Below are positions 1 to 64,000 of a stretch of 64,000 nucleotides of DNA, piece after piece. Position 1 is the first letter of the stretch; every line of letters begins with the position of its first letter. The stretch comes from Zasmidium citrigriseum. Its lineage: Eukaryota; Ascomycota; Dothideomycetes; Mycosphaerellales; Mycosphaerellaceae. Below the pieces are notes generated by a model. It ran no database searches. It was not told the DNA's origin and saw only the letters and a list, made by a program, of their open reading frames with translations. The stretch lies in the NCBI GenBank assembly GCA_002786025.1, contig NHNW01000039.1, positions 335,949-399,948 on the forward strand, read 5' to 3'. The position numbers and the translations under genes are program-made.

Positions 1-1611
1 ATTCGAAGAAGGAAGAGAGCGACTCCGTGACGAGATCTCTGGCATGCAGCGCGAGTTTCCTTCCGGGCCACTCAGCGGTGCCCACTGTCAGATCGCACGT
101 TCGTGCGCCAAGTGGAGCCACGGAGTCGCTGTTGAGCACAGTATTGCCAATGCTTACATTCAGATTATCAAGGAGAGCCAGCACTTCGTCTATATGGGTG
201 AGTGGGGAATGAGAGAGATGGAATGGCTATGGCTGACATGCTTCAGAAAACCAATTCTTCATCACGGCTACGTGCGACAAGCAAGGACCCGTGAAGAACC
301 GAGTGGGAGCCGCAATCGTCGAGCGTATTCTGCGTGCCGCGAGGAATGGAGAGAACTGGCACATGATCATCAACATTCCGTCGGTACCTGCATTCGCGGG
401 AGATCTCAAGGCCGATGAAGCTCTTGGCACGAGAGCAATCATGGAGTTCCAGTACTTCAGCATCAATCGTGGCGGCAACAGTATCATGGAGTAAGTGCGG
501 ACATGTGTATCAAGAAAGAACAGTGCTGACACTCTTTACCTCGTACAGGGCCGTGGCACGCGAAGGCGTTGATCCAATGCAGTACATCCGGTTCTACAAC
601 TTGAGAAGCTACGATCGCATCAACATTAGCTCTGCTGTCTCACAGGTTGAACAACAAGCTGGAGTATCATACGACGAAGCACGGCAGGGCCACGATCAGT
701 ACTATGCCGGAGAATCGCAAGTCTCTGAGGGCTTCAATCGATACCAGGAGGCTGCTCAGCAGGTGTACGGCCAGTCTTCGAACGAGATGGCTTCCGGCCG
801 CTGGGACAGCGTTGCCGAGTGCTACATGCTCAACGGACCTGACATTCGCTCCGTGCCGTGGGAAGGCGACGCCGAATCTGAGATGAACGCTTTCGTCAGC
901 GAGGAGTTGTACATTCACTCCAAACTTCTCATTGCCGATGATAGGGTCGTCATCTGTGGCAGCGCCAACATGAACGACCGATCTCAGCTCGGAACGCACG
1001 ACTCAGAGATCGCCATGATCATCGAAGACCCAGTCGAGATCCAGTCTTATATGGCCGGCCAACCATGGACTGCTACTCGCTTTGCCGCCAGTCTCAGACG
1101 TCAAATCTTCCGCAAGCATCTTGGCCTTATTCCTCCACAGGACCCGCAGCGTCCAGACGCCAACTTCACGCCCGTCGGCGCAGACGAGAACATCTACGAT
1201 TGGGGATCCCGTAAAGACCACGCCGTGGCCGATCCTCTGGACCCGAGCTTCATGAACCTGTGGAAGACAACAGCCCGTAACAACACCGAAGCATTCGCCA
1301 AGGTCTTCCACCCTGTCCCCGACGATAAGGTGCAGAACTGGAAGCAGTACGACGAGTACTACGAGCGATTCTTCAAGGCCGAGGAGGCGCAGAAGGACGG
1401 CAAGGACATGCAGAAGCCAAGTTCGTGGAAGTGGGGCCATGTCGTGAGGGAGGAGTTCTCGGAGGGCGAGCAAGGTGTTCAGGAGATGAAGGAGGTGCTG
1501 AGTCGGATCAAAGGCAATCTGGTTGAGATGCCGTTGTTGTTCTTGAAGGACGAGGATATTGCGAAGGAGGGCCTCGGGTTGAATGCGCTGACGGAGGAGG
1601 TCTATACTTGA
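1..1611 (+). CDS. Phospholipase D (SPO14/PLD1 type), C-terminal part; 5' end outside window
   Basis: Hydrolyses phosphatidylcholine to phosphatidic acid; fungal homologues act in membrane traffic and sporulation. The frame is open from the first bases, so the gene starts upstream. Three exons fit (1-197, 247-490, 549-1611), with GTGAGT and GTAAGT donors and CAG acceptors. Splicing restores the family run YMENQFFIT across intron 1 and SIMEAVAREGVDPMQYIRF across intron 2. The second catalytic HKD motif is visible near nt 910-985: HSKLLIADD, then GSAN and a following R-S-Q (H-x-K-x4-D-x6-G-S-x-N). The preceding KWSHGVAVEHSIANAYIQII is also typical of PLD1. The first HKD motif and any PX/PH domains would lie upstream. 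The family assignment is secure; the exact subfamily rests only on the C-terminal half. Confidence 0.93.
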
Positions 1612-2294
1612 TCTGGTGATACGAAAAAAAAGGGCATGAGGAATGCGGGAATGAGTTCACGACTCTGTGTGAAGTAACGAACAGAAGATACATAGTCTAT
1701 GAGACTACGATTGGATTTCAAATGACCTTCAGGCTTCACAGAACGCTCGCGGGTGCTTCTCAATAGTTTGCGCCTATCGTTATTGGGGGTGGCATCGGCT
1801 TTGCCTTCTGCCTTCAGGGCGGTAGCAATTCTCATTGTCTAACCCTAGTAACGACGCATCTCTAAACATGGAGAGGCCAAACTGTCTAGGCAGCTGCGTG
1901 TTGGGCTCGACGGGCTTTGCATTGCACCTGCTAACCCTTTGCCGCCTGGACACATCGAGGCGTGCTAGATGCACTGTCGCTCATGCCTATTGAGTCTGGT
2001 CTGTATGTCGCGTACTCTCAGTGGTATGATCTAGCGAGGCTTGGGCCTGTTATCGCTAGCGGCGGAATCTATGCTTGCTTTGTCAACGACTGTGGAACAA
2101 ATGAGGTGGATCTATGCCTACCATTTTGCAGATGATTGCTATTTGGTAAGCGGCTCCTTGACTGAAGCAAAGACCTGGGTGACAATGTCTTTTTGGTGGG
2201 CATGCAAAAGATCTCATGGATAGATCTCGGGTCACATTAGATCTTGGAACATGTCAGAGAACGCCTGATAAAAGGGACTGAATTGAATGCAAAC
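1612..2294. other. Intergenic, no gene seen
   Basis: The space lies between the PLD stop and the convergent 3' end of the next gene. Only short unsupported frames are present, so it is probably two facing 3' regions. Confidence 0.6.
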
Positions 2295-3145
2295 TCACCA
2301 CTTGACCGTTTTGTCTACCTTGAAGACATTCTGCCAAGCTACTGCACCCACGCTAGATGTCACACGGTGTCTGATTGAAAGGCTTGACCGGGCCAGCTTG
2401 CCCTGTAGTGCGCCTCCCAGAGATTCGGCGCCTACATTGTCAGCATCAGATTGATATGAAGCGAGGTCTATCAGAACTTACCTTTCCAGATGTCTCTAGC
2501 CGTAGGAGGTTCAGAAGAAGCTCTGCCATGGCTAGTGGGGTCCGCAACCCAAGGCCGGAGGAGAACATGTTGCTCAGCATTTTGAGCAGCGACAAAGTCC
2601 GCATCTCGGTACTCTCTGAAGTTCCAGGAGCCCTTGAGCCAATACTTTGCTTGGTCCGGAATGGGAAGCTGGTCGATGGATGGTGACTTTGGCTCTGGGG
2701 GAACTTCAAGATCGGCCGAGATTGGGATGCGTCCAGCCTCCAGCTCATCGATGAGAGCCATTACCTCGTCGTAATGCCGTTGATTGTCCTCAAGCCATGC
2801 ATCATTCGTTCGATTCGTGATCTCGTAGCCTCGCATCCAAGCTTCTGCGTTGTTCTTCTCGGCTTGTTCAGAAGGCGTAAGCTTTTCCGGCGCAACGCAG
2901 GCTTTGGCAAGCTGTTCGTTGGCATCTTGCAGCATTCGATTCGATGATGCGAGTGCACGGTCGAGACGCTCGTCGTAATCCAGCTCTTCCGGAGTGGGAA
3001 TTTTCTTGGGAAGGCGAATAGGTTCGACGAGTTGCGGGTTGGCCCGGTACTTTTGACGAGCCTTGTCCATGAAGTAAAACGACGCATTGACGCCTGGTGA
3101 AGGCATGTCCTGCTCAGAGGAAGTGCTGGAACCTTCGCGAGCCAT
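2295..3145 (-). CDS. Hypothetical protein, charged and helical
   Basis: I do not recognise this protein. The main frame starts at an ATG at 3145. It reaches a good donor (GTAAGT) at 2481; with an intron at 2432-2481 ending in TAG, a second exon 2295-2431 stays open to TGA, giving about 266 residues. The start is rich in Ser and Pro, with a run of Lys/Glu-rich, probably helical sequence (EELDYDERLDRALASSNR, then EQLAKACVAPEKL) and two Pro-rich stretches. No signal peptide or membrane segment is visible. A second donor-like GTGAGT overlaps the proposed stop, so the 3' end may extend further. The long coding frame and plausible intron support a real gene; the function is unknown. Confidence 0.6.
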
Positions 3146-4028
3146 ACCGGATGGTTTTCGAAAGTTTGTTGAGCGATTGATTGTTGTTGGTAAGTAAAGA
3201 TGTTGTTGACGCTAGATCGCTGCCTCAAGAAATGTTTGGAAATGCGGATCAGACATCAGATCCAGATACAATAGCAAATAAATATGCTGGGTTCTTTTCA
3301 GGTCTTCTTTGTGCTCCAACAAGGCATTCTTTTGCTTTGTTCTTTGTCCTCGGGTTCAAAGTCCGCGATGGCCTCCATATCGGTTCAGGGTTCGGAAGCT
3401 GACGGCGTCCGGGCGCAATGACAGGAATCAATTGGTGTCAAAGAGAATTCGAAGAATTGCACGAAACGCTCATCGGCCATAGCCAGGCAGTGTTGAGAAA
3501 GGAGGAGAGTTGACACGAGCGATCAGAGGAATTTTGGGGCAGTCGCGACTCGCGTCCCCTCGACGCTGATTGGTCAGATTGGTCAGTCGCGACCTCACCT
3601 CGTCAACGCGACTTCACCCTTCTGCCTTCCTCCTTCACACCCACTTCACTTTCACGTCACATCACACGGAATACACAGTATCGGCAGCGATCTCACGCGG
3701 GACACTCAAGACTGCGAGAATCGAAGATGGGGTTATCAATTGCATTCATTGCGCCTCGCGGCTGCTTCCAGAGCTGTGGCCATATGGCCACCTAGTAAGT
3801 GCATCTGCATCTGCAGACCCAACAATAGTATCCTCGCTTCTCATTGTCATCCTGATCATCGCACTTCAAAATCATACGCCTCCAGTCAAAAGAAAATATC
3901 GCACTCAAGCATCATGCCAACCTCCAATCTCTGGCCTCCTTTGGAATACCACGACCACCATTTCCGACTTCGAATCTCTGATGTCTCCCCCTTCTCGAAT
4001 GCAGCGACAGAACTCTTCATTTACCCTC
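3146..4028. other. Intergenic with pyrimidine-rich leader-like stretch
   Basis: This lies upstream of the 2295-3145 gene and downstream of the PHD gene. About 3590-3700 is CT-rich on the plus strand, as seen in fungal promoters and 5' leaders. Short plus-strand frames follow (an ATG at 3914 among them), but none shows family features or convincing splicing, so no plus-strand gene is called. Confidence 0.4.
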
Positions 4029-4877
4029 TCAAGCAAAACCACGAGCGGCCTCCTCTTCCTCTGCGATGGCGCGAAAGGCGGCGTCCAGGCAGCCTGAGCA
4101 GTAGAAGGCCTCGCTGTCAATGTCCTTGGCGAAACGACTGGCACAGCCGATATGGAACCACTCGTCACAAGCACCGCACAGAGCCATCTCGTCCAAGCGT
4201 GAGCTGAAGGTAGCGTAGCACACGCAGTGAGGGGTCGCGTCCTTTGGCTTGAAGCAGCTGGTGTCTGAGTTGACGGTGTCGCTTGAGGAAGTGGCGTCGA
4301 TGCCGGAAGAGCAGGGCGAGAGTTGGCCATCGCTGAGGTAGAGGAGTGGTGCGACTGGTGGGAGGTAGCGAGGCTTTGGTTCGTCGCTCGCAAAGTCCGA
4401 TCTCAGATCCTGGGACTTGTTCTTGTGGTGCAGGCGAATGCCCTTGTTGGAGAAGGTGTTGAGGTACTCGATCGATGGAACACCACGCAGCTGCTGCGCC
4501 ATGTCTTCGGCACTCTCCTTGTCGACGAGAATACTCTTGGCCTTGGCGACCGACTCCTCGAGCCAGCTATCCTTCGAGACCGAGACCGACACGACTGGAG
4601 CGAAGTTCGGGCGGTCAGAGTCTTGGAGGTCCGGGAAGGCTTGGGTGCGACGGAGGCGCGGCCACGTGTGTGGTGCGTTGCTGCCGGTGGAGCTGTCGAG
4701 CATTGTGGAGCGGGAACCGAGCTGGACGCTGCGATGCTTGCGCGAATGCGAGCGGAGAGGATGGAATGGCGGGTTGTAGTCGGTGGGGTAGGCGGTGATG
4801 CGCGCGCAGTCCGATGCGATATCCTCGAGGAAGGTCTGCATTGGTGCGTACTCGCCGAAGGATGTGATAGACTCCAT
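4029..4877 (-). CDS. PHD-finger protein
   Basis: A single-exon frame of 282 residues from an ATG at 4877. The C-terminal region, about residues 218-263, is a PHD finger with Cys4-His-Cys3 spacing: CVC, then CGACDEWFHIGC, then FYCSGC. PHD fingers usually read histone H3 tail marks, so a nuclear chromatin role is likely but inferred. The rest is low-complexity Ser-rich sequence with no second domain that I can name, followed by an acidic tail (EEEEAARGFA). It is followed on the same strand by a ZZ/PHD gene, so three Cys-rich regulatory-type genes lie side by side. The finger is clear; the exact role is not. Confidence 0.82.
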   Translation of the reverse strand: MESITSFGEYAPMQTFLEDIASDCARITAYPTDYNPPFHPLRSHSRKHRSVQLGSRSTMLDSSTGSNAPHTWPRLRRTQAFPDLQDSDRPNFAPVVSVSVSKDSWLEESVAKAKSILVDKESAEDMAQQLRGVPSIEYLNTFSNKGIRLHHKNKSQDLRSDFASDEPKPRYLPPVAPLLYLSDGQLSPCSSGIDATSSSDTVNSDTSCFKPKDATPHCVCYATFSSRLDEMALCGACDEWFHIGCASRFAKDIDSEAFYCSGCLDAAFRAIAEEEEAARGFA

Positions 4878-5304
4878 GTTCGAGTATGGCCGACGGGGCC
4901 TCGGATTTGGACAGAAGGTATGGGATGCGATGAATAGGAAGTTGGCGGATTTCGAGGGAAGAATGAAGTTGCAAATGAATGGAGGGGAGTGGAAGCGAAG
5001 CGACTATTTGAAGAGAGCGGGATCTTTTCGGCACTACCCGCAAATGTGGGTCGAGGTGAGGTGAATCTTTCACACTCGAGATTCACTAAATGCTGGCTAG
5101 GACGTCTCGAACTTCGAGGATTGTACTTTTGCGAAACTGCCTGGCTGGACTCGACGATTGCAATAACAGTCTGATCAATGAAGTACTCCACGCTTTACAC
5201 AAACTCCGTCTCTCAAGTGCGGTGACGCCGCAATGCTTCCATGACTGCCAACGAAACCCAGAAACCGCACGCATCTTCTCTCAGCAAATCCTGACGCCAA
5301 AGCT
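4878..5304. other. Intergenic, no gene seen
   Basis: About 430 bp between the start of the PHD gene and the stop of the upstream ZZ/PHD gene. It probably holds the PHD gene promoter. No supported coding frame was found. Confidence 0.5.
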
Positions 5305-6825
5305 TTACCAGCCTGTGGTTGCCCTGAAGCGCATGGGCAGGTCAAACCTGAAGCGCTTCGCATTAGGTGGCATGCCGTCATCATCACGGCCTTCTTCCTC
5401 GCCATCACCCTCTCCGTCTTTGGCCTCTGTCATCTCTGTCTCCACCACAGACAGGGCTCTCACGCTTTCGGCCTCACTCTCTCCAAATAGCGAGGCTAGG
5501 TCATCCTCGACGCTCTGCGCCGCCCGCTTCTTTGGCCGAGGCTCTGGCTCTGGCGACCGAATGCCTTGCTTCGCGTTTTCCAGCCGCTTGTTGGCGCGCT
5601 CGATCATTCGAAGTTCGCGAGTTGTCTTGGTGTTGGCCACGATATCGACAGCCTCCTGGCACGGCTTGCATCTAAACGCCTTCCCTCCCTTCCAGTTTAG
5701 ATAATCCCACCTCATGCAGCCGCCGCGAGACAAGTACTTCAACTCGTAATCTTCCTCTCTAAATGCACCGGCGCCTATGCATCCCGGATGGAACGGGATC
5801 TCGCAGTCCGTGCACAACACTAGGAAGGAAGTGCTGGTCGTCCCGCACTCGCAGAAAGTAGCTTGCGTTCCGGACTCACCACCACGCCAGCCGTCAGACG
5901 AACAGTCAAGAGCCTTGAAGCGATGCTGGGCGGTATGCTTGTGGGTGCCATCCTCAAAGCACTCGGTGCAAAGGTCGAAGTCTGCACAATCGAAGCAGTG
6001 TTGGCGCACGTTGTTGATGGGATGCTTGCAGTCGGCACACTGATGAGTGAAGTCCAGCACGGGCTCATACTCGGCCTCTTGCAGAGCTTCGAAAACTTCG
6101 TCCGGCACCACATCCTCCTCTGCTTCGATATCGGCGGTCCTCTTCGCAAGCTCTCTTCGCTCTTCCCTCGTGGCCATTTGAGACTTGTCCATGTCTCGAG
6201 TCATCTTCAGCATCTCAAGTTCGACATTAACCGCCTTTGCCTTGGTTTTCTTGATCATCCGGCCCTTGGGAGACATGCTTCTCACACGACCCGTGGGAGC
6301 TGTGCGTGGGTGAGGGATCTTGCGGTTTCTGAGCTCGATGCCCGTGGCCTCGAGTTCCGCAACCACTTGCTCGTCCTTCTCCCGCATCCGAGTCTGGTCG
6401 GCTTCGAGGTCTCGGCCGTAGACATGGCTGAGTTTGCAGCGTCGAGGCTGCGGCTCGCCTCGCTTGCGCATGAACAGTGTCGGCTGTCGTCTGCATGCGG
6501 TGTGTGGACAGAGAAAGCCCACGCCGGGGACCTTCTTGTCTTCGGTCATGGCGCAGTTGCGCCCACATCTCTCGATCTTGGAAGTCACAATGTCGTGGCC
6601 GCAGATTAGATGATGGTGATGCGGATGGCCGAGGTGTGGTTGCTGAAAGCAGACAGTCGGAAAGGGACGACCTTCATGGTTCGGCGCACGCTGTAAGATC
6701 GTCGCCGGGTCCACGAATGCGGGCTCATCGTCTTCCTCGATGCTGTCAACGGGGACAAACAAAGAGCTGCTTTGAAAGTCGTCGTCGAAAGGCTCCTGCT
6801 TGATCGCAGTATTGAATCCAGACAT
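5305..6825 (-). CDS. ZZ-type and PHD-like zinc-finger protein with Cys-Gly-His module
   Basis: An intronless frame of 506 residues from the ATG at 6825. Three Cys-rich units are visible. An N-terminal module (about 75-111) holds a CGH triplet followed by CGRNC and later Cys pairs. A ZZ-type finger (about 263-304) has the pattern CADCKHP ... HCFDCADFDLCTECF ... HKHTAQHRF. A PHD-like finger (about 325-389) has CECGTT, CTDCEIPFHPGC and FRCKPC. An acidic, Arg/Lys-rich tail carries a likely nuclear localisation signal (RPKKRAAQ). ZZ fingers bind peptides or modified histones, so a nuclear regulator is likely (inference). The divergently transcribed neighbour at 7579 carries a related CGH module. 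Confidence 0.85.
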   Translation of the reverse strand: MSGFNTAIKQEPFDDDFQSSSLFVPVDSIEEDDEPAFVDPATILQRAPNHEGRPFPTVCFQQPHLGHPHHHHLICGHDIVTSKIERCGRNCAMTEDKKVPGVGFLCPHTACRRQPTLFMRKRGEPQPRRCKLSHVYGRDLEADQTRMREKDEQVVAELEATGIELRNRKIPHPRTAPTGRVRSMSPKGRMIKKTKAKAVNVELEMLKMTRDMDKSQMATREERRELAKRTADIEAEEDVVPDEVFEALQEAEYEPVLDFTHQCADCKHPINNVRQHCFDCADFDLCTECFEDGTHKHTAQHRFKALDCSSDGWRGGESGTQATFCECGTTSTSFLVLCTDCEIPFHPGCIGAGAFREEDYELKYLSRGGCMRWDYLNWKGGKAFRCKPCQEAVDIVANTKTTRELRMIERANKRLENAKQGIRSPEPEPRPKKRAAQSVEDDLASLFGESEAESVRALSVVETEMTEAKDGEGDGEEEGRDDDGMPPNAKRFRFDLPMRFRATTGW

Positions 6826-7578
6826 GATGTTGGCCTTTGCAGTGGTGTTGTTGGGTTGTTGACTCGGCTGCGTCCGGAGTAAACACCGTTACTGGGTCGA
6901 GTCGCAGTGGGAAGATTCAAGCGGGCGACGGTCGCTTTTTATAAGCTGCTCGGGTGAGCATCGGGAAGGCTGTGAAAATCACGCTAGGCAACGAAGCCTG
7001 CACCGAGTCACTTGACCACTATTCACGCTAAGCATGTGAAGTTCGCCTCCGAATTAGGAAGGCACGTTGCATAGCAACTGCGGGAAGAGCCGCAGGCTGC
7101 GACATCCACGTCCCCGTTTGTAGTTGCCATTTCTCATCGCGGTTTATACCGAGTCCACGTCAACGCCCTATATGGGAGCAAATGAGCCTATACTGACAAC
7201 GTAGGTGAGTCGCCTGTATGCCCGACAAGTCGCCATACTCTCTTACCACCGCAAGATTAATCTCCACCGGACGACGATTTTCATATGCTACTTTGCCTGC
7301 CGTCGCTGTCCTGGACGCTGATCCATTCGTGGGAAGTGAGTCGTTGAAAGACAAGCTGACTTTTGTTCCACAGACCTTTGTCCCGGCCGTCTCGCGCCTT
7401 TCTTCCCCTGTCTCATCTTAAGCGAAGACAATGCGCTACTCTTGGAACAAGGAAAGTCTACGAAGAATATACTGAGCGGGTATCGACATGGCCCTCTGGC
7501 CCTGCTAGACGCACAATCGAAAAGAAATTGACAGTGAAGTTAGAGCTGGCTCTTGACTTCACACCTCCTACCTACATC
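6826..7578. promoter_or_regulatory. Shared divergent promoter region
   Basis: About 750 bp separate the starts of two divergent genes (6825 minus, 7579 plus). Both encode proteins with a related Cys-Gly-His module, so co-regulation is plausible. A frame open upstream of 7579 lacks family features and I treat it as 5' leader. Confidence 0.4.
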
Positions 7579-8619
7579 ATGTCATCGAAGGTATCCGCTA
7601 TTCCGAGACTACAGCCCTACAAGGCCGATATCAGCGACGCATCGAAGAAGACAGTCGTATTACAGAACCCACGTCCCTCGTCGCTGGCGCTCAAGACTGG
7701 CACAAGACTCCCAGTACCGTCCCCACAACCATCTCCGACTTCAAGCACTCCCACGAAGAGCCGCATCCGCAGTCGCGGTGCCGCTGTCGACAACACAAAG
7801 ATCCCTCAATCAGCAAGGCCTCGATCCGTGCCCACGAAATCGACAGCGAAGAACATCAGGACCACGACCAAATCCTTCACGCCAGAACCTCACGGCCTTC
7901 TGACGCCGACTTCAGTAGCACCTCGATCACCAAAATCGACAAGCCCTCCGGAAAGGCCATCGTCGCCAAAGGCTCCCAAGAAAGAAATCCAAGCCGCAGT
8001 ATTACCCCAAATTGCTGCTCGACTGCCATCACCTACCTCGCCCGCCATCAGGTCGCCTTACTCGCATGTCCACGTTGCCGACGCCTGCATTCGTGGAGCT
8101 CTGATCCATCAACTTTCTTGCGGCCACAAGATCATCACTCCAGCGACAGCAGAGCACTGCAAGTCCAATTGCCAAAGGCCACTCCCGAAGCATGTCGAGA
8201 AGTACGCCAATTCGAAGGATGAGACTCACGCCTTCGTTTGCGCTACATGTGTTGAAGAGACAGTTCAGGAGCACCGTCGAGCAAAGCGGGCGATGTTTCT
8301 TGAGAGTCTTCGCAGCAGGGGAGGTCAGATGGGTGTTGTCTCGGAGGCTTGGTTAGAATCGCAGCTCGAGTATTGGGAGAGAGTCTGGGAGAACGATGTC
8401 CAAAAGGAGAGGGCAGAGTTCGCGAAGCTTGGAGATCATTGTAGCTACATTCCTGGTGAGCCAACGTCAGCGAATCTTGAGCCGCAAAAGGCAGTTGGAG
8501 AGTCGAAATCCTTGAGAACGCCTCTAAGGAAGACGCCTGAAAAGAAGACGCCTGAAAAGAAGACGCCGCAGAAACTCAGGACACCGTCAAAGGCCGTCAA
8601 AGTTGGGAAGAAGGCATGA
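7579..8619 (+). CDS. Hypothetical basic protein with Cys-Gly-His module
   Basis: 346 residues from the ATG at 7579; the frame is open further upstream but that part looks non-coding. The first half is Ser/Pro/Thr/Lys-rich and probably disordered. A Cys-rich module follows: SCGHKI at Cys181-His183, HCKSNC at Cys194/Cys198 and FVCATC at Cys221/Cys224. The spacing (CGH, about ten residues, C-x3-C, then a distal Cys pair) matches the N-terminal module of the divergent ZZ/PHD neighbour, suggesting a common zinc-binding fold. The C-terminus is a short basic tandem repeat of KKTPE-type units (about nt 8525-8580). The function is unknown; a nucleic-acid or chromatin role is a guess from the basic composition. 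Confidence 0.7.
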   Translation: MSSKVSAIPRLQPYKADISDASKKTVVLQNPRPSSLALKTGTRLPVPSPQPSPTSSTPTKSRIRSRGAAVDNTKIPQSARPRSVPTKSTAKNIRTTTKSFTPEPHGLLTPTSVAPRSPKSTSPPERPSSPKAPKKEIQAAVLPQIAARLPSPTSPAIRSPYSHVHVADACIRGALIHQLSCGHKIITPATAEHCKSNCQRPLPKHVEKYANSKDETHAFVCATCVEETVQEHRRAKRAMFLESLRSRGGQMGVVSEAWLESQLEYWERVWENDVQKERAEFAKLGDHCSYIPGEPTSANLEPQKAVGESKSLRTPLRKTPEKKTPEKKTPQKLRTPSKAVKVGKKA

Positions 8620-8851
8620 GAGGGGTTGGATACTGTAGTATGTAACCTTCAGTTACGACGGAACTCGCTTCGGCGTTTGAGCGAACACAGAGAACTTCAA
8701 AGATATCCTCAGTATCGGGGGCCCCATTCAGATGAGCATCTTGTACGTCCCACAACCCCGGTGATGAGCAGTGGCCGAGAGCTGTGGAGAGCTTTGATCA
8801 TACCCTCGCAATTCTTGGGTGCAACTTGCTGTTTCTGTGTGCACGATTTCT

Positions 8852-10506
8852 CTAGAGTAGTTCCTGATTCTCCGCATCGGCCTGGCCTTGACATGGAGCG
8901 ATCGGTCGCGGTTGCTGAACGTAATCGAAATGCCCCAGCCGCTTCGTGAAAACAATATCCTGTGGGCCCTGTGGAGCTTTGTTCTGCCCAGCCGTGAAGT
9001 TGTGAGGGAAGCCGATCTGAAAGTCATAGGCTGATTCGATCTCCTCGATCTCTTCGGGTGACAGCCGGATACTCAATGCCTCGATGTTGCTCTTCAGATG
9101 TGAGACTTTTCGTCCGCCGAGAATTGGAAACACGTAGGGCGCTTCCCCCAGTCAGTGAAATCCAGCGAGAGCCTCCGTCGTGGACTCACCTTTGTGAAGA
9201 ACGTATGCCAAGGCAACGCTGGTGATCAGAGTGTTCTTCGTTTTTGCGATGCCGTCCAGAACAATGGAGACCTCGGCTTCTTTGCCAGTACGAACGTTCA
9301 GCGAACGGCCACCCTCTTTAGCGTCTTGATCTGGTGACTTGAAGTACCCTTCGACAGCAGTAAGCAAGCAGACACAAATAAATGGATGTCTTGCGGCTTA
9401 CCACCGCCCAGTGCTCCCTGTCGGATACAGCAGTTGTTAGACAACATTCAGTCGCTCGTCAAACATTCTCACAACGCGTAAGACATACCCAGGGCATCAG
9501 AGCCATTCCTTCGTCCTTGCACATCGGGATGATCTCTCGCTCGAAGTCTCGCTCAGCGGCGCTCCATCGGCCTTGATAGACAGAGAATTGGGCCAGACCG
9601 TGTTCTCGGGCATAGCAATTGGCCTTGACAACCACCCAACTATGAGTACATTTTAGCCACTGCTAGAAAAGACTTGGAAGGGAGTGATACGCGGGTGTGT
9701 CGCTGATTCCCAAATACAGAACCTTGTTCTGAGCCACCAAGTGGTTGAGTGACTGCATCATTTCCGGAATTCCTGCGGCAAGGAAGATCAGCGGGTACTC
9801 AGATACTAAGGAGAGTGAGATCGTACCAGTCGAGAAGTCGAAATAATGGACGTAGAGCTGGAGAAGAATCAATATCGAAACGACTTCTCATGCCATCTAA
9901 ACTCACCAAGTCGATGTAGTCAGTCTGCAGCTTCTTGAGGCTGGCCTCAACACTGACGTGAAGGCTCTTCCTTGAATTGCCACCGAAGTTGCTTTGCTGA
10001 ACTTCGTCTTTAAGGTGTGATTTCCAAGCGTTCGTGTACTTCGTCGCGAGCACCATTTCGTGGCGTCGACCTCTGCTAGCCATCCACTCTCCGATCCATT
10101 GCTCAGATTCCTCGTTCTGGTAGGCGTTCGCTAAAAGAGGTCAGATTAATAGTTGTTATGGCCTTCGAAGAAAGGACTCACCAGTGTCAATGAAATTTCC
10201 TCCCATGTCATAGAAGAAGTCCAGAAGTTCAAAGCAAGTTTCTTTCGTGCACTCGCCCATGAAGTCTTTCCTGTCCTGGCATAAGCACAATTCACTCCTG
10301 AGGATCAATAGACATACCAAGCGTCACCGAATGACATCCCACCAAGACACTGACGCAGGAGGACATTAGCAGCCTGGTCCTCCGTGTCATAGTAGTGCCT
10401 TCGCCTTGAGACTTACTATTGGGGAGACATGAACTCCAGCTGTTGGGGCCAGGATACGATGGCGGCCGAGCAAGCTCTTCGGTGGTAGTGCGGCTGGTGC
10501 AGTCAT
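8852..10506 (-). CDS. Aldo-keto reductase (norsolorinic acid reductase/AAD-like), ten exons
   Basis: An NADPH-dependent reductase of aldehydes or ketones. Ten exons join in frame to 387 residues: 10417-10506, 10318-10349, 10182-10270, 9907-10130, 9827-9857, 9691-9772, 9489-9639, 9402-9417, 9190-9348 and 8852-9141. The junctions restore family sequence such as VSPICLGGMSFGDAWKDF and DYIDLLYVHYFDFSTGIPEM. The AKR tetrad is present: Asp69 (FIDT), Tyr74 (ANAY), Lys101 (LATKY) and His149 (YVHYF). The later blocks EREIIPMCKDEGMALMPW and GALGGGYF are typical of the NorA/AAD group, which includes secondary-metabolite and aryl-alcohol dehydrogenases. No biosynthetic cluster surrounds it, so the substrate is unknown. 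Several exons are tiny (16, 31 and 32 bp). Confidence 0.88.
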
Positions 10507-11871
10507 TGTTGCAGGCAAGTTGGCTTGTTTTGCATGAAGACTTCGAGGAAAAGTTGCAAGACCGTGCTGTGTACCTTGGTTTTCAATGCAACGGCGAGAT
10601 TATATACTCACCAACAGACTCACTGTTCACGGCTCTCAGCGGCGTTTAGGCTTCTTATCGCCTACGATGATCTCATAGCTCCATCTGTCAGTTGACTCAA
10701 TGCAGACTCCGTGTTTGTTCGGATGCTGTGCGACGCAGCAATGAGGCTGACATTGATGGTGTCGTTGGTGGAAAGGGGAAATGCTGCAATCAAGCAGGGA
10801 CTGACGAGCGGCTGGAACAGCTTACTAATATCCGGAAAAGGTTAGCCTGCACGCAGTGCATAGGAAGGGAACTCAGCGGCGACCACGATGCCATCTTCCT
10901 CTCTTCATCAACTTTCACCTGCCCATTCTCAAAGTCTGTCTGCGTTATTCGGATCAAACTGGAGGTCCAGCTCTCTCCGGACAAGGACAAAATACCAAGT
11001 CCTTGAGGGACTCGTTGCACTCTTGACGCACGGCGGCAAAGTTGAGGATCGCTGTGTATGTCTTCCAGTCTGAGCAGAAGAAGGAGGATAGCGACGGCCT
11101 CACTGCTTAACATGATTCGCGAGATGGCGCGAGGTTGCTGTCGCTGGTAACATGGCCGCCTGGGCCCAAGATTCCCCTACGTCCGTCCATGGCAGATTTC
11201 CTCAGGCATTGCCGTCCTCTCTTCCGACATCGAATCGTCTTGAACACGGGCTTGTCAAGACTCGTTATTGAGAATTCGAGACCAAGAACCTTTCCGACTG
11301 CCATGGAATCGAATTGTTCTCGCCCAACAGCCAAGGCCGTAGAAGTGTTCCGCAACGATGTGGGTGCCTCGCGTGCTCTGATGTGATCCGAGAGACTTGA
11401 ATACAAGCTGTGTCTTTGACACGCACGTGGGTTCTAATTCAATCAATTTGCTAAGAATTTGCCCAGGTGTCTCGCCGACCGTTGTTCATGAAGTCTTGGG
11501 CGAACAAGAAAACGCCGAAGAAACGGACCAAGTCCTTCCCAAGTCGCTTGGCACGCTGAAATCCCGATCACAAACTCATACAAGAAACGATGCCGAGAAT
11601 TGCTTGACGAATGATTGGCATGCTTGCAAGCACGTTACGAAGAACGTGAACAGAAGTGGTTTCATGTGATTCCAGAGCTCAGTCCAACGTCAAGTCGATG
11701 TTACACTTTGAATCGACCACGTGGTGGGCTTCTAGCAGGCAAAATGCTAGCACAATGTGCCGACACCGACATATAAAATCATGGGAGCCGACATAGGAAT
11801 CAACATCAGGCACCACCAGCAACAACATTGAAGATCATCGCCAATCGTTGCTCTCACTCTTCTCCGACACC
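10507..11871. other. Intergenic, no gene seen
   Basis: About 1.36 kb between the AKR start and a small secreted-protein gene. No frame has coding character. The final 150 bp, with a TATAAA at 11772, is the likely promoter of the gene at 11872. Confidence 0.55.
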
Positions 11872-12542
11872 ATGAAGTTTACCTTGGTCACCGCTGCTCT
11901 GGCTGGCATTGCCATCGCAGCTCCCGCAGCTTCAGTGCAGGAGAGAGATGCTCAAACGATGGAGAAGAGACAATGGGGCGCTCTCGTGGCTGCACTCGCC
12001 CCCAAGGTTGTCAGCGGTCTTGTCGGAGGAACGGTTGCTCAGACCATTATCAACGCTTTTGGCAAGCGAGCCACCGCAGCTTGGGAGGTCAGTACACCCC
12101 GAACGATGTTGAGACTCTGGCTGACAGGAATCAGGCACGTGGTGATCTCGCTCAGCACATTGTCGACGGCATGAAGGAGATCGATGCCGCTCCTACAGAG
12201 GCTGCAGTCTGCGCGCTCCGTGGAGGCTTCACTCTTGACGACGACTCTCACCAGCGAGAGCTCGCAACGGTTGAGATGTCAAACGACGGAGACGTCGACG
12301 AGTAAGTTCTTCCATCATCTTCGATACTTCAGCGAGGACAGCTTTGTTGACATGTGTTAGTTACGACTGCTTCTTCCTTGGTGGCCCAAGCAAGCTCACC
12401 CTGACCGTTGACAACCTGCCCATCAACGTACGTTTGATCTCGCCCGTGTTCGAAAACTGGTTCCAAACACTGACCTTTTGTCCAGGTCGCTATCCAAGCA
12501 GGCCCTTGTAGTTTCGAGAATGGCGTCCTCACCTGCTCCTGA
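11872..12542 (+). CDS. Small secreted Cys-containing protein
   Basis: Four exons (11872-12087, 12135-12301, 12361-12427, 12486-12542) give 168 residues. Introns are 47, 59 and 58 bp with GT-AG ends; the first carries a GCTGAC branch site. Residues 1-20 form a clear signal peptide (Lys-Phe-Thr then a hydrophobic Ala-rich core). A dibasic site (EKRQW) near residue 36 suggests a Kex2-processed pro-region. The mature part has a hydrophobic Gly/Val/Ala stretch, then four Cys (AVCAL, DCFFLG, GPCSF, LTCS) that could form two disulfides. I recognise no family. Size, secretion and paired Cys are typical of fungal effectors or hydrophobic surface proteins, but function is not shown. Confidence 0.75.
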
Positions 12543-12861
12543 GCGAAGTTGCAGGATATGCACACAGCTGTTGAACGCCACATACCGTACCTTGTTGAGC
12601 ACTCATCGTCTCAGGTCGGCGCTTGGTTGACAGCGTAATAGACGCAGACACAAGATTCGGTTACTTGAAGAGGCCTACGGTACTGTTGAGGCCCCAGAGA
12701 TGAAAGCATTGCAAGCATTACTCGCACTTGGTCAATCATAGAAAGACATTCAACAACTCTGCACCGCCGGCGTCGCTGAAAGCACTACACATTCCACCGC
12801 AGACTAAGATCATGCCGAACAGAACTCCAGTCCGGTTGATGAACGCCGCTACCTCGCCGCC

Positions 12862-14007
12862 CTACAAACTCTTCGCGAATGCAGCCACATCTTTGATGGC
12901 CTTATTGTGAACCTCTGGCAGCAACTTTCGAAATAGAACCGCTGATCCATGCACGACCCCAAGGTTCACTTGTGCTGTCACCTCAACGCAAGCAGCAAGG
13001 AGCTTTCGATAGTACGCCAGGCCTTCGTCTCGCAAAGGATCCAGTTCGTCCATGGATAATACGTGAGGGGGCAGACCCCTGCATTCCTCGACAGACGCAA
13101 AGTACGGCCACGCCAAGGGATGCTCGGCTTCGTCTCCGCTGTAATAATAGCCCATACCGGCCATCATCGCCGTGTACAGCCAATAACCCTCGCACTCGTA
13201 GAGACTAGGTAACTCTTTGAGCTTTCTGGCATCTCCCCAGCCGTAAGCGTTGCTGATATATGGCACCAGGGCATAGACACCAGATATCTGGCTCACCCAG
13301 CCTTCTCTCTTGGCCTTCAAAGCCGTGGCAAGGGCAAGGTTGGCTCCGCCATTGTCGCCGTGGAGAATGATTTTGTCGACTCCGAGTTCGCCTTTGTGCT
13401 GGACGATATACTGAAATGCCGAAGTACAGTCTTTCAGGCCGATTGGAAAGGGGTTGCTTCCTTGTGGCGTCCATGCGTTCCTGAAGTCAACAGCTACCAC
13501 CACAACTCCTTGGACTGCCAATGAGCGACACCATCTGGAGTGGACCTTGTTTGCTGCGTCGAGGATGGTCATGCCGCCTCCGTGCGAATACAAAATAGCC
13601 GGTAGGGCTCTGCTGCTGAGATCCCTTCGCCGGAAAATGTAAAGAGACCGCTCTGTGCCGTCGAAACTCTTGAAGGTCCTCGTCGTCTCCTCCACTTCCG
13701 GCTCAAAGTCGTCCTCGGGCAAATCGTTGGGCAGCATGTTGTACAACTTTGCCATCGTGGCATGGTTCTGGGCCATCTGCCTGGTGGAAGAAAGGTCGTC
13801 CCATCTCATTCCAGCAAATGGGTTCGGTTGACTGCCATCGATGCCAAACGCCGTGAAAGTCTCGACGATCTTGGGGTGTGCTCTCGGTTCCTGGAAGAAC
13901 TTCAAGTTCGGATCCCCTAGCCTTCCTGGTGGCTTGAAGTTGGATGTTATGACCGTGTCTCTGAGCCTTTGCTTCTCGCCTGGGTTGAGGGCGAACTTCA
14001 TCGCCAT
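12862..14007 (-). CDS. Alpha/beta hydrolase-3 (HSL/esterase-like), nucleophile Ser replaced by Asn
   Basis: A 381-residue intronless frame from the ATG at 14007; longer versions would start at a non-ATG codon. Hormone-sensitive-lipase-type features are present: the oxyanion-hole HGGG (SHGGGMTIL), the acidic-residue region SMDELDPLRDEG and a C-terminal HGS with the expected catalytic His. The nucleophile elbow, normally G-[DE]-S-[AG]-G, reads HGDNGGANLALA. The Ser position is Asn219, codon AAT at 13351-13353. If the read is right, the enzyme lacks the classical esterase nucleophile and may be inactive or a binding protein. Overall length and motif order are normal for the family. Confidence 0.85.
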   Translation of the reverse strand: MAMKFALNPGEKQRLRDTVITSNFKPPGRLGDPNLKFFQEPRAHPKIVETFTAFGIDGSQPNPFAGMRWDDLSSTRQMAQNHATMAKLYNMLPNDLPEDDFEPEVEETTRTFKSFDGTERSLYIFRRRDLSSRALPAILYSHGGGMTILDAANKVHSRWCRSLAVQGVVVVAVDFRNAWTPQGSNPFPIGLKDCTSAFQYIVQHKGELGVDKIILHGDNGGANLALATALKAKREGWVSQISGVYALVPYISNAYGWGDARKLKELPSLYECEGYWLYTAMMAGMGYYYSGDEAEHPLAWPYFASVEECRGLPPHVLSMDELDPLRDEGLAYYRKLLAACVEVTAQVNLGVVHGSAVLFRKLLPEVHNKAIKDVAAFAKSL

Positions 14008-15177
14008 GGAGCCGGCAGCGCCGCTGCTGCCGCACCTGACTTGGGCAAGCCTCGTATGTTTGTCGTTGCAGGTCCGAAGTCCGTCTTGTGTCCTCTGCGA
14101 ACTGAATACACTGCCGCTAGAGAGGTCTCGTGCTGTTCGCTTCAGCGGCTGATGTTCCTCATGCAGGCAACGCAAACGTGCCCGCCAAAGCCGCGAGCTC
14201 ACGAGTCCTTCATATGCAAGACAGCTGCAGCGGTTGTGAGCAATGGATGGCTACTGCAGCTACCCGAGTGTGTCACGGGTACTTAATTCGCTGCAAAAGG
14301 CAGGTAGGTTTCGCTTCGCCGCTACTTTCATTGCTTCTAAGAAGACAGAGAAATCAAATAGTCAACGGTCTATCCAGACGACTGTCGAATCTCGGCCTCT
14401 TCGGCGCATACTCAAGTCTTTGACATGGCGTCCATGGCGGACCGGGAATGATCTGCGTCGTGATAAGCCTGTCCTGGAGGTACATGTCCAAAATCTGGCG
14501 CGGGGAGGATGGAAGGCTTTCGCAAAGGTCCCCTATTAAGGTTCAACTCGCTCCCTTCAGCCCCGCTTCTGGATGGGTTGTTCCTGAGCGGTGAAGTGAA
14601 GATGGGAAGGACTTCTGGGTGCTGAAATGTTATGCTCGAGCATCTCATACAATTCTTGACTCGACAAGTCCTACTGTACTTGTTGGGTTCGCAAGCCTGG
14701 TCAAGATCAAGTCAATGGTTGACGCGATCCCGCCACGTTATCCGGAACCACGCAATAGAGAGGCAAACCCTCACAGCTGGCATATACGGTTCATGAGAAT
14801 GCGTAGCAAGACCGAAGTGCCTCAATCTGATGAGCAAAGCCGATCAATGGCGATTCATGAACAAATGCGATCGAAGGCGAGTCTTGGATCTTGCTTCTTC
14901 GAATCGTCGTAGCATCTTATGGCGTTCATGGCACGCAAAGATCTCTGCTCGCTTTCCATGGTTGAAGGTCGTCTGATAGTGGTGTTGGGTGCCGAGAAAG
15001 CCCGTCAACGGAACTTCGAAAATCGACCTGCGTTCAAACCCCGACCATTCCAACCCAAATGATTGGCCGTCTTAGCGATGCACCTCCCACAGCGCTGTGA
15101 TGAGTAGTCTTATACCAACATCAGCTGCACTTCGTTATCGCTTTTACGATGCCATTGTATAGCTCAGCTATGCGAAA
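14008..15177. other. Intergenic, no gene seen
   Basis: About 1.2 kb upstream of the hydrolase gene. Only short frames without splice or family support. Confidence 0.55.
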
Positions 15178-15324
15178 GCTTTCATGGCGCAGTGGTAACG
15201 CGGTAAGCAAAATTGACAACTCCTGCGTAGTTGAACACCCTCTGATTGTGCCCAGTCGCACTTGTACATCCATCAAATGGATCAATCAATGCGAAGATCC
15301 CTAGTTCAATTCTGGGTGGAAGCA
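15178..15324 (+). tRNA. tRNA-like Pol III element, 147 nt, anticodon unresolved
   Basis: The first seven bases (GCTTTCA) pair with TGGAAGC at 15317-15323, forming a full acceptor stem with one G-T pair, followed by a discriminator A. A T arm reads CCTAG, loop TTCAATT, CTGGG. A D-arm/A-box (TGGCGCAGTGG) starts at 15185. Box B (GTTCAATTC) lies in the T arm. A T5 tract begins at 15327, a normal Pol III terminator. The middle, about 95 nt, is far too long and I cannot find a convincing anticodon arm; the best hairpin (CAACT / AGTTG around CCTGCGT) lacks U33. It may be a tRNA with a large intron, a disrupted tRNA or a tRNA-derived transcript. Confidence 0.4.
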
Positions 15325-16467
15325 AATTTTTGCTCTCAGTGGACTCGACGTGGTGTTAACACTAGCGGAGCTCTTTTTGGTGGTGATATGTTAGGTTGAA
15401 TGTGGGAGGTATAGATGTGAAATGGTGATGGGGAGTGGCTTCTTTGTTGAAAATCAGATTGGGCGTGCGAACGAAAGGTTGCCGTGGTCGTCCGATGAGG
15501 CCCTCATGAGCGCTAACTCATGTCCATCGAAACGTTCCTCTACGACAGTAGCTATATCATTTGTTTGTCTCCTAACACGCTGTAGTTTTGCCTTATTCAA
15601 TTGCTCTAAACATCGTCTCTCGCCAGCATGATGTTCCACTTTTTGTTGTGCCGTCAAAGTTGGCTTCCGCCGGGCGTCGACGACCGTTGTTGCAACCCAT
15701 CACCCACCACGCTGGAAATGAAGCTGCAACAATCCAATGACCCAATCAAACGACGCAATCGATCAGTACATCAAGAAGTGGAAATTCAAGGACATGGTGA
15801 AAGGCTATAGACCGCGGACCGAACGCCGGCTCGGAGTATGGAACGCATCTACATTTCCCATCCCCGCAGACGTTGAAACTCGTTTTGAAACGATCAAAAC
15901 GCTTCCACAGTAACGGGAAATGTCGTCTTCGTCGGACCGAGGAAGACCAGACGAAGGTCATGAGGTCGACCGTTGACGATGATGATGCGATGATTAGCAC
16001 GGCGAAGTCTGGACATTGACAAACCAGGTTTGAGAAATGTTCAAGGATTCCGGAGCGAGGTTGATGGCTCGGACGCATATCAAGACTGCGAGACTCTGAT
16101 TGCAGCTTGTATAGTCGTGATGAGGTGACGTTGGGCAAAGCCATGACGGCCGGCTGCCAGCAGGAAGGTGCAACTTTCTGCGTGTATCCGTTCAACGACT
16201 CGGCCATGTCGTATGAAGAGTGCAGTGCTAAATCACGTTCTTCGATGAGAGGCGGTTTACGATCAAGGTGAGGAACCAGGCATTGTCATCAGAAGCGACC
16301 GTCATCGCGTTGCGTAGCTTTCTAAACTCATCTACATGCATCTATACCGTACATGAGTCCCAGCCCCCTTTGCAAAGCATGGTATCTTAAATCATATATC
16401 TCGTGAACACCTTTTCTGAAACTTCCCAATTCTCTGCAGAGTACGTCTCATCTCTCTCGATGATCAT
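15325..16467. other. Intergenic, no gene seen
   Basis: 1.1 kb between the tRNA-like element and the 3' end of the MFS gene. No coding frame with features. Confidence 0.5.
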
Positions 16468-18155
16468 CTAGATCATTGCCTCCATGCGGTGGAGATCGGA
16501 GTTCTTTGTCCATCGTCGCAAGCTCTTTCCGTAGAAGTAGAGTGGGATCGTGAGGACGACGGGGAACATGGACACGGCGAATTGGATCATGTAGACAGTG
16601 ACCCAGCCGTCACGCGCCATGATGTCGAAGACCCAGTAGCTGAGACAGAAGCCGAGGACGTTCTTGAGAACAGTACCGACGACCATGATCTCACCGGAGA
16701 TGGGCTTGTAGCAGTCGATAGCATACGCGATAGCGATGGCCGGGATCGAGGTGACGGCGAGACCAGAGAATCCGAACCCGCAGACAATGATGGCTTGCCA
16801 TGGCCAGAGACGCTGGTAACCGACGGCGCCAACCACGTGAGAGATGATGAAGAAGCAGACGTATGGAATGAGAGCAGGAAGACGCATCTCAGCCTCACGA
16901 ATGCCGTTATTCTTGAGAGTCATGCGGCGAGCCCACCAATCGGACAGAGGTCCAGCTGTCAACACACCGAAGATGCCGCCAACGAAGAATGCGAAGTTGC
17001 TGTAACCGACGGCTTGTGGAGACCAGCCATATGCAGGAGAGCCGAGAAGTCCAGACTCAGTGAGGTTGAACAGCAGGAGCAGATCGGCGGGACCAGCAAG
17101 CATCAAAGCGGACCAGAACACGATTGGGTTGAAGAAGACAATGATGGGTGTGGTAAGATCGCGAATGACGAAGGACATCCATCTGCGGTCTGGCTTCATC
17201 ATTGGGGCGTACTGGGCCTTGCTCGGGCGGCCCTTGCGGACCCATTGTCCATCAGCAGCATCGCTGTTGCTGTTCATCTCCGAATCGACTGTCTTCTCTT
17301 GCACTTTGCTCTGATCCTTCTCGCCAGACTTGGTACCGGCGTGGTTGGTGGAGTCGCGGTGATACTTGGTCTCTGGGTAGCAGAAGATCAGGAGGATTGT
17401 GACAAATCCAGCCAGGGCTGTTGACAACCAGAAGAAGCTGCGCCATCCGTGACGGCTTCCGATCGACCCAGCCATGATGGGACCCAGAAATGCTCCAGAG
17501 AAGTAGAAGGTGAAGTACATGGCCATCCACGTGCCACGCTCGTGCAGGAAGAACATGTCGGCAATGGTTTGTACCATAATCGTCTCGCTGGTCGCTGCAA
17601 CGATACCGTTGCATGCACGGGCAGCAAGCAAACTTTCATGGCTAGACGCCAGCGCTTGCCAAACGTTGGTAAGTACCACGAGTACGCCGAAGAAGATGCT
17701 GGTGGGCCTTCGACCGAAGATGTTCGAGATTGGAACGATGAAGACGTTGGCGAAGCCGAGCGTGATCACGTTCAATCCTGTGAGAAGCGAGAGTTGTTGC
17801 TGATTGAGGTGGAACTCCTGGCCCAGGAAGGGGAACAGAGGCGCGAGCGATAGTGCTGAGCACACGAGCACCCAGACGTAGAGCAACTGAGAGAATGCCA
17901 CTACAAGCTTCCAGGGTGTGCTCCAATTGAGTGGGTCGTTGCGGTTGTTCGAGGGCTGAGGCACAAGGCTGTAATCATTAGGAGGTTGTTCACGAGTTGC
18001 AAGAGGAAGACTTACACAGAGCCCTTGTCTGCGCCATTGGCATGTGCGAAGTGGACGTCGCCCACATCTTTCATGACCTCAGTTCCGGGGAGAATCTCAT
18101 AGTCGAGTTGCTCCGCCACTCTTGTCTCTGACGCCTCCGCTGCATTGGTGGCCAT
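16468..18155 (-). CDS. MFS transporter, DHA1-like (drug/polyamine antiporter family)
   Basis: Two exons (18016-18155 and 16468-17968, with a 47-bp intron) encode 546 residues. The cytoplasmic N-terminus ends with the fungal DHA-type signature DPLNWSTPWK just before the first membrane segment. About twelve hydrophobic segments are separated by a central loop rich in Lys/Glu/Ser (about nt 17230-17350). The loop-2 motif reads FGRRPTSIFFG and a family run PETKYHR follows segment 6. Such proteins export small hydrophobic compounds or polyamines by proton antiport at the plasma membrane. The neighbours do not indicate a substrate. Confidence 0.88.
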
Positions 18156-20099
18156 GATAGCTTCGTGTCAGGTCTCAAGTGAGACAGTGAAGGGTGAAGA
18201 GAGGTAAGGTGAAAGTAAGCAGCACCAGCTGAAGGGCGAACGAGGAGTTGAAGTACACCTTCGGTTCCACCGACGGAAAGTGTCTGGCGGTAAAGGGTAC
18301 GAGTTGAAAGGTACCGTACCTGACTGCAGAGGTAGTGCAAATGATATGCCGGGAAGGTGGTGTGCCCTCGGCCTACATATAGACACTCTGCTCACATCGC
18401 AAAGAAGGTTCATCAGTGCTCATCACACCCACGAGGCTCTAGACTTTGGCACCAGCTGCAGGCCGATCTGCCACGAACGGCGAAACCCCCTGAAAGTCAG
18501 TCGCAGACTCGAATCAAGCGACCACAACCGTGGCGCGATAGGATGGTGCGAGGATAGACGTGAAGCCATCCCATCATCCCTAACAGCCACGACAACTTGA
18601 GGGCAAAGCTCAACGCACAGTCCGCCGGTAAACCATGCCGTCCCGGTCAAGCAAAAGTCCAAGGACGAAACGTTGCCAATGATGGAGGAGCTCAACCGGC
18701 ATGACGCAGAAGTCAACGGTGATGGAGTGCCGAAAGTTCTCAATTTTTGCAGAGGAAAAGCTCTCGGACATGCTTCAACTGCGAGAAGGATTCCCTGGCA
18801 GGGTCCAGCTCCAGTTGGTCTTCTGAAACAGAGGCGGAAAGGCGCTGATGGCCGCCCCTGATATGCAGCCCGGACACTTCATAGCGCGCTGATCGACAAG
18901 AGAGGCGTCTGCTAACAGAGCCAAAATATCATCAATGCTTCTTCCGCGTGAACTCGTCCAAGCTTTCAAGTTTCATGGCGCCGCCGCCACGATGGGGCCT
19001 GCCTCGAGCACTTCCCGCGACAGGATGATGATGTTGAGCAGACACGATCGATGCATGGGTCGGTTGCGTTGTGTCGGACTCGGGGGTGCCTCCTGCCCCA
19101 ATATCCCGAACGTGCAGCGGTGTGCGACGCTCACCCTCAGTCAGCTGTTGATTCGGCTCAGGGCTTACCTCAGGTCATGCATTGCCAGCGGTTCGGGGGC
19201 GGCTATGCAATGCAGATGCGGGCGGCCACTTGGACCTTGGTTGTATGCCGAATGAGGAGATCGCGCGGAGGAAGAAGAAGAGGAGGAGGAAGAAGGAACA
19301 GACTGCAATGCGGCCCCTGAGCTCCATCACTCCTCCTCCAGGATCTGCAGCCGACAAATCTGGAGATGGCCGGCAGGGGTCGCAGCGCGAAAACACCACG
19401 CCTCGAGCTCCTGTACTCGCCATTTTCGTGTTGTTGAGATCTCGCGACAGGGTCCTTGAAAGCGGCTGCCCATCTTGTTCCTTCATGGTCGCCAGAGCGC
19501 ATTCCTGATCCCCTCACTTCCCGCCGATCTCTCGACCGCTGTGTCTGGGCACGGCACAGCAACGAAGACTCCATGTGAGGGCTCTCCGGTGCGAACGTCG
19601 CACCCGGCTGGGCAACGGAGGCACAGCGACACGGAACGGCTGACCACACCTCACCTCACCCCGATTCACCTCACCATCACTGTACGATGGAAAGAACTTT
19701 CGATGCCGTACAATCATGATGATAGGTGAGCTTCGATGTAGTCGACCTCTCGGTACCGAATTTGAAGCTGCCGGAAAATTGATGAGCATTCGCACTTTTG
19801 GCCTATAGCTTTACCGCTACAAATCAAAGCTGACAGCTACAGGAATAGGCTTCGATGCTGCGTACAAATGCTGTCCCTTCTGGTACTTCGACGTTGCCTT
19901 CCGCACGCACACCGCTATACGAGCCAACCTTCCATCACGGCATCGAAAGCATCGTCTGTCGGTCCCGACTGAAAGCGGCCAGCGTAGGCGCTCTGCGTTG
20001 TACCCACGACAAGACTGCGAACCTTTTGAACAAGATATCGAGCAGGATCAAGGATTCGCGCGTGGTTTGCAACAAATCTCGGATCCCGGAACTCTCTCA
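18156..20099. other. Intergenic, about 1.9 kb, no gene seen
   Basis: This contains the MFS promoter and a purine-rich tract on the plus strand at about 19258-19303 (runs of GAAGA/GGAGG). No reading frame in it has domain, signal or splice support. Confidence 0.5.
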
Positions 20100-20651
20100 C
20101 TACGAGCCCTTACTTTGGCCATCCCAAGCTGCCATCTTCTCCTCGAACTTGCCACTGAATCGCTCGAACTTTGGCACACCGTCTTTTTCAATGTCAATCC
20201 ACTGGACCTTTTGGCTTGTGAAGATGTGTTGATCAACCTGCAACAAGTCTTTCACGGTGGTGCTCGCTACCGAATCCTCGTCGATCGACCCAAGCGTGAC
20301 CCCGACGTTGTCAGGCTCGTGCTTGTAACGCATGGCCAGCGGTGTATTGCAGGCTTTGCAGAAGGCTCTTTCACCGACGGACGATAATCGAAGGAAGGCG
20401 ATTCCGCCAATGTTGTCTCTCGGCAGGCCTTCGTAGCGTAGATGGTCTTGGTTGTCGAAATACGTGAGAGCCTTGGATTCCACGTGCGCAAAGGCTTGAT
20501 AGGGTCCACCGGACAATTTCCTGCATGTCACGCAGTGGCATGCGGTTGTCGAACCATCGACGGGTGGGCTAGTGCATGTGTATGTGAGCCTGCCGCACGC
20601 ACAGCTTCCTCTGAACTGAACTTCTGGAGCCGATGGTGCCTTTTCCGACAT
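20100..20651 (-). CDS. GFA-domain protein (glutathione-dependent formaldehyde-activating enzyme-like)
   Basis: 183 residues from the ATG at 20651; the open frame extends upstream but without family character. The Mss4-like GFA fold is marked by zinc ligands in order: SCACGRLTY (C-x-C), CHCVTCRKLSGG (C-x-C-x2-C) and FCKACNTPL (C-x2-C). The aromatic/Gly run after the second motif (GGPYQAFAHV) is also typical. Members are named for S-hydroxymethylglutathione synthase activity, but many fungal paralogues have unknown substrates. Length is normal for a single-domain member. Confidence 0.85.
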   Translation of the reverse strand: MSEKAPSAPEVQFRGSCACGRLTYTCTSPPVDGSTTACHCVTCRKLSGGPYQAFAHVESKALTYFDNQDHLRYEGLPRDNIGGIAFLRLSSVGERAFCKACNTPLAMRYKHEPDNVGVTLGSIDEDSVASTTVKDLLQVDQHIFTSQKVQWIDIEKDGVPKFERFSGKFEEKMAAWDGQSKGS

Positions 20652-21041
20652 GCTTGGAGCCAGATGATTCGGCTTTGCGCTATACGACCTTGATGGATCT
20701 CGAGGGATGTGAGAATAAGTCTTCTCACGGCCTCCAATACCACAGCAACGATACCCATGTGCGTCAGATGTCGTGATACGTACATGAGGGGAGCCGATGG
20801 ATCTCCGACATCGCATGGCTGTTTCGAGCTGCAAAGTTCTGTGTCATTTGCCTCGAAGTCTCTCTCTGGGGCAGCGAGAGCTGCCAACGAGTTTGTTTGA
20901 TTCGACTATTTAAGAGCAAGGACGCTTACAAACTCGCGCAGGTGGCATGTGACGAGGGCCAGGCGGCGGATGCCCCACTGCATTCTCCCTTTAAACCACG
21001 AATGCACCACCTCGACGAACGCCTGACAATCTGAACAATGC
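20652..21041. other. Intergenic, no gene seen
   Basis: Short spacer that probably holds the GFA promoter and the 3' region of the Dabb gene. Confidence 0.5.
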
Positions 21042-21496
21042 TCAAAACTCAAAGTCATATGCCAGCGTGTCCTCGCAGATGGGCAGCCGAATGTCTTGCA
21101 CTCTGCTCACCATTAGCCGCAAGCTTCATCTCGGACATTGGACAAACATACTTCAGGTGAGCCGGATGCTCTGCATACACCTTGAGGTCCTCTGCCTTGT
21201 CGAGAATGGCTATGAGACCATAATCGAACCCTTTGGCACGAGCTGCCGTGGCAGGGACCGGAGGGCCCAAGTCGATTTTCTGGAGGCCTTTGGCCGGAAA
21301 CATCCTCAGCCTTGCACGAACTTGGAGCTACAAAATGCCGTACCTGGAATCTGGCCAACCATAGCAGACGCAGTCTCCTTCAGTTGCGAGATTGTGTCAC
21401 CCGACGTGCCCGGCTTGAGCTTGAAAAGTACTATGAGGTGAGCATGCGTATGATCTCCGCACATTTTCTGAACGTACCGATGTGATAGACCGGCAT
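21042..21496 (-). CDS. Stress-responsive Dabb (dimeric alpha-beta barrel) protein
   Basis: Four exons (21478-21496, 21344-21430, 21152-21287, 21042-21102) give exactly 100 residues, the usual length of this family. Splicing restores MPVYHIVLFKLKPG at the start, VGQIPGLQKIDLGPP in the middle and the conserved end ICEDTLAYDFEF. The centre has the typical KGFDYGLIAIL and EHPAHLK segments. The frame alone ends early without the last splice, so the 48-bp final intron (GTATGT to GAGCAG) matters. Dabb proteins are small, mostly cytosolic ferredoxin-like barrels; some are polyketide cyclases or olivetolic-acid-cyclase-like enzymes. It is divergent from the SMP-30 gene 266 bp away. Confidence 0.88.
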
Positions 21497-21762
21497 GTTG
21501 AATCTCTGAGCAAGGCTGTAAGTGTAAACGTGCAGTCTTGGAAAGGCAAGTCGGTCTATTTCAATGTTCAGTGGCAGAAAGATCTTCCCGGTGATGTGGA
21601 GGACGAGATCGGGGCACCAGCGTGGAGTCAAGCACAAACGACCCCACCATGACTTGCATGGGGGCAACAGCTTCGGCTTTTGAACATGAAGACCGGTAAG
21701 GAAAGGTCCTTTCTTCATCTCCTTGAGGGTCAACGATATTTGCATTTTTCAAGTTGTCAAGA

Positions 21763-23126
21763 ATGGATTTTATGGCGAATTTATTCCCGGGATCGTTCCA
21801 ACCAAGTCTGCAGCCAGCGAGCACTTGTCTCGAAGCTCACGGGGCCATTCTCAATCCTTTGCCAGCTTCACATTCGGCGCTCAACGCCGTTTCGGTCGCC
21901 CAGAATCTTGCAGTCATTCCGGATTCATGGCAGAGCGGTGACGTGGGTAAGTTCAGAAGAAAAGACTTCAGCTGGTCGAGCGGCGTTTCTGAAACATATT
22001 GCAGCATCTCCCTTCTACGACATCGTCCCCACCGAGCCATGCGTATCAGCAGCCTTGGCTGAGATCAAGAATGCCGACTTCATCGCCCTGAACGATGCCT
22101 TCTTCGATGTCATAGGATCAGAGGCGAAGCTCGAACGAATACAATCGTTCCCGCCTGCCCAACATCATGTCCACGAAGCACCCGTGTATTTGCCCGAGAC
22201 AAACGAGCTACTCTACTCCGATACCTCCCTGGCAGGCACTTTGTATGCGATCAACATCGATACTCATGAGGTGAGTCAAACCCTAGTGTTGGGAACAATG
22301 AAAGACTCACAATCGTCAGGTTCGCAAAGTGGCCTTGACCCCACCTCTGCAAAACATCAATGGCGGCACATACCATCGAGGAAGCGTTTACGTAGCCACG
22401 AACGGCGGCCCAGTACGTGGAATCTTCGAAGTCAACGTGACTACCGGACGAGCGGAAGCAATCGTCAACAACTACCGTGGCCGACACCTGAACAGTCCGA
22501 ATGATTTGATCTTCGATTCCAGATCGAATATGTACTTCACGGACCCTACATACGGGTACGATCAAAGCTGGCCGAGTGTACAAGCCCCCGAGCTGCCAAA
22601 TGCCATCTACCGGTTTGATCCTCGCACAAAAGCGCTTCAAGCACTGTCGAACTCTGCCATTTTGATGCCGAATGGGCTGGCTCTTTCCGCCGACGAGAAA
22701 ACTCTCTACGTCGCTGACTCCAGTTCTTCGTCCATGGAGCTGGCCAGTCAACGAGCCGTGTTCGCATTCGACATTCGACAAGGCGGTCTCCTGGACAGCC
22801 CGAGGCTGATATATCAGGTCGAATCAGGCTGGCCAGATGGGCTGCGCGTGACTGAAAGCGGTCTTCTCCTTGTCGCAGTGGCTGGAGGAGTGGATATTGT
22901 TGATCCCAATACTGGGACTTTGCTCGGCAAGATCAACACGCCCGACGACATCATCTTCAACCTGGAGCCGGCGAGAGGCAAAGGCGTCTGGCTCCTGACG
23001 GGAAAGAAGCATATCTACAAGGTGACGATCAAGGAAGAGCCGGTTCAGTCCTGGGTCGCAGGTAACCCTCCGTTCATTCACCGGATTTTGACGAGCGTTG
23101 CTGGCCTGTGGAAGAAGGAGCTCTGA
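21763..23126 (+). CDS. SMP-30/gluconolactonase-like beta-propeller protein
   Basis: Three exons (21763-21946, 22005-22270, 22320-23126) give about 418 residues; a start at 21772 is also possible. The body has the six-bladed propeller features of SMP-30/gluconolactonase/LRE proteins: HEAPVYLPETNELLYSD, the metal-site region HLNSPNDLIFDSRSNMYFTD, NGLALSADEKTLYVAD and PDGLRVTESGLLLVA. Such enzymes are Ca2+-dependent lactonases. The N-terminal 60 residues are less typical and the first exon is the least certain part. It shares a short divergent promoter with the Dabb gene, so the two may be co-expressed (inference). Confidence 0.85.
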
Positions 23127-24842
23127 CCGGCCTTGGGTAGTCCGACTCGATCATTGATTGACGAGCCTTCTCCGCCGTGCCTGTTTTTCGACTTGTGTCT
23201 GGTGTCAGGGCCGTTTCTCTAAGGTCTTCCCACTTTCAGGCAATGAGATGTGGTGTAAAGCATCAAGTCATGCTCCAAACCCTCGATGGCCTGATCCGCG
23301 ATATCTTGAGAGCATCCGACTCAGCTCTCTTCCGACGCTTGTGCAGGCGCCGTAACAGCTGAATTCGAAGCCCTGGCTTCCGTTTCGGTTGCAAGTGGGC
23401 AATGTAGAGTTGGAAAGTTTTGGTGGGCTTCTGTCGGGCGGGCATGTTCTGGTCAGGACTTGAGATGGGTTTTGCTCGTTGCTCCTGCTTGGAATCGACT
23501 GCTCCCACGAGCTGGGATATCGAAAGCCTCCTTCGACGTTCCTGGTCTTGTATCAAGTCGGCCAGGGCCTGGTGATAGCTCTGGACGGTAGTTGTGACCA
23601 TTGGACCGGGCCAGAGTAGAGAATGGACGGACCTATGATTTCAAGCTTCCACTTTCGAGAGGTAAGGTAGATCACTCTATATCAATCAGCTCAATCCTTA
23701 TGACGATGGTCCAGCCCATTGAGTTCGAACTCTTGCATCCAGGATAGCTCGCCGTCGGTACGGAGGTGCCGTCGATGCTATGACAGTTTCTTGCAGGGGG
23801 AAGAAAGTCAATGGCAAGTAAGCTTATTCAAAGTTGCCTGGCCCAAAGCCTTGAAGTGGTCCCGGGCCCGTAGGAACATTGGGATCACTGGCCCGCGTCA
23901 CTTTTTGACGGTTGACGGAACGTATGCTGCAGCCACTGACTTCAGTGTGCCTCTTGGCTTCAGCTGGATGTCTCGCGCTGTCATATGAAGCTCGGCTGGT
24001 CACCAAATTCCCAATGTGGATGTTGTATGCGTTGACCAGAATAACAACTCCATGGCCTCAAGTTCTTGTGCTGACCTGATATTGGATAGATGGCCTACTT
24101 TATGAGGTTGAATGGATGCGTCCGCAACTTTGTCGTTATCATCTCGATCTTTGCAAAATCTTCGTGCCTTGTGGATTGGAAAAGCAGCTCCTCGGCGTGA
24201 GTGTTTCCAGGCAACGTCCTTCGCCATTCATTCTCGGGATCGCCGTGGCCTCAGCCTCTTGTCGCCTGTATTGTTATTGATCGACAACGAAGGACAGAGC
24301 TGCACCAATGAATGGTGGCCGCCAGGTTCAGGCCAGAGGTCTTGCAGTGGTCCATCGGGTCTAGACCCAGCTTTGCCAAGTCTCAGCGCCGACCTCAGAA
24401 ATCCTCCATACGGACAGCCTTGTCAGGCAAAGATCATCTATCTCGAGCTCTTCCTCGACGGCTCGGATCAGAGCTCGTCCGAGGCACTTTTGTTGCTGCT
24501 TTGCTCCAAGCAAAGCTTCCTCGTCTTTTGTTTGGCTCCGAGGATGGTTGCTCTTGACGTCGAACGATCACGTGGATTCTTGTGTACTGTCTCGCATGTC
24601 AGCCTTTCGTGCAAGCGAAACGATTCGTACTTTTTCCTCGATAGCTTAGAGAAGCTCTGAGACATGCTGTCAGCAAAATGAATTTCAATGATATGGACAG
24701 ACCGCAACACATGTACTGGAAGTCCTCAATCTGGCGGCTGATTCTGGCTACCGCAGGCAAGTTGTCACATTCTCTTCTTGTGCCTCCCCCAAATTCCAGT
24801 CGACTTCGCAAGCATTCTTTCACAGGACCGCTCGGCGTGTGT
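23127..24842. other. Intergenic, one weak frame only
   Basis: 1.7 kb without a supported gene. A minus-strand ATG frame at 23263-23601 would give a 112-residue basic protein rich in Arg, Lys and Gln. It has no recognisable features, so it is not called. Confidence 0.45.
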
Positions 24843-25709
24843 TCAAGGGCCGACACCTGCCGTATGTGCGTCTGGGTATTCGTTTGTTTGGCCGACCAAG
24901 CGACAGACCTCTTCACCACACTCAACGCCCTTTCCATCATGATCCATAAGGTATGCTTTGAACCATTGATTCTGTTCCAGCTCGCTGCCTCCTGGCTGGA
25001 GCTCTCCGCTTTCAAATTTGATCCCACAGAGGCTGCCTCCCCAGCGCCACAGTCGGTAAACCAGGCTCCGGTAGAACAACCGCCAGACCACCTCATTGAA
25101 ACAGCCGTTGTTCCTGACCTCCAGGCAATTGACCTTGCGCAAGCTCTTCAATGTCTCGCAGAAGACATACGCCAGGGTGTGGGTTTGCGATAGGTCCGCG
25201 ATCTCGGCGAAGGCTCGTGAGTGGCATTCTGGACGGCTGGGTATCACCGTCAACGTGTCGAGCTGCACACTTGGATGTCCAAATGGCAAGCCGCACCAAG
25301 CCTCGTTCAAAGCTCTCAAGTGACTGATCCGAGCTGATAAGACGATGTGTCGAATGCCTCCCAATTTCGAAGGCGATAAGGCTCGCGAACGAAGGTCGAA
25401 CACGTCAGGATACGCGCATTCTCCTTCAACGTAGAATGGGGTCAAGGACAGGGCGAGGAGGTGGCATTCGTCGTGGATCTGTCGACATGTCTCGAGGAGT
25501 GCCAGCTTCCGAGAAGGTAGATTGGCGCGTTCGTTGAGGTAATCGCTCGGATCTCGCAACTTCAATGCAACGGCGAGCTCGTCTGGACGGGTAGGGACGT
25601 GTCGATAATGCTCTGATGCCTCTGGCTCAAAGATGTCCATGTAGATAGCATTACGTAGCTCACAGGGAATGGTAAGAAGAGACGCCTTTTCTGTTGTTGT
25701 CGGCATCAT
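24843..25709 (-). CDS. Fungal hypothetical protein with F-box-like N-terminal motif
   Basis: 288 residues from the ATG at 25709; the codon at the upstream end of the frame is TTG, not a start. The N-terminus has LLTIPCELRNAIYMDIFEP, the 'IPxELRNxIY' motif common to a large group of filamentous-fungal proteins resembling F-box or 2EXR proteins. A block around LALLETCRQIHDECHLLAL follows, also typical of that group. No membrane segment or signal peptide is seen. The function is unknown; protein-protein interaction is the usual guess. Confidence 0.75.
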   Translation of the reverse strand: MMPTTTEKASLLTIPCELRNAIYMDIFEPEASEHYRHVPTRPDELAVALKLRDPSDYLNERANLPSRKLALLETCRQIHDECHLLALSLTPFYVEGECAYPDVFDLRSRALSPSKLGGIRHIVLSARISHLRALNEAWCGLPFGHPSVQLDTLTVIPSRPECHSRAFAEIADLSQTHTLAYVFCETLKSLRKVNCLEVRNNGCFNEVVWRLFYRSLVYRLWRWGGSLCGIKFESGELQPGGSELEQNQWFKAYLMDHDGKGVECGEEVCRLVGQTNEYPDAHTAGVGP

Positions 25710-26374
25710 TGCTGTTGAAGCAAGGCCAGAATTGACTCTGTACAAGAGGAAGAGTTGATTATTAGAGGAGAGAGTAGGACATCATGGTGATGGCTTTCGT
25801 ACGAGCCTGGGTCTCGTGTCGTCGGTTAATCAGTGCTCGGCCGGCAATAGGGGTCAATAGTGAGACATGATAAAGGAAATGATGGGCGTGGCAGGCACAT
25901 GACGACGTGCAGCAGTCGGGCTGACTGATCGCCGATGCCGCCAACGCTGCCAAGTTCAAATCGCGGGCACTCCTTCTCATTCTCCCCAAAAGCTCGCGAC
26001 ACCCTTGATGCTTTCGATCGGAATGCACCGGAACATAAGCCTGCTGTCAGTGTTGAAGAAAAGCAGCCACAGCGAGATCCGCCATGCAGCCGCCGAGAGA
26101 CACAATCTGCATGAGGCATGAGTCGACCGAGCAACCCAAACTTGTAAAGACATTGCTCATTCTGTGTTCCATTTGAGGCAGCATGTACGTCCGCAGGCTT
26201 GCCGCTCGACAAGGCGTGCGTCATTGCCAACAGCCTTGCGGACCAGGTACCAGGTAAGAGTGGGAGAGTTTCCTCAGAACCCAGTCCTCAGCATTGCGGC
26301 GGGGTCGAATATATCACTCTCAGGTCTGACTGCACTCTTCTTTACTACCATTTCAAAGGCTTTTCTCAACGGCC
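25710..26374. promoter_or_regulatory. Divergent promoter region, no gene seen
   Basis: About 665 bp between two divergent starts (25709 minus and 26375 plus). No coding support. Confidence 0.4.
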
Positions 26375-27949
26375 ATGGCCACACAGTACAGTACGGACAA
26401 GTCGACATCGCGTAACGGACGAGAACGAATAGTCATCATCGGCACCGGCTGGGCTGGCTACAATGTGTCTCAGAACCTGAATGACCGGAAATTTGACATC
26501 ACGGTGATATCTCCAGAAGACACAAGTCCATACACACCACTTCTGGTATGCCACCACAGATCTAGCTTTTCTGAGACTTCTACTCACAATTTGACAGGCC
26601 AGTGCGGCTTGCGGGCTCTTCGACTTTTCCTTAGCCGAAGAACCTATAAGGCACAAGAGCAAACGAATCACGTACTACAAAGCGACTGTGGAAGACATCG
26701 ACTTCAGCCTAAAGACTTGCAAGTGCCGATCGACTTGTGATACGGACGGAGCTGCCGAGAACAGAGACTTCGATGTGGAGTACGATCGCCTCATCTTGGC
26801 TCCAGGGTGAGTTCACTCTTCGATACACCCTCCACATCTTTCTCACACATCTCACAGATGTGTTACGAATACATTCCATACTCCCGGCGCGGATGAGAAT
26901 GCGTTCTTTGTGAAGAACGTGAACGATGCCAAAAAGGTCCAGTATCGATTGAAGCAACTTCTGGAGCGGGCATCTCTTCCTGGTGTGAGCGAACAGGAGC
27001 AACGGGAGCTTTTGCACATCGTTGTCGTTGGTGGTGGTCCGACCGGTGTCGAAGTATCTGCTGAAATGAGTGATCTCCTGAACGACGACATGACGAAGCT
27101 GTATCCGAACTTGGAGGGCAAGATGTCTATTGCTATTCATGACGCTGCTCCGTTCATTCTGGGAGCATTTGAGGATGCTCTTCGACAGCATTCAATTCAC
27201 AGCTTCTCGAAACGGGGAGTCACTGTGATCACGGACTCCAAGATCAAAAAGGTCGAAGCAGACAGCATCACCACGGAAGTCGATGGTCGAATTGGTTGTG
27301 GTATGGTCGTATGGACTGCTGGGTACGTATCTGAAGATCAAATTTGTGTTAAAGCAGAATAAATAGCTGACACTCTTCTGTAGGAACAAGCAATGTTCCC
27401 TGGTCGATCGATTGGATGTATGCAAAACCGACAAACTGCCACGCATCGTAACCGATGGATATCTCCACGTGCTCGACAAGCAAAAGAATCCCATGAAAAA
27501 TGTGTATGCTTTGGGAGACGCCGCCGATATCAAGAAATACTTCTTGCCAACGACCGCCGAAGTTGCAGTCCAAAAGGTATGTGAACGGCCAGGCGTCGTT
27601 CTGTTCCATTGTTCAGACACGTGCTGACCGCTTGTCCTAGGCAGAGTATTTGGCCAAGGCCCTGAACAGGGATGCGGATGGTCAGCGAATCTTCGAGTAC
27701 AAGCAGAAGCCGTTGGTCGCATATATCGGAGGTCATGATGGAGTCATCTCTGGCAGAGCTGGTACGATCAAGAGCCTCTTGCAGGTCTTTCAAATTTGCT
27801 GACTTTCTGTGGATTGGTCTGGCCCGAGAGCATGGGCTGCCTGGCGAAGCAAGAACTTGTTGTGGACCAGAAGCTGGAGGCGAAAGGTCATGATCATGAT
27901 CTATTGGGGCTTGGATTGGATGGGAGGTAAGGAGATCGCGAGGCTCTAG
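26375..27949 (+). CDS. Alternative (type II) NADH dehydrogenase, C-terminus interrupted by an in-frame TGA
   Basis: A mitochondrial-type flavoprotein that oxidises NADH and reduces ubiquinone without pumping protons. Exons 26375-26545, 26598-26806, 26858-27322, 27384-27576 and 27641 onward join in frame. The first FAD-binding motif is IVIIGTGWAGYNVS and the second is IVVVGGGPTGVEVSAE; the ALGDAADIKKYFLPTTAEVA block is also present. The last exon meets TGA at 27800-27802 after QVFQIC. The same frame then continues to TAG at 27947 with the family C-terminus (DWSGPRAWAAWRSKNLL, then a Trp/Arg-rich tail). A 48-bp segment beginning GTACGA at 27758 and holding a GCTGAC branch site would remove the stop, but it ends in TG, not AG. 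The gene may therefore be mutated. No N-terminal targeting peptide is obvious. Confidence 0.75.
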
Positions 27950-28641
27950 CTGGAGTGCAGTCGGCATTTCAGTGTCTGAAAAAGTTGTTGCTGGACAAGC
28001 TGGAGCAAAAAGCTGTGTGTGGAATCTTTGCTCGCTGTATACTAACCTCTCTACATTCAATATCTCATCACGTGTCATAGTGGACCACCTTCTTGTTCGG
28101 GATGTGGAACAGAGTTCGGCTGTTACGACCCCGACTCCAACCAGATCTCCATCAAACGCAGCCCCAGGATTGGAGGTGACACGACCTCACTCTGCTACCT
28201 GGCAGCGGCCGCGGCGGCCCTTGGCCTATCTGTAGCATACGCACAGTGCGTGACACCTCAAGGTCGCATCCATCAGTTCGATTCCTGGCTGGCAATCCCA
28301 CCTCGGTGTCAAGTGGTGCAACGATTGCCTCTCTGGACTCACATGGAGTGGTGAACGCTGACTTCCCGGGCCAAACCAATGGCGGCTAACGGCACGCTAT
28401 CTCATGCTTACAGATTACCATTTTCCGAGCCACGGCCAACGAAGGAACAACATCCTTTTCGTATCGGCACTACTGATTGGAGACGCGGGGTGTGGCCACG
28501 AGAGATCGGCACGCCAGGGTCTCGGACCAAAGTGATATGGACACCACATGAGCTTGGTCGTGAACCTTGACTTTGCCGCGTTCTTCTTGTCCTTGACCTC
28601 ACCTTTTCGACTTTCCGCGGTTGTGGTGACGACAGGCCACG
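27950..28641. other. Intergenic, no gene seen
   Basis: About 690 bp between the NADH dehydrogenase and the transporter start. No supported frame; it likely holds the transporter promoter. Confidence 0.5.
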
Positions 28642-30529
28642 ATGCTCAGAACTGAGACGGGCACCTGGCTGCCCGCTTGGGTGCCAGATTCGTCTGTGGT
28701 GTTGGGGTTTCTGCTTATCATCTGCTCTGTTGTGCAGTCGACAGTGCGTTCCATCAAGTCTTGAACAGATCTCAGTACTGACGATTCTGCAGACTGGCGG
28801 CTACGATGGTAAAGGATGACGATTGTCATACCCATGACACCTGCTAACATTCCTAAGGCTCCATGCTCAACGGGCTTAACATCTTGCCATCGTAAGTAAA
28901 GCGAACGGCACGCTTCTCAATTTTTGAGACACAACATCTGCTAACCTGGGTCTTGTCACTTCAGATACACGGATTACTTCAATCTCAATGCTGCCACGAC
29001 CGGCTTGAACACAGCCTCCGTCTTCATCGGCGGTACGCTCGGGCCCCTCGTCTCAGGAGTCATTGCAGATAAATGTGGTCGACGACCCGCAGTCTTCTAC
29101 GGCTCCGTGATCACCATCATTGGGGTCATCCTCCAAGCAGCCGCCCAAAACATCGCAATGTTCGTCGTCGCCCGCATCATCCTCGGTTTCGGGTCTCAGA
29201 TCTCTGGAATCGCGGCCGGAGTCTATCTCTCTGAGACATTCGCCAGCAGGTGGCGTGCTTGGGGCGTTGGTCTGCTCAATGACTTCTACTATATTGGAGC
29301 TTTGATCGCGGCTGGTATCACTCTCGGTACGGGCAAGTGGCAAACAACCTGGGCGTGGCGAGCACCGTCTCTTTTCCAGGGTATCTTCAGCCTGCTTTGC
29401 ATATTGATTCTGCCGTTCATCCCGGAGAGTCCTCGATGGCTGGTCAACAAGGGATATTTTGATGCCGCTCGCACCACTGTTGCGCAAACGAATGCCAATG
29501 GTGATCTCAACAATCCGGTTGTGCTGACTGTCTACAAGGAGATTGTCGACACTTTGAAATGGGAGAAAGAGGAGAAGAGGACTATGACGCCTATTGAGAT
29601 CGCAAAGGATCCAGTTGCACGGAAGCGGCTTCTAATTGGAATGTCTGCTGGACCTTTCAGTGCCATTGCTGGTACGGTGTCCCGTCACATGTCATGCTTC
29701 AAGCACATGCTAATAAGCTCTTACCATAGGAAACATCATCGCCTCTTACTACCTCGGCGCCGAGCTCGACACAGCAGGAATTACGGACAGCACCGATCAA
29801 CTCAAAGCAAACGTTGTCCTCAATGTTTGGTCACTACTGTGCTCAATCATAGGGACGTGGGGCTGCGCTAGATTGGGACGAAAGTCGACGGCCCTCGTCT
29901 CGCAGTTCTTGCTCATTGCATGCCTCTTCATCATCGGTGGGCTGTCGAAGTTGTACGCAGACAATCCCAATGGAGCTTCTGACAGCCTTATCTACGGCAA
30001 CGTGGCGACGATGTTTTTGTTCCAAGGTACGATCAAGAAGACAATTACAGCGCTACGTGGAGGACTAACGTTGAAATAGGCTTCTACTCCGTAGCTTGGA
30101 CTCCATTGCTCTATCTCTACCCTCCTGAGGTCATGAACTACTCAATCAGAGCCAATGGAGTGGCATTCTCGCAGCTGATGCTCAACTGCGTTGCGTAAGT
30201 CATTGAACCAACATTGCACATTGATTCCGGAATCACTGACGTCGAATAGAATCGTCCTCGTCTTCGTCATGCCAATCGGTCTCGACAACATTGGCTGGAA
30301 GATGTACATGATCAACGGAGGCTGGGATATCGTGACATTCGCCCTGATCGCCATCTTCTGGGTCGAGACGAAAGGCAAGACTTTGGAAGAAATCGACGCC
30401 ATCTTCGAAGGCCATAAACACTCTGATGTTCCGGATGTCGAAGCTGTACGCCGTGGTAAAGAACATATCGATATTACGGGCGTGGAGAAGGAGTTGGAGA
30501 AGGAGGTTGTGGCGATGAAGACGGAGTAG
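28642..30529 (+). CDS. MFS sugar transporter (hexose/lactose permease-like)
   Basis: Seven exons (28642-28743, 28793-28808, 28858-28891, 28965-29671, 29730-30026, 30080-30194, 30250-30529) give 516 residues. The first three are very short but restore the family motif TGGYDGSMLNGLNILPSYTDYF. The sugar-transporter loop DKCGRRPAVF lies after segment 2, PESPRWLV after segment 6, and the C-terminal signature is VETKGKTLEEIDAIFEG. About twelve membrane segments are visible. These are proton-coupled importers of mono- or disaccharides at the plasma membrane; the substrate cannot be told from sequence alone. The length is typical. Confidence 0.92.
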
Positions 30530-30920
30530 TAGTGCGTGGTCGAGTGAAGTCTACAGAGGTACGAATTGACGATTCTCTTTGCCCCTCTGGCAAGTGCTCT
30601 CCTTCGCTCTGAGACTGAGTAGGCATCGCTTTCCGTTCCTGGAGCCTGTTCTCTCCAAAGATCGAGGGGGTAGTCCTGACCAAATTTCACTGCCACTTCT
30701 CTTCTGCGGTTGGCTTCGCATGGAATGTGCGTGGCTTGAGATCTACGCAGGGAGGCCTCTCATGTTACAGATCTGATCGCCCCGTGGTCCTTCCCTGCTG
30801 TTGCAAGACAAGGTCTGACAGTACAATTGGTGATCCAGGTGGAAGTTCGTTCAAACCCCTTCGTTAACGCTCGAGCACAACAGGAGTCGCCTCTCAAGTC
30901 ATCCCACTGGCTACAGAAAG
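30530..30920. other. Intergenic between convergent 3' ends
   Basis: Facing 3' regions of the sugar transporter and the NTF2-like gene. No coding support. Confidence 0.5.
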
Positions 30921-31433
30921 TCAGCCTCCATCAATCATCCCCTCAAACCAGAAAAAATACTCACGAAAAACCATCCCATCCCCACTCAACCCCTCAAAAC
31001 TCACCATCTTCGTACAAACCCACCCACCTCCCTCCCCCTCAACAAACCTCCAATCCAACGTCGCCATACACTGCCTCACAATCCCCTCCCCAAGCCCCGA
31101 ATACTCCATACTCAGAATGCAACTCGCCTTCTTCCTCGAAATCGCACTCGCATCAATAGAAAGTGGCGTGAGCTTGAACTCAGGAAAAAACTCGCAGAGA
31201 CGCGAGAGGCCGTCGAGGTACTCAGTCAGGGACATGGGGACGGGGGGCGTGTTGAGGGGGTCGCCGGAGACTGCGGCTAGGCCGGTGAAGGTGGGGGACA
31301 TGTGTGTCCAGGGGGCGGAGGTTGGGGAGAGGGTGCGGGTGTTTACGGCTGTGCAGAGAGAGGTTACGAGGTGGGTGATTTCAGATTCGATTTCGGGGGC
31401 GTTTGGGGGTGGATTCTTTGGTGGGTTCGTCAT
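30921..31433 (-). CDS. NTF2/SnoaL-like hypothetical protein
   Basis: 170 residues from the ATG at 31433; an in-frame ATG at 31634 would add 67 residues of low-complexity sequence and is less likely. The body reads like a cone-shaped NTF2/SnoaL-like fold: a helical start (EITHLVTSLCTAVNTRTL), a WTHMSPTFTGLA segment, then beta-rich stretches ending CMATLDWRFVEGEGGGWVC. No catalytic residues can be assigned. The codon usage is markedly CT-rich on the plus strand. Function is unknown. Confidence 0.6.
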   Translation of the reverse strand: MTNPPKNPPPNAPEIESEITHLVTSLCTAVNTRTLSPTSAPWTHMSPTFTGLAAVSGDPLNTPPVPMSLTEYLDGLSRLCEFFPEFKLTPLSIDASAISRKKASCILSMEYSGLGEGIVRQCMATLDWRFVEGEGGGWVCTKMVSFEGLSGDGMVFREYFFWFEGMIDGG

Positions 31434-32092
31434 GATGTGGTGTGGGTGAAGGAGTTGTGGCTTTGAGAAGAAGGACGAGAGGGAGAATTCAGGATTTGAT
31501 AGGAAGGATTCGAAAGTGTTGTTGATGGAGGACGAATGCGCTTCTTCACTCGGAGGTGCCGTTCTTCCATAGAGGCGACGGAATGATGCCGTGGCAAAAG
31601 AGCAAGAGGAGAGCTCACCGTATGGTATAAGCATTCACCGGTGTTGCTTCCGTCCGAGTGCGAGATGTTAGTGCCACATTTTCTGGTTGGTTTCAACCTG
31701 ATGAAGCTAGACTGACCGTGGCGGAAGGATCAAGGAGGAATGCCGCGTGGAAAAGAGTTCTGAAGCCAGAATATTGTCGCTTTGACTTTCCATCCTTCAG
31801 CCTCGGTTCCAAGCACATGTCGTTGATCCGGAAGCTACTTGTGCATGCCGTGTAGCTCACCGTTCCTCTGTGAGAGATGTTGCAAGAAAAGGCGTAGGCA
31901 GGCATCTCAGATCAAACTCCATTACATTCCGTCCGACATAAGATCTATCCGTAACGACTGATCCACCGCATTGCGCCTTCGTAAGTTCATTCTCATAACA
32001 ATCATCGATCAGGTCTCTATTAGAAATCAGCCAGGTTCCCAAGGAACGCCATTATCAGCTGCAACTCTCACCGTTGTGTCTCCTCGAAGCAT
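31434..32092. other. Intergenic, no gene seen
   Basis: Spacer upstream of the NTF2-like gene and downstream of a small secreted-protein gene. No coding support beyond the possible N-terminal extension to 31634. Confidence 0.45.
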
Positions 32093-32624
32093 CTAGCACC
32101 ACCAGCAGTTCAAAAGCTGCCTGCGGCGCCACCACCATGGCTGCTGTTGGAACAAAAGCTGGTTCTGGAAGTTGAAACCAGCATTGAAGCGGAAGTTGCC
32201 TTGAGGCAAGAAGAATTGTTCTCCTGCAAAGCGGATCAGGCTTGCTCGCGAGGTTGTTGGGGTGATAGGGACTCACCCTGCTTGGCCTGTTGAGCCTGCT
32301 CAGCGCGCTTCACCATCTTCTCCTTGTCCTTGGGGCGATGTCAGTATGAGGTGTAATCGATGAGCAGGTGGGAAAGGGCTCACCCAGTGAAGGTCATCGT
32401 CCCACCATGCGGGGGCTTGTTGGATCTGCTCAGCACGAGCTTGGAGAGCCGCGTCTTGGAGAGCAGCATCCTGAAGAGCAGCGTCCATGGCCTAACATCT
32501 GTCAGTCACTTTGTATCGTTAGGCGTTCATCGTAGAGACGGACCTCAGCGTCCGGTACTGGAATGGCCAGAGCGCCGTTGACGGCCAGAGAGGCGATGAG
32601 GGCGGCGATGTACTTGAATTGCAT
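32093..32624 (-). CDS. Small secreted protein with DAALQ repeats and Trp-rich tail
   Basis: Four exons (32544-32624, 32384-32491, 32277-32328, 32093-32223) give 123 residues. A signal peptide is clear (Met-Gln-Phe-Lys, then a hydrophobic Ala/Leu core ending ALA). Exon 2 begins with three tandem copies of a four-to-five residue unit (DAALQ). A KR dibasic site (VKRAEQ) may be cut by Kex2. The last exon is Phe/Asn/Gln-rich and ends PWWWRRRQLLNCWWC, an unusual Trp/Arg/Cys cluster with two Cys. I recognise no family. Every splice site is canonical and the frame is continuous, which supports a real gene; an effector-like role is only inference. Confidence 0.65.
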
Positions 32625-33614
32625 TGTTGCTTAAGTCGGTTGTTTGATAAGGCGGTGAAGTTGGTGTGTTGGAGTGGCTTTGGGCGTTTGCTGGTGAGTG
32701 TTGTTGCTGTGCTTGATGATGGACTTTGGAAGTACTCGCAGCCTCCTTATATATTCTTTCCTCGAGCATTGTTCTCCATCATTCGGACTCGTCGGATGGT
32801 CTCCTCAAGCGAAAATCAGTAATCCGCAGTCTTCAGCCTGCTTTACCATCTTGGCCGTTCGGCGCCAATGTCTTGAGAACATCAATCAAGTAGTAAGTCA
32901 CAGCGGTTCTGTCGATGCACTAAGGCGAAGCACATAAGGTTCGCATGACAGATCCCGAAGACCAGGAATGCAGGTCCGACCAGGGGTCGACAGAACGATT
33001 TTGGAAGTTTCAGACAGGGACTTGCCTTCCATGTGAGCTGATCCTGGTGTGATCGACACTGGTTGATTGGTATGAAACATGTGCATAAGATCTCGGCGTC
33101 GTCAATGCAAGTTGAACGTGCTGAACTGAGGCTGACAGGCACGGCGCCCACGTGTTGGCTTGGAATGCGCGTTTGACGTGCATCCCACGTACTCTGGTCG
33201 CTGTCAGAAGGTTATATGGCGGGTCTTGCGTGTTTCATGTCTGCAGTTCGTCCTGGTGCACGGAGCTCTGTCCTGGCTGCTGAGCTGGATACGAGTGAAC
33301 ATGATCTTGTTTGAAGGACATAGCAGGGGAGGGGGTCTGGGCATGTTGTTGGAAATGTTTGCATTGGCGAATCGTATTGTGTTCCTGTGGAGGCTTCATC
33401 GAGCTCGAGCTCACATACCATGCGGGTGTTCGATTCCGCTTCTCGAAGAGTCAGTGGTGCAATCCGCTACTTCCGGCATGGCGAGCAGTGAATAGCAATG
33501 TTGACGTCGATTCATCGCCTTGGACTTTATCCAAGAAGCGGAGATCGCTGTCGGGCCTCGCCACGTGGAGTCGGTGTGACGGGCAGGTGGAGAGCTGCAA
33601 TGCCCTTTCGTACG
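32625..33614. other. Intergenic, about 1 kb, no gene seen
   Basis: Promoter side of the small secreted-protein gene and 3' side of the epimerase gene. No coding support. Confidence 0.5.
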
Positions 33615-34579
33615 TTAGAAAGGCTGGTAGTACTTCCTCCAATTGTGCTCCTCCTCGAATCCAAGAACCTCTCGGATCTTGCGGTTGGAGAGCGGAGCCT
33701 CCCACTCATCCATCTTCCTGGTGATGGGTACGTTCGGACATGTTTCCTTGAGGAACTGCTCGGTCGGTATCTTGGTCGTGATGGTAGTGTTCGTGGCATT
33801 GAAGACTTGGAAGCCCAATCCTGACTTCTTGATGCAGAGATCGCAGATTTGGCCCAGGTCTCGCGCGTCGATGTACGACCAGGCATTTCGCTTCCTCGTT
33901 TCGGGCTTGTTGACCACTGTCTCAAAGAAGTCATACTCATGCGGCTCGAAGACGTTGCCGATGCGCAGTGCATAGATGTCGTTTGCGAATCGTCGAGCAA
34001 ACGTCCTCGCCGTCTTCTCTCCGCAAATCTTCGACAAAGCGTAGCTGTCCATTGGATCGACATCGTAGTCCTCTTCCAGCGGGAAAGAGTGATAGTCCGT
34101 ATCACCTTCAGAGAAGCAGACACCGTAAGTCGTCTCAGAGCTGGCAATGATGATCTTCTTTACACCCAGCTTGCAGGCCGTCTCGATAACATTATAGGTC
34201 GACATTACGTTGGCTTTGAAACACTCGTTGTCAGGTACGAGCATATTGCGGGCGTATGCACCAAAGTGGATGACCGCATCAGGAGGCGGCTCCGGATAGC
34301 CTTGCTCGTAGCCTTTGCCCATGGTGAAGTGGGTCGTCATAGCATTGAAGACCTGTCCTTGGTCTGTCAAGTCTGTCTTCAGAGTAAAGACTCCAGCATT
34401 TGGGTCTGGGAAAGGGACGAGGTCGAGATTGAGGACCTGCAAGATGTAAGTCTGAAGAACCTCCACGTGGTGTTGTGGCCGCCTACCTGATGCCCCTTCT
34501 TCAATAGCTCTGGAATGACATGTCGACCTGCTTTACCAGAGCCTCCGGTGAAGACGATTCGCTTGCCACCTGAAGACAT
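33615..34579 (-). CDS. NAD-dependent epimerase/dehydratase (extended SDR)
   Basis: Two exons (34487-34579, 33615-34436, 50-bp intron) give 304 residues. The N-terminal dinucleotide motif is FTGGSGKAGRHV (G-x2-G-x2-G). The SDR catalytic pair appears as the YALSK motif, with Ser-rich IIASSETTYG upstream. The end (REVLGFEEEHNWRKYY) is typical of sugar-nucleotide epimerase-like proteins. Family members interconvert UDP-sugars or reduce similar substrates in the cytosol; the substrate here is not evident. Divergent from the gene at 34939. Confidence 0.88.
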
Positions 34580-34938
34580 AATTCTTCTCCTTTCAACGTA
34601 CAGGTAGAGATTTTCGAGGAAGGCACGGTCTTGATACCAAGTATAATCTCCAAGAGGTAAAGTCTTCTCTCCAAAGAATATGGTCTGTATTGAGATCCAT
34701 CTTGGCGGCAGTAGCGTTGATATATCTCCTCCAAAGGCGATCTCCAATCGTGCAGCTCTCGTGACATTCGATTGGATCCCTACGTCATTCACTCCCAGGC
34801 CCGTGCACAAAACCTTAAATCGACAGCTCCAGATTTCTCTCCACAAACCCCATCGGCAGTTCAAGATCCTCAATCTTCCATCAATCATCACACACACCAA
34901 AATCCTGCAATGGAACAAACCCTCACACTCGACATCAG
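34580..34938. promoter_or_regulatory. Divergent promoter region
   Basis: About 360 bp between two divergent starts. No coding support. Confidence 0.4.
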
Positions 34939-35910
34939 ATGACGCCAATAGGCCGGCTGACGCGAACGCTTCTGCCATTACGCCTCCGCGCGACGTCCAG
35001 CAATCACTATGCCGCCGCCGTGACCAAAACCACCGCACCGCAGCGACCTTGCAGCGATCCACGATCTTGTCTGCAGAACTGCCGGTGTTTTGCGCAGGTC
35101 AACGATATCGAGCCATGGAATCGCGACGTCTGGTTCAGCAGTTCGGCGCCCCGAACGCAAGAGATTCGGAGTGATCACAAACCGCCTGATGAACGAACAA
35201 TCCAACTAGGAAAGACAGTAAGAGTGTTGCACGAGAGACTACCGACGCTGTTGAAAGAGCCGCTACCATCGGAGATCCTCTCGCCGAATATCTCGCTGCA
35301 TCTCTTCCCTTCCACACATCCCCATCTTCCGACTGTTTCGGGCCGGTTGGCGTATATCGCGGCGTTGTGGACGGCGCCGGTGGCGTGGGGACGGATGCCG
35401 CTGATTGGGAATGTGCAGTTGGTCATACTTTCGGAAAGGATGGTGAGGAATGGAGGGACTGCTGTGGCGTTGGAAAACCGTGAAGAGAAGTTGATTGTGA
35501 AGTGGAAGACTTGTGGAAAGACGAACCATCGGGGACATCATGACGGGACGGGAGGGATATATCGCGGGATGGGGCTGGCGGTAGCCAAAGATCCTGTTGA
35601 GAAGATCAAAGGTTTCATTGCTGGGACTAAGGACGAAGCGGCGAGGGAGGCTGAGAAGAAGGATGCGGAGGAGTTCCAGGGGATTTTTATATTCGAGTTT
35701 GATGAGAAGGGACGGGTGGTTAAGCATACTATTGAGCATACGGAAGAGGGCGGACACTTTGATCGGATGACGAGGGTGGTGTCGGTCACGGATTGGTTGT
35801 TGGGGAGGTTTAATGGGAAGAGGAAGGATGATGAGCCTGCGCTGGCTTTGTGTGAGGAGAGGCCGTCGGGTGGGAGTATACGACTTGTGGATAGACGGTC
35901 GAGGTTTTGA
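34939..35910 (+). CDS. Hypothetical mitochondrial-type protein (NTF2-like)
   Basis: 323 residues, single exon, ATG at 34939. The first 50 residues are Arg/Ser/Thr/Ala-rich with no acidic residues until later (RLTRTLLPLRLRATS), as expected of a mitochondrial presequence. The centre and end resemble a small-molecule-binding NTF2-like fold, with FEFDEKGRVVKHTIEHTEEG as a strand-turn-strand segment. I cannot give a name. Localisation is inferred from composition only. Confidence 0.7.
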   Translation: MTPIGRLTRTLLPLRLRATSSNHYAAAVTKTTAPQRPCSDPRSCLQNCRCFAQVNDIEPWNRDVWFSSSAPRTQEIRSDHKPPDERTIQLGKTVRVLHERLPTLLKEPLPSEILSPNISLHLFPSTHPHLPTVSGRLAYIAALWTAPVAWGRMPLIGNVQLVILSERMVRNGGTAVALENREEKLIVKWKTCGKTNHRGHHDGTGGIYRGMGLAVAKDPVEKIKGFIAGTKDEAAREAEKKDAEEFQGIFIFEFDEKGRVVKHTIEHTEEGGHFDRMTRVVSVTDWLLGRFNGKRKDDEPALALCEERPSGGSIRLVDRRSRF

Positions 35911-36117
35911 TGTAAGTTATGAGTGCACGATACCCTGGCGTTCTGGGATGGAACGGGTTTGAGCGTTTGAAGAGCATTTGCACTCTACTCAACAAATACA
36001 GCTTCACTTCTTGTTGTAGACATGAACAGGACAGAGAACAAATGTTCAACCCATCTATCATTCACACAGCGCTCCCATCAAACGCCTCCATCCTACTTAG
36101 TACATGGTATCATCCCA

Positions 36118-36926
36118 TCAAACAACACAACTCCACCCAAAACTCCCATCAAACTCCCACGGCCCCCTCAAATCCACAAGACTAGGCACCTGATCCGGCG
36201 CATAAAACCCCAACAAACCCTCCATATCCTCCTCACTCATCTCACACAAATCCTCCAAACTCCACTGCACACACACCTTGCTCATCCACTGCATCCTCTT
36301 CGGCCCCTCCTCAACATTCGGCGCAACCTCTCTCAGCTTCTTCCTCAGCCGTCCCACCTTCTTGATCGCATCGCCCATATTCGGCGGGAGACTGCTTGCG
36401 ATTCGTCGTCGAACGATATTCGCCATTTTCGGTCCGTTGCCATTCGTGCTCACCATGATTTGTAAAGGCCCATCGCGATGGACACTGCCAAAGTAGAAAT
36501 CGCACTCAGGCGGTACGTCGGCGATATTCGCCGCTATCCGTTTCTCTTTACACAGTTTCCAAATCTGTGTCGAGGCTTCCGGGTCATCGATCGCCGTCAA
36601 TACCATTGTGATATCTGGATCATCGAGATCGGACGGCTCGAACTTCTTGTCGAGGTACGTGACTTGGTTTCGCTCTATTCGGTGGGCGACTTCGGGGTTC
36701 AGGCCGGAGGAGGGGGAGATTACAGTTACGTTTGCGTCGGCGTTGAGGAGGTTGAGGATGCGGCCGGCGGCGACCTGTGCTGTGGGTGTTAATGTCAGTG
36801 CTGGTGGTGGTGATGGGGGTGGGCTCGTACCTCGCCGCCGCCTATGACGAGGACTTTTTTGTTTTTGACTTGCCAGGCCAGGATTAGGGAGCCGCCGCCC
36901 TGGACTTCGGGGAAGGGGGATGCCAT
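36118..36926 (-). CDS. MET8: Siroheme synthase Met8-like (precorrin-2 dehydrogenase / sirohydrochlorin ferrochelatase)
   Basis: Completes siroheme synthesis: NAD-dependent oxidation of precorrin-2, then iron insertion. Siroheme is needed by sulfite and nitrite reductases. Two exons (36831-36926, 36118-36774, 56-bp intron) give 250 residues, close to yeast Met8. The start reads SLILAWQVKNKKVLVIGGGEVAAGRIL, matching the family's N-terminal NAD-binding motif. The block CDFYFGSVHRDGPLQIMVSTNGNGP with ...VRRRIASSLPP follows, as in Met8. An in-frame upstream ATG exists, but the conserved region begins at MASPF. The gene is about 180 bp from the 3' end of the plus-strand gene at 34939. Confidence 0.9.
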
Positions 36927-37162
36927 TGTGATGGTGGTGAAGGTGGATGTTTGGGAGAAGGGAAGAGATTGTGTCATTGAGTTTCGGCATGTGAAAGCCG
37001 TCGATTGGGGCGGGTGGATCTCGGATTCGCCCCGCAAAGCTGCCTGACGAATGCCTGAATCCTGTCGACTTCACTTGAGCTGCATCTTGACCACCAGCTG
37101 ACGACGCCGTGCCGCATTCGACTTGCGCGCATCATGGACCAGAGGACATCGGAATAGTTGAT

Positions 37163-39348
37163 ATGGCCGCCCGCAGAAGCCTTGGAGGCGGGCGAGTTCT
37201 GGGCAACGGGAAAGGCCTCGCGGCACCCTCAGCGAATCCACAACCACCGCAACCCAGGCAGATCGGGCTGCTATCGCCCTCCGAGAGCTCCGTCTCCTTA
37301 AGCTCACAAACATCGAGCACGCCGATATCGACAGACCATGAGGACCTCACCTCGCGGGTGGCTCTTGACGAGCATGGCTCTGCCCAAGCGGCAGCCGCCG
37401 CCAGCTCCCGCCTGGTCTGTCCCATATGCAATGAAGAGATGGTAGGCACAGGACATACACAGATGAAGGCATATTCAACATGGCTAACATACGTACCAGT
37501 TGACGCTTCTCCAGCTGAACAGGTAGGTATGCATGTCGAAGAGCAACGATGGGTTCTTCCGGGGCATCCCTGACCATGGTCTAGACACATCGACGACAAC
37601 CACGCCAACTTGGAGGAGATCGAACAGGACGAGGCCAAGACGTGGTTCAAACAGCAGATGACCAAGGCAAAGAAGTTCCAGCCGCTTGCCCTCATCAACC
37701 AGAAGCTCCGTGGGTTGGAAGTGTTCGAATCGAATAACGATGCGCCGGCTCCTATCCAGGCCATTCAGGCTGCCGCTGCCAACGTTGTCCGCGATTCTTC
37801 ACCTGCACCCGCACCGAAAGAGCCCGCTACGCCCGATCCCGATGAAGTGGTTACACGCGCGCACTGGCAGCGCCCAAGAGGGTTCGATGACTGCTCGGAT
37901 CCCATGTGTGGGAAGAAGCTAGGTACGGCGAATGGCCAGGTCAATTGTCGACACTGTGGAAAGCTGTTCTGCGACGAACATACCATGTACCAGATGAAGC
38001 TTTCGAGATCAGCCAAACATGAGCCTGTGCGGGGGTTGTGGTGTCGAGTCTGCGAGACCTGCTACAAGAGTCGAGACGGGTACAACGATCATAACGGCTT
38101 CGAACGGAATCACACCGACTTCTTCAAGAGTGTGAGGCGGAAGACGGTGGACAAGCGAAATCTCGAGACCAGTCGACTGGAGACCAGACTGACGAGATTG
38201 ACTCAACTGCTTGCCAATCCTCCCCCGATGGAACAGGAGCAAAGTACAGGAAGTCTGCTCTGGTCATCGATCTCGGGCAACAAACCTCAAATCAGAGCCC
38301 TTGAACAGTCCGTCGTACCCTGGCAGGATGACGCCACGGTCGCCGAATGTCCATTCTGCCAACAGCCATTCTCACAATACAGTCTACGGAGACATCACTG
38401 TCGTATTTGCGGGCGAGTGGTGTGTGCGGATCCAAATACGGGCTGCTCAAACGAGATAGGGTTGGATGTTGATGCTCGTAAGCTTGCTCGCGTTTCTTAT
38501 TGTGCTCAAACTAATGCTACGCAGCCACTGACTTGCTTTCAGAAAAGAATGGCGCCAAAGTGGCAGTGGATGTTCGAATGTGCAAGGACTGCCAAAGAAT
38601 CATCTTCAGCAAAGCCGACTTTGCGAGGGAGCTCAACACTCAAACACCCGACCAGCGCGCCTACCAAAACCTTGTCCAGTTCGAACATGGCATTCGATTG
38701 CTATTACCCAAATTCCAGAGATTATTGGCACCACTCCAGGATCCTGAGAACCCTCCCACGCCTGCGCAACTTGCAGAGGCCTCCAAAGTACGGAAACGGC
38801 TGATGGATGCTTTTACTCAATATGATGTGGCGTCAAGACGAATACGAGACATGCCAACGAATAACCCCACACAGGAGCAATTACAGAAGGCGATCTACTC
38901 GAAAGCACTTAGCTTCCTCCATATTCATATGCTGCCCTTGAAATCCTTGCCGAAAATCATGAAGCATGCAACCCCAGGCGGCCTACGCAGTCCGCAACCC
39001 GCCACCAACGGCAAACCAGGGGCATTATCATCCATCAAATACAATTCGATCGCTAACGGCCATGGACCCAGACCTGGTAGCAGCCGGACCAGCAGTGAAA
39101 GTTCGGCGGCCATCACCGCCTTGGAAGCGGAAGAGAAGCAGTTGAAGGAACGCCTGATAGTGTTGGAAGAGCAAAAGTTTTTCGTTTCCGAGATGATCGC
39201 GGACGCGAACAAACGGCGGAAGTTTGATGAGGTGTCTGCACTGTCGCAGAACGTGGAGGACTTGTCCAAGGAGATCGACCAGATACAGAGCCAGATTGCC
39301 GGGATGGACTTCTCGTCTGCTTATCAGGATGTTGGGGCCATAAAGTGA
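37163..39348 (+). CDS. Vac1/Pep7-like FYVE protein (rabenosyn-5 family)
   Basis: A Rab5-type effector that joins PI3P-rich endosomal membranes to vacuolar sorting and SNARE fusion. Four exons (37163-37441, 37500-37522, 37585-38477, 38543-39348) give 666 residues. An N-terminal C2H2 finger spans the first two introns (CPICNEEM, then LTLLQLNRHIDDNH). A FYVE-like region follows (about nt 37860-38130, CRHCGKLFCDEH and CRVCETC). A second FYVE domain, RRHHCRICGRVVC through MCKDC, spans intron 3. The C-terminus is coiled coil (ITALEAEEKQLKERL), where Rab binding would occur. The 23-bp second exon is essential for the zinc finger. The domain order matches yeast Vac1. Confidence 0.92.
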
Positions 39349-39361
39349 AACCAGGGGATGT

Positions 39362-40639
39362 TTACCATGCAAGAGAATCACCACCGTCAATGAGAGGAGT
39401 AGTTGCCGATGCGGTCATGGCTTCCAACTCTTTGCACAAGTCATCGGCGACTTTGCAGGCCTGGCTGCTTTCTCGCAAGCGAGATGCTGGGTAGACCTCC
39501 GTCCCCATCAAGCGTTCGAGCTTCGAGTGGGCTTTGATCTCGGCGAGCAGTGCTTCCTGGGACTGAGGGTCGGGGATGACACCTGTGTCTTTGACCTCGT
39601 CGAAGATGTCCTGCAATCTGTCCACGCTGGCGGCAACTTCTTGCTTGATGACAGAAATGGGCGTCTCGATCTTCCCATCAGCTCTGGCAGAATAGAGGTG
39701 ACACGCCAAGTCGCAGCTCTCCGGTCCCGTAGGCACAATCGAAATTGTCAACACAACATCCCCATTCGCGGACCTCAAATACCTCGTCAGCGGCGAAAGC
39801 TCAAACTCGGCCGGCCACTTGAAAGCCCCCAAACCGTTCGCCACACGACTCAACACACCCTTCCTGACCGCCAACGACGGCACCCGAAACGACCCATTCG
39901 GCATGGCAATCTTCCAATTAAACCCGCTCTCCACCGTCCAGCTCTCCACAAGACTGAGCTGGTTCCTCATTGGCACGCCCACGCGGATTGTTAGACCATC
40001 ACTCCCCAAGACGTCGAAATTTATGTAGACGAAGCCATTACTATCCGTCCAACACCGAATCTCAAACAACCCATTCTCATCTTTTCTAAACCCTTGCACT
40101 TCCTCAAACTTCGGCGCTTTTACCAGTCGTCCCGTGGAATCGTATGTCCAGCCGTGGTATTTGCATCGTAACAATGTACTCGTTCCAGAAGATTTGGTGC
40201 AGACAGTGTATGCGCGATGTCGACAGACATTGTGGAATGCTCGTAGTTTGTGGTCTTTTCCGAGAATTAGGAAGAAGGTGAAAGAGGCGATCTGGAAGGT
40301 GTGGTAGGTTCCTGGTGTGTTGGCGAAGAGCGAGGTGTGGCAGATGTGGAGCCAGGTTTTGGAGAGGATGGAGCGGGTTTCGAGGGAGTAGAGGTGCGGG
40401 GAGGTGTACCAGTGCGGTGGGAAGTCGAGTTCTTTGGTGACTGAGGGAGGTGGGGGAGGCGGAGATGTCGGTTTGGTGGGTTTGGATCGGGATTGTTTGA
40501 GGGTGAGGAGCTTTTTTGAGAGGCAGGCTAGGCAGGAGGGGAGGTAGATGGATAGGAGGGTGAATAGGAGGAGGCTTGTGGCGATTGTGAGGTAGGGGGA
40601 GGCTGTTTCCAGCGATGGGAGGGTGAGTTGGTGAGCCAT
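39362..40639 (-). CDS. Rieske-type iron-sulfur protein, mononuclear-iron motif lost
   Basis: 425 residues, single exon, from the ATG at 40639 (an in-frame ATG at 40738 adds 33 residues). Residues 15-40 form a membrane anchor, followed by a Lys/Pro-rich linker. The Rieske [2Fe-2S] ligands are intact: Cys139-x-His141 (CRHRAY) and Cys159-x2-His162 (CKYHGW). The C-terminal domain still aligns with ring-hydroxylating oxygenases, including FNWKIAMPN and the end HSKLERLMGTEVYPASRL. After NWK, however, the family's E/D-x2-H-x4-H iron motif is missing, and the frame is continuous with no room for a skipped exon. It should carry electrons but cannot bind the catalytic iron in the usual way. The upstream neighbour has the opposite defect. 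Confidence 0.82.
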   Translation of the reverse strand: MAHQLTLPSLETASPYLTIATSLLLFTLLSIYLPSCLACLSKKLLTLKQSRSKPTKPTSPPPPPPSVTKELDFPPHWYTSPHLYSLETRSILSKTWLHICHTSLFANTPGTYHTFQIASFTFFLILGKDHKLRAFHNVCRHRAYTVCTKSSGTSTLLRCKYHGWTYDSTGRLVKAPKFEEVQGFRKDENGLFEIRCWTDSNGFVYINFDVLGSDGLTIRVGVPMRNQLSLVESWTVESGFNWKIAMPNGSFRVPSLAVRKGVLSRVANGLGAFKWPAEFELSPLTRYLRSANGDVVLTISIVPTGPESCDLACHLYSARADGKIETPISVIKQEVAASVDRLQDIFDEVKDTGVIPDPQSQEALLAEIKAHSKLERLMGTEVYPASRLRESSQACKVADDLCKELEAMTASATTPLIDGGDSLAW

Positions 40640-40901
40640 TGGGGAGGTGGTTGGATCAGCGTTGACTGATCGAAAGGAGAAGTGGTCAAGAGTGTAAGAC
40701 GACAACCACGAGCTTTGATTATGAGAACAGCAAATCATAAACTACTTGTACCTCATCCATCAACGTCATATCAAACCTATCAGGCCTAATGAGAGTCATG
40801 GTAAGCTACCCAAGCAGTACAACAACCAGGTCCACCATAAACTCCACTTGACAACCCAACCGAGCATTTACCACATATACGAGTGAGATAGCTACATCCT
40901 T

Positions 40902-41961
40902 CTACGTTGAGACCGCAATCCCTGCATCGCTGCATGTGAAGTTAGAATTACCTGAATAGGAGCTCCTATCCAGCTCATCATCGGAAGCCGCTCCGGCTGT
41001 GGTTGGTTGCTGTTCGAGCTGTTTCTGCTGCTGCTTCTTGTCTTCCTGGTGTTGGGAGAGGACCATTTCCAGGACGCGTTGTTGGTAATCTGTAGCTCAT
41101 CAGTCAAGGCAGAGAGGAGGTGTTGGTGATGAGGGACTTACACGCCACTCCTGTTTCCTTGACGGGATTCAAAACCCCCTCCGCATAAATCCCGCGTTCC
41201 AAATTCCCCTGCGCCTTCTCACAAAGCTCATAATCCTCCAACGCAACCTGCCTCACAAACCTATAATACTCCTCAAACCCCTCCCCACTCTCCAAATTAT
41301 AATAATCAAATTCCATCCTCGTCCGTCCCGGCTCCTCAGTCGGACAAACCCGAAACTGACTCATCCCACCCCCATAAACATTCAACGTACAAACCGGGAA
41401 GAAATACAAAAACAGCCCGTCGTCTGGTTTTTCCGGATCCGCGATGTGCCGACACCAGTTATGGTGGTTGACGACGGAGTAGGAGGTTGGGGGGTAGAGG
41501 ACGCTGAAGGCTTTGTGTGTGTAGGCGCAGTGTAGGCATTCTTGGTATCCGTCGACCATGGTTTTCCAGTTGAAGGAGCCGTGGTAGGAGATTGAGCGTC
41601 GGTGGGGGAGACGGTGGAAGTTTACTGTTGAGAGGAGGGTTTCGAGACCCGGGAAGAAGGTGTGGAAGGGGGGTGCGGAGGGGTGGATGGTGCTGAAGAG
41701 GAGGCCGGTTGGTGTTAGGTGGGTGCGCGGGTGGTTGCCTTCATGGTCGGTGACGGTGATGGAGGTGTCCTCTTCGGTATGGCGGGTTGCTGTGAGGGTT
41801 ACGCCGGCGTATTCGTAGATGACGGGCTCGTTTTCTTGGAATCTGGTGACGGGGCCCAGGAGGTACCAGGACATGAGGAAGACGGCTCGTTGTTCGAGGC
41901 TGTAGAGGGGCTTGCTGCAGTACCAGGAGGCTGGCAGTGTTCTTGGGAGGGAGTTGGCCAT
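40902..41961 (-). CDS. Rieske-oxygenase-like catalytic protein lacking the Rieske cluster
   Basis: Two exons (41142-41961, 40902-41089, 52-bp intron) give 335 residues. The start (PASWYCSKPLYSLEQRAVF) matches the entry of fungal Rieske oxygenases. Where the [2Fe-2S] domain belongs there is only a short linker, with no CxH or CxxH motif. The catalytic domain is intact: NWKTMVDGYQECLHCAYTHK supplies Glu141, His144 and His149, and an Asp-containing EDYELCEKAQ lies near the end, as in the family's third iron ligand. The spliced end (YYQQRVLEMVLSQHQ) also fits. It lies 263 bp upstream of, and on the same strand as, the Rieske-only gene. It probably needs an external electron donor. Confidence 0.8.
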
Positions 41962-42976
41962 GTTGCCTGTTAGTATTCGGCTCCAGTAGGCTCTCTCAAG
42001 GCAGTAGGTGTTGAAAGTTGATATCGATCAGTCGTTGAATCCAAAGTCCCGTCCCTTCCAGCTCCAGACTTCGTCTTTCGTTCTCGATAGCACCGCATTC
42101 TTTCTCCACGTCGTACTGCACTATCTTGTCGTGACGATCGCGATGGTTATCAGCAAGTTGCGGAGAGCTTCTTAGAGCTTCTGTTTCTGGTCAATGTGTC
42201 CCTATGTGGGTCGTGGAGGAGCAGTAAGCATCGTGCAAACTTCCTCGTGTCGATGCATGGTAAGTCATGGTGCAGCGGCTGCTCTGCGGGTGATTCTTCA
42301 GGCTCGTCGTTTTGAGCATGTAGGCTTTATGGAGCTGTTGTTCTTGATCTGCCCAAAATGTAAAGATAGCCTTTGAACAACGGGTAGGTGCCAATTCCTG
42401 GTACGGTATGTAGAACAGTTTTTGAAAGTGCATTGGCCTACCTCCTGTGTTCTTCTAGGTGACATCCAGATAGGTTTTTCGTCCATCTGAAGGCCGAAAA
42501 AGCTCGGTTGCGATATGTACTTGGCAGACGATCCATCACGTCTGCGGACGCCAAAATATGTTTCCATCAAGATCAAATGTCCGTGGCTTTCGCGTGTTTG
42601 CGTTGATGTTGATGAAAACACGACATCGTTGATGAAGGAGTGAAGTGAAGTCGTCGAGGTTGAATTCCCAGCCACGCCAAATCTACCCGTCGGCCGGTAC
42701 GCTTGGACCGCGGGTGGAAGACGTCAACAAAACCTGAGTCGAGCCGCTGTCTTTGACTTCACCTCCTCCAGGTTTGCCGTTGTTCATCTTTCGTGTAGCC
42801 ATTGCCGTCGAAACACGCGACATGCAAGAGCGAAGAGATATGCCAGTCATGCCAGCAAAAGTAATGCAGGCATCGGCGAGGAAGGCGGCTTGGCCTCGGC
42901 CGCCAACGAGCTCACAATCTTCCATCGCTCCTCAACCTCACTCACTGACCGCCCATGATACCACTGACACTCGACC
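41962..42976. other. Intergenic, about 1 kb, no gene seen
   Basis: Between divergent starts of the oxygenase-like gene and the aminopeptidase gene. A minus-strand ATG-less frame of 125 codons has no recognisable features. Confidence 0.45.
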
Positions 42977-44722
42977 ATGAGGCCCATACTACCAGCCATA
43001 TCACTATGCATCACTTCCGCCAGCGCCATCGTGCCCTACGAAGCATACCCATATGCCACACCGACTGCTGAGAAATTCTCGAAGTTTGATTGGGCCACGA
43101 TATCTGTCGCCGATGAACTCGACTACGAGCAATGCTACGAAAAGTTTGAGTGCAGTCGTCTGACTGTTCCATTAGATTGGAATAACGCATCGAGTCCTCA
43201 CAATATCTCACTAGCAATTCTGAGATTACCAGCAAAGGTATCAGAATCTCATCCAGATCACGGTGGTACGATTATCACGAACCCCGGCGGTCCTGGCGGA
43301 TCGGGAGTCCAACAGGCTCTTCAGATCTCACAGCGACTTCAGGATCTATTGGATGGACCCAAATACTTCGAGATCCTATCGTTCGACCCTAGGGGAATCT
43401 TCCACAGCAAGCCGAACGCCTACTGCTTTGACTCTGCGGTTGAGAGCGAGATTTGGTCTGAGCAGAAACGAGCGGTTGGCGGCCTGGCCTCCGGAGACTA
43501 TCCGTTGACCTACAATTGGGCTGCTGAACAGGCGAGAGGGCAGCTCTGTGCCGAAAGCGAAAATGGCAAGTTTCCGGACGGCGAGAATATCCGCCAGCAT
43601 TTGTCGACCGCATACGTCGCTAGGGACATGCTGGAGATCGTGAAGAAGATCGATCATCGTAGGAGGACCAAGTATCGCAGAGACAACCAGATTCCGCTGA
43701 ACGCTGCGTTCCCCGAGTCGAGCGCCAAGCTCCAATACGTGGGAACATCGTATGGCACTTTTTTGGGACAGACGTTTGCCGCTATGTATCCTGAGTACGT
43801 TGGTCGAATGCTCTTGGATGCCAACTTGGATCCAGACAACTGGCAAAATCGCTACGAAGCGAGCGTTGACGACCACGAAAAGATCCGTGACATTTTCTTC
43901 GAGACTTGTTTTGCTGGCGGCAAAGACTGTGCTTTCTATCGCGAATACGATAAGGGCCCAGACGACATCAGAGCGAGGTGGGAGAGCCTTAGCGACGCTC
44001 TTGAGCGGAGGCCTGCGTATGTCACTGGAAAAGGGAGAGCTACTCCGATCACTCTTGACGATGTCCGACATGGCTTCTTCACGGCCACCTATCAACCTCT
44101 CTTCTTCTTCAAGAAGTTCGCCAAGTACTTGAACAACTTGATGCACGAGGCCAATCCAGGCCCGCCATTCTGGCAACTGCCCATCCCTACCAAGGAGTCT
44201 TTCAACGACGAACTCTTGATCAACAGATACATGGGCGGCGAAGTCGGTCCAGCAGTACACTGCAGCGACGGACCGTACCTGTCCGACGAGCAACTCGAAG
44301 GCTACAAGACCTATCTGTCAAATCTCACCGCGAGATTCGGCTGGGCAGGTGCAATCCAAGCCGACTACAAGATCCCCTGCTGGACATGGCCGGCCTCACT
44401 CCGAACCAAATGGCGATACGACGGACCATTCAACTCATCAGTGCCAATCCTCTTCGTTAACAACAGGCTGGACCCAGCGACTCCCGTCAAGAATGCCAAG
44501 AAAATGGCTGCGAGCTTCAAAGGCAGTGTCTTCCTCGAGCAAAACAGTGCCGGCCATGGAGCTCTCTGGCCAGCGTCGAAGTGCATGTGGCATCACGTGA
44601 AGAAGTACATGGTGGAAGGGAAATTGCCGCCGCCCGGTACGGTGTGCGAGCCTCTCTGCAGGCCCTTTGCGGATCAACAATGCGAAGGTATAGATGGGGA
44701 GAACTATTGGCTCTTTGGATAG
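42977..44722 (+). CDS. Secreted tripeptidyl aminopeptidase (S33 alpha/beta hydrolase)
   Basis: 581 residues, single exon, ATG at 42977. A signal peptide occupies residues 1-18. The S33 family blocks are present: TNPGGPGGSG (oxyanion hole), the nucleophile elbow GTSYGT, NNRLDPATPV (catalytic Asp) and SAGHGA (catalytic His). Further Cys (CYEKFEC, CTW, CEPLC) suggest disulfides of an extracellular protein. Homologues remove tripeptides from N-termini and are nutritional peptidases. Length is normal for the family. Confidence 0.92.
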   Translation: MRPILPAISLCITSASAIVPYEAYPYATPTAEKFSKFDWATISVADELDYEQCYEKFECSRLTVPLDWNNASSPHNISLAILRLPAKVSESHPDHGGTIITNPGGPGGSGVQQALQISQRLQDLLDGPKYFEILSFDPRGIFHSKPNAYCFDSAVESEIWSEQKRAVGGLASGDYPLTYNWAAEQARGQLCAESENGKFPDGENIRQHLSTAYVARDMLEIVKKIDHRRRTKYRRDNQIPLNAAFPESSAKLQYVGTSYGTFLGQTFAAMYPEYVGRMLLDANLDPDNWQNRYEASVDDHEKIRDIFFETCFAGGKDCAFYREYDKGPDDIRARWESLSDALERRPAYVTGKGRATPITLDDVRHGFFTATYQPLFFFKKFAKYLNNLMHEANPGPPFWQLPIPTKESFNDELLINRYMGGEVGPAVHCSDGPYLSDEQLEGYKTYLSNLTARFGWAGAIQADYKIPCWTWPASLRTKWRYDGPFNSSVPILFVNNRLDPATPVKNAKKMAASFKGSVFLEQNSAGHGALWPASKCMWHHVKKYMVEGKLPPPGTVCEPLCRPFADQQCEGIDGENYWLFG

Positions 44723-44875
44723 GATGGATGAGTGATACCCTCTTGCATGATTGCATGTGATTACGATGATTATGATATCAGTCTTGGTTTCATTACTATT
44801 ACTACACCTCCTCTTTGGCCTGCAAAGAGAGTCGATGGTACTTCCTTCATGCTCCTGCCCAACAAAAGCTCGTTC

Positions 44876-45879
44876 CTACGCACCCGTTGAATCACCGCAG
44901 CTACCGCCCACATACCCTCTCAATCGATTCGCAATGTCTGCCGCATAACTAGAACATCGTCAGTCTTCGAACGCTCCATCAAACTTAGATACCGCGTTGC
45001 ACTCACCAAGCATTAGCCCCACCCACACTCAACTCCCCATCCGCCAAAATACTCAACTTCCCCGAATTATACATCCTGCTCGCAACATAATACATCCCCA
45101 CATCCGTCCGATTACTCAAGCCCAACAGATCCTTCAAATCCACCCCCGCGGCATTCGGCGCCGTCCCATCATTGATCATCTGCACAATCTCACTCCACGG
45201 ACACGGCTTTTGGAGGGTTGGTGTAGCGCAGGAACCTTTGCCTTGGTAGGATTGCATTAGGCCCGGGTTGGTGACGGAGAGGGAGGTCGATTGGACCCTC
45301 ACGCACCCGTGGGATTCTTCGATTATGACGGCGAGGATGAAGCGCGGGTCGACGGTTGTGGTGGTGGAGACTTGGAGGATGGCTTTGTAGAGGTTTTGGG
45401 TTTCGGTAGGGGTGTTGTCGCAGAGTTTGGAGATGAGGGTTTGTTGGTTTAGGAACCACCTGGTGATGGAGGTATCATTAGCCTGTTGGTGTTCATCTTT
45501 GGTGGAGAGTAACTCACATATTCCGGAAATCGATCCAATCTGTCTGATCTGGCCAGCCCGCTTCGACGGATCCATCGCCTTTGTAGGCTTCGTAGGATAC
45601 ATCTCCTGTCATGGGTGTGAGGAAGGAGTTGAGGTAGCGGCCATGGGCGCCATTCTCGTAATGTGTATTAGAAGATGCTTGCGAGGCTTGTGGAGAGGCA
45701 GACGGTGATGCAGAAGCTGTGGGTGCGTCATCCAAGTAATCGGCTACAGCCTCGTGAAGACCCAGGGCTAGGTCTGCCACGCAGGCGAGTTGTGCGAAGA
45801 TGGCGAGCTATACATGAGATCAGTCTTTGTGCCTTTCATTCTCAATAAGGTGGAATTTGCATACTCGTAGTGAGATCAT
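44876..45879 (-). CDS. Secreted SLT/lysozyme-like transglycosylase protein
   Basis: Four exons (45865-45879, 45518-45807, 45007-45459, 44876-44948) give 276 residues. The 15-bp first exon plus the next restores a signal peptide (MISLRLAIFAQLACVADLAL). A Ser/Ala/Pro linker follows. The core has VDPRFILAVIIEESHGCVRV and VTNPGLMQSYQGKGSC, a pattern seen in fungal secreted soluble-lytic-transglycosylase-like proteins; the Glu of EES is the candidate catalytic acid. The last splice adds the family end CYAADIANRLRGYVGG. Likely substrates are peptidoglycan or chitin, which is not decided by sequence. The first exon is the least certain part. Confidence 0.75.
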
Positions 45880-46403
45880 ATCGAATTCTTTCAAGCAGGA
45901 AAGCAACGTGAATTCGATGATGAAGGATCTCAACCCTGCAGCACTACACCCCAGTATAAGAACATTCACATACCTTTCTTGGCCGTATGGCAGGCCGGAG
46001 GTCGTCCGTAGCAACCTCACTGGACGACGGACTATACCAATGGTTCCTTGCGATACCCGTTTACGGAAAGGTGTGGTTCCAACGGCCGCTTCATTAGAGT
46101 TTCGACCTCACTGCCGCTCCGGGATGTTTACAATTGGCCACGGCTTGGATTTCGTGCATCTCTTGACCAATGAGCATCTGAATATATCGAAGTAGGCGAC
46201 GTTGTGAAGGTTGTGCGTACCGAGGCTCGTTGGATGTTGGGTGTGCAGAGCGAAATATCACGTTCAAGCAGCCGGTGGCGTCGCGCTTCTGTCTCCAAGT
46301 CAACGACGACGCCAAGCCAAGGAAACGGCCTCTCACAATCAGAAAGACAATGCTGAAGAACAAGTTGCTTCATCAAATGCAGTGTTACATTAGCGATCAT
46401 ATC

Positions 46404-47547
46404 TTACAACTTGCTCTTGCTCGAATCTGGCGCAATCTCAATCACGAGCTTGCCAAGCTGCGTGCCATTGTTCATGTCCTCGAACAGACTGTCGATATCC
46501 TTGAGATTGGTGATGCCTTGAACAGTCCTGCTGACAAGAGGCTTCAAGCCCTTGTCGCTGACAAACTTGGTCATGTCGGCGAACTCTTTCCTCGAGCCCA
46601 TGGTGCTGCCACGAAGTTCGATGTTTTTGAGCACGTCGGGCATGATCCAGGTCATCTTTGGACCGACTGTCATACCGTATTGTGAGATGATGCCGCCGTC
46701 CTAGAATCAGGATTAGTCTCGTGATTGTAAGAGCAACGTAACGGAGGACTCTTACCCGCAGCAGCTTTGCACCCTTCTCGCAAACATCACCACCCGCACC
46801 ATCGATGATCGCATCCAACTTCTTCCTGTCCTTCGGCAGCATGCCCAACAGAGTCTTCTCCCAGTTCTTCTCCTTGTAGTTGACACCGCCCTTGGCACCC
46901 ATTTGTATCGCCTTATCGATCTTCGCTTGGCTTCCACTGCTCACATAGACATTCGCGCCTGCAGCGACAGCAAACAGTAGCGACATCACAGCAACACCTC
47001 CTCCAATACCAGTGACCAAGATATTCCTCCCAGGCTTCGCATTCTGGCTCTTTGTAACAGTCGCTCTCCACGCCGTCAATCCTGCCAGAGGCAAAGCAGC
47101 AGCCTCCGCACTCGTCAAATGCTTCGGCGCCTCTTCAAGCTCGGCAGGGTCGACGCAGAGGTATTCCACCGCAGTGCCCAAAGGATTCAATTTGGTTCCT
47201 CCTAGAATCGCATACCCGCTTGGAGACTCAGGGCCATCGGGATCGTCTTTCCAGCCGTGGCCTGGGTTGAGGATCACGCGTTTATCCTGCCATCTCTTTG
47301 CTTCAAAGGAGCTCCCGGTCTTGACTACAATACCGCAGCCATCGGCGAGAAGAGGAACGCCGAAACCGATGGCTCCATAGAGACCTTGTCGAATGAACAG
47401 GTCACGGTGGTTGAGCGCTGCGGCGGTGATCTTGACTACGACTTCGTTCGCTTTGGGCTGTGGTTCCGGTTGTTCGACGTTCTTGAGAGGGTGGTAGACC
47501 TTGCCTGGCTTGCCTTCGGCTTTGTCGATGACGAGGGCTTGAGGCAT
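46404..47547 (-). CDS. Zinc-free MDR alcohol dehydrogenase / quinone oxidoreductase-like
   Basis: 362 residues in two exons (46756-47547, 46404-46700, 55-bp intron), ATG at 47547. The NAD(P)-binding motif is NILVTGIGGGVAVMSLLFAVAAG, typical of medium-chain reductases. The substrate domain keeps LADGCGIV but lacks the usual Cys/His zinc set, as in quinone oxidoreductases and enoyl reductases. The final exon (GGIISQYGMTVG) fits the family. Cytosolic; the physiological substrate is unknown. Confidence 0.88.
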
Positions 47548-48606
47548 TTTGAAAGATGTATTGATTGGGAGTGAATAGTATATGGAGATTGAAAACAACT
47601 TACTGAGAGCAAGCTCTAAAGCGAACGATCATCTCGTGTCTGGCGATTCAGCAGGATGATGTCGACGGCATTGGCGTGGAGAGCTCGCTCATCAGCCGAG
47701 GGCCTTTCTCGGCCGGTCGGCAAGTGGGTCCGCACACGTGATGCTGTTCCGAAGCTACGAATAGGAGGTCACTCCGTGAACTTCGACCTCACGCGGTCTT
47801 TTCCTTCTACAACTGCATTTGATCTATCATCGAAATTAACAAAAAGAAAAAAGAAAGATTGGATTGCAGAATGCGAGCACGTAGAAGCATTCCACCTATT
47901 GGCTCGGGGGAAAAATATACGCGTGCCTCGCGTTCCTGGAGACAAGCTAATGGAAGTCTACCTATTCGAAGAAATTGAGCAATGAGACTCAATTCTCAAT
48001 GCAAACTTGTTGATACCGACAGCATGAGCTTTCGGAAGGAGAGAAAGGTCGTACCTCAACGAATCCGTACCTCAACGAATCAAACCATGCACGCCGATAT
48101 AGAGACTTGCGCCCCTTGCAGAGGTGGAAGGACCTTTCGAGAGGACAGTTCGACAGCATCGACAATGCACCTTTCTACTTCCAGATCTGGCATTCAATTT
48201 AAATTGCCATGAGCCACTTCAGAAAGCACGCCAGCTTCACCGAGTCTGAATGCCTCGAAGTCGCCCCATGGACTGCAATGCTTCCGAGCCTTGAGGAAGG
48301 CAAGCGTCCAACATGCTGCGTACCAGGGCGTTCAGATCCGATTGGAAGATCGCACCAGCGATTCTCAACCACATCGCAGAGGAGTGAAAGTATTGAAAAG
48401 TCTATCAAGAGCCTGGACTTGGACGCTCATACGGAGACTGTTGATCCTCATATGCGTTGCGTTCCTGCCCAGACATTCACCAAAATGTCGGGTTTGAGTA
48501 GCTCATTCCGCCCACTCGCTCCAGGCTCCGCCTCCGCGATACCAGTTCACTCCCTGAGCCTCAGCCTATTCCTCGACTCACCGAGCACCACCAACGTGTC
48601 GCGGCC
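47548..48606. other. Intergenic, about 1 kb, no gene seen
   Basis: Between the MDR start and the adhesin start. Short frames only; probably two divergent promoters. Confidence 0.5.
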
Positions 48607-51600
48607 ATGTCCTTCTGGTCGCGAGTGCTGATCGCATGCGCAGCACCTTGTGTGCTTGCGCAAGCCAGTGAGTCCTGGGCCTCCTCGTTGACTTTGTCAT
48701 TAGATACTGAGTTAGTGCTAGGCGCCGCGAACCTCACGCAGCATGTTCAGACTGTGCTGGTCTACGCCTCGTGCGGAACACCTTACCGAACAACGACTGC
48801 GGCAACGAGTACGGCATACAGCAGCATGACAAGTAAAGTACTTTTTTAATGGAGACCGGGTGCACTTCGCTGATAGAAGGCGCAGCTCGTCCTCCCACCT
48901 CGATCCCGCCTTCGGACTATGGCACAATTACAAGCTTTTGGAGCGGCAGCACGCAGAGCACAACTACTTTGTCTCCATCGGGCACCCTTCCCGGAAGTGT
49001 GATCATTCTTGTGCCTTATCCAACACGCACTAGCTACTGGAGTGGCAGCACGAGAAGCACGACAACTCTGGCCCCTTCGGGCACTCTCCCAGGAGGCCCG
49101 ATCGTATTAGAGCCTTATCCAACAAGCACTAGCTACTGGACGGGGGCCACGCGAAGCACGACGACTGTTGCGCCGTCAGGCACTCTCCCACCAGGGGTAA
49201 TAGTACTGGAACCTTATCCAACAAGCACTAGCTTTTGGACTGGAACCACGCGAAGTGCCTCTACGGTAGCTCCATCAGGGACTGCGCCCCCTTATGTAAT
49301 AATCTTCGAGCCAACAAACACCATTGATCCCGTGCTGTCTACGACTACCAGCTACTGGACCGGCGCCGTTGAGAGTACGACGACAATCTCAGCATCGGGG
49401 ACGAGACCAGGCTATATCGTTGTTCTCAGACCATACACTTCGAGCACGAGCTACTGGACTGGGGTCACCCGAGGGCTGACTACGGTGCCGGCCACTGGAA
49501 CAACACCTCCATACGTCGTGGTGTTGGAACCAACAAGCACTCCTCCGCCCGCTTATGCGACTTCTACAAGCTATTGGACAGGCACGACACGAAGCACATC
49601 GACAAGACAGCCTAGTGGAACCAACCCCGGCGAGGTCGTTATCTTGGAGCCCAGTACTCCTCCTCAGTATCTCACGACGACGATCACAGATGCTTCAGCG
49701 ACCGCTGTCCGGACGATCACCCTTGGAGAGCCTTCTGGCTCAGATCTCGGCACCGTGGGCGTCATCGTGCCAGCAACTACTCGTCGTCCGCCGTTCAGCT
49801 ACATCACGATCCCAATAACAGGTGGCACAGGTACAAACACTCGTACTGTGACTCTGACTGAAGCCTCGGGCTCTCTGCCGGGATATGTCGGAGTGATTGC
49901 ACCACCAACGACTTCGTTCACAGGCGAGGACTATGTGACGTATACCATGTCTTACACCGGCTCCGAGTCGCTCACTGCGCCCATAACCAGCACCGTCGCT
50001 GGGCCATCAGGGACCAATCCGGGAATCGTCGTCGTCCAAACGCCTGTTGGTCCCCGGTATGTCACAAGAACGTTTTATGGCGGAAGTGGTACTGCAACTT
50101 CCACGTCGACGCTGGCAACCCCATCCGGCTCTTCTCCAGGGACTATAGGGGTCTTCGTACCTGATGCCTCGCCGACTGCTTATACTTTCACATCACCGAC
50201 GAGCGCAACGTTCTCTCCTTCGACAAGCTCCACTGCGCCAACCGAGCAGGCATGCGAAGGCTGTGTCACTTCGACTATCTTTAGTGGCAGCATAACTAGG
50301 ACAACCACACTTGCTTTCCCATCTGGCTCGATTCCGGGAACCATAGGGGTCGTCTATCCTTCTCCAACTGCAAGCCAGGATATGCCCACGACGTCGGATG
50401 GGCCCAGTGCCTCGACTGATATTGGCTCCAGTAGCACAGACGCACCTAGCCCGCCAGGTCCTAGCGTCTCAGCGACTCTGCCTTCCATCAGCTCTCAAGC
50501 CCTCGCCAGCAGTACCACTTCGAGCGCTTCCCTCACCGGGGTCTCCATTTCAAGTTCTTCGGTGACTGATGGAAGTTCAACGATCCTGAGCAGCAGTGCC
50601 CATGTAAGCTCAGCATCATCGGTCGACATAACATCATCGGTCTCCTCAGATATTTCATCGAGCTCAGAGCCACCAGGGGCTACAACTCTCGGATCCAGCA
50701 GTGAGATAGGCTCCAGCCCTGTTGACAGCAGCACGTCGTCCACACCCGTGGTCTCCCCTCCTGGGGCTGGCACTACCAGCAGCACTCTCAGCACCGCAGG
50801 CAGCTCCACCGAGACCTCTGAACTCAGCTCGATCTTGAGCATTAGTCCGGAAACCTCAATCACTGCTCCCACTTCAACGCTCTTGAGTGTTTCTCTGCCC
50901 AGCAGTGCACTCACATCTGTACCTTCTGGGGTCTCCAGCGAAACCATCCCAGGCTACTCTTCGCCGACGTCACCTTCGGCGTCCACCAGCGACATTCCAT
51001 CTCCGTCATCTAGTGTCGCCACTACTTCCTCCGCCGATTCTCCTCCGATATATTCTTCACCATCTGCGGCCACTCTGTCATCATCTGCCGCGTCGCCCTC
51101 TGCCACAGAATCGTCGTCATTCGAAACCTCGTCTTCGGCATCGAGTAGCGCCTCGTCCGCAATCAGCTCTGCCGCATCATCACCGAGCATTTCGACGCTT
51201 CAGACTTCGAGTGTCATCAGCGTTACGACCTCGCCGTTGCCTTCGCCCAGCCTGTCATTGACTGTTGAAAGCTCTTCAATATCGACCCAGTCTTCTGCGA
51301 CACCATCCTCATCAGCAGCTGTTACAACATTGAGCACTTTGGGTGTGTCAACGTCAAGCACGCTGAGCACGCTGACGTCGAGCATATCGAGCGTGTCAAC
51401 ATCGACCACATCGAGTATGTTGACCTCTACCGCGTCAAGCTTGACCGGAACCCTTGCTAGCGGCTCAGTTTCTACAATCTTGCCCTCGTCGTCAGCGCCC
51501 TCCAGCATCTTTTCGTCGATCACATTTCTGAGCACGACACCTACTTTGTCGCCCTCCGCGTCTGTCAGCTCTTCTTCTTCAACGGTACCAAGCTCTTCGT

Positions 51601-52868
51601 TGCCAAGCACAAACAGTGGAGTCACAACTTCATCTGCTTCTTCTTCTCCGAGCTCTACTGCAAGCACGAACACGGCGATAGCTAGCAGCTCTAGCAGTGG
51701 ACTTTCGACTTCGCCTACGCCTTCATCTGTCAGCTCCACGGTAATCGTCAGTACAGCCACGGCAAGCACAGCCATATCAAGCCCCTTATCAAGCTCAGCA
51801 TCGTCCACGATCATATCCAGCACTGGGACGACGAGTGCAGGCACCTCAAGCTCTGTTTCAAGCTCATTATCACTAAGCGCAACGATCAGCTCAAGTCCAT
51901 CCTCTTCTACGCTCACCAGCTCTTCTTCACCATCGACAGCGCCCAGTACGGTCCTGACCTCGACAAGTTCGGCATCATCGTCGATCTCGTCTTCACGTTC
52001 GTCATCGACTTCGTCCTCAACATCATCAACCTCAACGCGTATTTGCACAGCAGCCTCGTCGTACACTGTTAGGGCTACCAGCACCGCAGGCGTCTCTTCG
52101 CAACTCACCGTACCTCTATGTGCACAGACCGCCGTTTTCAGAGTGGCCGGAGCACAAGGTGGCCAGCAAGGCTGGGGAGGAGGCGCAGGTGGGATCCTCA
52201 CTGGCAGCTTGCCCGTACTTGCAGGACAAGTCATGTCCCTCATAGCTGGCGGGCAAGGCGGCACCAACGCCCGTGGACAAAGCGCATTCGGGAACGGCGG
52301 CTCAGCCGTCAACGGAGGCGGAGGGGGTGGTGGAGCGTCCGCCCTGTATCTCGCTAATGTCTTGATGTCTGTTGCTGGAGGGGGCGGTGGTGGCAGTATT
52401 CCCACAGGCGCCGGCGGTAATACTCTCAACTTCGCTTCCGATTCTGCCACAGGAAACGCCAACTCAGTTGGCCAAACGCGCTACATCACAACTCAAGACA
52501 GACAGGGTGTCTACGGCACTGCTTTTGGCGGCGAATCGTCTCCGACAGGACCAGGACAAGGCGGCCGTGCCGGAGGATATAGTTCCAACAATGCCATTTC
52601 CAATGGCACTGCTGCCAATGGTCGGAACGGCGGCAACGGTGTCCCCAACCTCTATGATCCGAATAATGGCAACTCTGGCTCAGGCGGGGGCGGCGGAGGG
52701 TATTATGGCGCCGGCTCAGGAGCATTCATTGCATGGCAGTATGGCGGAACGATGATCGTGGCCGGGGGAGGAGGCGGTGGAAGAAACTTCTTTGCTGATT
52801 CGGTGCTCAATCCTGTGACTGTGGGCAATAATACTGCACCGGGATTTGTAACTGTGGTCTTTAGCTGA
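48607..52868 (+). CDS. Large secreted repeat adhesin (flocculin/ALS-like) with Ser-rich stalk and Gly-rich C-terminus
   Basis: Two exons (48607-48832, 48886-52868, 53-bp intron) give 1402 residues. A signal peptide opens the protein (SFWSRVLIACAAPCVLAQ). About twelve degenerate units follow, each like TSYWTGxTRSTTTxxPSGT ending in a VIVLEP-type strand, resembling flocculin/ALS adhesin repeats. Next is a stalk of nearly pure Ser/Thr (about nt 50390-52060), expected to be O-glycosylated. The last 240 residues are Gly-rich (long GGGGGG runs) with a few aromatic strands, a fold seen in animal receptor Gly-rich regions. No GPI-anchor tail is visible. A cell-wall or cell-contact role is likely. A possible 36-bp intron at 48668-48703 keeps frame and cannot be excluded. 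Confidence 0.85.
48925..50370 (+). repeat. Tandem coding repeats of the adhesin
   Basis: About twelve units of roughly 32-42 codons. The first seven share TS(Y/F)W(T/S)G near their start and PSGT followed by a Val/Ile-rich strand and Glu-Pro at their end. Later units lose the Trp but keep the Thr-rich/PSG/strand pattern, so the array decays towards its 3' side. Confidence 0.8.
52130..52865 (+). repeat. Gly-rich C-terminal coding region of the adhesin
   Basis: Repeated GGxGG and poly-Gly codon runs separated by short hydrophobic strands (e.g. VMSLIAGGQGG, MIVAGGGGGG). It is a compositional rather than exact repeat. Confidence 0.7.
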
Positions 52869-53113
52869 AGCGGTGGTGTTGGCTTCTGAGTAGATGAGAG
52901 CGAATGCGTTGTTATGGTAGATGAGGAGGTCTGATAATGTGTTTGGAAATTATATTGCGCATTCCCATTCAGAGCCTCAATGAACTAATCGATATCCTTT
53001 TCGTGATGCGACAGAACCCCTGATCCAATCCCAAATTGTCGTAAGATCCACCATATCAGGCGATCCGATCCAAAATGCCAGCCAGATACTGCAGGTACAA
53101 TTGCTGTCGAATC

Positions 53114-54811
53114 CTATTCGACTTCAAATGTTTCTGCAGTCCAGCCGTACCTCTTGTGCAGCATCTTCGCGAAGATCAAAAGTTTGTACCCTTCGATCTC
53201 AGAAGCGTGTGGACGATGGAAAGTAATGGACTGGAGAGCCCCCATCGACTCTGGTGGATGGAACGTGAAGACGGAACCGTACTTGGGCGTGACCGAAAAA
53301 CCCAAGTCTGCCATTGCACCAGCGAAATCTGCCCAAGACACCGATCCTCGTGCTTGGTCCTTGGCGAAGATGTTGTCGAAGACTGCGGCGGTAGAGGCCT
53401 TGACTTTGAGGCGTGGAGCAGGCACTTCAGCAATCTCTAGCTGTGCGGGTTCGATGGCAGTGATGTCGTATGCCCTCGCCTCACCCGCCGGGCGCGTCTT
53501 TGCTTTCTCTCGTCGTTGCTCAGCCTTGAAGCTGGCTGTCGTCGGCTCCTCCGTCATGGGGGCAACATAAGGCTGCTGGTTTTCAGACTTCTCAAGTTTG
53601 AGCTTTGCGTCTAAATATTTCTTCTCCAAGTCATTGAGGCTGTCATTTAGCAGGTCTTCACATAGGGACCCCAGACTTGCCCCAGCCTGTTCGACCATGA
53701 ATTCGTCGAGCGCTTGGAGAGCGTTGGCAGCCACGCCCGGTTCCAGGAGGCTGTCAGCAGGCACCAAATGATCGCCGAAATCAGCTACTGCTTTGTATTG
53801 AGCTAGCTCGGTATCCAGCTCCGCTGTCCTCCCTGTGAACAGAAGGCCAAGTTTCTTCGACCCGGCTACCTTCGTCAAAGATGTAGACAAGGTGTGCATA
53901 AAGCTAATGATGATCGCTAGCTCACTAAGCGCTAGAGCCTGATGTTCACTAAGTCGCTGGAAATCGTCCGGATACCGTGTGTGGTGGTCATCAAGCTTCT
54001 GCATCCATTGCACTGCGTCTGTAGGGCTTGTCTCGGGATGGCAAAGACGGAGAATAAAGTGCAGCTGAGGATTCGACACCGTGTAGTCCGATGGCTGCCC
54101 TTTTATAGCAATCTTGGAAATTTCGCCAGTCGTGATGCGTTTGAAGCTTTTGGCAGCCACGCCATAAGACGACATCTGACGCCTGAAGGCCGACTGTGCG
54201 CGACGGTACTCCAAGTGACATGTGTTTGAGAGTTCCTGCGAGACCAATGGCCGTTTCGTTTTGTCGTTCATGCCGTCTCCTTCGACCATACGGACCAGGT
54301 GGACGATGTATTCCCAAGTGACAATAGCCTTGACTGCATTACACATGACCTCGAAGAATGCGATGCTGATGTACTTGTCCGTAATCATTGGTAAGATACG
54401 CCCTCGATCATCGGGCACGAGCTCCGGCCGGCTACCGTTGGTCATGTTTACAGCATGGTTGAGGACGACTGGCTCGCTTCGCAGGAGATCAAGATAGGCC
54501 TCTGACGCCACCTTTTGCTCGACTGCCTGGGCGACGACTTCAGTGATAGATACCTTCAAAGGCTTTGGAGCAATTGTCAGCTTGGCCATTGCATTGGTTG
54601 GCTCCTTTGTCGTCCTTCTGGCCGATGAGGCGACCTTAGGTCGGCTTTCGGAATCAAGTTCCAGGATCTCCTCAATGAGGTGATTGTAGAAGGCGAACGT
54701 CATTGTTTGCCGGCTGATTAGGAGATATGCTTCATTAGAAGGAATGACAAGACCCGTCTGTGCCATTCGTTCGAGCGCTTGCCTTCCTTCAGCTCCGTTG
54801 GGCTTCATCAT
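53114..54811 (-). CDS. 'ipa'-type fungal protein, downstream ORF of a split gene
   Basis: 565 residues from an ATG at 54811. The C-terminus (VSWADFAGAMADLGFSV, a GSVFTFHPP block, then HRPHASEIEGYKLL and YGWTAETF) is shared by a large group of filamentous-fungal proteins called 'ipa protein'. The middle is Glu/Lys/Ala-rich and helical. The first residues (MMKPNGAEGRQALERM) directly continue the sense of the upstream ORF, which ends at 54808, but in another frame. The two are best read as one gene with a frame change. The function of the family is unknown. Confidence 0.7.
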   Translation of the reverse strand: MMKPNGAEGRQALERMAQTGLVIPSNEAYLLISRQTMTFAFYNHLIEEILELDSESRPKVASSARRTTKEPTNAMAKLTIAPKPLKVSITEVVAQAVEQKVASEAYLDLLRSEPVVLNHAVNMTNGSRPELVPDDRGRILPMITDKYISIAFFEVMCNAVKAIVTWEYIVHLVRMVEGDGMNDKTKRPLVSQELSNTCHLEYRRAQSAFRRQMSSYGVAAKSFKRITTGEISKIAIKGQPSDYTVSNPQLHFILRLCHPETSPTDAVQWMQKLDDHHTRYPDDFQRLSEHQALALSELAIIISFMHTLSTSLTKVAGSKKLGLLFTGRTAELDTELAQYKAVADFGDHLVPADSLLEPGVAANALQALDEFMVEQAGASLGSLCEDLLNDSLNDLEKKYLDAKLKLEKSENQQPYVAPMTEEPTTASFKAEQRREKAKTRPAGEARAYDITAIEPAQLEIAEVPAPRLKVKASTAAVFDNIFAKDQARGSVSWADFAGAMADLGFSVTPKYGSVFTFHPPESMGALQSITFHRPHASEIEGYKLLIFAKMLHKRYGWTAETFEVE

Positions 54812-55635
54812 TGTCCATAGTCTTTGCCGAGATCAACGAACACCGCGAACTCTCCATTCCGACCAGCATTGATTGTTCGAGCGGCAGCATATACAGTCTC
54901 ACGGTCGCCCGGGGCACCATTCACGCCTTCGTAGATTTGGCGATGTAAATCGGCCTCTACCCGGAACTTCAAACGATCAAGAAAGAAATCCGGAGTAGAC
55001 GTTATGTCTTCTAGATTCCAGTCCGGGAGATAACGCTTGAGGCCGGCCAAGCCTGGGTCGCGGGAACTTCTTAAGACTTTGCCGTCGCCGACAGTCTCAC
55101 GCATGGCTTTCTCGCGTTGCTTGGGCGTGAAGTTGCGCCAGATCTCCTGGATTTTGCCACCAACGTTTCGATATTTCTGGCGAAGGTCCTTTTGCAGCTC
55201 GGGGATGTTCATGTCACCCTCCGGTTCCAACATGTCGCTGGTCAGAGTCGTCATGGTGGCTAGCGTGGTACTGTCGGTGGATGGATGCGCCTCGACTTGT
55301 GGTGATACCGCTTTTCGCGCGACGTAGCTCTGAAATTGATGTCTGTCGAGAAGGCCGTTTGTCCCGCGACTGCTGCTCTTCCCCTGGCCGCGGATGGCTG
55401 CGCTGAATGGCTTGGAATAGCCTGAGAGGTTTGCTCTGCGTGGCCTATGCTGTCTGGGCCTTAAGAAAGTGCGAGTGGTGAGCAGTCTCGTGATTGCTCG
55501 TGCTTCGTTGTCGTTGTTGTTGAAAAAGGTACGTGGGCTGCTGCGCGAGCCTGTCGCCTTCAGGTTGCTTTCACCCCTTGTCCGCCGGGGTGGGGCCTGC
55601 CTTGGCAGCGACATTGCAGCCAAGGCCACATTCAT
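54808..55635 (-). CDS. 'ipa'-type fungal protein, upstream ORF of a split gene
   Basis: 275 residues from an ATG at 55635 to TGA at 54808. The centre carries YRNVGGKIQEIWRNFTPKQR and PGLAGLKRYLPDWNLEDI, which match the N-terminal half of 'ipa'-type proteins. A basic Arg/Ser-rich segment precedes it. It ends in DLGKDYGQ exactly where the family continues, and the stop codon overlaps the start of the next ORF as ATGA. No intron fits in the few bases between them. Confidence 0.65.
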   Translation of the reverse strand: MNVALAAMSLPRQAPPRRTRGESNLKATGSRSSPRTFFNNNDNEARAITRLLTTRTFLRPRQHRPRRANLSGYSKPFSAAIRGQGKSSSRGTNGLLDRHQFQSYVARKAVSPQVEAHPSTDSTTLATMTTLTSDMLEPEGDMNIPELQKDLRQKYRNVGGKIQEIWRNFTPKQREKAMRETVGDGKVLRSSRDPGLAGLKRYLPDWNLEDITSTPDFFLDRLKFRVEADLHRQIYEGVNGAPGDRETVYAAARTINAGRNGEFAVFVDLGKDYGQ

Positions 55636-57006
55636 GTGCCTGTTTCATTGTTCAGAAATACTGAAACATACAAGCCTGCAACCTTACAAGATCAGTTCAC
55701 CAAAATGAAAAACATACAGCATCCGATGTTCCCATGTGGTCTGCCATTGCCACCGTACCTCCTAGGACTTAAAGAAGGCGTTCACAAGACTAACTTGCGG
55801 GGACACCGAGGGGCTTCCGAGTCCCCCGCAAGACAGGGTGGGACGTGCATGTTTTCGATCGCCTATCGCATGTTTTCACTGGTATCGCTCTCTTTTGAGC
55901 GCATCGAAGCACAACTTGGTGCCCAACTTTGTACAAGACCTGGCCAAGGACGCAGCACCATCTCGATTGCGCAAGACAGCGAATCCGGAAAGTCCTTCTG
56001 CACCCTATGAGGTCCTGAAGAAGACCGTGCCTCCTGCTCCCTAGGTTTGGCTATTATTGATGGAGCCAGGAGAATCGTGAACAAGATTTCAAGGATACCA
56101 GACGCGCCGCGTGGCCCAAAGCAGCCTGCTCGAAAAATCTTGACGCCGGACTTCGGATCCTCTGTGCCTCTTCAAGAGCAAGCCCAGCACGGAATGTCTC
56201 ATCGTGGCTTGGGAGAGGCGTGTGGCAGGTGGTAGCAGGCGTCGACGCGGTGCAGATTTGATACCACCTCGACCGAAACGTGCGGTGCTGCGATGGAAGG
56301 TCTATTCTGGATGAGGTGCAGTGCCGCATCATAAGGATGGCTCCAGGCCCCCTTAGCGCCTCGCTTCTTCTAAGACCAGATGGGACGCCTAACACTAGGC
56401 CACGTGCGTGCAGACTCCGGACCAATGCTTCCTGGCTTCCAGAAACCTTCCACTCCTCCTTGGACAAGGCCGATTTTACACTTCGAGATCTCTGGCGACA
56501 CGATCTGGTCTTGAAGATGTCATTGCCAGCAGCATGGTATAAGAAGTCCTCGCGATGATGATCAGGTCTTCCTGTACCGGCGCAGATGGTCTGGCAGCAA
56601 GTAAAGCCATCATCACCGGACATTTTAGCCGCCCTTGCAGATGGGAAATGATGCTTGGACAAGCCACATCTTGAGGCTTTGGATCCATACTTTACCACAT
56701 CTGGAGCTTGGATTTCTGCTTTGCCTATTGCAGGGATAGGCTAGGCTCACATGGACATCCATTAGTCGCCAAACGGCAACTTGCTGCCGCACACATGCTC
56801 TGTGGCGAGCTGAAGACATCCCACGAGGCTCTCGACTCTGCATACTGTTGCAGTAGCGTTGCTGTTGACCATGGACCAAGGAGCGTGCCTTTCGTACAAG
56901 AGCAGACGACTGTACGGAGCTGTTTCCTTCTCTCGTGCGGCCCACTCTCTCTTGCAGACCGTCGTTACTGTTCTCCTTCGCTCGGCCAAGTCTTGCAGTT
57001 GACGAG
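55636..57006. other. Intergenic, about 1.4 kb, no gene seen
   Basis: Between divergent starts of the split 'ipa' gene and a secreted-protein gene. Short unsupported frames on both strands. Confidence 0.5.
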
Positions 57007-58366
57007 ATGTCTTCTCAGTTCATTCTCTCGCTTATATGGGCTGCTGGTGCCGTAAGCGCTGCCAACACCCTTTGTCAAGGCGGACTCCCTGCATCCGCTG
57101 CATCGAAACTAGCTGGATTTCAGCCCGCGAGTGCATTTTGCTCATCCAAGTATCCACTGCCGCTGGCCACATCCACGTCGACAGCGCGAACCACAACCCT
57201 TACCTCGACTGCTCCAGCAGTCACTATCACCACTGTACGAAGATGCTCGTCGATCGCTCAGGACACCAAAAGCTAATTAGGAGGTACAGACGGTGGCCAC
57301 GGTCGCGATCACTTCATTCTACAGCACTTGTTAGTATTCTGGGGAATCTTCGTGCGATCATTGCTAACCGCCTTCAGCCACGTCTACGGAAGTTGATACG
57401 GGTATATGACACAAAAGAACCCTTCCATCAAATGCGAATGCTAACACTGTACTGTGCAGTCACGGAGACGACGACCGTTCAGGTTCCATATCAGTACCAA
57501 AAGCGCGACCTCGAAAATGAGCTCGAGAAGCGCAAGACTACTTTGCAGAAACAAGTGAGGACAACTATACCGAGATCACCTGCCAACACGGCCGCCCCTG
57601 CCTTCGCCAGTATGCTCCTGCAGGCGAACAAATTCATTGCCTCTGCATGCACGTGTTTGGAGACCCAAGTCACAACAACTGTCACCGTTACACCATCCAC
57701 GACGACGACTGTGACGCCTCAGTCGACTCAGCTGGCAACTGGTAAGAGTCCTGCAGGTAGATCCGTCCATGCCCTTATTGACATTGTTCAGAAACCGATA
57801 CCATCTCTTCCATTGCCCAAGCCACCGAAACAACCACGACCACCACTACCGAGACATCAACCACAACAACTCTATCCGCGTGCGGCAATCCTACTCCAAC
57901 CTTCTACCTGAAAGGCTCTTCGGGCGTAGTCGCTGGAAAATACGCCTACCAAGACGGCGGCCACGGCTACGTCCACGACTTCACCAGCAGCCCGCAGAAC
58001 CAATACTACATCGACGGGTCCGGAAACCTCCACACAACCGACTACAATTCCTACGCATTCGTAGGGGACACGACCGTTGGCGACAAGACCGGCACGGTCT
58101 ACTTCGAAGGCGGTTTCTCGGGCGCTACACCAGCTACTTACCGGGCCTACCCGGTCAAATGCTCGCTCGATAGCAGCAGTGGGGTCGTGCAGGGCGTGCC
58201 GAAGTATTTCAATTGCGCGGTCAACGGCGATGGACCCATTCAATTCTATTGGTGTGGGAATGATCATGATAGCCATTATAATGGATTGAGCATGGCAAAC
58301 TCCAATCCACCAGCGGATTATTGCAGTGCGGTGACGCTTCAGGCGATACCGGTTTGTTCGATTTGA
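57007..58366 (+). CDS. Secreted Thr-rich Cys-containing protein
   Basis: Five exons (57007-57234, 57281-57329, 57378-57401, 57460-57741, 57792-58366) give 385 residues. A signal peptide opens it (SSQFILSLIWAAGAVSAA). A Cys-containing block (NTLCQGGLPASAASKLAGF) precedes a Thr/Ser-rich spacer, a dibasic KR site, a second Cys block (SACTCLETQ) and a long Thr run. The C-terminal domain, after SACGNPTPTFYLKG, is about 160 residues of beta-rich, aromatic, Gly-rich sequence with five further Cys. The layout resembles fungal cell-wall proteins with a Thr-rich linker, but I do not recognise the C-terminal domain. Confidence 0.72.
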
Positions 58367-58984
58367 TGCGAGGGCAAGAGATTTGTTAGCGAGGAGTTAT
58401 GTGGATAGACTGTATCAATATATATCAATACCTTGGAGCGGTCATTGAAACATGGTCTTGATAGAGAGGCGTTTGAATACCAAGCACAAAACGTTTCTCG
58501 TCTGATGGAACAGTCCTCCACAGCGGACAGAAGAGGTCTCGCTGGGATATGCAAGTCTACTGTTCAGTGCAGTCAGCTCCTGAAGCAGAAAATTGCGAAA
58601 TATAGAAGAGTCAGGAACGAAACATCGAAATAGAATCAACACGAACATCACATTGAACACTATAGTCGGGCAGAGAAAGGGAATTGAAGCAATTTGATTT
58701 GAAGTGAGAAACTGCTTTCCAGATATCTATTACCGAACGTCTCCAGACGTTCCCAAAACTCTCCATTGTAAAGGTACATCCCAAAAAGCCAAAGAAAATT
58801 CGTCCCCAAGAGTCCAACTACTGTCAACTACAAAAGCCGACCGTATGCATGTGGCTCGCGGCGGCGGAACAAACGTTCAACCTGGCTAACCTTTCAAAAA
58901 AGCAACGCACGGACGCGGAGGTACTACTCTTTTAAGGCAAATAGTAGCGAGAGTATACCTGTCTTAGTTAAATGTTTTAATTAG
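58367..58984. other. Unmutated flank before the RIP block
   Basis: Ordinary sequence with normal CA and TG frequency. No gene is supported. Confidence 0.5.
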
Positions 58985-58992
58985 CTTAGCGT

Positions 58993-59034
58993 AATATTCT
59001 TAGCGTTATATTCTTAGCGTTCTATTCTTAGCGT
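58993..59034 (+). repeat. Three tandem copies of a ~14-bp unit at the RIP-block left edge
   Basis: Units share TATTCTTAGCGT. They sit immediately inside the mutated block. Confidence 0.7.
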
Positions 59035-60308
59035 AGAGTTACGATAAGAAAGTACTATAATAAGAAAGTAGTATATTATCTTAAACTAGAATTAATCGTC
59101 CTTATCCGTTATATTCTTAGGATCGCCCTCGCTCTTATTAATATCCTCTTCGTTAATATTCTTCTTAGCGTTAGACTCCTCTTCGCTAACCTCTATTTCG
59201 CTTTCTTTATTATTAGTATTATTATAGGTATAGTATACTTCTTTCGATTCGAGGTATTTAATAAGCTTACTTGCCTATTCCTCGCCGCGCGCCTCTATTA
59301 TATTACGGAGTATACTATTAAGGGTATAAGAGTAGCCTATAATATCTATAATAAGACTCTATATTACTAGGATAGATATATAGCTACTATTATAAGTATT
59401 AATAGGAATACGAATATATCTACCCGTTTAGATAGCCTATAGTATACTAAATAATACCTTCCTTAGCTCTTAGCTACTTAAAACTCCCTTACTACTATTA
59501 TACTTACTCTTATCTACCTCGCTAGCCTCTTCCTTACTAGCCTCTTCCTCGTTAGTCTCCTACTTTAGTCCGTTAAAGATATAGGACTTACTATAGATAG
59601 TAGTACTCTTACTAAAGTAGTAGTTTATATAGGTACTAGCTATAATATTATCTCTAGCGCTATCGATAAGTATAATATAGCTATTAAACTTACTATTACT
59701 ATTATAATATCTCTAATAAGCCTCTCTACTACTATAGATAGTACGATTAGTAGTAACTTAACTAATTAGGTATAGACTATACTTCGAGAATTTACTAAGC
59801 GTAGTACTAGTAGTATTCTACGGGTTATAGTTAATAGAGAATAATAGGCGAAAGAAGGCGTAGTTAGCCTCGAAGGTATTTAATAGCGATAGCTTACCTT
59901 TACTAATACTATATAGGTAATCGTAGAGGTATACGATATCGTCGTTATAGAAGTAATACTTAGTAATAACTAAATCTAGTTAGTAAAGGCTATTTACTAC
60001 CTAAAACTCGACGAGACTTATAGGTACTATATAGTACGCTAGTAGTAGCGACGCTATATAGCTAAACGGGGAAACTAGCGGGTTTTAGAGCGAGCGCTAT
60101 TATCGCTAATATTAGTAGTAGGCGGATCGTAGATCGTATCGAAGAAGGTAAGTAGTAAGGAGTATAGGTAGTAGGTAGTAAGGAGATATTATTAGAGTAA
60201 GAAGATTAAAGAGCGAGCCTTTAATATTTAAAGAGGCGAAGCTAGCGCTATTAGTAGCGTAGTTTCTTTTTATTATAATAGGAAGGAGCGTAAGTAAAGT
60301 AAGTAAGC

Positions 60309-60375
60309 GAGCTAAGGGGCGTACTATAATAAGTATATAAAGGAGCTAAGGGGCGTACTACGCTAAGTATATAAA
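60309..60375 (+). repeat. 33-bp direct duplication inside the RIP block
   Basis: Two adjacent copies begin GAGCTAAGGGGCGTACTA and end AAGTATATAAA, differing at a few bases. Confidence 0.7.
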
Positions 60376-60553
60376 TAGATACTAGAGTAAGTCGATATTT
60401 ATTTAAGATACGAGAGGAGGTAAAGGTATAAGTACGAGTATCTATTTCGTTCTCGCCTAGTCGAGGGTAAGATTAGCTATCTATAGTAGAACCCCTAGTA
60501 GAATCGACTAGCCTATAGTAAGGGGACGATCTTAAGCCTAAGTTAGAGTAACT

Positions 60554-60613
60554 AAGTAATACTAAAAGTAAGCTAGTAATACTAAAAGTAACCTAGTAAT
60601 ACTAAAAGCTATC
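60554..60613 (+). repeat. Three tandem copies of a 20-bp unit inside the RIP block
   Basis: Units share AGTAATACTAAAAG with small differences at the ends. Confidence 0.75.
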
Positions 60614-63326
60614 TATCTCCTACTCGAAATTAATATCTAGTAGCGCTAGAACTAAGTAGTAGTATATAGGAACTATAAGCCTAAGCCTAAGCTATCTACT
60701 TATAAGGCTTATTTAACTAGCGGTAGAGTCTATACTTAGTCGACTAAGTAGTACCTACCTTCTTAGCGCTATCTCTTAAGTACTAGTAGTACTAGCTAGC
60801 GTAGTTAATATCGCTTCTACGTAACTTAGAAATATATAAGGCGTAGGGACCTCCTTTATAAGGCTCGCTAAGTCTACGATTAATATCTTAAATATTACTA
60901 GTATACGTCTATTTTAAAAGATTACTAGTAGAGTCGCTACTAGTACTAGCCTCGAGCTTATTAATCTCCTTTTACTACTACTTATCTAATACGGACACGA
61001 TACTACTAATTAGTAGCCTTACGTACTAGATATTATTCGTCTTCGTTAGACGACCTATCTTACTATTATTAATACTATATCTAACCTTATATAGAGTTAA
61101 TAAAGTAGGCTATAAGGAGAAGAGAGGAGGCGAGAGAGTATAGACTAAGGGAGGAGGTATTAATATTAGTAGGGTAGCGAGACTACTAGCGCTAAAAGAA
61201 GAGCTAAGAGGATAGAAACTAGAGTAGAGGTTAGTAGGTAGAGGTATAGAGAGCTTAGCTAGTAGAGTAAGGAAAGAGGAGGTAGCTAGGCTAGAGGAGA
61301 CGAATAGTAAGAAAAGCGAAAGTAGGTTATTATCGCTATACTAGGTTAGTAATTATTAAGTATTAAATACTAGATAAGCTTACCTATTATCGTCGTTAAA
61401 GCTAAAGCTATCGTTAGCTAGTAGGGCGTCGGAGGCGGAATAGCTACTAATAGTATTAGAAATAAAGTTTTAAATTAAAGTAAGATAGTAGCGTACTAAG
61501 ATATAACTTTAGTAAGCTTCTTCGTAGTAGCCTAAATAGCTACTAGTTTCTTAGCGGCTAGCTTCGTAGTAGCGACCTTCTTATTAGCTAGACACTTAGC
61601 TAGACGCTCTCTAGCTAACTTAAGGGCTTCGATAGTAGAGAGGAGGTAGGAGAAGTAGCGAAAGGTTATATATCTACGAGCGGTAGTAGTAGTAGTAAGA
61701 CGCTTATTCTTCGTAGTAGCGTAAGTAGTAGTAGTCGTCTTCCTAGTAGGCGTATTAGTAGAGCTATAAGACTCCGCGAATATATCGAATATATATAGTA
61801 CTCGGTCGTAGCCTACTACGCGCGAATAGCTAAACTATAGAGCTCTAGGCGCGATAGTACTATAGTTATTAGTATTAAACGCGTAGGTAGTAGCGTTAAT
61901 TTCCTTCTATTTTAGAGTTAGCTTAATATTCGTAGTAGTTAAGATAAAGTAGCGTACTAAGTAGATAGTAAAGCTAGTAGATAAAGGCGTAATAGCGACG
62001 AAGAAGCTAGACGAGTAGAGAGAGCGGTTATAAGGGGACGAGCGACGGATAGTAGTAATCTAAGGAGCTATACTCGTAGTATAGAAGAACGTCGATATAG
62101 TAGTATTATAGGCGGTTATAAGAAGGTATATAAGATATTATTATAGGTAGTAAGAGGAAGAAGTTATTTACGTAGCGACGCGCTATAAGAGTAGCGCGGT
62201 AGCGAGCTTACTCTTATACGTTATCGCGATAATAATAAGGTAGGTACGCGTATTATTAAACAATTAGATTTAGCCGCCTTTAATACGTCTCTAACTTTAC
62301 TTTTATATCGCTTAATATTCTAAGAAGCTAGTACTACGATAAGAAAGTAGAAGGGGCTTAGATAAGGAGGTCTCGAATACCCTATAGTCTTCTAATACTT
62401 CGCCTAGCCTTTATAAAGTAACGTAATAGTCTTAATATTATTTAGTAGTAGAGAGGAGCTATATATAACAGATTATCGACTTTATAGACCCTTAAGTAGA
62501 TACGATAGTTTCTTATAGTAGGAAGATTTATAGAGTAAATAAACGTCTAGTAGCTCGCTTTTAGCTAAAGCGTACTTTAGAAGCTCGAATCCTACGTATA
62601 TAGCTCGTAGTAGTAATATTTCCTTTTAGCTTTACGTTAAAGTCGATAGATTAGAGTAGAGAGGAGGATTATCGATCGTTTAGGCGAGGCGTAGGGATAT
62701 ATACTATTACTAATTACGATACTAGGGATAAGCTTAGCTCTAGGTTAGCCTATAGAGCTTACCTAGGAAACCTTATTATAACTCGTAGGTAATAATACTT
62801 TCTTAGAGTAGTATCTATATAGGGTACTATAGGCTATATTATACGTATATTCGGAGTATATATATTAATTCTTCTCTTCGCTACTATAGATAACTATACC
62901 TCCTCTTCGCTATCCTAGGCTAGTATACTCCTCCTATACTCTTCTAACTTATTTCTAACCTACTACGGTATAGGGAAAGCGGTTCGAACGTCGTTATTAG
63001 GAATAGATAAGATATACCTTTATAGAGCTAATAGACTAATCTTATAGTAGGCTATTACGATATTAAGTTATATACTAGGGATTAAAAGCTAGAGTTAGCG
63101 TTATAATTAAGAGCGTTAAAGGAGGTAATATTACCTAGGGGACCTACTATTCCGCTTTCCGCGTATACTATATATACGTAACCTACTTAAGGTATTACTA
63201 GATATAATAAAGATAGTCGTTAAGCTTAGGAAGTAAGTATATTATCGATAGCTAACGTCTATTTTACGAGAGGATAGCGAAATCTTCGAGGTATTAAACG
63301 CCTAGCTAGGCCTCTATTAAGATAGT

Positions 63327-63369
63327 CTTAGCGTAATATTTCTAGCGTAATATTTCTAGCGCGATATTT
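63327..63369 (+). repeat. Three tandem copies of a 14-15-bp unit near the window end
   Basis: Units share TAGCG(T/C)(A/G)ATATTT and resemble the ~14-bp units at 58993-59034. Confidence 0.7.
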
Positions 63370-64000
63370 AGATTAGCGGGCCTAGCCTAGCGGCTAAGGG
63401 CTCGCCTAGCCTATCTCGGTTTCGCGCTAAACTTAATATTAATATTACGTCCTCGATTAAGATTCCTTCTATAATAAGCCCTTCTACGAGGAATAATTAT
63501 TTCTAATTATATATAGCTATACGAAGGTATCTTCGATTCGTAATCTTTAGTATTATATTAGGACCGCGAATTACTAAAATTATAGTACTAGTAGCTTCTC
63601 TTAACTAATTTATAGTACGTCGACTTAACCTATATTCTCTATCGTCCTCTTATCCTTACCTATAGCTAGATTCTACTATATAGCGAGATTTTAAGTTCTC
63701 GTCGAAGTATTCTTAGTCTATTTAGAGTATAAATACTATAATAAATTATTAACTTAACGCCTATATTACTCGAGTTCGATTAAATAGAATTTATTATTAA
63801 AACCTTATACTCCTCTTCTTCCGTATAGTATAGGATCTAATCCTACTATAACTAGCCCTACTATAACGGAGGATCGCCTCTAGGTATACGAGCCTTATAC
63901 TTAACTTCGCTTAGTCTCCGCGAAAGCCTTTATTTAGGTCTCTATACTTCTTATCTACTACCTTAACTACCTTAAACGAATCTTTAGTACCTCGCTCTAC

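Follow-up and report, generated by a model that had tools for sequence, protein, structure and literature searches.

We analyzed a window of 64,000 nucleotides from one contig of the Zasmidium citrigriseum genome, in which two adjacent genes encode proteins resembling Rieske non-heme iron oxygenases (Table 1). Gene B lies downstream of gene A in the same orientation. Neither protein holds both the Rieske CxH...CxxH motif and the iron triad in one polypeptide, and the pair together has both. The catalytic domain with its bridging acid and 2-His-1-carboxylate site is present in A and absent from B. Because the spacer contains stops in all three frames, A and B are two separate genes in this genome. 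The coordinates and residues given for them in an earlier note, made from the letters of the window, proved exact on rechecking.

Table 1. Genes A and B and their features (positions in the window; "-", minus strand).
Feature	Positions	Strand	Remarks
Gene A	41961-40902	-	335 aa, two exons
Gene A, exon 1	41142..41961	-	What remains of the Rieske domain after loss of its cluster-binding part, and most of the catalytic domain
A, E141, H144 and H149	41515..41541	-	E141 bridging (CntA E205 position); H144 and H149 iron ligands
A, D243	41233..41235	-	Third iron ligand; motif in 119 of 119 A-only proteins among the matches listed
Gene A, intron	41090..41141	-	52 nt, GT...AG
Gene A, exon 2	40902..41089	-	Catalytic domain, last part (YYQQRVLEMV), with a tail of low complexity; the protein does not end in Trp
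Spacer between A and B	40640..40901	-	262 nt, stops in all three frames
Gene B	39362..40639	-	425 aa; Rieske-bearing, catalytically degenerate partner
B, predicted N-terminal transmembrane anchor, residues 22-40	40520..40576	-	From hydropathy
B, Rieske [2Fe-2S] ligands C139, H141, C159 and H162	40154..40225	-	
B, NWK and degenerate stretch	39878..39919	-	Bridging Glu and both iron His lost
B, C-terminal Leu-Ala-Trp	39365..39373	-	Resembles the cytosolic Fe-S targeting complex tripeptide

Gene A lacks the CxH...CxxH motif and has E141, H144, H149 and D243 all in place. The Pfam search returned PF00848 alone (71.7 bits). When the sampled A proteins were aligned to C61, a full-length oxygenase from the same genome, residues 91-95 and 111-149 of C61 were missing from them. 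With these segments, three of the four ligands of the cluster are gone (C95, C115 and H118), and the C-terminal tail (C61 402-415) is missing as well. The flanking strands of the Rieske domain and most of the catalytic domain are retained. Judged from this alignment, A is an oxygenase with its cluster-binding part excised, and the deletion falls within a single exon. The earlier note had named Glu141, His144 and His149 as the iron motif. The residues stand; the role of Glu141 as a ligand does not, since by homology to CntA this residue is the bridging one and the triad consists of H144, H149 and D243. E141, the equivalent of CntA E205, is invariant across 24 aligned A proteins. The equivalent of CntA position 203 is Y139, with Tyr or Phe across the A alignment (the chain numbering in the PDB match to CntA is offset by 20).

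In gene B, the note's statement that the four Rieske ligands are kept and that the iron motif is lost after NWK was confirmed: the residues after NWK (241-243) read IAMPNGSFRVP, in which E..H....H is absent. B has thus lost the bridging Glu and both iron His, and it is also without the third-ligand motif. Searched as a 458-aa ORF, it matched PF00355 with 57.4 bits and PF00848 with 17.1 bits, which is under the cut-off of 24.9; the same Pfam search found no flavin, NAD or Fer2 domain and no reductase domain. In the alignment to C61, the C-terminal tail is retained, a gap at 225-227 (wider in the B of the window) covers the second iron His, and further short gaps lie at 180-184, 247-259 and 341-347. 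On this comparison, B is an almost full-length oxygenase with a dead catalytic domain, more than a bare Rieske domain. Both genes are single copy: searching the genome (44.4 Mb in 148 contigs) with the closest homologue of each gave one strong place per gene.

To see how far the two losses are conserved, we searched for homologues at E<=0.001, which gave 312 proteins for A and 424 for B, and examined the best 120 of each. Thirteen long records were set aside (11 fused A-B models and two Aspergillus niger records that combine B with a PF04117 domain), leaving 119 A-only and 108 B-only proteins. The closest named relative among the matches listed is Zasmidium cellare, also of the Mycosphaerellaceae (80% identity for A, 76% for B), and homologues of both genes occur in many filamentous fungi of several classes, including Aspergillus and Penicillium. 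The listed homologues carry generic names or names taken over from other proteins, such as hypothetical protein, Bet v1-like and choline monooxygenase.

Among the matches listed, the Rieske motif was found in 0 of the 119 A-only proteins, and the iron motif, taken as a loose pattern, in all 119. The stricter pattern tied to NWK was present in 117 of them; the other two (P0044 and P0089) are interrupted at that stretch. The B-only proteins listed show the reverse, with the iron motif in 0 of 108 and the Rieske motif in 99. Nine lack it: seven of these are incomplete sequences 257-274 aa long, and in P0173 and P0180 the motif region is garbled. The third-ligand motif occurs in 119/119 A-only and 0/108 B-only proteins listed, by a pattern that is not fully sensitive, catching just 83 of 120 full-length proteins listed. 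As a control, both the Rieske and the iron motif were detected in 116 of 120 full-length fungal oxygenases listed. The earlier note had suggested looking for homologues in which the missing motifs are present, and these counts contain none (Rieske 0/119, iron 0/108). Because the losses are fixed in both families, they cannot in general be put down to chance, assembly error or mis-called exons; together with the position of the A deletion inside one exon, this agrees with the note's argument that exon mis-calling cannot account for them. The N-terminal anchor proved specific to B, the Rieske-only protein to which the note had assigned it. With a hydropathy threshold of 1.6 over 19 residues, it was found in 89 of the 95 B-only proteins longer than 380 aa, against 0/119 A-only proteins and 3/120 full-length oxygenases (among the matches listed).

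The two genes also stay close together. In 23 cases among the matches listed, an A and a B come from contigs of equal length; because each of these lengths is unique within its list, we took the two contigs to be one. Fourteen of the 23 come from named species, and two of the contigs are merely 4,705 and 5,555 bp long. The locus tags are consecutive in four named pairs (Oleoguttula, Friedmanniomyces simplex, Rasamsonia and A. niger). The 23 pairs span Dothideomycetes (Zasmidium), Aspergillus and Penicillium, which are Eurotiomycetes, and one Leotiomycete (Xylogone, same contig only). In addition, 11 gene models among the matches listed fuse the two, always with A first and then B, as in the window. 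Counted by eye in the matches listed, A and B are both present in at least 20 named species, and many other species have A without B among those matches, including Annulohypoxylon and Pseudomassariella, which belong to the Sordariomycetes. Among the matches listed, the pair is thus found side by side with the same two losses, and it co-occurs in at least 20 named species, the two observations by which the note had proposed to judge it.

We compared evolutionary distances in A and B over 22 of the 23 pairs, having dropped the P0008/P0173 pair because P0173 is garbled. The distances correlate (r 0.66; 0 of 2000 shuffles as high). We did not count this as evidence of interaction because shared species history alone suffices to produce it. 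Over the same pairs, the median pairwise identity was 36% for B vs 65% for A, so B evolves faster. This counts against a partnership, because a partner constrained by an interface need not evolve faster.

For the origin of the pair, we built trees from 19 A, 19 B and 19 full-length fungal rows (18 of the 119 A, 18 of the 108 B and 16 of the 120 full-length proteins, plus A and B of the window and the three full-length oxygenases of the genome). A, B and the full-length proteins each fell on one side of a branch, with support of 100, 100 and 95, and of 100, 100 and 96 when 22 prokaryote rows were added. The simplest reading of these sampled trees is that each loss was one event that predated the divergence of these fungal classes. 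Long branches were flagged in both the trees and the AU tests. The free tree groups B with the fungal full-length oxygenases (support 99). Constraining A with B was not rejected (p-AU 0.487), nor was constraining A with the full-length proteins (0.442, or 0.664 on the catalytic domain alone); a constraint uniting all three gave p-AU 0.663 and a better tree than the free one. A and B may be divergent paralogues, as the note describes them, or may come from two sources; the tests kept all three arrangements alike. By identity, the Rieske domain of B (three B rows) is nearest to fungal full-length oxygenases (best 44-45%). The catalytic domain of A (three A rows) is nearest to prokaryotic proteins (best 33-35%), with 30% for the best fungal full-length protein listed; the prokaryotic matches include an Obscuribacterales protein with A-like signatures. 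A scan of prokaryotes with the A alignment matched 51 stretches, among which there was no encoded relative. Scanning with full-length oxygenases gave 594 loci, of which we took the best 80. A Rieske ORF was recognized by pattern in 66 of these 80, and 65 of the 66 also have the iron motif; a stricter by-frame extraction found both motifs in 24 of 29 loci. No split pair was seen among the 66 loci, a search in which a full-length query would not favour one.

The C-terminus follows the cluster. Among the matches listed, 101 of 108 B-only proteins end in [LIMV]-x-W; a terminal Trp is found in 103 of 120 full-length fungal oxygenases and in 0 of 119 A-only proteins. The three full-length Rieske oxygenases of the genome end in LAW, LAW and LSW and its nitrite-reductase-like Rieske protein in LDW; the frames for its mitochondrial-type and AIF-like Rieske proteins have no terminal Trp (these names were assigned by reading frames). 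A tail retained where the cluster is retained is what a split of one enzyme into A and B would lead us to expect. As described in passages of PMC10623007, a C-terminal [LIM]-[DES]-[WF] recruits the cytosolic Fe-S targeting complex and is necessary and sufficient for cluster delivery, and its carriers include choline monooxygenase and Neverland. That strict consensus fits 49 of 120 B records (best 120 of 424), and the LAW of the window falls outside it. On the penultimate Ala, a 2026 preprint reports in its own test that binding is altered just modestly; its introduction states, contrariwise, that Ala does affect Leu1 (passages of PMC13082141). A 2024 paper describes the maturation of cytosolic [2Fe-2S] proteins as mainly independent of this system, and allows that Rieske proteins ending in Trp may differ (passages of PMC11126956). 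We counted this report, together with the position of LAW outside the strict consensus, against the reading of A and B as subunits of one oxygenase.

Several known systems resemble the pair in part. The best solved-structure matches of the B of the window and of an A homologue (P0001) are CntA chains, and the best NCBIfam match of two A and two B homologues is GbcA, far below the cut-off. Like CntA, A has the bridging Glu and an aromatic residue at position 203; in CntA, a homotrimer, every subunit carries both centres, whereas A and B carry one each. In passages of PMC7948474, the distance from cluster to iron in CntA is 44 Å within a subunit and 12.2 Å across subunits, and the interface residue E205 is required. 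The same passages place an aromatic residue that binds the ammonium group at position 203 of group Va, and GbcA in group Vb with Asn there, in contrast to the Tyr of A. Because CntA is a head-to-tail α3 ring and an odd ring cannot strictly alternate A and B, a complex of A and B would need another stoichiometry, which we counted against the pair.

The choline-monooxygenase-like full-length oxygenases of fungi are likewise similar to B. Its Rieske domain is 42% identical to those of two of the genome's own and up to 45% identical to others, and both kinds of protein usually end in Trp; they differ in that 116 of the 120 full-length proteins listed hold both motifs and 117 have no N-terminal anchor. 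Neverland is membrane-bound, and both Neverland and plant choline monooxygenase are single-chain enzymes. They share with B a conserved C-terminal Trp in a eukaryotic Rieske protein (parts of PMC10623007 and PMC11126956). The nearest functional parallel is the bacterial caffeine N7-demethylase complex NdmCDE. The earlier note had cited NdmC as a precedent, correctly according to passages of PMC4408171: like A, this catalytic subunit has no Rieske cluster of its own, and it relies on the cluster in another protein. In NdmCDE, that cluster is fused to the reductase NdmD, whereas the cluster of B sits in a homologous, dead, oxygenase-like and anchored subunit; and the GST-like NdmE is required there, whereas none was seen among seven ORFs near A and B.

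In our view, A and B likely form a single Rieske non-heme iron oxygenase to which each contributes an obligate subunit, because their losses are complementary (0/119 and 0/108 among the matches listed), each family forms one clade in the sampled trees, and the genes are paired (23 shared contigs, consecutive tags, 11 fused models). Both are also single copy, the iron triad and bridging Glu of A are intact, and a Tyr sits at the CntA Y203 position. The inter-subunit geometry given for CntA in PMC7948474, which puts the cluster near the iron across the interface, and the tracking of the cluster by a C-terminal Trp of the kind that PMC10623007 connects with Fe-S delivery, in the passages cited, are further reasons. 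The note's proposal that a mixed complex would restore a full electron path gains support from the finding of the predicted conserved pair with complementary losses. The broader claim seems to us moderately probable: an obligate heteromeric oxygenase that goes back to the ancestors of several filamentous ascomycete classes and whose homologous subunits have each lost the other's redox centre, namely an anchored electron subunit targeted by Fe-S assembly and a soluble catalytic subunit that can now do without Fe-S assembly.

For the complex, its localisation, electron path, reductase and substrate, we infer the following scheme. B would be held in the membrane by its N-terminus with the Rieske domain on the cytosolic side, and its C-terminal Trp tripeptide would bring the cytosolic Fe-S assembly machinery for loading of the [2Fe-2S] cluster. 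It would then take electrons from a reductase. Candidates are three ORFs combining MOSC and Fer2 domains (three of the eight Fer2 places examined in the genome), one of them with a recognisable NAD-binding domain; we found no link between these three ORFs and the A/B pair. A would dock on the Rieske domain of B, where an adjacent subunit would sit in an ordinary homotrimer, and electrons would reach its iron (H144/H149/D243) through E141, so that O2 could be activated on the substrate. Our tentative first guess for that substrate is a quaternary ammonium compound, because CntA and GbcA are the best matches and a Tyr occupies the ammonium-binding position of group Va.

Other explanations fit part of these data. 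It is rather unlikely, in our view, that A and B are no partners, with A supplied by some other electron carrier, such as the Rieske domain of a full-length oxygenase, and B acting as an independent membrane Rieske carrier. The genome does encode three full-length Rieske oxygenases whose clusters could serve A, which counts against the pair, and B looks like a membrane-bound carrier. Such independence sits poorly with four pairs that have consecutive tags, two shared contigs of less than 6 kb and 11 fused models in one order, as well as with 23 pairs on contigs of identical length that include a Leotiomycete and a by-eye count of at least 20 named species that have A as well as B (all among the matches listed). 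The fused models could also mean that A and B are made as one protein, a single re-arranged enzyme of 587-743 aa, in some or all species. We regard this as very unlikely: in the window A ends at a stop of its own, B begins at a separate ATG, and the spacer between them has stops in all frames; 119 A and 108 B records among the matches listed are separate proteins. The models themselves suggest bridging by the gene caller, which we judged likelier than real fusions, as P0229 shows an apparently complete B N-terminus from Met, anchor included, and three others (P0206, P0218 and P0231) skip the stretch with the iron motif of A.

Cluster loss in A would also fit an altered chemistry, with A working independently of any Rieske centre as a lyase, hydrolase or otherwise-fed oxygenase and B serving as a scaffold with a structural cluster. 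This is highly improbable given that the bridging Glu, required in CntA for electron transfer from the Rieske centre according to passages of PMC7948474, does not vary across the 24 A proteins aligned, and that the pattern of Glu and both His is found in 119 of 119 A-only proteins listed. We give a negligible chance to decaying pseudogenes, assembly error or mis-called exons. Nothing in the pair itself speaks for them beyond a few garbled database models (P0044, P0089, P0173 and P0180), and the motif census, with identical losses conserved over several fungal classes, refutes them.

In one open-access library, with subscription papers mostly outside the coverage, we recognized no description of the A/B pair among the matches listed. 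A catalytic subunit without a Rieske cluster has been published in NdmCDE; for A, the probable partner is a homologous dead oxygenase without a reductase domain. If A and B are indeed two subunits of one oxygenase, ordinary electron transfer between subunits has been turned into a strict division of labour. Because every subunit of a Rieske oxygenase usually contains both centres, this transfer has mostly been probed by mutation, and with the centres naturally divided between two proteins, cluster and iron could be varied independently. The pair would also illustrate a route from a homotrimer to a heteromer with divided functions, and it offers a natural test of the Fe-S-targeting tail, kept with the cluster and gone where the cluster is gone.

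Pfam searches of seven neighbouring ORFs found no reductase, which counts against the proposed enzyme, and no GST family; two of the ORFs matched nothing. A pathway cluster around A and B was considered and set aside, as the families of the neighbours point to no obvious pathway. Those recognized are a siroheme-synthase-like gene, a FYVE protein, a TAP-like hydrolase, an epimerase and a zinc dehydrogenase.

Two A-like signatures (A being the iron-site protein that has no Rieske cluster motif), DGYQEC and NPRRENGVAYYQ, are present in the Rieske oxygenase of locus L015, and they set it apart from the other 65 prokaryotic loci with a Rieske ORF among the best 80 of 594 loci. The L015 protein is a possible relative of the catalytic domain of A.

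For B, the adjoining Rieske protein with a predicted membrane anchor, two of the matches listed (P0197 and P0222, both from A. niger) are single gene models that join B to a PF04117 (Mpv17/PMP22) domain. These joined models suggest that a PF04117 gene is the neighbor of B in A. niger.

In the Zasmidium citrigriseum genome, the C-terminal tripeptide Leu-x-Trp ends the full-length Rieske oxygenases and the nitrite-reductase-like Rieske protein (C61, C59, C126 and C1), and is absent from the ends of the mitochondrial-type and AIF-like Rieske frames. Three MOSC and Fer2 ORFs of this genome, one of which has a recognizable NAD-binding domain, are possible reductases serving its Rieske oxygenases.

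Features discussed in the text
Feature	Location	Description
L015	Candidatus Obscuribacterales MAG	Full-length Rieske oxygenase
L095	Z. citrigriseum genome, C62	Long ORF, MOSC N-terminal, Fer2 C-terminal
L096	Z. citrigriseum genome, C116	As L095
L097	Z. citrigriseum genome, C54	As L095
ORF, 1339 aa	Window 48849-52868	Repetitive, Ser/Thr-rich; C-terminal part glycine-rich

Elsewhere in the window, the Ser/Thr-rich ORF possibly encodes a cell-surface protein. Toward the contig end (window 58000-64000), the GC content falls from ~0.53 to 0.35-0.39, resembling that of repeat-rich or RIP-affected fungal DNA.
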